The position numbers and the translations under genes are program-made. Below, one piece after another: positions 1 to 64,000 of a DNA stretch of 64,000 bases. How positions within the stretch are numbered: position 1 is the stretch's first letter; each line of letters starts with the position of its first letter. The notes beneath the pieces were generated by a model, which saw nothing but the letters and a program-made list of their open reading frames with translations, did not search any database and had not been told where the DNA came from. Source of the stretch: Marchantia polymorpha subsp. ruderalis (taxonomy: Eukaryota; Streptophyta; Marchantiopsida; Marchantiales; Marchantiaceae); assembly GCA_037833965.1 (NCBI GenBank), contig AP031355.1:17571501-17635500 (forward strand), read 5' to 3'.

Positions 1-607
1 AATTTCAAACTTCGCTTTCTAAATCGAAAGCGCATGAAAAGGCATTAGCAAATTTGTGGACAGGTTTGAGGCCCACAAGCTAAACATCACTTTCCCTAAT
101 CCTCATGGTGTCATCTTTATCCTCCTCACCTGACTGAAACTATTAATCTACATAATTTAAAATCAAAATTGCATGTCCTTCCGGATCAGTTGGATTGAAG
201 CATTGTTCAAGATCCCACTGAGTGCTTCTAACGCACCATTATGAATCTATGGCTGTCATTGCTTGTAAAGAATGACCTTGAGAAAGCTGGACAGGACTCT
301 AATAGTCCAGTATCAAGAAATTGCGCTTACACAACAGAACGGAAAGCTATCATCGGGTCAATGTCGCTGGCGTACCAAGAAAAGCAAGAACTTAGAACGA
401 AAACCAAAGATCCTCTTCTTTGAGGGGCATTGGTTAGATCCTCCTGTTGGATCAAACGCCAATTCCGACGAGATCTACAATCTGTGCAATAGCTCCAATC
501 TCGTCTGAAGTCTGGGCGACGTCATAAATAACTGATTGTTACTTCGATCAGGTACTTCCCGTTTGTTGTGAAAGTGAATTTTAATGTACAGTATCTGCTT
601 TTGATGA
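1..607. other. 3' flank of carrier gene, no gene seen
   Basis: AT-rich sequence downstream of the stop codon of the minus-strand carrier gene. Two short overlapping plus-strand open frames (241-508) show no recognisable domain and no splice context. The first few hundred bases below 608 probably include the carrier's 3' UTR. I see no other gene, RNA or repeat here. Confidence 0.5.
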
Positions 608-3600
608 TCAGTTCAAATGCATCCGCTTCTTCATCTCCTCATAAACCACGTACGTGATACTAGCAGCAGGTACAACTTTCAATAAGTTTGGGAACAGCCC
701 TTTGTAGAAGCCCTTTAAGCCCTCTCTTCTGAAAGTTTTCTGAAAGACATCAATCATGCCCGTGTACTGCACCTCTGAGCCACGGTGTTGAGCTTGCATT
801 CTGGAGTAACATGACGAACAAGACGTAGGCAGAAGTCAACAATTTTGCAATAAACTCGGAAAGTCTAGTTTGAGAGATAGAGAACAGGCTGCTAGAGAAC
901 CACACCATAATGTCAACAACTAATGCAATCGAAAGACTTACAGCGTGTAAAATGAAGCAGAAGATACCCATCATTGCCTAACTAGAACCAAACATAACGC
1001 ACTAGAAGAGTTCCCACACCTTGTCCTCACAAGTTGCAAGGGATACACAAAGCTGGCACCTACGGCTCCAGAAACTGTACCGCAAGTCAGTTGTATCATG
1101 GGGCCTGGATCTGCATTTTCCCACATTCAACAAAAATGTGCCCACAATCACGCCTCATATCCACCACAAGGAGACGGGAAGCCTGATCACAACTGATACA
1201 GATGAAAGCAAAACACACAGAGGGAGACGTTTGATCGTGAAAATAGGCTAGGAGTTCAGCCTGAACAGCCCATTCTTGAGCTCAGCCTTGTCCAAAATTG
1301 ACCTCGGGTAAGGGATGGAGGGCAGAACATCTCCACGCAGCATTGTGAGAACATTGAGAAGAAGTTGAAAGAAAAGCATTATAGAAGTTAGGCTTCCACT
1401 TACCAGTGTCCTTTGGCAAGAATTGACGTGTCCAGTCTCTCAACGTTTCGTAAGCAGCCAAGTCGATGCCGGCATAAGGAACCATTCCTAACAAAGATGG
1501 AACGAGGCCCCGATAAAATGCACGGGGGCCTTCATGGATCCAAATGTCCCGCGATAGAGCTGCCAGTGTCGGAGGTTTACCAGCTTCACATGCGAAGGTT
1601 TGTAACCGGGTCTTAACCAGGTCCATCGGGTAAATTGCTGTTTGCGCTACTGCTCCAGCACAACCACCAGCCACGAGACGTCCTAAAGGTCCAATTTCAT
1701 TCCTATCTCCGCTTTCGTCGAAGCCAACGACGTAGTCCTTCATCATCTCAAAGGCGTAGAACTTGATTGCAGACTCTGGAGCTACTTTCAAAACGTTGAT
1801 ACCATTTCCGCGGAAGAAGGCAAGCACACCTCCTTGTTGATACATTTGCGACAATCCACCGATCACTCCCCTCTTTGTAGGAGTATCAATCTGGACCTGC
1901 AGGAGAACCTTAAGACGGTCTAAGGGGGCAGTAGCTGTTCTTGAAATGGCTCCTGCGACTCCTCCGGCGAGCAGATATTTATACGCATGCAAATATCTGC
2001 TGATGCCCTCTGGAATGACGGCTTGTTCGCCTATGTCAACAATGCACACCTTCTCCCAGTACTGGTAAATGCTCTTCATTGTGACTTCGTGGGGAAACAG
2101 AAGCAAAAAATCACGCCACTCTGCGAAAGATATGACTCCATTTCTGTCTTTGTCGATGTGATCCACAAAACACTGCAATTCGTCGTCACTCACATCGATC
2201 CCTGCAGGCAGAATGACTCAAGTTCAGGGTTTACGGATATGAATTATGAAAGATCTGGACAGCGTTCAGTAAAGAACTGAAAATGTTAGATCAAGAGCAA
2301 TGTATGTTAAAACTGGCTTTCGTATCTTGAACAGTTTCAGAAACTCAAGATTGGATGGAGCAATATTTGCTGATAAACACATAGCTCTGGAGTCCAGCAT
2401 TTTGACATTTCATTCTCAAAATAATTTGGAAATCTCTGATCATGGACACTTTGTTGAAAAATCTCAACTTCATTCCATGTGAAAATATCAAGATCGCCAT
2501 GGTTGAGTCATCAGGTCATGAAGAACGACGAGCTCCATTTAAATCGACATTTTATCGTTGAGTCTAAATCGAGCGTCATAGAGGATAATACGCATGTGAC
2601 AGAGTATAGAGCGAGGTGGTACAGATGAGCCCGAAAATATATAATTAACAGAAACTATTTTCCAAACCATGAAACTGTCATAAATGAGAGAATTACGAAC
2701 TCTAGGATGTACCGGACAATGAATTTTTTAATTTTTGTTGCCCCGTCTAGAAAAGAAATTTACTCCCTTCTCCGTCTATGCAATCAAGATCTAAAAGAAG
2801 AGCTAGCAAACTTGATTTTGGGTCGAAGGGCTCAAAATTCTGTAGGTGAATTATCCACTGTAAAAGAAATCAAACATCGTGAAGCTCCGAACAGTGAATG
2901 CTTCAAGCTCGTGTTACTGGTTAATCGCTCATGGTTCGTATAGGATTGGACTAATTCCTATAGAAGTCCTGACTCTTATATCGGCAGTGGCTAAATTAGA
3001 ACCAACTTTCACGGAAAGTTTGGCTTATCAGAATGGAAGGAAAAGCCCAGAGCATTTCTGGATTCACTGCATTCTTAGATTATGGCTGCCGCCGGGAATT
3101 CGTTCAAACTCTTGAATAGCTGCGATTTCCGACAAAAGGTAGGGCAGGATCCCATAAACTGACAAACAATACGAGCGGAGAACAAAGAACACAGTACCGG
3201 CTCGAAGCAAAGCTTCACCAAGCTCCTCCAGCTGCAGAACACCGTTGTGTTTCACGTCAATCTCCCGGAACATCTGATACAGTTCCAATTCCTTGGCATC
3301 CATATACTTTTTGAACTCGTCGAAGTCGACTTGACCATCACGGTTGGAATCGCAAACGTTGAGTAGATCAGCTGCATACTTGTACTGATAAGGTATAGAG
3401 AACGTCTGGAACCCATCCTTGATGAGCTTCTGATCCAAGTATCCACTCTTCTCCGTGTCAAAACGATCGAACAGGCTTCGGATCCTCTGGTCCCTCTGTC
3501 CCTTGCTCTCCTGCAGTGCCTGCTCGACGTCTCTTAAATCGGCCCTACTCGCCTCCGATGCTTCATAAGATTGCGACGCTGCTTCTCTACGTTGCGTTGA

Positions 3601-3666
3601 TTCGGAATTTGTTTCACCGCTGGTTTTGCTCGCTGTTTCACTGACCTCAGCTGCTGTACCTGTCAT
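608..3666 (-). CDS. Calcium-dependent mitochondrial ATP-Mg/Pi-type carrier (APC/SCaMC family), 4 exons
   Basis: Predicted 516-residue solute carrier of the mitochondrial inner membrane. The family exchanges ATP-Mg or ADP for phosphate under Ca2+ control. Exons on the minus strand are 3666-3198, 2201-1404, 1110-1020 and 800-608; all joins keep frame and use GT-AG. The N-terminal half has four EF-hand loops near residues 70-81, 106-117, 137-148 and 173-184. EF2 ([12 protein letters not shown]) and EF4 ([12 protein letters not shown]) are canonical; EF3 is degenerate. The C-terminal half has three carrier repeats with signatures PLDRLK (249), PMDLVK (348) and PLQLVR (446); Q in the third signature is, as I recall, usual for plant members. 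ATG 3666 is the only in-frame ATG upstream of EF1; the frame stays open further upstream without another ATG. The family call is secure; the exact transported substrate is inferred. Confidence 0.93.
2202..3197 (-). other. Intron 1 of the carrier gene
   Basis: 996-bp AT-rich intron. The donor is GCCG|GTACTG just below 3198 and the acceptor is CTGCAG|GG at 2201. The join is phase 1 and restores a continuous EF-hand region (LRAG then IDVSDDE). It falls between the third and fourth EF-hands. Short open frames inside it look like chance frames. Confidence 0.85.
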
Positions 3667-4378
3667 ATCTTCTTCGCTGCACGCGACCTCAACCTCCCCC
3701 GAAGAGAACAGATGCGCCCCGCACCCACTCTCGAAAAATTTCCAGACAATCCCCAAGCCGATCCCACCACCAAAACCAGACGAATCCGTCTCGCAGAAAC
3801 CAAAACTCTATACAATTCTGCTATGGATGCAGCCAGGACAGAGCCGCGGGGCTCGACCGCACCGCATCCACAAGGAACGCGACCGAATTCCGCTTGGATG
3901 TAGTCACAGCAACGACGAGTGCAGCAGCAGCAGGTGCCTGCGTATCACTCCATGCTCCTGCTAGGCCCGCCAAGCACCTGCACGCGCATCTTTCGAATCT
4001 GTCTTCTATCTGCGAACTCCCGTTGCCGATCGAAGACAGAGAGTTGTCCGGTCCCCCGTCTGCCCTATCACCTCCTCCCCCGGGTCCTTCGGCCAGCGAA
4101 TAAACAAAACATAATGCGTCAAAAAGTCTTCTCCATTCGCAAGCGGACAACGACACGAGCTCCCACTCTCGGCTCTCGCTGGAGGCGAATTTAGCGACCG
4201 CGCCCCATCGCAAGCAGCGCAATCGGCATCAGATAGACTGCCATACCCGAACACTCGTCCCCATTCAGGAAAATCCCGCGGAATAAGCGCTCCGAATGAT
4301 ATGATCGATCCACCCCCACCCTGTGACCCGCCCCGGATTCTCTCTCGATCGATCTCTCAAATCTATCGTTCTCGCTCT

Positions 4379-4405
4379 CGTCTCACCTCACCTCACCTCA
4401 CCTCA
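4379..4405. repeat. CTCAC pentanucleotide repeat
   Basis: About 4-5 tandem copies of CTCAC in the GC-rich region upstream of the carrier gene. A simple microsatellite. Confidence 0.85.
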
Positions 4406-4469
4406 TGCCATCCATCCTCCCCTCCCCCGGCCCTCTTCCCTCTCGTCCGTGGCTGCGCCGAATCGCTCA

Positions 4470-4502
4470 GAGGGTCGAGGGTCGAGGGTCGAGGATCGAG
4501 GA
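4470..4502. repeat. GGGTCGA heptanucleotide repeat
   Basis: About four tandem copies of a 7-bp unit (GGGTCGA, the last one degenerate) in the carrier upstream region. Confidence 0.85.
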
Positions 4503-4659
4503 GACCGCATTCGGTGATCGATCGGTCGACCAGCGCAGCGCCCAGCAAGAAGCGAGAGCCCCCGGGGCCCCGAGCACGAGCGGAAGCTGCTCCGCCATGG
4601 CTACCGCCCGCTGCTGGCCGGGCGCCCGGCACGCTCCTCGCTCACTCCCTCGCTTGTGC

Positions 4660-4686
4660 GTCACCTGTCACCTGTCACCTGTCACC
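4660..4686. repeat. CACCTGT heptanucleotide repeat
   Basis: Three and a half tandem copies of a 7-bp unit, each containing an E-box-like CACCTG. It lies about 1 kb upstream of the carrier start. Any regulatory role is speculative. Confidence 0.8.
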
Positions 4687-5200
4687 GGAGAGCCGACGGA
4701 TGATCCCGGGACACACTCACGTACATGCTCCCGTACGTCTCTTTACCATTCACGGCCGGGAAGTGCTCGGAGAAGGCGAGGCGAGGCGACCGTCGATCGG
4801 CCCACGTCTTCGCCATTGACGGTCATCGGTGATCGGTGCAGGCCCGTCTATATTTCTCTCGATGGCTCTCGTCCGGTCGATGGAATGCGGCCGGTGCCGG
4901 AGGATTCATTTTCTCGGTCGGTGCCCGACTTTCTTCTTCTCGGTCGCCGTCATGTTCTCGTTCAGCGGCTCGTTGCATATTTCTGTCCGTCCAGGGGTTC
5001 CACCGGTGCACGCGACGTGGCAGTCGCCTGACACGCCTGGACTTTGCCGGTCGGATCAACCAATGAGGGATACCGAAATTAACACGTGGCAGTGCTTTTC
5101 ACGCTGTCCGTCCACGAAAGTGTCCGATTGCCAGTATTGCCGGATTCCGCTGGCTTCCGATAATATCCTCTCTGGGAGGAAAGTTTTTGCACCCGATTTA

Positions 5201-8200
5201 TTTCAAGTCACCCAGAAATAAAATAAAAATACTTCAGCTAATTCCTGACACAGTGATTTATGCTTCCCACTTGCCCATATTTACTTTGCGGATACCGTAA
5301 GAACTTAATTGAGGGTCTCCTGCGGTACTTCGTTAAATAGAAGGGGTCTGAACGGGAACCGCTGAACCTAAGCTCAAGAAATATAAATGGAATATCACAC
5401 TATCGAAGAAGTTGCCTTTAATGTACTGCGCACGTGGTCCTATACTCCCCCCGTTTCCCATATCACTGTGAAGAGTACTTCATTCCGGATTCTTTCAATT
5501 TAAGCCCCTCTGATAATTCCTCGGTACCATCAATGACTAGGTTGATATGGAATTGTACATCTGAAGCAGCGTATCCGAAAATTCTGACGATGACGCAAGA
5601 AGAATTAAGACGGTGGGCTGGTCTCTCTTTTAATAAAAAGAAATAATGAATAGTATGATGTAGGAGACATAAAACCAATGACTTTAAATAGGAGTACTCC
5701 GAGTAATTGTATACATGATGTCAATATCTACATATGCGTATCTTATACAGAGCCAATGCATGTTCACCTCAAAACTCCATAATAGTGCTGAGAGCATAAA
5801 CCAATTATTGCGTTGTGCAATCTGACCCGTTTCTTCATTGCACTGCACCAATGACGGAAAGGAGTGCTCCCTGGGACTCTAGGGAAAAAAAGGGCACGTT
5901 TTAGTTTGATGCTGCGGGACGTACCTCGGAGCAATGAAATTTATTTTCCGGGTGGGCGTGTCGCATGCAGCCATCTTAGCACTGGACCTTGGGAGAAGCC
6001 TTTGAATTTTCTTGAGGCCACCCTCAAAAGCTGTGATAAAACTGACGAATCTGGACAACAAAACCTAGAAGGACGACTAAGTGACTGATAAATCAGGTCC
6101 TCTGCCTGGGGAGCATACTATTCAGAGGTCTGAGTACAGATACTGTAGCTCATGTACTCAGATCCAAAAAGAATCACAAGCTTTATCTGGAATAGAGTTC
6201 AAAATACATGCTCAATTGAATTTCTTGATTCTTAGATTGCATGTAAATTATGTAATGGACTGATAAAGATTTTACGTCGACAATTGGAATAAACCCTTGA
6301 TAGATCTCTCTATTTACGTGTGTGGAAGCTCCGGTGTGATGGGATCGTTGTAGGAATATAATTTTGCGTGGCATCAGGTGAGACTTTGCTAAATGCACGG
6401 TGTGTACTTGTCAATTTAGTTAGTAAAAGCTCCACCAGATTGTCAACCACGGAGAATATTCTTGGATTCTTTGTCCAAGTATCCAAGTTCTTAAGCCCTA
6501 AATGTCTTAAATAATGTATCAAAGTCAACTCGTTAGCATCCACACCTGGGAAACTACCGTCAAACACTGGAAAAATGATTTTAAGTCGAATAAAATAGCA
6601 ATCGTCATCCACACGTGCGAACCTACCGTGAAACACTGGGGTCTAAATTTCAGTCTTGAAAGATTGAGTTCTCAAAAACAAGGATATCATTCTAGAACGG
6701 TGTAGCGACCTCGAAGGTCTCCATCTGTCTACGTGTCATGTAACAGTCATGAGTCTAGCTTACTCTAATTAAATCAATTGTCACATTATACAGTACTTGT
6801 AACATCATAAACCCTCATATCGTAGAATTTTCAAATACATTTAATCAATACTTTTGACTCAATCTAGAGTTTTGATTCTGGTACCCACAAATGTTCTCTA
6901 CCATGAGAGAGTTGGACTTTCTCTCGCGGAAGTGTGCACGTCATTAATAGTACAGGCGGATGGAGCTCATATACCATTCTACTTTTGCATTCAGTACTTT
7001 CGAAGTAGACGAAGTAATTTGAGTCCAATCGAGTTTATTCCTACTGAATCTTTCATGACTTTTTCAGTTTATTATCTTTTCTGTACAGTTGGTTAGTTTT
7101 TTCGCTGTAAGAAGTCTAAAAGATGAACCAGATTCTTATGGACAATTGTAACAACACACTAAACCAGTGACACCAATCAGTGAAGGTCAAGGATCTGCGT
7201 GTATGATTGAAGCGTAGTAAGAATCAACGTCTAATGCAGGACCATACTTCGGCGTGATACGCTTGGATATTTTTTTATACTCTTTTCAGATCGCGCAAGA
7301 ATTGCAGCAGATGATTTGCATTATGTTCAAGACGACATATCTCAATTCCTGTCAGTAGAATGTCACATGAATGTGTCAGCTTAAGAAAGTTGATCGAATT
7401 AGTAAAGAAGGCGAGAGATGTGTGAGTCGCAGTACAGAATATTAACTCATGACCAAGTCCCTGTACCCATAATCAGCCATAGTCGTGTTGTGCAGTATGT
7501 TTATACTCCGAATGAAATCGGTATCACATACGGCAATAATTGTACCATTCGTTTCTTTTTTGGAGATTTTTCTATGACGGGCCGAGTTTCTTGTAGATAA
7601 TCCTGTATTTCTGACACGGAAAATTTTCTTAAGCATTCGAGTCTCTTGTTTGATGTGACAAATACGTCTTAACATACTGTGGATGAAATTTGTCACTGTC
7701 AAGAATGTCGTAGCTCCATTTATTACAGAGTCTGATAGTCGACAAGAGTCAACTTTTTCCGTAGACCTTTAGATTATTCGATTCCATATTGTTCTTTTGA
7801 CATACACTGATGTTTCGGACTAGATTACCAAGTTTCTAGATGGAATTTTCATTCTCTAGGATCCTGTGAGAGCAAGATCCCGATCTTCGGACGCGAGTTT
7901 TTAACTTCAGATTGTATAATAAAGGTGTCATGAATGTATCACTCCTGGGTTTCTGGTGACGATAATGTTTCATCAGAGCCAAGTCCCAAGTGCTGTCTTC
8001 CAACAGGACAAATATCCTAAGGAGATAAGTACTTGCGAAGCTTTGCTCGCGGTCATTGGAACATTGGAACATGGATTCTACATCCTGGAATCGGGACCTA
8101 TTTTTATATCTCATCATACAGTCTCAGAAAGTGACACAAGCACAGAAACTTGTCCTGCAAGATTTCAGATTCCTACTCAGAGCAAATACATTACATTACT

Positions 8201-9611
8201 CGACATGAAAATACGGAATCAACCACAGTCAAAACGATGAAAGCCAAGAGTCGAGGATTTCTCAAACTGTGAGCTACTTGGATGAGAACGCCAGTGTCTA
8301 CCCTTCTTGTGATTGGGCGGAGCACTTACATTTTGTAGTAGCCATTTACATTTTTATGTATATATGGATGATTACATATTACCACCGATTGGGACTTTTG
8401 TCTGATGAACCTCCGCTGCATGTTTTCATAGGGCTGATAAACGCTTCTACTTACATCATTGCTGCAATATCACCTTATCTTTGATGTACCATGTTAATAT
8501 ACATCGACCAGAGTCTAAGCTGTCCAAGAACTTACTTAGCTCCTCCAACTTCTCCACAATTTGTAACTCCTGTAGGGCTTGTTGAACCCTGAGTTTCCAG
8601 GAGATTTAACCTCTCCATTGCTCAGTCAGCTCCCAGATGTATGACGAACACTAACAAACCCAACCGTCTAGGGTGCTGAGCTCGTATAAAATAGAAATGC
8701 AACATACGGTATTTTTGCAAACTTACACGAAGCTGATAATGTACGAACATTTCCAACCGATTAATTTATTTCGATTCATTCGAATCGCCAATATACAATG
8801 TCTACACAAATTCGTGATAAGCCACGAAAATGTCCATCTATTCTCTATTGCCGAGGGTCACTTTCATTCCAGTGAATTGATTACATATGGAAACGATGTA
8901 ATCTGTCTGATCTCTGTAAATTACAAACTGAAACTTCTGCGTAACATTCTGCCTTACTAGAAGTTCCGTAGTAGCACAATATCTTGAATAGTCATTGTGT
9001 GACAGATGTTTTGGGCACGAGGAATATGTACAGATTACAAAATTCTAAAGCGGTTTTTGGCATCAATCCTCCGTTAGCTCATACTGACGAGTCGAAAGCT
9101 GTTACATGATAGATACCGACCTCGTAAAAAGCACTAGCAGCCCTCTGACAATCCAGAAGTCTTGTATCCAACTTAGAGATTGAACTCTCTCGCTTCATTT
9201 CTCCTCAGCCAAAATAGTAGACTTCTTCGAAAGGAATTGGGGGCCTGCAAAAATATAACAAACGGAGCAGCTCAATACCAGCACTTTTAACACTATCTGA
9301 TTTTCTTCTATCACTGTAAATATGGTATATTGTAACAGAAATATAAGTATATTAAGAGATCAATAAGCACAGCGTGTGTATTACCCCCTTCCCACTAAAG
9401 CGATACTCTGTACTAGTTCAATCGCCCTCCTTTACTTCAAACTTTGAACTCTACGCAGTTATTTGAAACACGTCTCTTCTTTTCCCCAGACTATTTCCAT
9501 CTGCTGAATTGCGCAAGCTTTGAATTGTATAAGTCGAACTTGAGAATCCTAGAATTCAGTGACGATTGAGAAACTGCATGCTTAGGAATGCTCGAAAGCT
9601 GTGCGGTACGC
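5201..9611. other. AT-rich intergenic DNA, no recognised gene
   Basis: 4.4 kb between the carrier upstream region and the 3' end of gamma-glutamyl hydrolase. Only short open frames without domains or credible splice chains are present. One two-copy tandem duplication (6537-6661) is listed separately. The last few hundred bases should include the hydrolase 3' UTR. Confidence 0.5.
6537..6661. repeat. Two-copy tandem duplication, 69-bp period
   Basis: A block with the core CATCCACAC, then ACTACCGT or CCTACCGT, then AAACACTGG, occurs near 6537-6593 and again near 6606-6661. The copies differ at several positions, so the duplication is not recent. Confidence 0.6.
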
Positions 9612-12600
9612 TTACGGAATTTTGCCGAGGAACACTGGCTGGTAGTTGTTGACAAGTAGATTATTTACTTCATCCTGTGAAGATGGAGCGTGCGATGACT
9701 TTCGCGCTTCACTGCAATCGTTGAGTCAAACATACTTTTAGTGCAGTCCCTGTCTGAAGAAAAAGAGAACTAAAACAGAGGGATCGTTTCTGCACATTTT
9801 GCACAATGAAGAGACTTAATTCATAGTGAGTACCTGATAAAATAGTCTGCGATGCTCTGAGAAAGCTGGATGGCAGCCGCGCTGTGTGGTATGGTGTTGT
9901 AGGTCCATTCGAACATATTTTTCTGTCGAAAAAATCAAATCTCTTCTGAGTTAGCTGAATGTTCATGTCACAAGACTTGTGTGTGTACCCAGTTGTTCTT
10001 TCAAATTTCAGATGTTCTACGTCTTACTATCTTTTACATGCATTCGATACAGAAGATGATGTTTCCATCCGTATAAAGAGAACAATTAATGCTCATGAGA
10101 AGCATCAACTACATGTTGTGAAAAACATCGAACGGATTGCCAATGGATCCCAACTCATTTCAATCTTGTCCACGAGTTCAATAACTATCAAGGCCTCCGC
10201 AAAAGTCCTCACAAAACGGTAATCTCAAAAATTTCTATACCTCAGGATGGAACATGGTGGCTGTTACTGGATATTTCTTGCCTTGAACGGAAGAAACGTA
10301 CATCTGTTTCATAAACACGTGATTTTTTAGAACCTTAACTCAAAACAGAAAATGGTTCTAGCATGTGCCCCAATAGCTTGGGGTTGAATGATACGAAGAT
10401 CTAAATAACCATGTCGAATTCGAAGTTACGAGGGAGGTACGCTTACCTGCCCGTAGTCGTCAGGACTGAGAGTGAGCACCTCAAAGAAATCTGCGAGAGG
10501 TTTCGTGGAGGCAAATGTTGCAGGTGTGATGCCCATCTGTCAACAGAGTCCACAACATATCAGCTCCACGTATGGTGAGAGGCTTTCCGACAGGCCTCTA
10601 CTTTAAAATTTCCAATCAAATTGGCTTCACACCTCATGATCCAGTAACAGATGAAGAGACACGATTGCAACAACTCACCTTGTGGTTCATTATCGTCAAA
10701 GGAACAGTTGGTATCTTCTCCAGAACATCCTCCGGAACCCTGAGGAAAGTGCCATGCAAATGAGTACGGTAGCGTTGAACGCAGTGCAGCGTCCATGGTG
10801 ACACTTGAGTTTGAAACATCCAAACTTCGTGTCGCTAACTCGACACACTAATAAAGTGGACAGCGCAGTCAATCCCCATCAGCAATTACGAGATTCTCTT
10901 CCGAAACTGAACATTTGAGTAATCAGAACCCTCGATAATCCAATATCAGAGTGCCTTGTTACAACATCCGGGAGGCACAAGTTTCAGATCTCTATCACAA
11001 GTTAATTGCGGCATGTTGAGATTTTCAACTCTTGCTAGCCTTTGACGGTTAAGAGAGACTCCAGTTCCTCTTCATATTCACAATTCAACAAGAACTTTAT
11101 CTCTTGAAGTTGGTACGCTTCAAAAGTCACGAGCTCTCACATTTACATATAATTGTCTGCCTTTAGAGCTCGATGTACAGTCAATCCCATTGGCTTGACA
11201 AGTCAAGCCAATGGGATTGACTTGTGAATCAGATAATTTTTATGTTGTTCCTTCAATCTATGGAATTCATGATGTAGTAGGAAAAAAGTTTGAAATCAGA
11301 TTACAGTCCACTCTCTCTTACTCTAACCGGGATAGTGCAACATTCCAGAGGGGTTTATCCGAAAACTTGAATGGTGAAGAGTTATCAGTAGGACCCCCTG
11401 ACAGATTACGAGCAGGCAAAGATTTGTATCCACAAATCAGCGACATCATTACTTTTATCCGGATCTCTACACTTTAGAAAAGTCACAACCAGAACGGCAA
11501 ACCAATAGCGGAATCCGCACCGGCGCTGTCCAAAGATATAAATCAAATGATCCATCATATCATTCAAGTAAACACCTAGATTCGCAAGCATGAGTGTTAC
11601 AACCAGAAAACATTACTTGGACCAGGGCTTAGTGCAATTCTACAGATCTGCTGAACGGATTGTAACTCAATTGTTACTCCCAACGAACACCTTGCGAAGT
11701 TCATGAGTTTCTATTTTAATTTTAAATATCTAGGGGAAAGATAAAATAGAATTATTCACGATAATGGTCACTCAAATATTAAATCATCTCATTCTTAAAT
11801 AGTTATGAATTGCACGAATAACGTGTCTATCAAATATAGAAATGAGGTACCTGGTCAATTTTGAGTTCCAAAACGTTTAATGACCTAGAGTGAAACATAC
11901 TATGGAATAGTATACACTATAGTAGCCCGGAAGTATCCGCAAAGAGTCTTGGTGGATTTTAACGATCTCCGGAACCGGTTCGAATTCGGCCAAGAATTAC
12001 AGAGAGCAAAAGGACTTGGCCTTTACCGGTTATTTCTGAAGCTCTGCAACTATTGCGAATGGACAATCTACTGAATGATTTGACACAAATGAAAAAAGAA
12101 GAAGCAAATTTTAAATCGGAAGGTGTAATTATTGGCACAACAATTCTCCACGTAACTGTAGCCCTCTCGTCAGTCACCCGTTTAAGAATAAGTACCACGT
12201 TTTATTCATGGCATGGGTCGGTCCTACTCCCTTATCTAAAGTCAGGTTCCTCCTCCCACTAGAGAAAGTGGGGAACTGAATCAAGGCATCCTCTAGAAGG
12301 AAAAGTGTTTCGCACTGCACGAGATGTTCAAGAAACTCTGAACGGGCGATCAAGCAAACTCATCCGATCAGCAGAATTTCAAGAAGGTGGGCTTACCATT
12401 TGAAGAAGCTCTTGCTTTTCTTGCTCTCGTCGATGAACTGAAGGGTGGCGGGCGTCTTCTTGGCAATGCAGCTCTCCATCATATTACGCTGCGTTCGGAC
12501 AAACAATCACGTCCCGTTCTATTACGCTTGGACAGGCACATTCTGGGCTATTGAGAGGCATCTCGAATTCCAGGAAATGCGCTACGTCATCAGCTTGCTC

Positions 12601-13759
12601 AGCTTTGAGGCAATTTAGAAATCAGGCCAGACTGCCGCCTCTTGGGCAGAAGGAGGAAACAGCAAAACGTCGAGACAAGAAAGAAAATGTTTGCACGCTT
12701 CGAATTGTAACGGTACGAATCGAGGAACCAAATTTACGCCGCCAGAGCATCCGATACTATCCTTTTAGACAGACATACATCGTCCGAGCCTCTATGTGAC
12801 TGGTGGACCTCAACAACCGGAAAAAGAACCATGTCCACTTCTGGAGACAGCTTGGGCGATTTTGAGGGTCGGGAACGTGAAATCGCACCTGCGCGATGAC
12901 ATTCGCTAGCACCTCCATTCCCAGGCAAGTTCCATGCACGGGGAAGTAGTCGCCTTTGTCGTTGGCCTCGATCGCCCACTGATCACAAAACGATACGTTC
13001 AGCTCCAATTTCTAATTCCTCAAACCACTGATTGAAAAATCAGACATCTTTTCAAGGCCAGTAAGAATCCTGAGACACTGAACACTTACGTCCAATAATA
13101 GCTTCACGGTGTCCAAAAAGGGTCCTCCATCCATGTTGGTATCCCCGCCGGGAAGAAGAAGTCCATTGATTACAGAAAATTTCTGCACAGCCAGCAAGCA
13201 AATCACAAGATGAGAAACCTGCAATTGAGCCTGATCATAGCACGAGTGTCACGTCCGACGGCCTCTGGAAGCGCCCCTACTTCTCCGATCTGAGTTGAGC
13301 AAAATCAAACCAGCGCAGTGGAGTGCGACGGTGTGGGTTATGTCACGTCGAGATTCTGTACTTTTTTTCAATGTCGAGAAGAGTAATTATGCACAGCAAG
13401 CGCGAAGCGATTGAGATGGGTGGACGGTCATCGATACGGACCCGGCGCAGCGACTCCACGGGCTCGTTGTGCAGGAGAGGAACGGCGCGTGCCCCACCGG
13501 ACTCGACGAATTTCACGTACGATGCAGCGATATAAGACATTCCAGGATGGTACGTGCCGAAGCCGCCGATCATGTCGTCCATTTCGCCCGTGAGAATTCC
13601 TATCAGCGGCTGCGTGGCGCGAACGACGCTGCCATCGTCGAAGCCCAGCCTTTCGCTCGGCATTCGAATTCGTCCACCAAAAACCGTGTCATGTAGAAAG
13701 ATCTGCGACACCAGAACCAGCAGCAACACTCTGCATGGGCTCACGGACGAGCGCTCCAT
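9612..13759 (-). CDS. GGH: Gamma-glutamyl hydrolase (folylpolyglutamate hydrolase), 9 exons
   Basis: Predicted 331-residue peptidase C26 enzyme that trims polyglutamate tails from folates; plant members act in the vacuole. Exons on the minus strand: 13759-13442, 13182-13090, 12978-12889, 12488-12397, 10739-10679, 10536-10447, 10303-10241, 9922-9834, 9711-9612. Every join keeps frame. Residues 1-28 form a hydrophobic signal peptide. Family landmarks in order: QPLIGILTGE; SYIAASYVKFVESGGARAVP; INGLLLPGGDTN; HGTCLGMEVL with the expected nucleophile Cys155; LTIMNHKMGIT with the expected catalytic His217; MFHPEKNMFEW; and SEARKSS near the C-terminus. Length and motif order match complete family members, so the gene looks intact. 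The first donor (CGG|GTCCGT) is weaker than the others. The largest intron (10740-12396) holds a perfect hairpin. Confidence 0.95.
10740..12396 (-). other. Intron 4 of gamma-glutamyl hydrolase
   Basis: 1,657-bp AT-rich intron between the exon ending at SFFK and the exon starting at VPEDVLEK; the codon for Trp198 is split across it. Apart from the hairpin at 11179-11222 it shows no recognisable feature. Short open frames inside it have no domain. Confidence 0.85.
11179..11222. repeat. Perfect inverted repeat, 21-bp arms, 2-bp spacer
   Basis: Left arm 11179-11199 and right arm 11202-11222 are exact reverse complements (core CAATCCCATTGGCTTGAC), separated by AA. It lies inside the large intron of the hydrolase gene. 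It would fold into a fully paired hairpin in the pre-mRNA. Confidence 0.9.
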
Positions 13760-13939
13760 CCTGTTCCTTCTCTACGAGCTTTTTCTTCTTCTTCTTCTTC
13801 TGGGCTCGCTCGTCTCGATCGAATTCGACAGTCCTTTTAATTATGATCGACGAGAGCTTCGACTGTCAGAGACGGCGCAAATCATCGGACGTGGCGCTCG
13901 ACAATCCTCGACAGCTCGAGCCCCGGCCAGAGCACTAGC

Positions 13940-13965
13940 GGGTGCCAATAAATACAAGCGTAAGT
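13940..13965 (-). promoter_or_regulatory. Possible TATA-like element upstream of gamma-glutamyl hydrolase
   Basis: On the minus strand the sequence reads CTTGTATTTATTGG, about 190 bp upstream of the ATG, within otherwise GC-rich DNA. A TTC microsatellite lies between it and the start codon. Position and AT-richness suggest a TATA-type promoter. No start site can be confirmed. Confidence 0.25.
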
Positions 13966-16900
13966 TTCTGCAACTTTCAGAACCCAACCGCGTGCATCAT
14001 GAGTAGGGTTCATTCATCATCGAGCCGTGCCTCAAGGCCAAGATGCGGGCCTCTGGTGTAAAATTCGAGACACGAAGACGACCGAATATTTATCGAAGAG
14101 ATTAAAGATAAAACTGAGAATCGACAGCGTGAAAAAATAATCATCGATTACATAACATGATGAGCAGAATGAATATGTGGCTGCTCTGCATTGTTCACCA
14201 ATATTAAAGTATCCTCGAGCCTTTTTGTTTGCAAGTGGGACTACTTTAAATTAGTTGCGATACAGATGAACGCGGTGGTTGTTCTTATCTCGCAGAATCA
14301 CGTCTATGGCACCGACTAGTCCGAGTCTAAATAATGAAAAAATTTCTTCTTACGTAAGAGCTGACTGTGCTCTTTATTCTTGTACAAGGCTCCATGCTCC
14401 ACCGGTATTTCTCGACCAGGACGAAATGAACGAGCGGCCAAATTTGTTTCCTTTTTGTCATATGGTCTCCTCCCTTCTTCAGTACGAAAGGATGATTCCC
14501 ACGTAACGTCCATTGCATGAAATATCGGGTTCAAGGTTGGGTCCAGATGCTTGTTTGAAACTTACCCAAATTGGATCTAATAATTTGGTCTAGAGTTACG
14601 AAACCGAATATTTTGGTCAGAAGGATAGGAGGACTTATCGAGAAGAATTTCGGGGATGGAACAGAGTAGTAACATGGGGCTAGACATGAATAATATTGCA
14701 AAAATAACAGGTTGTATTGCATCCAATACATTTAACATTGGTCAAATATTCAATGTATTACAAAAGCAGACCACAAATCATCAACCTTCGGTATTCATTG
14801 CATGTGGTTTTATTTTTATTTTTCTTTATTTTCTATATTTTCAACACTTGCTGGTGCATATTTTCCACACACCAAAATTAATCTGAAGGTGTTGACTAAA
14901 GTTGTGTATATGTTAAGTCAAACAATAAATAACACAGGAGCCTCTACCAGATCAACTTCACCGAATTGATGGTGTGATTATTTTATGTTGAAGGGCTCGA
15001 TTTATTGTCTTTTAATGGATAGCAAGTCATATCAATCAATCAAGTCAATTCAATATTGTTCGTACATGTGAACACAACGGAAGATCTTTTGAAATAACAT
15101 ATAGTATGGATATCCTATATCAAAGGTAGAAAGGGTGCAACCAAATGGATGACAAGGGTTAGATACCATCGACATTACAATGCACAATGTATAATATAAC
15201 CTAAGGTATCATTACTATAAAAAATAAAGGGTTTTGAAATAATATGGATTAAAAAATTCGACTTTAGATTACAACAGCTAATATTAATTGTAAAATAATT
15301 AAAAGAAGTTACTCATTATAGACACTTAACAAACTAAAGAGAGTGGATAACAACCCTAACATGAGAAAGATTTACTACTCCAGTATGATAGACTCCTGTG
15401 AGCATTCTCTTATATTGATGTGTGTTTATCTTGCTCCACTCTCACTCCATTTAAGAGTGTAATTGCACAGTTTCTAAATTAAAACAATGATCACCAGTAG
15501 AGACATTAGAGACATTACATGCTTAAATATGCGTTGACCTGCGAAGAAGGCGAAGGTGAATAATCCACACACTCTACAGGCATATCAAACTTCACATACA
15601 CACTAACATAACAGTCACTTAGTAAGTCATACACAGTGACGTCACAATGACCTTTGGTCTTTATTAACGAAATGGAGCATGGGAAAAGTGCTCGTGGAAA
15701 AGTGGTACAGAGCACATTATATGTAATGTGAACGCCTTTGCTGACAGACTATATTCGCGTGATCTCGCTCGCCATGTCTCATGCGATTGCCGCAATCCTA
15801 AATTCCTGGAGACGTCGCCATGTAGCGGGCATGGATCGTCTGGACGAAGTTGCCGTGTCCGACCAATCGGCTCGTTCGGCATGCCTTATCATCTACTGCC
15901 GAGGATGTGCCCGAAGAACCTCGCAGGCGAATCAAGCTCCTCTTCTGCAGCTCGAGCAGCTTTAACCCGTTTTCTGCTTCAGAAAAAATTTCAAGATTTG
16001 CAGAGAGCTGATGGTGACGCTCGACCCTCGATGCTGCGCTGTGCTGTGTCCACTGTCCCACCGATCTGCAAGAACAGTGTATCGTGCACACATCCTTCAC
16101 GGTGAGAAAACTCTGGCACACCAATTTGAGTTTCTCCACCGACCGAATTTTGATGCTTGTGATTCCGATTATTACAAATATGTTGATTAGAAGTCTTAAC
16201 AGATTCCAACACAGCATGCCACCCGGGCAGATATCGACAGGTTTGATACCTGTTTCTGCCTACACGTCACTATAATATTCAAATTATAAATTATTATTTA
16301 ACTCTATGTTTTCGTACCGGCGGCTGACTATTATAACTAATGGCTCCCCTGCCGTCCGCTAGTCTTCGTCGCAGCACCAACAAACAATGGGACCGCGGTC
16401 CCATTTCAGATCGTGAGTCGACTCACCTGGTTTCTGCCACCGTCATCGAATTTGCGTCGTAGGCTTACGAACCAGCAGGGATGCCACGCCAGCTACCAGC
16501 TGACGTAGCCATTCCAGCATTATTGGAGCTTCGACGACGACCTCGTTGTGGCTACTCTCTTCTCTGCTGTCCTTCTATCCGTCGTTCCCGGGGTTCGGGA
16601 AACGATGTGCGCCAACAAGACGTGCTCGCTATGCGCCTCCGAGTAAAATATTGCATGCCGTAGACTCCCAATTATTCGAAACGGTAGAATCAAATCACGC
16701 ACACACTAAAGGTCATATTCCCTCCCTGGCTCGTGAGGGCACCGACCCACCGGCCGCTGCTCGTGTCCGAACAATCCAAACTTCCGTTCTGTGACTTAGT
16801 TGTGACAAGTGGCACAGCTCAGTCATTTTATTAACTGTCGTCGTGAAGGGCGAGCCCACAGTAGTTGACGTGAAGTTGGGTGATGTTGAAACCATAAGTG

Positions 16901-18941
16901 ACATAATCTAAAAGTTGTTCAGAAATAAATTAATAGTATACATAGCGATGCAAAACATCATAACATTACAGATGCTTGCTACAGTTACAGAAGTTCCAAT
17001 GAACCATATAGCTGGAGATGGGTATTACTCCTTACCGCTAATAATATGGCAGGTTGACAATATGAAGTTCAGATTCTAATTGGCATCCGTCTCTAGCGGT
17101 GGATCTCAATAATCATCACATTGCAAATAATGTGTTAATTGACACGTGTAATAGAAATCTATAGAAGATTTTTAAAAGAACTAAATATAAAGTTACCTTT
17201 ACTCAAGAACTCAAAGGTGATCGAAAGGACAACTGTATAGAATGGGAAAGTAGTAGAGATAGAAATAGCGAATACATTAAGTTAAAATCAATTGACAATT
17301 GAAGCTTTTCTGACTGATTTTCATATCGATCTGGTTAAGTTCTATATACATACAAATGATGAAGATTTGTGTACATATTCAAGTCGAAATATTGGGTAAC
17401 TATAACTTTTAGAATGAATAAAGTATACCAACATTCTTAAATATAGATCAATGGATTGTGACATATTATGTTTTGAGTAAACAATAATTTGAGCCCAGTT
17501 TGAGACGGTTAAGAAGCTCGTCCTCTGAAAGACGGCCAAAAATTCATTTGGCCGTCACATAGCTTTGTACAAATACCAATACATATTAGATATTAAGCGA
17601 GAGGTCCAGTAGCACGGCTAGAGACTGACTCTGGTTGCGAATCTGATTGCGAGATAGACCTCTGTCTGGACCATACCGTTTTATCGAACATCGGGTTATG
17701 GATCATTTGCATTTTGCATTTGGACTGAATAGAATCTTCGGATTAGCTGAATGCCCTGTGTGTGTTCAGGATATCGGGTTAGACTTTCTATCTTCGAGTA
17801 ACTTTTGTTCTACAATATCCGATATGGAAAGGCAGTGAAATATTGATCCAAAATCCAAAAGTGATTTAGTTCAGGTCCAAAATTTTGATAAGATCCACTC
17901 ACCTGAAATAAAATTATTAAAGCCAAGCTGGAAGTCTCCACCGACCACTTTTTGCTTCCATTATACCCACAGAAGGCATCCACATATCAGGAGCAAAACC
18001 TGAGGACTGAAACTTAGTATTGTAGCCAGCTTGAAAAGTCCTGTTTTAGAGCAATGTCGTCTTTGCAAAGTTCAGAATTCTAGAGATACTATGTCGTCTG
18101 CAGTGGTATCCCCATCTATGTGAATTAAATGCTCGAAAACATTGGCGGAGGATGGTGTGGTTCACACGTGCAGGTTCCTGCAACAAGCAAATAAACAATC
18201 ATTAGCGGTATTTACACCGGAGGAACACGTGGGAATATTAGACAAAGGTGCCCGAATGCTGAGTATCTGAAAATTCTTATTTTTCATCGACAGCACTATC
18301 GGTGGACACGTCAGTATCTAATCCCATCTCTAGATCCAACTGCACATTTTGCTCTTAAAAAAAAGACAAACATTAATTTCGGATCCGTAAAGATTTCAAT
18401 ACGACAGAGAATGGACTCCATGCAAAAAGTCTAAGCTAATCGACAAGAACAAGAACCCTTCGGTACGGCCCGGTATTTTTCTGTTAACATCACCCAGATT
18501 TTCCCTATCCGTGGCCTCATTCCCGCAGATATTGTTTCCCACCACTTCCTTTTCTTTACTATGCGCGCTTCCAGAGGACATGCCCAGCCCTTGGGGACCA
18601 GGGTTTTCTGAGTCTTAGGCATTTGAGCCCGAGACGTTGCTCTAGAAATAATAAAATAGATCCTCATGATTATGAAAATTGGCTTTTTAAGAGAAAAAGA
18701 CAGAAAAATGGCATTGAAGCAAGAGTCTTGCATCAAGATAGTCTTGCAGCAAGATTATCTTCATGATCTACGTGACTAGGTTACGCCGAAATAAAAGAGT
18801 GCATTTCTACTCTGATGGACCACATTGAATATTTTTCCGGTAAAAGTATTGAAAATCACGTACGTGGGCTATTTCTAGAAGTCAGCCGTAAATTTCCTTT
18901 TGCCACCATCTCACAACTGAAGACTAAGAAAGATATCTAAA
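13966..18941. other. Intergenic DNA, no recognised gene
   Basis: About 5 kb upstream of the hydrolase gene. Two GC-richer patches (15730-16220 and 16300-16800) carry overlapping open frames of 60-140 codons on both strands, for example the minus-strand frame 16217-15798. None has a recognisable domain or a clear splice chain. A 20-bp palindrome sits at 16386-16405. The rest is AT-rich. Confidence 0.45.
16386..16405. repeat. Perfect 20-bp palindrome
   Basis: AATGGGACCGCGGTCCCATT is its own reverse complement and has a GC-rich centre. It lies in a GC-richer patch without a recognised gene. It could be a binding site for a dimeric factor or chance; the sequence does not decide. Confidence 0.8.
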
Positions 18942-19393
18942 TCTAGAACGCTATTTGTATGCAAGGGTAGAATCTCAACTAACATAGTCACAAACAAAAT
19001 CATACAGTTTACTCTCTAAGCACTAATAAAATTCAGGCTAAATCGGATTACTTGCAATTCTGCTTCGTATAAGAGGAAGGGCCGTATGTAAAAGTCGCCT
19101 GTTTCTGGATGATCGTCTCTTCCGCTCTCTAATTTGCTTCTTATAGTTCACGATTGTATCGAGAAGGTACATCAGTTCCAAACTAAGAAGTCCATCGTGG
19201 AAACAAGTGTTGCCGTGGGAGACTAGTCCGTCAAAGGCTTCTTGATCGAAGCCAAGTGGTAAGTAACCGGACATGCCTCTTACTCAGACAAGACCCTAAA
19301 TTTAAAAGTGCATAGAGAGAAATCTAAATGTTTTTGTTTGTGACTATCAATTAGTTTAGATTCTACCCTTGCCCGCAAGACATTGCTCTAGAA
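18942..19393. mobile_element. Small element with about 55-60-bp terminal inverted repeats (MITE or foldback-like)
   Basis: The sequence from about 18942 (TCTAGAAC) through GCAAGGGTAGAATCT to GTCACAAACAAAA near 18997 recurs inverted at about 19334-19393. Identity is highest in the GCAAGGGTAGAATCT and AGTCACAAACAAAA blocks. The enclosed DNA holds a 78-codon minus-strand open frame (19274-19038) with no recognised domain. A related outer segment, GACGTTGCTCTAGAA, also occurs near 18633. Class is undetermined because I could not define a target-site duplication. Confidence 0.55.
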
Positions 19394-19949
19394 TCACAAC
19401 ACTTGGCTAGTCTTGTATTGGAAGATGGTGGCGAAGGACATTCACGGATGGTTTCTTGAACAGACTTCAAGGGTTATTTCCATTACTTTCATTGAAAAAA
19501 TAGATGTGCAAATTTTATTATCTTTCTTGGAATGTTAAGTTAATAAATACTTAATAAACTTTTAAACAATTAGTGTAATCTTGAGTAAAGAATACAATAA
19601 TCTTGAGTAAAGAAGAGTCAAAACATAACAAGTATGATATCTTGTACAAAGCATTGAAGATCATGAATTAAAACAAGACGTATTAGAATATAAGTATAAA
19701 CATAAAGGTACTCTGGGTATAAATAATACTCGATTGGTAGTAAAATTTGTAAAGTATTTTCTAATCATCATAAGTAGATGAATCACAAAGTCTCACAAAA
19801 AGTGGTTTTTTTCTTAAGAGATCTTTTCATCGTAGAAAAAATATGATGTTTCTTTTAGTTGAAGTGATCAACTCAATCAAGTCTTTGTCTAGATTTGATA
19901 TCTCTTATAAGTTCAAAAAAATATACATCATTTCTAGAACTAGAAATAT

Positions 19950-20340
19950 AGATCATTTCATTACCCATCACAAAGAAGTGTAAATGTTTATTCTGAGATC
20001 TAATTGTATCTCCATAGATCTTCCAACCACTACTTGTAATCATTTTTCTTTTCTAATTTAACTTCAAATTATATTGTTTCATCCATGGCATTACAATGAT
20101 GATATCATATCGAACTAAACGAATTACTCTACATTCAATACTCTCATTGTATCTACCTATAGATAATTCTACACTCCGTGGTAGTGTTTCTATCACTTTA
20201 GTTTAACTATTTGGCAATTCAACTTTCTCACTCACGTCATTCATCAACATCAAATCTAACTTCATAGTAACATTTCTAGACAGATAATTCTTTGTTGCTC
20301 CATGATCAATTAGAATTCTCACCTTGTGTACTTCCATAAA
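19950..20340 (-). pseudogene. Retroviral-type aspartic protease remnant
   Basis: The minus strand encodes VRILIDHGATKNYLSRNVT, which matches the plant gypsy protease pattern ILIDSGAT-N-F with a His in place of Ser. Further down, a stretch with VRYDIIIVMPWMKQYN resembles the usual D-I-I-GMPWL block. Several in-frame stops interrupt it. Confidence 0.6.
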
Positions 20341-20576
20341 ACCATATGTGACAATAAGTTAAGCTTGCTTTTTACTCCTTCCATTTACTAACCATTAACT
20401 TCTTATAACCTCGTCTTTTCTTCGCTTTGTAGATTCAGTAAGGTCGCGAGTCAAGTTTATTAATGATTTTTGTTTTTCAAAAGTTCTTCCTCCACCTCTT
20501 CATACTCTATTCCCTCCATGTTGTTGAACGGTCGTCGCTGTATGCGCCGTACTCCTTGTGGTGCCAATCTAATCCG

Positions 20577-20618
20577 ACAAAACTTGGCAATGTGACTCAT
20601 TCGTACACATGCATAACA
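20577..20618 (-). pseudogene. Gag CCHC zinc knuckle
   Basis: The minus strand encodes CYACVRMSHIAKFC, an exact CX2CX4HX4C nucleic-acid-binding knuckle. A TAA stop lies directly upstream in the same frame, which shows the locus is decayed. Confidence 0.75.
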
Positions 20619-20749
20619 TTAACGATTGTCACGAACTCCAGCTCCTCCTCGAACTATTCCGTTATTTGCATAAACTTTTTGCAAATTTGGAACTCCTGGT
20701 CGCCAAATCTTACCTCCAAATCTTGATGGTGGTATTATTGTTGGTGCAA

Positions 20750-21603
20750 AACCTTTTCTATGTCAAAGGTTTTCCAACCCATCAGTGTTTGACAAGATAG
20801 ATCTCAAAAGTTGTTTAATCGTTCACCGTGTGTAACACCAAAAGCATTCAAAATTAGTTGAACAATCGCGATTGCTTCATTCACTGTGGATGTATTGCTT
20901 ACCATCAACTCCTTTCAAATTTGATACTTCAAGCCTCGTTTGAACACGTCGAAGGTTTCTACTCCACTCATATCCATAATAGATACATGAAGATCACAAA
21001 AATATTCATTGTACTCATAAATATCTACTTTTTGTTTCAAATTCCACGGTTTCATTCTTGTAGTTTGAAGAGAATCCACTGCTTGAAAATTTTGCATATG
21101 TACTTCCACATTCCACTCCACAAAATGGGAGCACCTCGTTCTCAAAGCATTCTTTCCCATGTTGTGTACCATATGAGAGACTTATCCGTAAGATAAGATC
21201 TCATGAACATTCTTGCAATGTAATTAGAAACGTGAAAATGGGATAAATAAATTTTTATCATCATTATTCATACCTCTAACACTCACATCGCTTTACTCTC
21301 TTTGTAAATTTACATCTTATAAGATTTTTCCATTGAAAGCAAAAAATTTGCTTGATCTTCAATCTCTTGAAGACGTCTCCTATTTGCATCTGTTGCATCA
21401 ATAGGAGTTGCTTCTGGCAAAACTTGAGGTTCAACTTGCATTTCTCTAACTCTTTCTTTCTCTACTTTTTCACTTTCCAATGCAAATATTCTATCTTTCA
21501 TGGCTTGCTGTTTTATATACCAATATATTATCGCTTCTTTCAACTCCTTCATATCCGTCATGATTGCGTTGAGAACCTCATCCATATTGATTGATGTCTC
21601 CAT
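20750..21603 (-). pseudogene. Gag-like pseudogene of the gypsy-type element
   Basis: A 97-codon frame (21603-21310) has a helical, charged N-terminus. A second open frame (21172-20915) carries a gag-domain-like stretch with AVDSL, RMKPWNLKQKVDIYEY and GVETFDVFKRGLKYQI. It continues in frame toward the zinc knuckle as SNTSTVNEAIAIVQ. Layout resembles the retrotransposon gag domain. Stops and frame breaks make it non-functional. Confidence 0.6.
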
Positions 21604-22215
21604 ATTTTCTCATACTCACTCTAATACAAAGTGAGTATAATCACTATCTGATCTTTTAAAAAAGTAGCCTCAAAAAGTATACATGATTCTATTCCAACTC
21701 TATAGAACACTTACTCATATTTTCTCACAAGAAAATCTCTTTGTAATATCTTCTTTCAGTATATTATTCTAATCTCAACATAAATGTTGAACCAAACCAG
21801 GACGTATAGTTTGCGATTTAAATCCATGAAACATTCAGTATAAAATGTATATAATACAATCTCAAGTCTCTCCATAAGTAACTATTGGAAGAATTAATGG
21901 CACTCTCAACATCATCACTCTAATCATAAAATTTACACCCTAACAAGCCACAAGGTACATCCAAAAATGATATTTCTCCATGTAACGAAAATGAATATTG
22001 AATATTTGATGGACCACTGCGATGCTGGAGTACTGTCAAGCCTGTTCGTATTTGCAAAATCACAATTTCCCCCTTTAAAGATGTAAAAAGTAAAATTGAC
22101 CTACATGCAAATCAATGACCTCTATAAGCCTCTATACACTTTCAAAACTGCACTTCATCATCACTCACTTGCTTTTCCATGAGTAGTAATCCACACTTAA
22201 GGAAAGAGCAACTTC

Positions 22216-22227
22216 GCTCTGATACCA
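22216..22227 (-). other. Retrotransposon primer-binding site, tRNA-Met type
   Basis: The minus strand reads TGGTATCAGAGC, the classic plant retrotransposon primer-binding sequence complementary to the 3' end of initiator tRNA-Met. Its place one base beyond the LTR end fixes the orientation of the element. Confidence 0.8.
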
Positions 22228-22228
22228 T

Positions 22229-22613
22229 TATAACACTAGGGTTTAGAGTTTAAAAAGTTCACTCGAAGATGAAAACATAAATTTTGAATATGAGAGTTAT
22301 CAACAATGATTCTACTCTCCCTTATATAGCTCTCACCAACAAATACAAGGGGATAAGATCTTATCCCCACCATCCATCTCACTCCTAGTGAATGACATGG
22401 CGGTTAATTCTAACAAGCATACGGATTGTTAATGTGGCGCTCCCAACTAACACACTTATTAATGACGTGGCACTGTCAACTAACACATCTACTCTCTACC
22501 TACAAAGCGCGCAGATCGTTCACGTGGCAACTATGACTAGTGCACGCTAAAGTATCTATATCAACATTTAGAGTAACGTCTACTTTAGTTCTAACTAATT
22601 AAAGCTGGTTACA
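22229..22613 (-). repeat. LTR copy 1 (5' LTR of the gypsy-type element)
   Basis: 385 bp. On the minus strand it begins TGTAAC and ends GTGTTATA one base before the primer-binding site. It is a diverged direct repeat of 23173-23594. Shared blocks include CATCCATCTCACTCCTA, CACTGTCAACTAACAC-like and GACTAGTGCACGCTAAA, in the same order. Confidence 0.75.
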
Positions 22614-22890
22614 ACCAAGAACCGGAAACTAGAGGTGATCCACGTCTGATGGTTCATGTTGGAAGCTTTGGGATGTGTGTTCTCCAAGCTACTTGTCAAA
22701 AACGAAGTGAAGTTCGATGACGCAATTTGCTCAAAACCCCAACACCTTTGCCAAGGTAAAGGAGTTTAAGAACAGAAAGTTGATGCTAGCAATGTTCACA
22801 ATGTTCGGATTCTTTGTTCATGATATTGTCACCGGCAAGGATCCGATCAAGAACTTGTCCGATCATTTGGCTAATTATTCCTCTCTCTAA
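22614..22890 (+). pseudogene. Light-harvesting chlorophyll a/b-binding protein (LHCB) pseudogene fragment
   Basis: The plus-strand translation reads KNRKLEVIHV, a stop, then [26 protein letters not shown]. After a frame break it continues [42 protein letters not shown]. These match helix B ([23 protein letters not shown]) and helix C ([27 protein letters not shown]) of LHCII. About 75 residues between them, including helix A, are missing. The internal stop, frameshift and deletion rule out a working antenna protein. The fragment begins directly at the outer end of LTR copy 1. Confidence 0.88.
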
Positions 22891-22918
22891 TATAATAGGA
22901 TGAGAGATAATTAGCCTA
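22868..22918. repeat. Short inverted repeat at the end of the LHCB fragment
   Basis: GGCTAATTAT near 22868-22877 is exactly repeated in inverse orientation as ATAATTAGCC about 40 bp later. The first arm lies in the last codons of the LHCB fragment. Confidence 0.6.
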
Positions 22919-23172
22919 AATTGAATATAACTAGCCATTTACTAAAAAAAACATTCATTTATAAAGATCATTTGATATACTATTGTAACATTTAAATCAT
23001 TTAAAGTAATGATTCAAATGATCAATACTATAATTTCAAATCCTAAAAATTTGAACAAAAGTTTAAGATTAGTGATCGACTTTTATATATAATCACTTAA
23101 AAAATAATAGCTATAAAAAATGTTCATGTGCCTCATAAAATGATTGATCAAACAATTTTTGTCAAGAGTAAT

Positions 23173-23594
23173 TGTAACACTAAAATGTAGAGAGGAAATT
23201 TACACGAATATAGAAAAATTAGTTCCAAAGATGAGAAATACCAACAATGGTTATATTCTACTCTATATAATTCTCTATTATTATATCACTAACATGTACA
23301 ATGAGATAAGATTTTATACATATCATCCATCTCACTCCTACTGGATGAATGACCTGGCGGATAATTCTAATAAATACAAGGATTGTTAATATAGCGCTCA
23401 CAACTAAAACTCTCAATCCTTACCTAATAAACACACAGATTGCTGACGTGACGCTGTCAACTAACACGCATACTCTCTATTTACCAATCACAAGGATTGC
23501 TGACGTGGCACCTATGACTAGTGCACGCTAAAATGTCTATATCAACATTTAGAGTAAACTCTTTTTTAATTCTAATTAACTAAAGATAATTACA
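23173..23594 (-). repeat. LTR copy 2 (solo or orphan LTR)
   Basis: 422 bp, bounded on the minus strand by TGTAAT and GTTACA, so it keeps the TG...CA form. It is a diverged direct repeat of LTR copy 1 in the same orientation, 560 bp away. No primer-binding site follows it. It is either a solo LTR or what remains of a second element of the family. Confidence 0.7.
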
Positions 23595-24718
23595 TGAATG
23601 AATAATCTCTATTTTGGTAAAAACGGAAACTATTATCAAAATTAAAAATGTTTTTTGGGTGAATCTTAAATTGTCATTAAAATGTTTGATGCAAGAATAG
23701 TAAGACAAACATGATATCATTTTGAAATTAACTTTCATGCTCTTTCTAATTGTTATGGAAAGAGAATTCATGTGGATGCAATGATACATAATAAAAATGA
23801 TCTAGCATTTGAAAATATAATAAATAACTTGTTTTCCCATTGTCATATTCAACATTCACACATGGTTTTTTTAACAATTTAACTATCTCACTATTAGAAA
23901 CAAGACGAATGTTAATAATGCAATGTTTGTATTTTAACATCATCACAAAAGCCAATTTACCTTCATGTTTTTAAAACAAATTTCATATATGTATATCTAT
24001 GGATTATTGACACTAACGCAGTTAAATGTATTATAAAGACTTGCATTCTCTACCTGCCTTTGAAATGTTGTTATTACCTTTGGTAATAAAGTAAGTTACA
24101 TGAAGTACTTCAAGAGTTGATAAAAATTTGGGTTTTTTTTTCTAATTCAATATTTATTTGAGTTTTTATTGGTGATAATCTGACAATTTGAAATGACCGA
24201 ACCGCAGTTTCTTAACTTCCTATTTAACGTGATTTTTATATTGTATATTCTACTATTGCAAAAATCATCTATTTAATGTTAATATAAATTTTTTATTTTA
24301 TTAATATAATTTAGGAAAAAATATATATTAATATTAAAATTCAATTATAAATTCTCTTCCAAGAGATAATAATTGAAGTAAGTAATTAATCTTTACCCGT
24401 AAATAAATTAATAATTAAAAATAAAAAAATTAAATATTTACATTTAAGAATAGAGCATTGTAAGCTCTATTCTTTTATCATTTATAATTTGAATTTTCTA
24501 CCATTAACACAAGTTTACGAAATGAATCTTCCAATTCTTAAATAATCTCAAATTAACTTTGTTTATTAATTTGCTGTACAGTAAAAGTTTAGATTAATTC
24601 GATATTTTTTTCAAAATATGCATGTGGAGAATTTTGTATATCGCAGGTCGAATGTTCCAACGATCGAAACTCTGCAATCAATTATTACGTGATGAAGTGT
24701 CTGCGTTACAGCTTGACG
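23595..24718. other. AT-rich DNA without recognised features
   Basis: Very AT-rich sequence between LTR copy 2 and the hairpin repeat. Only short open frames without domains are present. Confidence 0.5.
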
Positions 24719-24740
24719 ACAAACTCCTGCAGGAGTTTGT
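24719..24740. repeat. Perfect 22-bp palindrome
   Basis: The sequence centred on CCTGCAGG (ACAAACTCCTG and its reverse complement) is perfectly self-complementary. Its right half overlaps the first arm of the neighbouring overlapping hairpins. Confidence 0.85.
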
Positions 24741-24853
24741 GAAACTGGAAACACACTTGGTACCTCAAGTATGCGATTCCCTCGTCTCATCTAACCGATG
24801 TTTCCAGTTTCACGAACTACTGGAAATCCCGCCCGGTTAGATGAGACGAGGGA
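24734..24853. repeat. Overlapping inverted repeats A-B-A'-B' (repeat unit 1)
   Basis: Arm A 24734-24752 (AGTTTGTGAAACTGGAAAC) pairs with A' 24800-24818 with one mismatch. Arm B 24778-24796 (TCCCTCGTCTCATCTAACC) pairs perfectly with B' 24835-24853. The order A-B-A'-B' means the two stems interleave. The unit is followed by CATCTGATGA, CTCGAGAATTCGAAGTT and AGCAA, which recur after unit 2. Confidence 0.8.
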
Positions 24854-24904
24854 GTTTCATCTGATGAGTACTCGAGAATTCGAAGTTGTAAGCAATCTTT
24901 AACT

Positions 24905-25072
24905 TTAAACTTGGCACTGGTTACCTCAAAGTATAAATATCCCTCGTCTCATCTAACGGAGATTTCCAGGAGTTTGTGAAACGGAAATATCGGTTAAATG
25001 AGTCGAGGGAGTCGCATACTGAGTTACCCAGGCCGCATCTGATGACTGCTCGAAAATTCGAAGTTAGAAGCA
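24905..25072. repeat. Diverged second copy of the hairpin repeat (unit 2)
   Basis: It contains TTGG-ACTGGTTACCTCAA, CCCTCGTCTCATCTAAC (24941-24957), an inner GGAGTTTGTGAAAC, and a degenerate return arm GGTTAAATGAGTCGAGGGA near 24992-25010. CATCTGATGA and CGAAAATTCGAAGTT follow. Element order differs slightly from unit 1 because the GTTTGTGAAAC block now lies between the B arms. Confidence 0.7.
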
Positions 25073-26132
25073 AAAACACCGCACTGTATGTTGAAGCGCT
25101 ACTTCAACACCAGGTGGTCTACATCTGCCTCGAAGACAACGTCCGCCAACGAGAGGAGTATGGATAACACACTTCGACGGACAGAATTTGCAAGACGAGA
25201 TACGCCCACTTACAGTTTGCGTAGTATCAGCTGCCTGAGCTACACTGTTTCGATAAGAGAACCACAGTGACCCAATGCAGGTTTGAGAGGGTCTACGACG
25301 GTGTGGGTTCCGCCGTGCGATGGTTCGTATTACGCACACTCTCTAGAGATGCTGTACTGCGTCCCCTCAAATTTTTCTACAACCCAGGTCAACATGCATT
25401 AGGCCGCAGCCCATCCTTCCCAACCAACAGATGAAGAGAACGACCTTAGGCCGTTACATTCTGGAAACGGAAGGAGGAATGACCGACTGACCATATATTC
25501 AGCAATATTACCTGACGATCAAGTGCATACACTGGACACTTACTCATGTGAAATCGTGGGAAACCCATTCGCAAGAAGTTTTCTCATTTGTAGGTCTTGA
25601 TGATGACCCTAGTGAACTGGCTTCCAAGAACTTGTATTTACACATATGCACCAACTAGAAATGCTCGACGTCTAGAAATCCCAGGGTCTAAAATTTACAC
25701 TGTTCTCGAACAGGAGAGATCCCACCCAAGCACAACTTCAGTGAATGCAAAGGGTTTGATGTTGACTGTAGGGCACCCATATCTACGCTATGTACAATTT
25801 ACACCAAGCGAAACTGTTCATGGGTGACGCTCTTCGGCGTCCTATTCCAAATCGATTAGCGTTTCCGTGGTATCTTTTGGAGACCTTTCACAGCAGTCAC
25901 ACTGGTTCCAATTGCCCAGAATGCTGTGCTTGGTGGACGCCAATACGTGGAAACCCAGTACCACGTATGGTAGTTCTGCAATCCGAAAGATGCCACCTTG
26001 GGGAGGGGCTTTGCATTTGGTCGATACGATCGAGGGATTGGTACAGGCTTAGAGGAAGAGATTTGGTATATCCTCCGGCCTTTTTGAGAAGTGAGGTGTT
26101 CGAATTCCGTCATGTTCTATGCATGCAATCCG
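25073..26132. other. 3' flank of the TraB gene, no secure gene
   Basis: This stretch lies downstream of the TraB stop codon and probably contains its 3' UTR. Plus-strand frame 25790-26242 and minus-strand frame 26113-25856 overlap on opposite strands. The minus frame is rich in Trp and Tyr (NYHTWYWVSTYW) and could encode a C-terminal membrane extension of the TraB protein if an unseen splice joined it. I found no in-phase donor-acceptor pair, so it is not included in the gene. Confidence 0.35.
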
Positions 26133-29100
26133 TTAGCACTTCTCATTGTACTCGTGCCATAGTTGTTCTAGTCCATCAACATGAGCCAGTCCCACGACAG
26201 CGACGACCTTTCCCGGCAAGGATCGAAGTCTCTTCGCCATAATTTCGTTTCTGTCATCCACTAAAATCTGAAAAGTCCACAAAAGCCGAGCATTAGACTA
26301 CATTGAAATACCATATGGTCAATGACAAATTTCCTATTTCATGGTTTCTTTACCTATATTCCTGTCAATAATGTACAGCGTGAACCATTCGTTCTGTCAA
26401 TCTACAACAATTCCTATGAACCTCATCAACAACTTCCCACTGGTCTATATCTAACTACTGATCAGACTTGTTCCTTTCCCATAGGAATAACTTCCTTCAG
26501 CCAGAAAGAAAAACAACGTTACAAATATTACTCTTCTATGCTTACTCATCTACAGTTTGTGAACCCTCTTTCAGGCTGTGTAAGAATACCGCTCTGACAC
26601 GTTTCCCATCTCTACAGAGACTGCGCTCAGACGTCCGGTCTAAATTTACAAAGCGACTTAACAGTAGCTTTTCGTTCGTAACCTGTGGGCAGAAGAACAC
26701 AAATCCTGCACCTGACAGACGTAACATCTACACAACTTACTAGAAAACAGGATCGAATTTGGTGAACCAGTTTACAATGGTGGATTTACTCACTTTATGT
26801 ATATGTGGAGCTCCTTTCTTCATTTCCTCATTAAATCGCCTCACGACTCTTCGATCTCTGAATCGTTCAAATAATTCTGTCTTGGAAACATCCTGTCCCC
26901 TGCCAAGAGCTTTGGCCATGTCCGGCGGCATAGGCTGTCCGAACAACCTGAAGGCATCTTGCATTGACATGTTCAGGTCAAAGTCCCCCAAAAGCATAAG
27001 GGTTTTTTCAATTTCCTGATCTCCGAGCACAATTTCGGCTCCAACCCTTTTGCCTGCTTCCATGGCGACCTAGCAATCGAGATGAGTGACGAATGTCAGT
27101 AAAAGAGCAAAGTGACTTACAAGTATTCCAGATGAACGAGACGCACCTACCAGAATCTAAACAAAGTGTGAACGAAAAGATATAATTGGATGTGCTTGGA
27201 AAATTAGTTGCCAATACAGTAAATGATTCAAGCACGGTATTACGTACATTTGTGTAACGAAGGAGGTGCACTTTCACTTATCTCACATGATCGCACAGAA
27301 ATAACTCAAATGGTATATTCTTAAGCAGAACATCGGTTCTGCTAGGACGATTTAGATTATCTGAGCTTATATTATACCAAAGTTTACATACCTGTGGATG
27401 AGGTACGTGACTCTTTGGAAGGCGTACATGATGACAAGGAACCACAATAATCAAGATATTCCAGGTTCCATCTGGATGGAGTTCCCTCAATCGTCACAAT
27501 GAGTATTACCTACTATGAGCAACATAGTACCTGGAATTCTTGACCAGGATAGGAGCTGTGGTGAGGCTGCATTCTAGAAAGCGCGGCACCTAGCAGCCTC
27601 GCTCTGCCCTTCGTTAGCTTTTCGATAATGTGTTCGAGTAAGGAGATCTTCTTAATAGTTTTTCTCAGTTCTAGGCTATCGTATCGTTGTCTACACAGCT
27701 CCACCAGCACGTAGTTTGGCCGCACTTTTTCAATAATCTGCAGGCGAAATTACATAATCAGCTACTTCGACTCGCATCCGACCGGGTAAGTACCTCCAGC
27801 AACAAATCCGACTGCTTAAATCAAAATTTCACTGCTTTAGAGCTGTATGAAGTAGTAATATTAACAACATTCATCAAACATGCCCTTAGGACCATCTTAA
27901 TAAGCTCTTGGGTACTAAGTGTAAAACGCAGGGGCTGATACACTCTCTCTGGAGCTTGAAACTTTGAAAGAATTTTAGAGACTCGGCCGATCACTTTGTG
28001 ACCTCACACTCCTTGACTTCGAGGAGACTTTATCAGCACGAATGAGCTTCATGCCACGGGACTGTAAACGCGCACAGGATAAAGACATTCGGAGGAGTGT
28101 CGGAACATGGCATCCACATGACAACCCAAATTGGCATCAAGACTGAGTCAACGCAAGCTTAAGTGACAGAATGAATGGCGTACCTGCTGCACTTCTTTAA
28201 CGCTTTTCCTCGAAACATGGGAAGTGCCGACTATGTACACTTCGGCCCCATTCGAATAGTTCTTGAGCTGCACGACGCCCTCGTCCGTTTGATGAAATTT
28301 GCGAGCCATCTTCGCATCGGCTGCACTGGCAGAAGAAGTCGGCGACTCGACGTCGTCGTCGTCCCTTTCTCCCACCTTCTGCCCTCTGTCCTCTCGAATC
28401 GTGCGCCTGTCTTCGACTTCTCCTCCTCCTTCCCTCTCCTCTCCGTTCAAAAGAACACCTCCAAAATCGCTCTTTCCACCAGCCCTGTCGCTATCTTCTG
28501 CACAATCGTAGAGCTGGTAGACATTCACGCCGGCCGAAGGCTTGGGCCAGTTCGAGAGCTCGTAGAACTTGCCTTCGGAAGTAGGAATACTACTACTACT
28601 ACCACTCTCGGGCATATCGAAGCCTCCCTGTCGTCTCGCCTTCTTGATTCGTTCCGGATCGTCTTCAGCTCTTGCTTCCGAAGTCGATCGCTTGCGCGGA
28701 CCGATGGAAGCTCCCGGTCTCCAATTCTTCTTGGCGAAGAGAAAGTGGCCTACGGCGCACGATTGCAATGGCGTGAACCGCTTGCTCTGCTGCTGCTGCT
28801 GCCGCCGATGCCGAAGCCGATGCTCACACTGCGGCACATCTCGACGGGCCACGCGCGACGACCTCCTCGACCGAGCTCCCCGCACCGCCCTCCATTCGCC
28901 ACTGCGATCGCCGGAGTGCAGACTCCTGTGAGTGCGAGCCAGTATGTGACCCGTCTGCGGCTCAACAGGGCATCGGGGCCTGGCATTGCCAAAGACGGCA
29001 TTTCGGGGATGCTGCGGCGACTTCACCGCCCTCTCGGAGGCCAGACGAAATCCGTCCTGCGGAGGGCAGCATCGCTTCTCCCACTCCCTCTTGAGGTGCC

Positions 29101-29443
29101 GGCTGCTGTGATTGAGAACCTGGAGTTGGCGAACTCCGCGGGGCTGCGGCTTGCTGAACCACCGGAGCCTCGCGCTCGCATTGCAAGCGGCATATCGGCC
29201 GGAAGACGAGGAGGCAAAGCGGCAGGACTTGGAGATCGAGGCAGAAGCGTAGGACGAGGTCGAGGCCGAAGTCGAGGGGGCGGAGGCGCAAGGCGAGCGA
29301 GCTCGCGCTGCAGCGTTTGTCCGGTCTAGGGTTTTCGATCCGAGCCCGTACGAGGGTGTCGGTAAGGTGGGGCAATTGAACGAGATGAAACACTTGTCTA
29401 TGGGCAAAACGGACGTCGAAACGCCTGTCACCGTCGTCGTCAT
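26133..29443 (-). CDS. TraB-domain (PrgY/TRABD-like) protein, 5 exons
   Basis: Predicted 637-residue member of the TraB/PrgY family, whose fold is related to Tiki-type metalloproteases. Plant members include proteins placed at ER-mitochondria contacts; the role of this one is unknown. Exons on the minus strand: 29443-28184, 27737-27531, 27156-27121, 27069-26794, 26267-26133. All joins are phase 0. Family landmarks: EVYIVGTSHVS with the GxxH motif at 406-409; RPNYVLVELCRQR (Glu433); VGAEIVLGDQE (516-520); and VVAVVGLAHVDGLEQLW (His622). Residues 1-390 are Ser/Arg-rich, low complexity and GC-rich. The first 90 resemble an organelle transit peptide, but this is inference. Exon 3 is only 36 nt. 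Domain call is secure; the C-terminal end is less so. Confidence 0.85.
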
Positions 29444-30733
29444 GAGTGATCCTTTCTAGCGACTCCTAACTGACAGCTGATTCCACTGCCCGGCTGACCA
29501 CCACGTCGATTATGCAATTTCTCCCGCAGCTTGACTTTAAAACCACCTTCATCCCTTGCGCACCCTCGTCACCCCGCAGTAACAAGACCGACACCTACCG
29601 GTGTCAGTGGTCGGGGCCATGCTCCATTCTCGGCCCTGCTCCTGTTCCTGCTCCTTTTCCCGAGCTCGCAACCCCGTCTGCGCGCGAGCAGACAGGCAGT
29701 CGTCAATGAATAGGGTTGCGGAGCTGGGAATCGTTCATGGAGCCCAACATTCATCCATTCCCCATTCACGCAATCATGAAAGTACCGGATCGATGCGATG
29801 GCCGACGGAAGCGCGCACCCACTCGGGGCTCCTGCTGCGACTGCGACATGGACCGAACGACCCTAGCCTAGGTGAATCTTGCTTGAGAAATGCAGCACCG
29901 AGATGCGCTTTATCTGTTTCTCGTGATGAATCTCGCAAAAGTACATCATGACATAGCGTGAAGAACGAGGAACCTTCCGCGTCCCGGTCCCGCGCTGTAG
30001 ATTCGTTCTTTTCACCGCTCGATCGACGCAGAGCCGAGATCCGTGACCCCGTTCGCCCTCGCTCTACTCGTTCTCCACTACTGTATCCCTCTCCGTCTGT
30101 ATCTCGACCTCGTACATGCATTCACATTGCCTTTGTTCTCTTCTTCGAATCTGCGATTCGTCTCATGTCAGACCCGAGGATTGGACGGAACTGCGCGACT
30201 TTTGCAGAACGAAGACTCGTAACCTTAGGTCCTCGGGGAGTAGCTCGGGTTTGACCACTGCCCGATTACGAGAAGCTTCATCTGCTACGTTGACCCAGAG
30301 CTTCAAGGCCCCAGCAGAGTCACTGTTCGAGAAATGCATTTACGAGGCGGACGATGCCACGATTTATACCAATCCCCGCATCGCCGAAAATACCCTCCAC
30401 CGTCGGGAGGGGCTTCCGTGGCCAGCGACATCACACCCAAAAAAAGAATGCAGCGATGCCGAGCGGCCCTGCGATCTTCATCACCCCGACGAGGGAGTCT
30501 TCGACACTCCACATGCTATTGCGAGGCTAAAACCAAATTCTCTCCACATTTCTTGTGCGAAGTCCAAATCGATCGGGCCATTTGCGTCTTGATGGGAAAT
30601 ACTTTGGCGAGAAAATTTCGGGTGCACCGGCCCATTACACTCCACGCTATGATCGATTTGTTTCTTCTTTGATCGAGATCTATAACCCCACAATTTATCT
30701 TTCTTTGATCTACAAATGAAGCTGAAGCTCATG

Positions 30734-30765
<32 letters not shown>

Positions 30766-31130
30766 CAACGCACACACACTTTCCAGAAAAGTAAGGAAGG
30801 GAAGGGAGTTCAATTCACTGGAACTTGTGTCCACCCCGACCCCCATTGGGATCTGAACTGAACAAAGGGCTTTGCCTCATCCTCCTCTCCTCGAGCTCGG
30901 TGCTCAATCCCCGAAGGAGAGTATGGACATGGAAATGCTAACGGAGACGTCTCACTCTGCCTGTGAGCTTCCACGCGACGATGATGACGGACGTCGTACA
31001 CTTTTCGGTACACTTTTCGGACGTACTTCGTTTTCGGGCGAATGCTGTTTCTCGCCACATGTTCTTCTTTTTCTTCCCATACGAGATTCTATCGACTGTG
31101 ATGCGAAATTAACGTGTTCGAGCCGCCTAA
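29444..31130. promoter_or_regulatory. GC-rich upstream region of the TraB gene
   Basis: GC-rich sequence upstream of the TraB ATG with many overlapping open frames. The longest on the plus strand, 30116-30592 (158 codons), has no recognised domain and may be chance. A CT microsatellite lies at 30734-30762. The region likely carries 5' UTR and promoter, by position only. Confidence 0.35.
30734..30762. repeat. CT dinucleotide microsatellite
   Basis: About 14 uninterrupted CT units (GA on the minus strand), about 1.3 kb upstream of the TraB start codon. Confidence 0.9.
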
Positions 31131-31174
31131 TTGTGATGCTTTGAGTTCACATTTGTGAACTCAGAGCATTACAA
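31131..31174. repeat. Inverted repeat, 21-bp arms, 2-bp spacer, two wobble positions
   Basis: Arms 31131-31151 and 31154-31174 (core GAGTTCACA, spacer TT, TGTGAACTC) are reverse complements except at two positions. Both exceptions would be G-U pairs in plus-strand RNA. The architecture matches the hairpin at 11179-11222, though the sequence differs. Confidence 0.8.
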
Positions 31175-34100
31175 ATCAAGGAACCCTGAGGTAAATGGTA
31201 AATGGAGGCTTTTCACTCCATGCTTTCTATTCAGTTCAAGTCAGACAGTTCTGTCGACCACGTGGATGGAGTTCGATATTTCATTGAGTGGACGAGACGC
31301 GGTTTATTAGATTTCTCCTCGAGAAAATTACTTGATGGAACCTGCAAAACGCAAAACATGTCATTCCACCGTCCACGAGTTATATAGGAACTGGATGTCC
31401 AGAGCTCCTGGAACGTTGAGAAATCTTTTGAATGAGAGTTCAAAACTTCAAAAAGTATCAACTAGCCACTCACAAACACTAATTCTTGGGAATCGAAACG
31501 CTGAGAAATATCTTGAGTGACATTTCAAAACTTATCAACGAGTTCGTTTTGAGAATCGAAACGAATTTTGCGGACGAGTTCACAATTTTTGTAAATGCAA
31601 CAAGTTTTCCCAAGAACGAGTGGAGAAAAAGAGCGTGACATGAGTTTCATGACAATTTTATTATCAGATTGATTATTCTAAATTGCATTCCATAACTATA
31701 AATCATTTTAACATTATCGCGGAAACAATTCAGGTTGGTTGTTCTGAATAGCATTTCATTACATTGTCATAATATCTTCTCACAAAAACACTTCATACTC
31801 ATGGCCAAAATATCTACCACGAATATTTTGGCAATACCTCCTCTCCATCAACTGTTGGGTTACAAGGATACGTATTGGAACTAAAAGGCGTTGTGGTAGG
31901 TACTATAGGCCAAAATGAATAGTCTTAGGTCCCAATAAGTGTTTTGTTATGATATGGTAACATCAAATATAAAAAAAAATATCTCTATTCATAATTTGAC
32001 CGCAATTGATTGATAGTGGATGAGAATAAATCTTTTATTGTCAATAAAGATTTTCATTTCATGTTCATGTGGAAAGAGTTCATGATTGGGTTTATTGTAT
32101 GATTCCCAAATAAGCGATTTTAAAACACGCGGTGTGTAAAGTGTATTCTTTTCAAGTTGTCCTACTTGGAAACCTGATCTCATACAAATCAAGGACAGCA
32201 CATTGTATGCACCGCGATCCGATTATGCATTCCCATTAAAAATGGAAATGGACATCCATTCCACTTTTTATGGAACATCCAGAGTTCTAGGATTCTGATT
32301 ATTTAGTTTTAGATAAAGATAAAGACTTTAGATAAAGACTTTACTAAAGACTTTACTCGCGTCTGAGGAGCAAAATTTCGAGATTAATGTTTTATATTCT
32401 TCGATCATCTGTATGTGTTGACTTGCAAGAATATTCCTCAAACTGATGATGACTTTAAAATTAAAAAAAGTTCTTTACAATGAGAGCAACGAAAATACAT
32501 CGGTGTGTTACTGGAGACACTGGAGGATCCATCAAACAAACCAAGTACGCAGGTTTGATGAAGGGAGTAGAAACTGGCAACGTGTGAAGCTGGCCATGGC
32601 CTTTCCACATGCGTCCATCGTACTCCTAATCTCAAAGCTTGATCTTCACAGAAAGGATTCAACATGTGAAGGTTGTGACGTGCGCCACCAATAAAGATCG
32701 ATTCTGGACAACTCATCCATGCAGGAACAAGTTGTGCGTGAGAATTAATAGCAGGATTGTGACCGCGCTTGATTCAGGTCCGATTGCTCCACATCAATCA
32801 ATGAATCACTCCTCACATTTTGTACAGTACATGTTGTATCGTCTATTTAAGGGGTCCGGCAATATCTTCAGGTTTCCAAACTGAAAACGCCATCACGATG
32901 TGCAAGAATTCACCGATCCATCTTCCCCTGAATCATTGGGTGATATTCTCTCCTTCGAATTACAATCCCTTTACACTCTCAGTTCATCCATGAATATAGA
33001 CATTAACACTGCAAAGCTCCATATGGATGATGGTGGTTTTTACTAATAGCAGTACATTATGTTGTATGTGTGAAGAGTAAAAGATTTTTGTTAAGAAAGA
33101 GTTGTGTTTTTTATGAAAAATTCAAGAATTTTTGGTGTAAGTAAACGCTCTGATGATCACCATACGAAGCATTCTACATGAAGAGCGTCAATCAATCATA
33201 ATACTATAATATTTCTCAATTCAATAATAGAATGTATAACCTACATATACGTTTGAAACAATCATGGTGGATTTTATTGTACATAACATGAAATGTTTAC
33301 AAGAGCAAGTGATCCTGATTTCTTCTCATAAATAACTTGCACACCTTGTTTCTTACACGTCTGCCCTCCACAACAAATTGTCAAATTTTACAACCAAGTG
33401 GATAAACTCATGTATTATGTAACCAGTATCCGAAGAGTTAATCATACAACATGTATTTTTGTTTCAATTTCACATTCATCCACTAAATGGTAATTCATTG
33501 TATATTGCGCAACCCAAAAATACATGCACATGGCATGTACTTATAGTTGAAAGTGTAGATAATAGAAAGATCCATTAGATAGATCAATATGATAGATTGC
33601 AACCCATAATCACCATGGGAAACTTGATTCACTAAATATTGAAGATTTGGACCAGTACACGCCAAGTCCATCTACCAACTGGTAATGATGGTAGAAGAAT
33701 TGCTCGATCACGACAAATCTAAATTTGCGGAGAAACTAAAGCACTTGATTGCTGGATACTATTTTACTTACTCACTCCACGTCAAGTTCACAGAACCAGC
33801 GCAAGCCACGTCACCAAGCTGGAGAGAAATCGCCATGCAGGTGGATTAGAAACTGAGCACAAACAATGATGAGGTCTATCGATTTTGCTTGATTATTTGG
33901 CTCCACATTATCAATTATCAGTCATATATAATTACAAAAATCACCTAAATATTATCCAATGTAATCAAATCCATAATCTGCTAAATATGTTCAAAACTTT
34001 ATCAATGAAGAGGCTTGATATATGACTCATCTAAAAATAATAAAATTATACTATCGTTGCAACATGAAAAACTTGACTATTTTGGTTGGAGATGAAATAC

Positions 34101-36611
34101 TCCATTGGAAAAACATAAAAAAAATCCCTCTAAACTATGTGTTGATTTTCCACTCTAGACCTTGGAATTATACGATGCCACCCTGAAATTCTGCGATTAC
34201 ATGCATTCTGCGATTATTTAATATTAATTTTTTTTCAATCACCAACTGAGAATCCAGTTGACCGGATAGTAAGTCGGTTGCAATGATGTGTAGCATCGTC
34301 ATCAGGACCACCACATTGCACCACATATGAGACAAATGAACTTAATAATATGAAGTGATACATTAGCATATTGATTTTATAATCTTCTTAAAGAGTAGTA
34401 AAATAGTTGAGCTTAAGTATATATGATGTTTTCAATTTCTATTTCTCTTTTCACTCAAAGGTTTCATTTTGTACTTTTTCCTTCATCTTATGTTTGGACA
34501 TTCAATGATTTGCAAGACAATGGATTCTGCATATTTCTGCTCCGCATCAAGTTTGGGAAAGAATAGAGCAGAAATAAGTAGTTAAATGACTTTAAAGACA
34601 AACTTGTGATTGTTTTCTTCTCAAACTTACAAAAAAACAACAAAATCTATCTGCTATAAAACACAATAAATATTTTAAACATGTTCTCTTATCTTACATC
34701 ACATAACATAGTTTTTTAATAATTTCATTAGTACAAAACTCGAAACATTTCTAAGCTTGAAAAGAATACTTTGTGCACATATTTATCCAAACATACACAA
34801 CTGTTTACATAAAGACAAAATATATATTATAAATTAGTGTAATTACAACATTAGCATAATATAACTTTCATTTTGTTCATAAAGACATTAGATTCATCAA
34901 TATTAGCATTTATTAAAACACATTCATTTTTGTGGATTCAAAGATTTCTGTTGTTGATGCTAGTAACTATTCAAAATTAGATCTTCATTGTTAATTTTAA
35001 GTATTACATTCACATCAATTTTTATTGTGAGATTTTTTCCTTGAATCCTATTTTATTGAAATTATTTTTAAAAAGTATAGTTTTAATGCACTCAGACCTT
35101 AAAATATTTAAAATTCTTGTACATTTCATAAAAAAATCTCATTTAAACTCAACTGAATTCATTGAATTCAATTAAAAAACATGAAACATGTCATTTTTAT
35201 GCAATTTAAGTCCAAAAATAATTTTGATTTTGAACTTGTTCAGTTAATCATGAATTTGACATTAAATTTTTTTATTTAATTTCAAATTATTCATATCAAG
35301 AAAGATATTTTGATCTTAAGACTTTCTTGATTTTGCACAAAAAAATTGATTTAAATCATATTTTTGAAACAAATTTGAAATTTTTTCATGCAGTTTAATG
35401 ATCATGCAATAAATAAATAAAAATTATCATGCTATATATAATATAATCATCAAAATAGAATTATAAAAGATATATTGAACTCTTTAATTTAAAACATAAC
35501 ATTAAAAATACATATATTAAGTAGTAACACGATGTTGGAATATTTTTATTTGTACCATTTATTGAAAAGTGATATGATTTTAAACGTAAAAATTAACTTT
35601 AATAACATTTCCATTCACTATCATTAGACTTTGTTCACTCTATGTACTTTAAGATGACAAGTTATTATATTTATTTGTTTCGGTTATTTACATATGCAAG
35701 AATTATATACCAATAGAATAGTGAATAAAATGCAATAATACTATATATGATTTGTTGCATATCTAATTAAGATTTGATAGTCATCCATGATGGATTAGAA
35801 AAACATGTTGTTGAAAATAGATAAAAAATGTTTTATGCATCATATAAATTACTGATATAACTAAATTGTTACTAGATTTTCATAAAAGTATATTTTTGAA
35901 TCTAGAATATTAGATTAACATTGTTAGATATATGATGCTTGTGACATAATTTGAAAAGATACAAATATTTCTTTGTTTTTATAATGTACACACATTTAGA
36001 TACTCAAATGAAATTTGTAGATTTTCCATGTAGTTTATCTTCTTGATTGTGGCAATGATAATATAATCTTAGTAGTCTTTGACAAATCAAAAAAATAATC
36101 ATTTTTACATTTGTTAGCTCAAATCTTGGGTAGAAGAAAGATCTACTCCATGTATTCATAAAGTTTTTGCAATAATTTCATCATTAAAAATAATTTCACC
36201 TTGATTGAAAATTGAAGATTTACATTATAATTTTTTATCTACACAAGAATTTGCAAAGTGGTTTCTTAACAATTCTTACTTGAAAGGAAATAACTCCAAA
36301 ATTCAACCCTTATGAGATGTTATTTGATTGCAAGAAGAGCATAGTAATCCTCATTTTTTTCTCTATTCATCACCAAACCTCTCTATTTATAGAAAGCATT
36401 TTGTATGTTCGGCATTATTATAAAATAAGGATTGTCATCAAAGCAAAATACGGAATATATATAGTTTAGTAAAAATCTATTATTTCAAAAAAAAAAACTT
36501 CTGAATTTGATGTAAATGTAATAAAGCAATCTTTCGGTAAAGTACGCATATTGACCCTAGATAGATTTTGTACTGAACACAAACAGGTATTTTTCACGGA
36601 CTGTCATGCTT
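31175..36611. other. AT-rich intergenic DNA
   Basis: 5.4 kb of mostly very AT-rich sequence, with no open frame over 60 codons between about 32.9 and 36.9 kb. One coding-like patch (33640-33849) is listed separately. Nothing else is recognised. Confidence 0.55.
33640..33849 (+). pseudogene. Coding-like fragment without a start codon
   Basis: A stop-free plus-strand reading ending at TAG 33847-33849 includes KSIYQLVMMVEELLDHDKSK, FAEKLKHLIAGYYFTYSLHV and PSWREIAMQVD. Base composition is much less AT-rich than the flanks. There is no upstream ATG in frame. I do not recognise the family. It looks like a detached exon or pseudogene scrap with protein-like composition. Confidence 0.4.
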
Positions 36612-36925
36612 AACTGTAGTCGTGTCTTTGGAGTGATACGCCGAAGAAGCTCACCACGCTCGTAAGAGTAGAGGTTCGAGAGTAAAGTAACAAATTGTAG
36701 TTGTGTCTTTGGAAGTATACACCGAAGTGTCTCACCGCGTTTCTATCAGCAAAGATTTGAGATGAAAGTCACCAACTGTAGTTGTAGTTGTGTCTTTGGA
36801 GGTATTCGCCGAAGGAATTCACCGCGCTCGTAAGTAAGAGTAGAGGTTCAAGAGTAAAGTCACGAACTGAAGTTGTGTCTTTGGAGTGATACTCCTTAGG
36901 AACTCAACGCACTAGGACGAGATCA
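36612..36925. repeat. Four-unit tandem repeat, about 80-91 bp per unit
   Basis: Units start near 36612, 36692, 36773 and 36864. Each opens with AACTGTAGTTGTGTCTTTGG or a close variant. It continues with a GATACGCCGAAG-like block, TCACCGCGCTCGTAAG-like sequence and AGAGTAAAGTCAC. The last unit is partial. Units are diverged from one another. They lie just outside the mariner-like element. Confidence 0.8.
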
Positions 36926-37248
36926 ACATTTCTTAACTCCAAGCTTCTAATTCCGGCAAGCAACTGCCAACCGATTCTTGAAAATTGCCCATGAACCTAG
37001 GTTTTTTCGTAGCTAGGACTAACACAACACCATTTTCTGTTAACTTGTAAAAAAGTTTTGTAACGGGGTCAAAAACCCAAATACATTGTATTGGACGCTT
37101 CTTAATAGTCTTGATTCTTACTGTGTGCACTTGACAGATCCGTGTAAACCCTAAACTTGATAGTGTTTTTTTGGAAGAAAGTGTATAACTAAACGTGTGC
37201 GTACTTAACCAGGAGGTTACTGTACTACTTAAAGGTATGTAGATGTTA

Positions 37249-39001
37249 CTCCCTCCGTCCCAAAATTATTGTCCAATTCACGGTTTTTTTGCATTCCATT
37301 TTTATTGTCTTATTGTTATTACACTATGTTTAGACCATTTAGACGCTCTCAAACGCTGTTGTACAATGTCATTGAACAGGCAATGTTATCTAGGGTGAAG
37401 GCCCTATCGCGCCAGCTTCTCCTTGCCCATATGGGGAAGTTTGTAGTCGTTTACGCCGCCGCATTTTATGACTTCGACCAAGCACTGCTTTAGAGATAGG
37501 AACAAGTTTTTCAGCTTGTCGAGGCCCATTGCATTAAAGGAATTCACGACAACTTTGATAAGCTCATCAATATTGTTCGGAGCCTGCTGATGCTGAAGTG
37601 ATTGGATCGATCAGAAGAATCCGAGATCGAGAACGTTCATATCATGAATGTTCGGTGGCTGACAGATTAAACAGATTTGGAATTCGTCATTGTCTTCTTC
37701 TCGGATCAGATCTATGTTATCGGATTTCGGGTGAGGCTTGGCGTTGTCCTGCTGGACGAAGATTATAATGGGACCTGATTCGACGCTACGTGCTGGTCAC
37801 CTTGGCCACGATTCCCGAATTGACGGAAGACATGCTCAATCAAGAATCGCTTTGCGACTTCTTTGTTCACAGATTCAATCGGTTTCGTTTCAATTGTTCC
37901 GGCCGAACGATTCTTGGAGGAACTCTGCGCTGCCGCCTTGTAGTCCAATGGAAAAATCCTTATCTTTCCTATAAACCATTGGTTCTTGACGAGATCGAAA
38001 CGCGGTAACGCCATTGCGGCCATAAACATCACTTTCAAGACAAAACGCTTGCTCTTTTCCGTTCGATGTGGCACTTTGTCATCAGCGGCGAGATAGAATG
38101 TCTCACATTCCTCGGTCAAATTGAACCATTTCTCATCGATATGAACAAGATATCATTGGCGGTAGAAATGAGGATCGCCATCCGTGAGTGTAGATTCATC
38201 GATCTGATCAATAGCATATGCCAGCAGGGATGTCTTATTCGCATCGGTAAGATTCGGCTTCAGTGCATTCATATGACACTTGATAATCCACTCGGTGATG
38301 CGATTATGGAGCGTCGACTTTGATATTCTGATGGCGCAAGTTGCTGAGCAAATATTCTTTCGCAAACGTTTGTCGATCGCCTTGTACTTCTTCATGTCGA
38401 TAGAGACTTTTGAACGTCATTTCTTGCCAATGATTCGCGATGATACGTCGGCGAACACATTGCCACTAGCCAGCGACTCCCTATCACGAGTCCATACACG
38501 AATAATTGTACGCGCACTGATCCCAAATTCAGCCATTGCATTCTAGGCACCATACTGCAGCTTTCCATTGTCAGAGCGTCCCAACAGGAATTCATACACT
38601 GCTCGGCACTGTACATCGGTCAGATTCTTCTGCTTCTGAGTCACGGACTTCCCCTCACAAAACGCCTCAACGGCACCGCCTTGCATTCATCCAAAAGAGG
38701 TTCATTCGAGGGCGAACCTTGATCGACATTAAGTTGATAAACTCCACTAACGATACCTTGATCAGTGGACGCAGGAACGATAATTGTTTATCCACCGGTA
38801 CTTTGGCAAATGACACTCAATTACGATAGTGGTTTTGGCGCCAAAACTTTCGCTTGCAGAGGTCACCGAAGTTCAAAGTTTTGCGAACCTAAAAACACTT
38901 CAAATTTACATTTTCCCTTCGCAAAAAGCTAAAAAAAGATTATTTGAGCTTATTCCCGGTGTTTTAACAAAAATTGGACAATAATTTTGGGACGGAGGGA
39001 G
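37249..39001 (-). mobile_element. Mariner-like (Tc1/mariner) DNA transposon with perfect TIRs
   Basis: 1,753 bp flanked by TA on both sides (37247-37248 and 39002-39003). The two ends are identical inverted repeats of 30 bp starting CTCCCTCCGTCCCAAAATTA, the signature of plant mariner/Stowaway elements. The minus strand encodes a broken transposase. TA target duplications and intact ends indicate a complete insertion with decayed coding capacity. Confidence 0.93.
37330..38650 (-). pseudogene. Mariner-like transposase pseudogene
   Basis: Read on the minus strand. The N-terminal helix-turn-helix part includes RAVYEFLL and ISKSTLHNRI. The catalytic part includes HIDEKWF (first Asp at 38135-38137), FVQQDNAKPH (second Asp at 37746-37748) and PPNIHDMNVLDLGFF (third Asp at 37641-37643). 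All three acidic residues survive. A stop plus frame shift separates HFYRQ (38153) from HIDEKWF, and further stops occur, so no full protein is made. Longest clean block is 38119-37763. In this copy 34 residues separate the second and third Asp. Confidence 0.88.
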
Positions 39002-39003
39002 TA

Positions 39004-42000
39004 TTTTTTATCTATAAAGATAACTTTCCCCTTCCAGCTTTTGATGGTGGCAGTGTTTCAAAATGGAGAATCTCCCCTCTCGTTAGAGCTTTTGATATTC
39101 TCCAGTTTGACTTGATGGTTGATGCCAAGACGATGCGTGTAAAAATAGTTTTTCAAAGTGAGATACTCACATGTTCAAAATGTTGACGATTTTTAACTGA
39201 TACTTCACGGTAGAAACATACACAAAATCTACAAGAACAACAACGATTTCGGAAGATTGAGTATCACGAGATGCAATACAAAGACCATATTGTAAGAGAT
39301 GTTTTGACTGAAACGGCGTCTTCCGGTCTACGGCTTGCATGGACGGTTTGCATTGGAGCAATTTCAATTTTATATCAATTTTACATCAATTTTATATTGG
39401 AGCAAATGATCAAAATTGCAGTTAAATTAAATAACATTGCAGATGCAATTGCAGCCGAAACATCTATTTAAAAACCTTAAACTCTGTGTCTTATCTAGTA
39501 AGTAGTTAGTTAATAATTTTTGATAATCACTTTCTGGGTTAAGAAATTTTTAATATATATTTCTTAAACATGTTTCCGTATTTAGAGAAGCTTCTCATCA
39601 CCCATTAAACGTTTTATTACGTATTCCATAGATTCATTGGCTCCAAACAGCATTAGATCAACCAAATCAAGCTTTCATATATTCTCAACAATGTGATAGC
39701 GTCAGTGACATACAAAGACATGTGGACTTCCGAGCACTCCCATAATAAGCCAACAACACTTCTTCTCAATGACAGATCCCCTCTAGCAAGTTTCAAACTG
39801 ATGGTCAAATGTAACTATGCATCGAAGTATTTTGGAGCACTAATCGATCATTCGATGGTGGTCCTGCCATGTCACTAGAATCGCCTACAGTTCCATCCCC
39901 TTGGAAACTTCTGACTAATCTGTGACCTTATCCGATCTCAGCTATCCGCAGGCTGTTGTGTAGATGCCAAGCATCTCCAGTTTCAAGGTCCGATGGTTAA
40001 GTTACTGGCACATTTCACGTCGGGATGTCGAATCTTCAGAATTTGTCACCCAATATTGACTTTCCAAACCGTCCTGTAAGGTTTGTGACTTGACTACAAT
40101 CTCATGGCCTGCCCATAATGGGCTTACAGTCGCCTCGATTGTGCTAATCTGGTTTCGACATGTAGCCGTATCAAAAGGAATTTATCTTAGTGTACGACAT
40201 GCAAACTCGACCACCTACATCCGGGAAAGCTTCGGCCTTTTAATAGATGTCACAGGATTAAAGGAGAAATGTGTGTCTTTCTTGGGTCTTTCGGCAAATT
40301 GATGGTGCTGCCAAACATACAAGGTACACCCAATTCTGAATATCTTGAGGGGTGTGACTCAACCCTCCTCAAACACGCCAATGGTTTCAAAGTTTCTGTT
40401 CTCACTTTACTTCGAGAATCTCTAGGATGACAAGGCTCTTCTGATCTAGAAATACGGTTATACCAGGTAGTTGAGTATCCAGTCTATAAGAACCTTCCCA
40501 TGACCGGCATTCTTGGATCCTGAAGACAACAAACGATGCACCGTTGAGGTTAGCATTCTACGATCGAGTCTCATGCAATCTTCTTACTTCTCGTAACACT
40601 CAGCATACCTGGTGCATAACTCTTTATATGGTTCTTACAATGAGACCATAACCCTACGCTCAAACGTGTCTCCAGTCTTAACTCCAGCATCCCCTACAAA
40701 AGATTTGCTGATTTTGTTCCGTTCTCACACTGGACGACGCTACATCTTCGTGAAAATGCTTGTCGTCAATACGAACGTCTTCACTAGTTCTCTGAGGTTA
40801 TATGAATCTACTGCATCATTGATGTCCGCGTACACTGAGGCTCATTTGAGAACTTTCCCATCCCTATACATCTCCTAAACTCAGGATTCGATTTCCTCCA
40901 ATGTCCACAGTGGCCGACAATGACTCAATCCACTGAGTTCAGAGTATAACAGGGCAGGAAACCGAGAGATTCCAACAATCCAAGAGCTCACGTGCAGAAT
41001 CCAGACGTTCGTGCTCCGTTAAATTACTGAAAGAGAAATATCTCCGCGAGTAATGTTGGTTCAACTACAGCTGTACAATATTTTTGATAACAAACCCACC
41101 GAGAGCATAGGTGGAATTCCAAAAACCTGATGGAAACAAATTACACTCCAGCATAAGACTCCACCCAAGTCATTAACCAGAGAGTACTACCAAGACAGAT
41201 ACATGCTCTCCATTACTCAGAAGCCAAGCACGATCTAGGCGGGTAATCCAAGAAGATGCTCAGAACCAATCATTTTTTTCTACAACTACTCGCAGCTCGG
41301 ATACAAAGTCTTGAACTGCATGCCAGGAGGTGACATCACCCCAACATCAGGACGCCCAAGCTGCTTGACATGTTAGCTTTCACACAAAGTTGGAATCTTT
41401 GTCTGTTTAAATGAATTGCCTAAAGAACTGATCAGAATGGAAATCATACCACTATCCAATATTTGAACAATTGTCTGGGAAAGTTTGTCACATGATCCTA
41501 GATGTAACCTTTTGGCGTGCTTTGAATGCACCAGAATTAGTTACTCATGTCACGTTCTCCAGACCAATACTCGATTACTTGAAGACATACTGTTACAACA
41601 TACCAACCACTCCTTCCTAACAAAGCTAGTCAAGGACATAGTTGAGAGGCTCTTCTGAGTTTGCTGATCATCTTCGGCAAGATTGAGCTCCACAGACTGG
41701 GCTAGGCCACATTTTGAGGAGTTCCACTGTCGTAGTCCTCAGTGATGATTCTCGTACACCCCACATGTGATACATTCAAGCACGCTTGAAACCAACAGAG
41801 GCTCCATACATAAGAATGGAAACTCTAGAATGATTATTCACTCCATATACCTTCGTCGTAGGGTGGGTAAAAATGGGGGAATATGGGCGACAACACTCGA
41901 TACTAGTAAAGTGACTATACGGAGCCTGAGTGATAGTGATCTTCCACAGTTGCTACTAACCTCTTTCCTCCTCGTCCAAGGTTCGCACATGTTGCTTTGT

Positions 42001-42396
42001 CTTCGATCGACTCACCCTTTACAAGGGATTTTTTGTGAAAATGTACCTTCTAGTCCACCCCATTTCCAGAATGATGGATAGAACTCTGCCCTTACATGGG
42101 TGAAACATTCTCTCATGGAATCCACGTTGAGGATTCTCATGAACTACTGCAAAGAATGACCTCTGCTCGGCGTAGTCCATGCTCTCTTCAGCACGGGCAG
42201 CCGCTGGCAAGATACATATACCCCTGAGTAATTAAAAGTACTATCAATCCTGGAGCATATCACTGAGTCATTTGCTTGAAGACCATCGTCAATCTGCTCC
42301 ATGGTTCTCATCTTTGCATATCCGCAACTGCCCAACTCCTGTCATGCTTCCTTCATGAGGTCCAGATTTGACCCGTGAGAGTTTCGGAGGTATCAC
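39004..42396. other. Intergenic DNA, no recognised gene
   Basis: 3.4 kb between the mariner-like element and the stop codon of the LOTUS-repeat gene. Short open frames on both strands (for example 40090-40302 plus and 42335-42144 minus) have no domain. The right end should contain the LOTUS gene 3' UTR. Confidence 0.45.
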
Positions 42397-45300
42397 CTAC
42401 TTCACATGAATGCCCTTGCTGGGAAGAACCCACGCCTTCTTGGAGTCCTTGGAATTGGAGTCGTTATCGTAAGCAACAGTGACCCTCGGTTGCTTTTGAT
42501 CGACCTTAGGTTGTACGTCCGACCCTCCTGAACCTTCATCCTCCTCTTCTACCTCGTCATCTTCATAATCGTCGTCCTCGTCCATCCCATAATCTTCGTC
42601 GGAGTCTGTAAACTGCCATTCGTCCAAGTTGACGGCTGGACCCTTGCCGTGCACACGCAGTTGAGCATAAGCCTCTGCCACAGAATCGTCGTTCTCCTTG
42701 TCATCCTCTTCTTTTCTTACCCTCAAACCCTCGCTACTGCTACCAGGAACGTAGACTCTCTCATCGTCTCCTCTCCTTAGTTCTTCGCTACTACCGCCAA
42801 GAACATAGACTCTCTCATGATCCGCTTCCCATTCGTCTCTGTTCTCAGAAATATACACTCTCTTATCTTCTTCATTATCCTCACTTTCTGACTCTCCGTT
42901 ACCCTCAATATCTCCATTGTACTCTTCGTCTTCCGTTTTCACCCTGTCTTCACAAACGGCAGTATCGGCATCGGTGAGCTTTTCAGACTCTTCTATTCTC
43001 TCGTCCCTAAAGTTGAGAGAAATCATATCACCTTCCACTTCAACAAAGCTTTCCCCCGCTGTCACATCAGTAACAACCGTTTCTGCACGAGTTTCACACT
43101 GCGCTTGTTCCTCTACCACCGCGGCTTTCTCAGCTATTTCCTCAGGAATGTCAATCTTCAGCACTGTCTCCTCCATTTCAGGTTGGATGACAATGGTATC
43201 CTGGGCAGGGACCTCCTCCATCGTTTCACTAGAACTTCGTTTAATTTCCAGATCAACTAGATGCGGGACCGCTGGCTCGTTGAAGGCTCCATGCTTCTCT
43301 GCATCCGTAACTGGCTTCTCAGCAATATCATTAGTCGATCCTTCATCAGACTCGGAATCTGACTGATGATCTTCCTCGCTAGATTTATCTTCCTTGAGTG
43401 CGGCTTTCTCGACGAACTCTTTGTACAAGGCTGCTACCCTGTCTGGCACAGACTGGGTATCTCCTCGCAAAGGATCATACTGAATCATAAGCTCTGGTAT
43501 GCCCAAGAGGGTTGCATCCTGATGAACAGGATCTTGCACCTCGCCCGCCCAGGCGTAAACTTCACAATGAGGGAACCGTTTTTCCAACAGATCACTCATG
43601 TCCCTAAGGAGGGACGAGACGGGAAACAGAGGCTTGCATTTTGATGCTTCGTACCCATGGCTTAGAAGAGTAGCAGCAAGAGACATTCCTGCAAAGTCCG
43701 CGAACCATCCTTCAAGGAGATTAGCCCAAACACCACCCGGGTTCTTGAGCAAAGCCCAGAACAGAACCTGTCTCAATCCCGCTCTCGTTGCAGAGAGGAT
43801 TCGCATGTTCTTCGGTGTTTTGGAAAGCCGCGCGTATCTCTCTGTCAATGACTCCTTACACACGATATCTGGCATATCGCGTAAGAGCTTTTTTACTTTT
43901 GTTCTTGAACCTAGCTCCTGTCCAGCTCGATCCTTGTAGATCTTGTTCAGCTCACTCCAAGCCACTCCTTTCTCGATGTATTCCGGAGAGGCGAGTATGA
44001 GTCGAATTTCATGCTTGAATCTTAGGTTATCAGGAGTGGGTGTATGTGCGTCCCGAAGACCTCCATTCTCGAAGCACTCTACGCGTGCTCGTACAAGACC
44101 CACCGTGATCGGTACTTGGTCCACGATCAAGGATTCCGCATCCCCCTGCTTTGAGCCGTTATCTGAACCGTCATCTGCACCACCATCCTCTTCATCTACA
44201 GCTAGCATCATCAGGTTCACGAAGAGCTCATCAAAACTGCCGAGGTCCGTCTCCTCCATCTTACAATCTACTAAGTCAAGCAAAGGGTACTTCTCACTTA
44301 TGAGTTTAATGACCAAAGAGCCATCCTCGTTTGATCCCAGACGAACGAAATCCATCATATCATCCAGAAGAAGCCGAATCTCCTCAAAGTCAGCCAACTG
44401 AAACTTCGAGATCAGAAATCTCTCCAACTTTCCCGGTTCAGAGCAGCTGTACCCGTTGTTCTGGAGTACCTCCCAAAGCTTTCCATCTTGGGACTCCTGA
44501 AGGCGATGGACAAAATCACTTGGCTCCAGCCCATCTGGGTATACCTTTGACAACACGTGATAGACAGCAGACCGAAGACCCGTTCGAACAGTGTTCAAAA
44601 TCCTCTTGTTTGCTTCAAGGGGGACGAGGAACACCCAGTCAGGCCTCGGCTCTTGGAACAAGAATATGTCGTGCCACGAACGGGCAAGCTCCAGAACCGA
44701 ACTGAATCCTAGCAACTGCAAATCTATACTGGCCTTGAATGTAGCTTCATAAAGCTCACAGAGATGGCTCACTTCTACGCCGTGTCCGGAATTGTGAAAA
44801 GCCAGCAGAATTCGTATGCGAAGTCTAGCTTGCAAAATTTCATCCTCCAGCGAATGAGCTGGCCCAGGGGTCACATCGTATCTTCTGATTTCATTCTTCA
44901 GACCACGCATGGTAAGATTACTTCCCACCTTTTGTTTCTTTGACAACTTCAGCTTGTCTGGTGTCAATTCCAACTGAGGTTCGATAACAATTGGTGCGTT
45001 TGTTAATTCTGCAAGAGGAACGCATGAAACAAGTCAGCGACCAGCAAAGTGTACATCACACTGGAAGCTCCCTCACAGTAGCATGCATTTATGCCACTAG
45101 CTTTATACTCGTTTATAACTTTACGGCTAAAACTGCAAACTGCAAAACTGGAAGGCTGAAGACGACATCATAAACTAGTGCGCTTAGTAAATATCTCTGA
45201 CTTCTTGATCATTAGATATAAACAGAACTAAGGATGACTGGAAATGCTTCCAGGATTTAAGACTCCTTACTCAAATCAAAAGCATGCTTGACATAAACCG

Positions 45301-47866
45301 TTGGGTACATCATTGCGTGCATATGTGCACTGCTCGAACATGCAACTATTAACACAGACCACTAACCACAGGAGTCTATTCATCAAATTCGGCATCGAGC
45401 GTAATTTACTTCTAGTAAAACCGGGAAAAAAAGTGTATATTTTCATGAGGTTTTGATTAACAGTAAACAAGCAAAATACCAGCTTTTGCTGCGATAAACA
45501 ATATAAAACAGACCTGGAAGGTTGGAAAGAAAGCTATTATAACGGAAAAGGCAGAAATTCGAATGCTTGAAAGGAGTCCAAGGACCTCTTCCAAGTGCTA
45601 AAAGAAGGATTCTCTATCGCGACACCGATGGGCAGCAATAAATGAAAATGGCAGTCCAAAATTGTCTGACAAATATACAGTGATAGCGTTTAGTAGCAAG
45701 GAAAAGGTAAATAACATAGATGGTAATTGCGATTTAATCATGAAGGTATAGCTGTGAAAGTAGTAAAAGTAGTCTCGAGAGATCATCCCAAGACATTGAA
45801 GGACAACAATTCGTTACAGGAACCCAGCACATATCAACAGATGGAGGACTTTTGTTACCTGACGTGGCTTGCGGCAAATTTTCCAGATCAGTTGACTGTT
45901 TTTTATCCGGCGTGTAAATTATATTCCTCATTGAAGGAGAACTCTTAATGAGCAGCCCGTCGCTTAGAGCAGGATCTTCTGCGCCAGCACAAAGACTCGC
46001 TCCTCTTTTGGGCCCATCCTTTTCACAGGCCACGATATCAGGCATGTCTTTCACTAGACACTCTACGGTGGGAGTATCATACCCATGCTCAGTTAGTATG
46101 TCAACCAACGGCGCCCCAAGCAGCTCTGAACATCTTTCTTCAAGCTGTTCAAATGACATCTTCTCGGACGATTCCTTCAGCACATCATGCACGATTCGCC
46201 GTAGGCCTGACCTGATCCCAGCAACTGCTCGTCGATTCTTAGCAGAATCAACTAGAATCAGCTCTCCCTCCTTTTCCAATCGCGACCTCTGTACAACGTG
46301 AGGCATGGCGCGGCAAAGTCTGGCAGCAGAGCTGAAGCCGGTCTCTTCCAAATCTCTTCCAAACTTCTTCTTGTATACACCGGAGAACGCTGAAAGCTTC
46401 CTGTCTTTGCCTTCGAAGAGGGGCGAAACGAGGACAACTCTCACTTGATATTGCAGCTTGGCCCTGGTTTCGGCACTTAGCTCCAAAAATGCATCGTAGT
46501 CCTCATCCTCGTCATGATCGTCTTCATCCTGTACCACCAAGCCACTGACCGACAGTTCCTTCTCATTGTCAGAGTAGAGTTCATTCTCATACTTCTTGAT
46601 CTTCAATCCCGATCCACTGGGGCTTGGCATATCCATGTAGGCCTCTCCGACCGAGACTCTGGCGTATGTAGTGAACTCATTTTCCCTCTCCTCTGCGTGA
46701 TCCCTCTCGCTTCTGGCTGCAGATTTTAGGGAATATTTTGTTGATTTTCGTTCCGACTCCTTTCGGTACCCCGCTTCACTGCCTGCCACAGAAATTCTTG
46801 CGTAGGAAGAGAAGGCTTTCTCCGCATCCCTGCCTTGCTCGTATTCGCTCCCGGCAACAGACACTCTTGCATATCTTTCGGTCTCCCTACCGTGGTCACT
46901 ACCTGCGACGGAAACTTTGGCATATGCTGGGAGCTCCCTGTCGGTGTCTCGCCCATGATCACTGCCTGCAATGGAGACTCGGGCCAACCTGTCCGCATAG
47001 TTTTGATCCGGTTCGCTACCAGCCACCGATATTCTTGCGAATCCGGAAAAACTCTCTCGATCCATCTCCTTGCCCTCGCTTCCGTGAACGGAGACTCGGG
47101 CGTTCGTATCTCCATAGTTGAAATCAGCTTCACTGCCATGGACAGAAACTCTAGCATATCCGGCATCCCTGTCAATCTCACTGCCCGCTACAGAAACTCT
47201 TGCGTACGAGCCATCATCTTTGTCGTTGTCGTTGCCTGCCACGGAGATTCTCGCGTAGGGTGAAAAGTCCCGGTCAATATACTTTCGGTGTTCGGCTTCA
47301 GTGGTGTCCGGAGCAGAAATCCTTGCATAGGGTGAAAACTTCCTCTCTATAGTTTTACCATGATCAAACTCCACGCCGTCTACAGCAATTTTGGCGTATC
47401 CTGAAAATCCTCCATCTACGTCCTCAAAACCTCCATCGGATTCATAATCGAGCTCGTCCTCGTCCTCGTCCTCGTCTCCCTGCTCGAACCCCGAGTCATC
47501 CGAGTATTCCTCGAGGCCCTCGTCTCCACTGCCAAACGCACCGTCCTCGTCGACTTCCTCCTCTTCGTCGTCATCGTCGGGGTCAGCAATCTTCACTCGA
47601 GGGCCGCTCGCAATCCTCAGGGAAGCATACGAGTCCACGATGGAGCCTTTCTCATCATCATCAACCTTGGCAGTGGGGGCAATGCTGACACTCCTCTCAC
47701 TCTTGGGTGCAGAACGCACGCTCCGATCATCCCTGTCTGTGTCGGCCGCTGAAACCACTGATTTCTTGGTCATTTCCTTGCTCCTTGGATTCAGACCAGT
47801 ACCCCCTTTCCCTGTTTCTATCATCTTATGCTCACCTGCCAGGTAGTTTGACGACACATCAGTCAT
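42397..47866 (-). CDS. Multi-LOTUS (OST-HTH-like) repeat protein, 2 exons, 1,539 aa
   Basis: Exons 47866-45859 and 45008-42397, joined CGTCAG|GTAAC to CTCTTGCAG|AATTAAC in phase 1; the split codon reads Glu670 and both sides stay open. Start is ATG 47866, with an in-frame stop just upstream. Order: Ser/acidic N-terminus; 13 repeats around YAR[IV]SVAG (residues about 157-406); then three pairs of winged-helix modules at about 469-615, 730-896 and 998-1156; then an acidic, Glu/Asp/Ser-rich tail. The first module of each pair fits the LOTUS/OST-HTH pattern, for example YKKKFGRDLEETGFSSAARL then MPHVV. The second is a diverged relative (LVKDMPDIV, LLRDM). LOTUS domains elsewhere bind RNA, G-quadruplexes or RNA helicases. 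No NYN, RNase or Tudor domain is visible. Function unknown; RNA-related scaffolding is inference. Confidence 0.82.
45009..45858 (-). other. Intron of the LOTUS-repeat gene
   Basis: 850-bp AT-rich intron with a strong donor (CAG|GTAAC) and a pyrimidine-rich acceptor (GCGTTCCTCTTGCAG). If retained, exon 1 would read on for 47 more codons and stop at 45734, giving a short form with only the first module pair. Confidence 0.8.
46640..47400 (-). repeat. In-gene repeat encoding YAR[IV]SVAG units
   Basis: About 13 imperfect units of 42-81 nt, encoding variants of YAR-[IV]-SVAGSE followed by a charged spacer (DHGRETER, EIDRDAG, EYEQGRDAEK and others). The outermost units are the most diverged (YAKIAVDG, YSLKSAARSE, YARVSVGEA). 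It codes for residues about 157-406 of the LOTUS-repeat protein. Confidence 0.85.
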
Positions 47867-50350
47867 GCTTAGACTTGCGCACTGCACGCCCTATCTCAGA
47901 TGCGAACACGGGCGAATGGTCTGATCGGGGCACAGCGAGATCGACTGCTGCAGAGCAAACACAAAGACCGAGTAAAGAATCCTGATGCCCCAGAAGGAGG
48001 CAGTACACTCTCCAAATGTAAGAACTTTGTGGTCCCCTGTCTAAACCATCCATAGTAGTTGCAAAGAATCACGAAGGAAGGTCCTGAGCATCCCAATCCG
48101 TCTTCTTTCCACCGCTTCTCTCATTCCTGGGCGTCCCCTATCGTGTCCTCGACCCAAATCAATGCCTGATCAGCGTGTCCCTTGACGCCTTCACGGAGTT
48201 GAGCTCCGGCCAATGCTGTCTGATCGATTAAATTACTCAGCCACCCTCCACGTTAGAAGTCGGGCGAAGATCAGAACACGAACTCCAGTGCACTCCGACA
48301 CATTTCCTGGCATCACTACGCTTTCCTGCTTCGCTGTCGAAGAACACCCATTCAGCTCTCGCTAGTCGAAGTCGGTCATGCCTTTTGCTTTTGACCTGAA
48401 TCCCAACGTACGCTGAGTGAGAAACACTGCCGAAAAAGGAACACGACAACTGACCATAACACAAGACGCAGGATGCAAATCCTGCACTCTGGAATAACAC
48501 GAGTTCCAATCACCCGCTAGGCTCGAAGAGTCAAATTCGAGACGAACAAGAATCTTGTCGCTGCGCCATGTATAAGACCAATTTCCCATTCAGAATCTCC
48601 CCACCACGAACTCTTACTTCGTTGCCTGCCTACCTGGCGAGTTGTTCGCGCCTTTTTACTTGCGAGGATAGGAGGACAACATCGGAGCCCGACACAAAGC
48701 CCAAAGTCTCGGCCTCTCAACTGCCTAGATTCAGAAAGTGCTATAAAAAGAGGGAGTGAGAAGGTCTCGGCGACTGCGATCGTCCGACGCACTCACCTGT
48801 CAGCGAACGATCACTCGGAAGACCACATCGTTCCTCGCTTTCTGCCCTTCCTTTCTCTACCCGGTAAGCTTCAGTCACCGACCCGATCCACGAATCCCAT
48901 CTGCGCAGACCAGAACCTTGATCTTTACTTGCCGTCAACTCACGATTGCACACATCACTCTCCCCCCTCCGGCGCTTTCCTTCTTGCCTCTCGAGGCGCG
49001 CCAAAAACTCAATGAAAAAACATCACCACTACCTCCTCCTCCTTCAATTCTACTCTACCCCTGAAAAGCGCGCGCCGCGTACGGGGGAGAATGAGAGAGA
49101 AGAAGACACTGAAGAAGCGCGCATCGCTGCAGGAGGAGGAGGAGGAGGAGCACGAGCATGAGCACGAGCACCGCAAGACACAAACAAAAGTCCACTTTTG
49201 ATCGACCGAGCTTCGTCCGCTTCACAAGGTGCTCTCACCTGCTCATCAGCCATAACTCGGACGCAGTGACGCGATGGAGCGCGGTTGATCTCGCCTGAGA
49301 CCGACGCGAGGGCTGATCGATGGTGCCAAAATCCGTCTACAGGAGGAATTCCGGAACGCAATGGTGGGAGAAAGAAAGAAGGAAAAGAATACGTCGAGAA
49401 AGACGGTCTCACACGCACGCACTCACGCACGCAAGCAACCAGCAAGCAGCAAGCGAGCAAGCAAGCAAGCACACATCCGCCCAAAGATCTGGACTCGCAA
49501 ACCAAAGCGTCCCTCTACCTCGAGCTGACCCCGGCAACACGCACGAGAGAGTAAAGAATTATGGCATCCGCGCAGCTGCGCATCCGCTCCCCTCCCCCTT
49601 CGGTCGCAGTCAGTCAGTCCGTGCTCTTCCTCGAAGCCCGAACAAACTCCGGGCCCATCGTCGTCAGCCTCATCAAGACCATCGACACCTGCAGCACCAG
49701 CAGCAGCGGCGGCGGCATCCGAAGCGAAGACCCGCGGCTCCGCCTGACGGACGTACGGACGGACAGACGCGGGCTCGGCGATAGATCGCTCGCTCGATCG
49801 AAGCTCAGCAACCTGCGCACTGGTGGATGGATGGATGGATGGATGGATGGATGGAGCCTCTTCCGTCATCTGACGCGGCTACTGCGTTACTGCGCTACTG
49901 CGACTGTAGGGCGAGCCGGTTGTGGGTGGCAGCTGGAATGATGGCAGCAGCAGTGCCGTGGGCTGAAGAGGATTTGTCGAAGGGGGAGTCCACGACCGAA
50001 TTCAGTCCTCGGATTCTGCCTCCTCGCTTTCATCATTTCTCTCGTCCCTGGGCGGCCACTTGTCGAGACGCAAAGGCGCGATCGCATTTTTGCTCTCGAG
50101 AAAGGCCTTCTTTTGCCTCTTGCGGTCTGCTATTTTCGCTTGGCTCTGCTTTTGGTCGCGTCCTGCGTTCTTGCGTCACAACATCATTCGTTTCGATCTT
50201 GTGGAATGTGAGCCGACTCTCACCATCACCTTTAATGTTTCTGATATGCACTTCTTATACCTTCTCTCGTTTAAACATTCTCCTTTGCTTTCTTTCCGGT
50301 GATATCAGTGATCGGGTTTTGCTTCAAACCACCCTTCATTTTCAGTAAAA
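47867..50350. promoter_or_regulatory. GC-rich upstream region of the LOTUS-repeat gene
   Basis: GC-rich DNA upstream of the LOTUS ATG with microsatellites and many overlapping chance open frames of 60-170 codons on both strands. It likely holds 5' UTR and promoter. A plus-strand CTATAAAAAG at about 48739 could serve a divergent transcript, but no plus-strand gene is recognisable after it. Confidence 0.35.
49824..49853. repeat. GGAT tetranucleotide microsatellite
   Basis: Seven and a half uninterrupted GGAT units, about 2 kb upstream of the LOTUS-repeat start codon. Confidence 0.9.
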
Positions 50351-53300
50351 TTTACATGAATTGTTCGACAATGGAATTAGAAAGATCCCCTAATATTTCC
50401 AGTTTATGTCTTCGAATGGTTATGACTTTCACGTGCACTCCTCACGATATAAGATCATATTTCCCGATACCAAACACTCCAGTTCAATGGTTAATATACG
50501 TGTATATGCATGGGTTCAAAATGGAGTCACCCGATCCTTGTTATGACCAAACAGGAACCTAAAAACATATTCAGACGAGAGAATGGAACATTATAGACAT
50601 TAAAGGCGAAGGTGATAGTGGCTCATTTTCCACATACCATACAAACCACAATTCCCACACACAATTCTACTTATTCCGTGGGGACTAGACATTCAGTTCA
50701 GTTCATCATCCTTCACAGGAACAGCAACGGATCTCAAGCTTCCAGTCAATAGGACATCGATCTGACCGGAACCTGACCGGCAGTCCGGAATCTGACTGGA
50801 CGGCAAGTGCTCGATGGATGTCTGTCAAGACTGCAAGAAAACGCAAGTCAATGACACGAATGAGCCACAATGCACATCCATAAGCGCAGGCAGGGGTCGA
50901 TTTTCTCGCTCCGAAGGATCGAGGGCCGAATTCCTGGGGCACCAGAAGACAAGCCCTGCACATGTATTATAAGGGCCACCGCGCTGGCACTCGAGCCAGG
51001 GTCCGTAGATCGAGCGCATTCTAACCCTGGTCGAGGCTCCTGGCAGCTGGCATCGAGTCAAGGCCTCGTAACAGAAGGAAAGTCAGTCACTCCACTTTGT
51101 GTGTGTCTGACATTCCTTGTGGGTCCCACCCGACTCTCCCCACCACTCACCACTCACTTCCCTTTACTGACTGCCGTGGTCGGCCTATGCCCGAAAGGTA
51201 CATCCGCGAGGCTCCCTACCACAGTCAGCCCACTTTGCAGCCCGTAGCACAGCTCCTTTCTTCCTGTCATGATTGTTTGGTGCGTTCTCGGTTCTCATGT
51301 TCCTCGGTCCAGGTGGAAATACTGTATATTCGTATGTATATTATGTACATTAGTATTTGTATGAGTACAGTGTTCTGAGATGGAAAATACTGCAATAGAA
51401 TTGCAATGCTTTAGTCGCACGTCCGTCAGAGGTACGGATCGGGTCAATTGATGAAAGCAAAGGGAAGAAGAAAAGGAAGTCCTCGTTGAAGGAATTCGGT
51501 TGGTTTCCAGCTCAGGCCACCTCTGACTGAGACCTTCCTCTCCGCGCCGATTCAACAATACAGTATTATGATATCCCTCCAATCGGGAAGAGATGCTTTG
51601 ACACTATCCGTGCAGAGCACACCAGACTGTCACGTAAATACGAGAAGAAGATTTATGCAGAAATGCAGGACGAGGTAGAAGAACATTGCTTGTGATTCAC
51701 TTATCGTGTGACACAACAAACACCTGGGATCAATTTTTATTCGAGGATTCGGTCTTGCCCAGAATTTTGATAGCGATAACGGAGATCGAGTATTGTCAAA
51801 ATGGGATCATTTGCTGAACGGCGTGATGTCACAAGGGTCGTCGAGTGAAACGGCGATCGTGGGGTCAAGGGGAAGAAATTCAGAACCGGAGCAGGCGAAG
51901 TGTCCGTAGCAGAAGTCGTCAGATGAAGTCATGACCTGCCCCGGCCGTACGGTCCTGGCATACACCAGACGCAAGAAGGAAAGAAACTCAATTGCCGCCT
52001 ACACGAGATGTCGATCCCTTTACCCTATCCGCCAGCCCTGCACTAAATTCTGACACCCCCTGGGCCGATTTCACGACGACTCGAGAGCAACGTGCCATGT
52101 GGATTTTCAGGCTGAGTCCTGGACCGATCCTCGAACTATATATGCCCAAATATATGCCACCATCTCAATCGGCACTGCAGTACTCTTCACCTCGTTACGT
52201 GGTTATCTGTGGAATCCCGATTACAAGTACGATCAATCGCTGAGTTGGGAGCGACCGAGGGAGTCAGTCACCCAAATCAGGATTCTCGAAGCACGAGACT
52301 CGCCAATTTAATTTCGCCAACCATTATCGCCAATAGATTAATGTTTTATTACATTCTCAGTATATGCGAACCCTTTTCACTGACCCATGTACAACGATAA
52401 CAATTTGTCAACAAATCGCGTTATAATTCCAACTGGAATTTCTGCTACATGGGACATGGAGATGCGAGTACAGTAAAAGTAGCAGGTGGCAGGGTACTCC
52501 GTGGCCTCCCTTTTCAGGAAGAGTGGAACCGTGCCCAATTGAGACACACCTTTCTGGAGGTATGATAGTACAAACCAATGTTAGTTTGTGGTGAACATTT
52601 TAAACTCTTCACTTGAACTCTACATCCCTATACAGAATAACGTGCGAGTGTTTTATGTGATACTTCCTGTGAACTGGAGAGAAACTGAGGGTCATAGGCT
52701 TCCCACTATAATTTTACATGAATTCACTTGTGTGTAAAATTCCGTATTTTTAAGCTTAAAAAAATGGCTAACACAAGTTCAAAGTCACAAAACCGACACC
52801 TCCGTAGTCACCTCCCAGATATGTGAAAATAAAATGAATAATTTAAATCTCATGACGGTGCAATATAAGGTGTATAGTGTATATATGCCCACCAAAAGCT
52901 GAAATAAATTCAAACGTAATTTGAAAATAATATATATTATAATATAATATATATGCATTCGGATAAAACGAGATTGATCTTGTGATCGTGCCTAATTTTA
53001 GTGAATAAGAATACAAAATTTAGTGTGGAAAGCCTGTTACGTCAAAACCAACCCTAGATACTAGGTCGAAAGTCCCAAAAAAATCCTTCAATGTGATATT
53101 ATGTGACGTCGACATTATTTACAGTAATCAAGATTAGGGTGGTATTTAGATGAGATGGAGACAAGTAAGAAACAGGTGCTAGTCCGGTCAACACCAAAAG
53201 GTCCGGGAAGGTGAAGATTTAGGAACGGGTGCCCTGAGGGAACCGGCACCTTCTATTTCAAGAGAGACTGCATGTGTTCGAGACGCTGACCAAAAGGGCC

Positions 53301-56300
53301 GCACACACAAACCGGCCTGGCCGGTGACCCTCCAAGCCGCCCGTGACACGTGGTGAGGACAGCGTACCTACGACTGGAGTGGAGTCAAGGCATTGCCTTG
53401 ACTCCACGACTCTCCCTCCACGTCGGCACCTTCTCGGAATCATCATACACCCTTGTTCTTGTTAACCTTATTAAAAATGTCGGGGTCGTTTGTGTGTTCT
53501 TCACAAGGTAACACACACCAAGGAGCATGGAAAATCTAAAAATGTTCGTAGCAAAATACTCCCTAGCATTAGTTAATACTTATGATTGGTATGATTGGTG
53601 ATATTACTCGTATCTTATAATGCAACACATTCGTAACCTCACTAGATAATACTCTTTTGAATTTTGCTGAAAAACTTGTCTAAAGATGTCAATTAACATT
53701 TTCACGGCTGTTTCTCACCTCTATTTCAATCGCACTCGAAGTTGTTAATTTGCTATAAATTTGTCTAAGATTGCCAATGAATATAAACATTCATCTACAA
53801 ATGTATTCTTGTCACCCTTGAGACAATTTGAGGCATTGCTACAAATCTGTTTAAGATAGTCAACAAACATAATGCATATTTTTCAGGTCTACTTTGCACC
53901 TTTAACTTTAATCACACTCGAATGATGTTGATGTGCGGATTATGGATGTCTTTGGTGGAAAATAGAATCCATATATATCATATATTTTAACATGAGAAAA
54001 TTTCATCTTTGTCAAGTATGGAAGATGGTTTTACTGTTAATGTAGCTTATTTCAGACCAAATTTTTTTTGCTTCTACTCGTTATTGATATGTATGTGAGG
54101 GACTCGAACGCAGGAATATAAAATACTATTCAAATACAAAGTCAAGACATGAGTTTCTACCTTATCGATTTTTCCACTTATTAGAAGTCTACTTTATGAT
54201 CTATAAACTACTGTTGTATCTTGCATTATAAGAGTTCCCTTTTTATGCTTAATTCAGAAAAGTTAATTCTGTTCTTGCTTTGAAAAATAGCAACATATGT
54301 CATTTTCAACAAGATTTATGTGAGTTTGTCAATATTGGCTTGATCCTCCACTAGCGCTTTCTAATTTGTGAAAAAATTACCTTCTTCATCCATGTTAATC
54401 TTTGTTGTTTCTGTGTGCCTCTAGTTTAGATGTAACATTTATGCATGTGGCTTGATACTCTTTCACATAGTAGAGCATAACTATCCACAATTTCATTTAA
54501 AATATTCAGCTTGCAATGGCCTGTAATGTGGCTATTTCACATGATGTCTCTTGCGATGATATATCTTGCAATTATCTTAAGAATATCAGAGCTATAATTG
54601 ATTGGAGATGATGGAATGAAAGTAACATATGTGATGGTGATCCATACCCATCACATATAAATAACACAATCCTAGATCGATCACAAATAAATGACCATAA
54701 TCAATCATTCCAAATATATAATTATGCAGATCCATCAACAGATCATTCCCCATAGCATTGCAGTTATATGGGGTTAAAGAAGCTCACTTGGAAATTTTGA
54801 TGATTTTGCAACATGTTTGAAAAGAGTGACTAAGGTCTTATCAGACACAAAAAAAATTATTTCAGTTTTTTAGCGAATATTATAGTCTATTTTAGACAAC
54901 TTGTAATTATTGTTTTCCAAGAAACACTAAGTTGTGATCTACATAAGGAGTTATTTTATGTCATGCAGTGTTGGATGTTTTTTTAAGTGGAAAGTTCTAC
55001 TTTGAACGTGGATTTTATATGTGTTGTAGTACAGAATTCTTACTGTGATGACATTGTAATCTTGTACAGCATGTTTTCTTCGTTGTAAAGCCATGATGGT
55101 GTCTTTTCGCGCTTGCATATTAAAACCTAGCTTACAAAATATCTTGAATCCCTCAAAGTGTAATATTCTTACTTTATTTCTATACCTCTCCAGGAAAAGT
55201 TAAATTTCCTTTATTTAAATCAACCATATATGTTCTCCTGAATCAGAATAAAGCTCAAATGGAAATATGAAAAGTAATGTCTAAAGGAGCAGTTATCGTA
55301 AGAAAGAAACTAGATTGAAAATGTCACCCTGCAACCGACCCACGAGGATTCACTATCTCCGGCCTTCGGCCCTTCTTTGGCTTAAACAAAAGAAGAGAAT
55401 ATAAATATACATATTTTTCAAGCTTTTTTGCTGCCTGTTTATTATTGGGATAGACATAAGCAAAAGCCAGGGCAGAGTAGCTCGAAGGTGTGAATAGAGC
55501 AAGCAAGTCACCCTCATATCTGAAAGTGGAGCTCCACAACGCCCTTCAGAACGAGGTATGAAATGTCTGCATTCTGCATTGACCTTTGCTGAAACACAGA
55601 TGTCAAAACTCAACGCTTTGCATGAATATACTTTTACAACCCCTCTTGGATACTGAGGCGATGGCCACAACAGGCCATTTAAGGAAAACTTCCTAGCGGC
55701 TGAAATTAATCCCAAGTGAGTTAAAATTACGCACAAGAGAGAACTCATAGCTTGGACCCATCGTGAACTGAAGCAAAGGAATCAGAGAGAATGTAATATA
55801 TACTGGTGCAGTTTTAGCGACTAGGAATGTCGAACATGAACCATGCAGTCCATGCAGTCCATGCAGTTTCTCGACGCAGTTGACTGCTTGGAAGCCAGTG
55901 GCCTCCTTCTTCGCTCTGCACCTGTTTCGCCACGTGAATCCGTTTGTGAAAAGCATTTGGTCGTCTGACCTTCAATCCGGACAAGAAGGTGGACCATACC
56001 AGTGGGCACGGTCGTACCAATGAGTGAAGTTGAGCGGATATGCCGATGGAGATCTGAGGAATCGACTCCGAGGTGTGCAAATTATGGCGACCTGATCTTC
56101 GAACATTACCAGCAGCAGTGGACTGTAAAAAGTTTTTGTTTAGGATTGATACCTTTCAACGCAGCTTATCAACTCTGGCGCTTGGAATTGACATAGCCAT
56201 GGGGAAGGATGTAACACTTAAAATTCTTTACCAGCCATTCTCCCACTACAGTACCACGAAACGAGAAAGTTTAGGCAATTGTTCACAACGTAGAGTAGAG

Positions 56301-57303
56301 CACAGCTGTGCGCTTGCACAGTCTCTCCCTTTGAAGTCCTCGGGGACGTGCAGTCTATCTCACTTCTATCTTACATTTGCTCTGGTCATTCTCACTTCAG
56401 TTTACGGAAGCTGTAGATGCAAGGAAACTTCTCCTCATCCTGAGGATAAGGTGGTAGGCCTTTATTAAGAAAACGATATGAGTAATGTTTTTGTATATAT
56501 ATAATGGGAGTAAGGCTCTGAAACTTTATCTACAATAACGGCGATTGGATTGTACTAGTGCAAGATTTAGCAGCAATCATGACAGTTGTCATCTTCTTCC
56601 CTTGTGTCGTCGCAAATGAAAAGGTTTTTGTCTGTGCACACTACACTGTCTATCCTTCCATACAAGTTTCGAGGAGTCTGAACCTCTTCGTGGTCCACAA
56701 AATCGTAGTTCCAAATTTTCCAGGACACAGAAGATTGCAGTATCCTGCAAAGGAGAAGATAACTCATCTTCGACGTACAAGAAAGAAACCAAGGAGTCGA
56801 CAAAGTTTTATCTACCTTCTTCGATTCGCAGAACTTTGCGATGCCATTGCTCCACGAAGAGATGCCAGCTTTTTTGAAGCACAAGAGAACAATTGACTCA
56901 CCCGCTGCACTCGAAGGTCTTTGTCCTCGTCGTTGACAGCGACATGCGTCACCTCACAGAAGCTCAGACAGAAACTGTGACGAAGGTATCCTGCTTAAAG
57001 AACACTTCATCTTCAATAATTACGAGACACGGTCAGACACGAGAAGAGCTAGAAGCGGAAAGTAAAACAACCAAAAGCACGGGGAGCCCCACAATTTGGA
57101 GATGGATGCAGCGATGGTAACATCGGGCTCGAAGAGGTAAGAAGCTCGATTGTACAGGACGCTAGATCGGCCTGTGCAAAGCGTAGGCACGGGGAGAGGC
57201 CCATGATCGTGATTAAAAAAGCCCAAAATGACAAATGCCGAGAGCTAGCTAGCGCAGCATACAGAGTCCACAGAATTGTGCTGCAGCCCGAATTGTCGGG
57301 TGC
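50351..57303. other. Intergenic DNA, mostly AT-rich
   Basis: No gene recognised over 7 kb. A GC-rich block at about 53225-53460 stands out and holds a 14-bp-arm hairpin. A three-copy 9-bp repeat (GTCCATGCA-like) lies near 55840-55870. Frames at 55300-57200 on both strands (for example minus 56884-56567) have no domain or clear splice chain. Confidence 0.45.
53379..53407. repeat. Inverted repeat, 14-bp arms, 1-bp spacer
   Basis: GTGGAGTCAAGGCA at 53379-53392 and its exact reverse complement at 53394-53407 flank a single T. It lies in a GC-rich block of about 235 bp within AT-rich DNA. Confidence 0.8.
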
Positions 57304-57562
57304 ATGAATTGGAAAGCCTGTTGCGCGACTCTTCACGTGGCCAGCCTTTCTCGGCCCCTACGAACAATTCTGCCGCAGTCACTGTCTCGACGCAGTCAAT
57401 TTTCCCGTCGTCATCAAGAGCACGTGGTTTCGATCGGAACCATGACAACGGGTCTACCGCGTCCATGGGCTACTCTGTTGGCCGGCCCTCACGCGGCTAC
57501 CACGCCGAGAATGGTGGCAGGGCACTGGGAGTACGAAGTTCTTGCAGACGACTTATTCGATG
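57304..57562 (+). CDS. Orphan first-exon candidate (possible transit peptide)
   Basis: An open frame from ATG 57304 runs 86 codons to a good donor (TTCGATG|GTGAGT). Its N-terminal half is rich in Arg, Ser and Leu with few acidic residues (LSRPLRTILPQSLSRRSQFS), like a mitochondrial or plastid targeting peptide. It ends in a more ordered stretch, GHWEYEVLADDLFD. A second ATG in the same frame is at 57442. The DNA is GC-rich like the 5' ends of the real genes here. I could not find a downstream exon in the next 2.5 kb, so the gene is either broken or has exons I cannot see. Family unknown. Confidence 0.3.
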
Positions 57563-60500
57563 GTGAGTTCTCTCTCTGGACTCGTCTCTTGATTTGTTCT
57601 GAAAACTAGGGCTTCTGATGGAGACTCTCTTTTTCAAACCCACTTGGCCCCTGTGAATTTCTCAAAGCCAACGTAGCGTTGGTTTCAGTTTTTTTCTCAG
57701 AATGTTTGCTTGCTTTCAGGTTATTCCTTAAAAGATTACTTTTTCTTTAGAGTTGTGTTTTTCTTCTATATGAGAGTTTTGATAGTTTTCATTTCTAAGT
57801 TATGTATTGTGCAATTGGGATTGGGATAACATACAGCGTGTACTATCATCGGTAACTTCACTCTCCTTATTGTAAATTTGATTTCACTTAATGTTGTATG
57901 TACATTTCTTCACTATGATAAGGCTTGAGTATATTCTATAGAAAAAAAAATTCAACTTTGTGAGAATAGATATATACTTTTTACTTTTCCTCTCATCCAT
58001 TATTTGAGAATATTGCAAGTGGTAAAAGTCCACTATACAATGATATCATTTTCCAGAGACTTCGATGTTGATTATCTCTTCAATAATAAACTCCATTATA
58101 CACAAAGCCTTCTTTTTATTGAATCATGGATATTTCTCTTATACATGAGAAGTAAGTTTTTCCACTGATTTCTTTCACATCTTGAGGCAGAACTGGATTG
58201 TCCATCCAGGTATTCAGAACTTTCAAGCTATTCAAGTGTTTGATTATGTATAGATACTGCAACCCTTTGTGTATCGAATGGTTTGAATAACATACGGATT
58301 ATGTCGTTGGAGTTATATAAAAACTACAGATGTTGATTTTGACAACAAATTTTTGAGAGAGCATGAGACTAGACTTCTCTTCTCAAGTGCTATTTTCGTT
58401 TTTAGTCTCTTCCCGTACTATTACTATAGTACATAAAAATCTATATCATACTCTATGATATATATTTGACAGTAAGCGTCGTTGCATCGAGAAGGGTTTT
58501 GCAATTTAACGATATCTTCCACGTTAGATGATGATTGTTCAATGTTCCAATACAAACAGATCATGTCGTTTCGTAGTGATCACTAAATTGGAGATTAACT
58601 TGTCTCCCATTGTGACGTTCTTACGGCTAGTCCCTTTGTTTCGTTGACGGGGCCTTCTCATCCTTTTTTCTATCTTCCTGGATCTTTTTCAGAAACATGG
58701 ACTAGAAATCATTTCAACAGAAATTGTAATATAGCAATATTTATATTTCTTTATTTTGGAAACACTTTAACATCAGCTGCAGACACGTAAATGAACTGAA
58801 GTTTGGGTCCGGAGGCGATAAGATGGCAGAGGCAGCCAGTGATCGGTACAGTAGAAAGTATACACAATTTGTCTGGGTGCAGATAAGACAAGACAACATC
58901 TCAGGATCGGGGCGACTCCTCATCGACCAGTGACAACAAAGGAGAAGTCTGGGAACATGTTCTTGCGAACCTTTCGGGCTGGAAAAGGAAACCACAACAC
59001 TCGAAATGGAAGAACATGACAAAACTCATAAATTTCTGTAGTAAAGGTCTGAACAAGCTTCGTGTGCATTGCCTTACACAGATGAGTTTCTACCAATATC
59101 CGATACGGTAATTTTTTTACCATGCTTAGACGTGTAGGAAAAGTGGGATATTTTTGCGAGGGGAGATTCGTATCTATAGCCTGTGTATCCTCTATCCATT
59201 CAATTAGAACTGTATGTTTTACGTGTTCGGATCTAACTCGGATGTAGCTAGTTCAAACAAAGTGCCTTGTTACCACAGTTAAACGGCGGCATTATGTTCT
59301 GTTATTGCAAAGCTCTTTAAAGGATGCTGGGTGATAGCTCATCAGACTGAACTGCTGTAAATCATACAAAGCAGTAGGTTTTCCCTAAAGGATGCACAAG
59401 ACAACCTTGAAATCTTCGATTAAGTTAAGTATATGCAGATGACCAATGACCACCTTTCTTTCTTATCAAAAAGACGATCTGACCCTTAGAACATGCAATT
59501 TCCGTTCAATGCGCGCGGAGACCATGGTTTAGGATCCTCCCCCATGGAAAGGCATCCCACTTTTACAACATACACATCGGCTCACTTGTTTCTTCAAACT
59601 TTGCCAATTGTGTGTACTCCCGTCTAGGCATAATATAACAAATACCATATTGGGTATGTAAAATTCTTCAATATCCTGCTGAGAATAGCAGACCACCTTT
59701 TACCATCAGGCGAGAGGGAACAATGCATGCATGAAAGACAAGTTCCCAATATTGAGGAATCTAACAAGAAATTGCTCTTCAAGCAAGCAGTCTTTCAAAA
59801 GAAAGTTGAATGATGGACCGAGAAAATCTGTACATCCTCCTACTTTATGCACAAGTCATAGAAACTATCCCTACTTTAAAAAATATGAAGTGTTAACTCG
59901 TCCATAACATATACTAGAACACTGGAAGAAATTATCGACTAGTGCCACTCAATACTTCAGAATTCGCAGGGGACCTCCCTTTGTCCTCCACTGCTGTTCA
60001 GAAAGAGACTTAAACAAAATGTTAGAAGCTTCCTGCCCATTGACACGAGCGTATACGACACAGAGTATCGTAAACTGCACACATTACAAAACCCTTTACG
60101 ACTTTTAATCATAATGATCAGCTCCTAATGCAAAAAGCAGTGCTATGAAAAGACTCCGCTTACTTTCACCACAAAACAGTGCTTTGCTTGAGTTTTAAAT
60201 TGAAAATCGAAGACCCATAATAATAAATGGGCTTATTGTACAAATGTATCAATAGCATGACACTCTGCAGTATTGAACTTACTGTACATAATACATTCCT
60301 AAAACTGGCTTACCGTAAAGAACAACTACCATCAAAGAAATCCGCCATCAGTTTCTTTTTTGATGACTTCGTTCTGTTTCTTAAATCATGGCACAACAGA
60401 AGGGCTGCACTTTATGAAGCTGATCTCGGAGCAGTGCCAGCCCTTGCACTCAAGGTCCCACCAGAGACCATTGCACGTGATAGGCATAAGACGCGAACAG

Positions 60501-60834
60501 GAACACCGTATAGTACAAAATCGTCAAATCCTTGTCACTTTACAGAAGTAGCTCAAATCCGGAAAAAAATAGAGATGAGCTCCCTGCTAGGAATGGAGAT
60601 GTATGGACGGCGAACCTTTGTCTTCGTTAGACCCCAAAAGTGTGCGAATCTTAAGGGTAGAACCCTTTCTGCAACCTTGGATCACGTGTGCCAAACCAGA
60701 TCCAATGATAAGTGCACAACTGCACCTAGCACTTCACATCACTCCCATTGCTTGTTCCCAGTCACGAACGCATCCCTGTTCCCAGCAGCCCAATTCCACC
60801 ACAAAACCAGCATCAATGGAAGGGACGGCCATCG
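57563..60834. other. AT-rich DNA, no recognised gene
   Basis: Between the orphan exon candidate and the AUG6 3' end. The plus-strand frame 60227-60844 (205 codons) overlaps the AUG6 3' region on the other strand, has no domain, and is probably chance. Nothing else is recognised. Confidence 0.4.
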
Positions 60835-63800
60835 TCATAAATGAGTTATCTCCAAACGTCCATCTCGTTTGTCTGTGGGTTCACATGCTCTATCACTGCA
60901 TCCAGTACCTTCAAATGTCTTGATGTGCTCCCTATGGGCTGTAAGAACTGAAGCCTTTTCTGATCGTTTGAATTGGCCTGATAACTTCTTTTAGAAAGCT
61001 CTCACATGTCTGTCCATTGCAGACATCGTTCGCAAACCCAACTGGGTAGTTGGACGAGTGCTTTCTTGAGTAACATGCATTCCAGGTCGGATAGGTTTGC
61101 TTGTATAAACCATGCCCCTCGCGTGCTGCAGTGATGGTGGATGGTAGCCAAGGAGATAATGTTTCACATTGTGAACCTTTGTTTGTGAATATGAAGCTTC
61201 AATCGTCGACTAGTGCAGCATATCTAACTCCGACATGGGTGCTGCATAACACAAACGAAGCTCGTTAATACCTATGGTGATTGAAGCTAAGTTGTGATGC
61301 AACTGGTCCTGCCCGTGCGAAGTAGATGATTCATCATCATGATCCATAATCATTCATGAAATTCGGCATCAAGAACTTGGTCAATAAATAGCAAAATCGA
61401 GTTCACCACAACAATAACTAAAAGATAGGTAAACCAATACATGGTACCAGAGACGGAAATAATACCAGGTACTCCTCGACCTTATCCATACCAGACTTTC
61501 TACAACTTCTAATGACCTCCACATACGTTTAGAATCAATATCCCTCCCTCTAACTTTGATTCGTATGCCACGTCTCTAACAAGCTTGAACATTCTACTCA
61601 CCGCGGATCCGCGTAAATGGCCACAACAATTGTTTTCAAATAGTTAGTACAAATCCCCAGCTGACTTCGTACTCATGCTAGCAAGATCACTTCCCAAAGT
61701 CCTCCTGATTACAATCCGAGTCATACTACTTTCTCCAAGAATAAGGAATAAACAGGCACAAGCTGAACCCATGAGAGAGAAACATCACTGAACGTCAACA
61801 ACAAAGATAGGAATAAGAAATAACGTACCCAGCAAATCATCGTAGGTATCGTCAAAAGTCGATAGCTCCATCAGTAGAGGCGGTGAGGCTGGCCGGTCTA
61901 TCTTCTGCAGTAGGCTGTCCTTGTTCGAGTCCGGCTTGATGCTTCTTTTCAGATCCTCCGTCGCCTTCCATGAAATATCTACGCTAGGCTGAACACTCAT
62001 GGTCCTTGGAACAGTACTCACAGGTCTTCTTTGCTTGCCAAAAACTACATCGACTTTCTTGTCTTCAAAAATCCTATTGCTGTTATTTTGAGCGATTGGT
62101 GTAAAGTAGTGCTCTGTAGAAGGATGTCCATATCTATCGATGGAGATCTCCTGTGACGGGAAAGAATGAGCAAGAGCAGCCTCGCGTACTGCCTGTCTTA
62201 AAGACATTATTGATTCATCTCCGGCATCTGAAATTTCCACATTTACGTATCAGGTGATTGAAAGCTCCGACGAGGATGAAGTGCAAGTATTGAAGTTATC
62301 ACATCCGATGGGAACATGACATCGATTGGACATATTACGAACTGAAAGTACAACACAAGCCACATCGAGTAGGTATTTCAACCTCCCAAGCGCCTTACCT
62401 GATCCATCTTCCGTGACAGAACTTCCGGCGATAGAACTTCCCATCATTACATCCTCTTCACGCAAAGCCTCCAGTGGATGAACCATGGCAAACTGATTGA
62501 ATCGTTTTTGTAGTCGGGCCACTTTGTCCATAGATGTAGGTGAGGTGGATAATAACTGCGGTAATTTTAATGCAGGACTAGGTGGAACCAACTCCAACGG
62601 GGGTGCTTCTCTTCGGTTGAGATCATCAGAATCTTGACCATCCTGGTAGAAGAAATATGAACGTACCGTCAGTTAAAATTTCTTAGGTGTGCTGATTTGA
62701 AAATAAAGGCAAAAATCTCACAACCTGAAACCTCTTTCGCAAAACGTACCCGGGACACTTATCAATCCTCATACCTTTCGAGAATGTGACATCCCAGGAG
62801 GGAATGGAGATGTAGAAAGAGAAGACTGGGCAGCAATGCATGCTGTGACAGCATCGGTACTGTTGACTTGTTCGCGAAGAGCAGCGACTGCTGCTTCCAT
62901 ACCAGGAATGGAGTCCTTAAGCTGCCCAACGAGTGCCTGGTTAAACAAAGAACGTGATGTTGTGAGTGAACAGACCCGTTACTAGTAGACATCAACACCA
63001 AGTTTTGTTAGGATCCGGATATGACTAACTGACGCGCAATACGCACAAGAGCTAACCTGCGCTTAGACATTTCAAATTCGCAGGCTCAGTGACCTTTCTA
63101 GGCAGACACATTGAAGACACAATAACGGAAACCGATAAGACTAAGTAAAAGCAAGATCCATAGCCTTCTTTTCTAAACTAATACGGAATCTGTCCAACAA
63201 TCTGTAGACCTGCATATTGGCCAAGTGCTGTTTGTGCTCCGCTAAAGTTGCATGCAGGGACTGTGAGTGTCCATTTTCTGCTACAGCCATCGCGTCTTTA
63301 AGAAGTTCTGGACCGGCACCATCGTTGGCCTTGGCCTGTTGACAAATGATTGAACTCAGTTAGATTACTTATCTGACATGCAATAAGAAATGTTGCAAAA
63401 CGCAAACATCACAGCAGCCTTGATTGATATACACCTATTATTGTAATATGCAGAACTCTTGAACTCTACTGAAGGTCTGAGTTCGATAGCGGAGGTCCAA
63501 AAGGACGAAAGACCAGTATGTTACAGTTCACATCCCGTCGAACTATCCCTTTACCGTTACCGTCAGTTTCCAAAAATGTTATCACTATCACTCTCAGTAA
63601 ATGCATATCAACAAACTGAATGAAGATGTAGAAGCTAACCAGGCGGAGAGCTTGTTTGTGTAGACGATGCAAGGCGTGTGTCCAGCGCCGAAGGATTTCG
63701 GCTACATCAAGCTGCGCCATTGCTTTACTAGACCTTTCATCACCTCGGCCTCGACTTTCCTCGGCTGCGTATCCCTCTGAAGAAGTGGGAAACGAATCTA

Positions 63801-63949
63801 ACCTACTGCCGTCCCTACTACTAGGTCTTTGCAAGACATCATCCTCAGGCCTAGTTCTCAGACTTAGGTCCTCTGAATTCGCCTCAGTGGGAAGAACGGT
63901 TGAGCCCCGATCAATGGCAGTCCGCAAAGAAGAGCCATCGATACGATAT
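60835..63949 (-). CDS. AUG6: Augmin complex subunit 6 (HAUS6-like), 3' part, gene runs off the right edge
   Basis: C-terminal part of the plant augmin subunit that helps recruit gamma-tubulin to existing microtubules for branching nucleation. Minus-strand exons: 63949-63640, 63335-63210, 62936-62775, 62642-62399, 62227-61829, and a probable last exon 60938-60835. All joins keep frame. Family-like segments in order: VAEILRRWTHALHRLHKQAL; AKANDGAGPELL; HATLAEHKQHLANMQ; LVGQLKDSIPGME; PPSPALKLPQL; SLRQAVREAAL; and LSTFDDTYDDLL. The N-terminal HAUS6 region lies beyond the window. The last exon fits by phase and acceptor (TTCTTACAG|CCC) and ends at TGA, but its sequence is not recognisably conserved. 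If that intron is not used, the frame stops at 61785. Confidence 0.85.
60939..61828 (-). other. Probable last intron of AUG6
   Basis: 890-bp AT-rich intron between CTGG|GTACG at 61829 and the acceptor at 60939. The join is phase 1 and gives DDLLAHREH. No other coding stretch is seen inside it. Confidence 0.45.
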
Positions 63950-64000
63950 CTGCACAAGAGCAACCCAAGTATTTACTAAAATATCCCAAGACGTCGAGAG

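What the first reader, a model, noticed from the sequence alone, without database searches (positions are those of the whole stretch)
42397..47866. Plant protein with six LOTUS-like modules in three pairs and no catalytic partner domain
Seen: two open frames join in phase across a clean GT-AG intron to give 1,539 residues. The product has three tandem pairs of winged-helix modules between an acidic repeat N-terminus and an acidic tail. Known: LOTUS/OST-HTH domains usually occur as one or two copies with NYN nuclease, Tudor or RNA-binding partners. Inference: this is an unusual multi-LOTUS scaffold, possibly for RNA or helicase binding, and perhaps lineage-restricted.
Basis: partly seen in the sequence, partly recalled or inferred. 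Interest (0 to 1): 0.88.

Follow-up and report, generated by a model that had tools for sequence, protein, structure and literature searches.

The report
Six-LOTUS scaffold protein of land plants
A liverwort gene encodes a large protein built from three back-to-back pairs of a small RNA-related domain (LOTUS) with no recognisable enzyme part; the same six-domain core is kept in mosses, lycophytes and conifers, so it is an old plant protein family rather than a local oddity, and its function is still to be tested.

Summary
Two exons (47866-45859, 45008-42397, minus strand) join across an 850-bp GT-AG phase-1 intron to give 1,539 residues, letter-identical to MPTK1_5g13470 of Marchantia polymorpha; the gene is already annotated ('hypothetical', 'HTH OST-type'). 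The core is three tandem copies of one two-module unit. First modules are LOTUS/OST-HTH by sequence. Second modules are invisible to Pfam; A2 has LOTUS domains as best structural matches, B2 and C2 follow only by profile similarity. Pfam finds no nuclease, Tudor or RRM in 20 homologs. 'Lineage-restricted' is wrong for the core: homologs occur in liverworts, mosses, lycophytes and conifers; it fits only the N-terminal YARVSVAGSE repeats, found in the liverwort proteins. New here: conserved acidic '(E/D)DPxxxD' extensions directly after the second modules of pairs A and C, not B. Most likely a non-catalytic mRNP scaffold that binds structured RNA with pairs A and C and docks proteins through pair B and the extensions; this mechanism is inferred. 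New variant of a known kind, moderate interest.

The parts
45859..47866 (-). exon 1 (coding part): residues 1-669 and first base of codon 670; acidic N-terminus, YARVSVAGSE-type repeats, LOTUS pair A
   Evidence: identity to P0001
45009..45858 (-). 850-bp GT-AG phase-1 intron; exon 1 frame meets a stop in it at 45734-45736
42397..45008 (-). exon 2 to the stop codon: LOTUS pairs B and C, acidic tail
46649..47329 (-). residues 180-406: 11 copies of a YA[RK][VI]SVAGS[ED]-type repeat, spaced 16-24 residues except the last (46), in acidic spacers; seen in the five liverwort homologs
46232..46465 (-). module A1 (residues 468-545), LOTUS
   Evidence: Pfam OST-HTH E 1.6e-3, below the curated cutoff; profile match to C1 E 4e-15
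45983..46231 (-). module A2 (residues 546-628), LOTUS-like by structure, not by Pfam
45932..45982 (-). extension A (residues 629-645), AEDP[AST][LI][ST]DG; 8 of 17 columns near-invariant over 20 homologs
44608..44847 (-). module B1 (residues 724-803), LOTUS
44293..44607 (-). module B2 (residues 804-908), LOTUS-like by profile similarity to A2 only; pair B has negative net charge in 20 of 20 homologs
   Evidence: A2-B2 E 1.5e-11; charge
43801..44031 (-). module C1 (residues 996-1072), LOTUS
   Evidence: Oskar LOTUS best PDB profile match E 0.0021, then Tejas and TDRD5; OST-HTH in 5 of 10 members, best E 3.3e-4
43543..43800 (-). module C2 (residues 1073-1158), LOTUS-like by profile similarity to A2 only
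   Evidence: A2-C2 E 1.5e-14; no OST-HTH hit
43456..43542 (-). extension C (residues 1159-1187), DPxxxDAxLL...IQYDP, resembling extension A; 9 of 29 columns near-invariant
   Evidence: tail A vs tail C E 8e-5, probability 61, no shuffled control run for this comparison
42397..43455 (-). acidic C-terminal tail (residues 1188-1539, net charge -68); 0 of 352 columns near-invariant over 20 homologs

Best explanation
The gene encodes a non-catalytic, multivalent scaffold made of three LOTUS pairs on flexible, mostly acidic linkers. Shown: triplication of a two-module unit, LOTUS identity of the first modules and of A2, a conserved N-x-R...G-L-R junction in the pairs, a core kept from liverworts to conifers, and two conserved acidic extensions after A2 and C2. 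Inferred: pairs A and C (net basic here) each sit on structured RNA with both winged helices, much as the LOTUS-like ED1 and ED2 of Egalitarian grip adjacent minor grooves; pair B (acidic) and the extensions dock protein partners such as mRNA-decay or DEAD-box factors; the acidic arms, with repeated YARVSV stickers in liverworts, help it concentrate in RNP granules. In use it would resemble Drosophila MARF1: an RNA-binding platform that recruits an effector instead of cutting the RNA itself.
For: Pfam and PDB profile hits to LOTUS for A1, B1, C1; structural matches of A2 and B1 to LOTUS domains; pair-level internal homology; in 20 homologs Pfam (E up to 0.1) gives OST-HTH in 19 and otherwise four families in one member each, best E 0.013; near-invariant columns: A 45 of 165, extension A 8 of 17, B 44 of 185, C 42 of 163, extension C 9 of 29, against 1 of 463 and 0 of 352 in the N- and C-terminal arms and 0 of 78 and 5 of 87 in the linkers; net charge A +3, B -10, C +8 in this protein, B negative in 20 of 20. 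Literature: Egl ED1/ED2 bind adjacent dsRNA minor grooves (PMC13186709, passages); Drosophila MARF1 binds CCR4-NOT (PMC6168497, passages); the human MARF1 LOTUS domain binds G-rich RNA (as reported in PMC10226599, passages).
Against: No RNA binding, localisation or partner was measured. Oskar's eLOTUS showed no detectable RNA binding in the hands of Jeske et al. (PMC5458760), so LOTUS does not guarantee RNA binding. The match of pair A to the two Egl modules has rmsd about 13 A, so single modules agree but not the pair geometry. The B+C model is poor (mean pLDDT 63.4, the five models from 63.4 down to 43.0), and its top Foldseek row is a replication factor chain with rmsd 31.7, not LOTUS. No Foldseek match reached E 0.001. 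Pair C charge ranges from -11 to +10 and pair A from -3 to +12 among homologs, so the basic-pair argument is uneven.
Confidence: 0.5

Rival explanations
1. It is a protein-only hub: the LOTUS pairs and the EDPxxxD extensions dock a helicase or decay factor (an eLOTUS-like role), with no direct RNA contact.
For: Extension A starts at residue 629, just after the winged helix; the Oskar LOTUS matches of the pair A model end at model residue 178-179 (window 627-628) in four entries and at 182 in Vasa-bound 5nt7, so it lies where Oskar's Vasa-binding extension follows. Extensions A and C have the highest share of near-invariant columns of any region. Pair B is acidic in 20 of 20.
Against: Sequence similarity of these extensions to eLOTUS alpha-5 was not tested; plants are said to lack a Vasa ortholog and the eLOTUS extension (PMC5458760); pair B has no such extension.
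Confidence: 0.25
2. It is an mRNA-decay factor descended from the MARF1/DNE1 line that lost its NYN nuclease and multiplied its LOTUS pair.
For: Arabidopsis DNE1 has NYN plus two LOTUS domains (PMC10226599, passages); each unit here is also a LOTUS pair; fly MARF1 is described as RRM plus six LOTUS.
Against: No protein named DNE1 or MARF1 came up in three searches at E up to 1e-3, but this is weak: the length window of those searches and the word filter could exclude them. Pfam shows no NYN in 20 homologs.
Confidence: 0.15
3. The modules are DNA-binding winged helices (chromatin or replication factor) that only resemble LOTUS.
For: Foldseek also lists ORC, Cdt1 and ArsR/Fur-type winged helices, and for the B+C model an ORC-Cdc6-Cdt1 complex chain ranks first (E 0.055, probability 0.47, rmsd 31.7) ahead of TDRD5.
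Against: In the second-look alignment TDRD5 LOTUS stands above non-LOTUS chains: 10.9 against 8.7 for A2 and 13.0 against 8.9 for B1; lower LOTUS rows such as MARF1 (9.1) are tied with non-LOTUS ones. The C1 profile finds Oskar, Tejas and TDRD5.
Confidence: 0.06

Closest known systems
Drosophila MARF1 (one RRM and six LOTUS, binds CCR4-NOT)
   Same: six tandem LOTUS modules, no nuclease mentioned in the paper's main text (PMC6168497, passages)
   Different: the plant protein has no RRM by Pfam, its modules are a triplicated two-type pair, and it has long acidic arms; the two proteins were not aligned here
Arabidopsis DNE1 (NYN nuclease with two LOTUS)
   Same: plant LOTUS pair (PMC10226599, passages)
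   Different: no NYN domain here by Pfam; three pairs; orthology neither found nor properly tested
Egalitarian ED1-ED2 (Drosophila)
   Different: Egl has three EDs, an exonuclease-homology domain and XAD and binds BicD (PMC13186709, passages); pair A does not superpose as a pair (rmsd about 13 A)
Oskar / TDRD5 / TDRD7 / Tejas eLOTUS
   Same: best structural and PDB-profile matches of modules A2, B1 and C1; a C-terminal extension follows the winged helix
   Different: no Tudor match here; the extension motif is EDPxxxD and its similarity to eLOTUS alpha-5 is untested

Membership tests
LOTUS/OST-HTH domain (PF12872) | Pfam model above curated cutoff in the protein | tested here: met
   40.1 bits against 23.8 for P0001; 19 of 20 homologs match at E up to 0.1
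LOTUS/OST-HTH domain (PF12872) | first modules A1, B1, C1 match LOTUS by sequence | tested here: met
   B1 above cutoff, A1 below it, the window's own C1 alone without a hit; C1 as a family: 5 of 10 members in Pfam and Oskar LOTUS in the PDB at E 0.0021
LOTUS/OST-HTH domain (PF12872) | second modules A2, B2, C2 match LOTUS by sequence | tested here: not met
   no OST-HTH hit in 10 of 10 members of A2 and of C2 nor for the window's B2; A2 and C2 profiles find no LOTUS chain in the PDB at E up to 10
LOTUS/OST-HTH domain (PF12872) | second modules have the LOTUS fold | tested here: inconclusive
MARF1/DNE1 family | NYN endonuclease domain | tested here: not met
   no NYN match in 20 homologs at E up to 0.1
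MARF1/DNE1 family | RRM (fly MARF1) | tested here: not met
   no RRM match in 20 homologs at E up to 0.1
TDRD5/TDRD7 | Tudor domain | tested here: not met
   no Tudor match in 20 homologs at E up to 0.1
eLOTUS | C-terminal alpha-5 extension that binds Vasa | tested here: inconclusive
   a conserved extension follows A2 and C2; its similarity to alpha-5 and any binding were not tested
Egalitarian | EDs followed by an exonuclease-homology domain | tested here: not met
   no exonuclease match in 20 homologs at E up to 0.1
Egalitarian | ED1-ED2 pair geometry | tested here: inconclusive
   pair A aligned over both Egl modules with rmsd about 13 A; relative placement in a predicted model is uncertain (pTM 0.61)

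The most novel reading that the evidence does not exclude
A previously undescribed land-plant family of LOTUS-only hexamodular RNP scaffolds, in which each unit is a fused heterodimer of two LOTUS classes and two units carry a plant-specific EDPxxxD extension that works like the animal eLOTUS helix to capture a helicase or decay factor; the family was lost in flowering plants, and liverworts added a sticker-repeat arm for granule formation.
Probability: 0.2. Interest if true: 0.75.

Novelty: new variant of a known kind. Interest (0 to 1): 0.5.

Why it matters
LOTUS function is known mainly from animal germ granules; among plant LOTUS proteins that I met, DNE1 joins it to a nuclease (passages) and AtC3H18 is a zinc-finger protein (search listing only). 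A conserved LOTUS-only protein in a genetically easy plant (Marchantia, with a homolog in Physcomitrium) would let one ask what the domains do by themselves. The second-module class also suggests that Pfam undercounts LOTUS-like domains in plants.

Tried and rejected
Chance ORFs: rejected, the protein is identical to a database entry and its core is conserved from liverworts to conifers. Lineage restriction of the core: rejected. The whole-core profile against the PDB gave one row, an HslU chain (E 0.0044), which also leads the A2 profile's list (E 0.014); read as chance, since it is no LOTUS and lies above the usual cutoff. The C2 profile found no LOTUS chain, and B1 as a single sequence found nothing. 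tRNA and Rfam scans of the window: nothing at the default thresholds.

So absence is not shown. MARF1's LOTUS ranked below TDRD5 in the fold comparisons; that order says nothing about descent.

Papers: no hit for 'Mp5g13470'; 'LOTUS domain' with 'land plants' gave one review, seen in the listing only; 'LOTUS domain', 'OST-HTH' and 'plant' gave 13 listed papers, of which I saw passages of PMC5458760, PMC6168497 and PMC10226599 and only the listing of the rest; at least two of OST-HTH, Marchantia, Physcomitr and bryophyte gave 2,954 papers, 15 shown, none of those 15 holding OST-HTH; 'OST-HTH', 'Arabidopsis' and 'domain architecture' gave four. 'Undescribed' means not found in those searches of an open-licence library.
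Full report
What is there. On the minus strand, exon 1 (47866-45859) and exon 2 (45008-42397) join across an 850-bp GT-AG phase-1 intron to give 1,539 residues. Exon 1's frame runs into a stop inside the intron at 45734-45736 and exon 2's frame is closed upstream at 45034-45036. The translation is identical over its whole length to P0001, which sources name MPTK1_5g13470 of Marchantia polymorpha subsp. ruderalis, hypothetical protein, HTH OST-type. The window is therefore Marchantia, chromosome 5 by the locus name (inferred), and the gene model is not new.

Module identity. Pfam gives OST-HTH for the whole protein at 40.1 bits against a cutoff of 23.8. Tested one by one, B1 (E 1.4e-5) and A1 (E 1.6e-3, below cutoff) hit, the other four of six do not. 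For C1, 5 of 10 aligned members hit OST-HTH at E up to 10, best 3.3e-4, and the C1 profile finds Oskar (five rows), Tejas and TDRD5 as the first seven of ten PDB matches, E 0.0021 to 0.77. A2 and C2 have no OST-HTH hit in 10 of 10 members each and no LOTUS chain in the PDB by profile; for B2 only the window's own module was scanned.

Internal repeat. Profile comparison shows first modules alike (A1-C1 E 4e-15, A1-B1 4e-6, B1-C1 6e-7) and second modules alike (A2-C2 1.5e-14, A2-B2 1.5e-11, B2-C2 6e-7), with one clear cross-class link, A2-C1 (1.6e-7); the other eight cross-class comparisons give E 9.8e-4 or worse. Whole pairs give A-C 5e-28, A-B 1.7e-15, B-C 4e-13; the best of 150 column-shuffled module controls scored 18.9, against 33.7 to 76.6 for like-with-like modules. 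So this is a triplicated two-module unit. A signature N-x-R-h-h-x(2-4)-x-x-G-[LIYF]-R marks the junction of the two modules: by one pattern three pairs match in 14 of 20 homologs and two pairs in the other 6.

Conservation. Twenty homologs were collected: liverworts (two Marchantia, two Riccia, Calypogeia), mosses (Ceratodon, Physcomitrium), lycophytes (Diphasiastrum, Selaginella), conifers (Taxus, Cryptomeria) and nine without an organism name. In a tree of the core, liverworts, mosses and conifers each group together, with four unnamed proteins beside the conifers and five among the mosses; the two lycophytes do not form a clade (support 0.474). Near-invariant columns lie in the modules and two extensions; the arms have 1 of 463 and 0 of 352, the linkers 0 of 78 and 5 of 87. 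The aligned N-terminal segment is acidic in 20 of 20 (net -68 to -5); the C-terminal one is not always (net -83 to +2). The YARVSVAGSE-type repeats number 11, 11, 9, 9 and 6 in the five liverwort proteins by one pattern; of the other 15, one has a single match.

Extensions. Directly after A2 comes AEDP[AST][LI][ST]DG (a pattern of that kind matches 18 of 20) and after C2 a DPxxxDAxLL element (a pattern that allows G for D, S for A and S for the last L matches 20 of 20). The two tails resemble each other (E 8e-5, probability 61, 25 columns that include the end of the wing; no shuffled control for this one), whereas tail B resembles neither. Oskar LOTUS matches end at model residue 178 or 179 in four entries and 182 in Vasa-bound 5nt7, that is window residue 627 to 631; extension A begins at 629. 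It thus lies where eLOTUS carries its Vasa-binding extension; this is position only, the sequences were not compared.

Partners. Across 20 homologs Pfam at E up to 0.1 finds OST-HTH in 19, and DUF7516, NRF, Sec39 and an NrS1 head domain in one member each, best E 0.013. There is no NYN, Tudor, RRM, zinc-finger or ankyrin match.

Known or new. The OST-HTH paper of 2010 mentions plant fusions to ankyrin repeats and, among several groups including plants, to ubiquitin-network domains; in the passages seen, multiple tandem repeats are named for vertebrate TDRD5, TDRD7 and Limkain b1 (PMC2848206, passages). No paper on this gene was found. The domain is known; the LOTUS-only hexamodular land-plant architecture, the Pfam-invisible second class and the extensions are what I take to be new.

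Noticed in passing
1282-2217 (-) and 3064-3807 (-): Mitochondrial carrier (Mito_carr E 8e-50) with a weak EF-hand, and a nearby EF-hand ORF on the same strand: probably exons of one calcium-dependent carrier gene of the SCaMC/APC type (gene name recalled).
   Followed up: partly
28148-29455 (-): End of a long ORF reads VVQLKNYSNGAEVYIVGTSHVS, which looks like the start of a TraB/PrgY-type domain (recalled); Pfam gave no hit for the ORF.
   Followed up: partly
37763-38152 (-): ORF with HIDEKWFN looks like a mariner-like transposase fragment (recalled motif); Pfam gave no hit.
   Followed up: partly
13343-13771 (-): ORF with PLIGILTG and YIAASYVKFVESGGARAVP resembles a first exon of a gamma-glutamyl hydrolase (recalled); Pfam gave no hit.
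   Followed up: partly
34001-36000: AT-rich stretch, GC 0.243 against 0.32-0.58 in the other 31 two-kb bins.
   Followed up: no
P0013-P0019 (moss-clade homologs, outside the window): The region before the core ranges from 34 to 378 residues by pattern, so gene models or real N-terminal arms vary.
   Followed up: no
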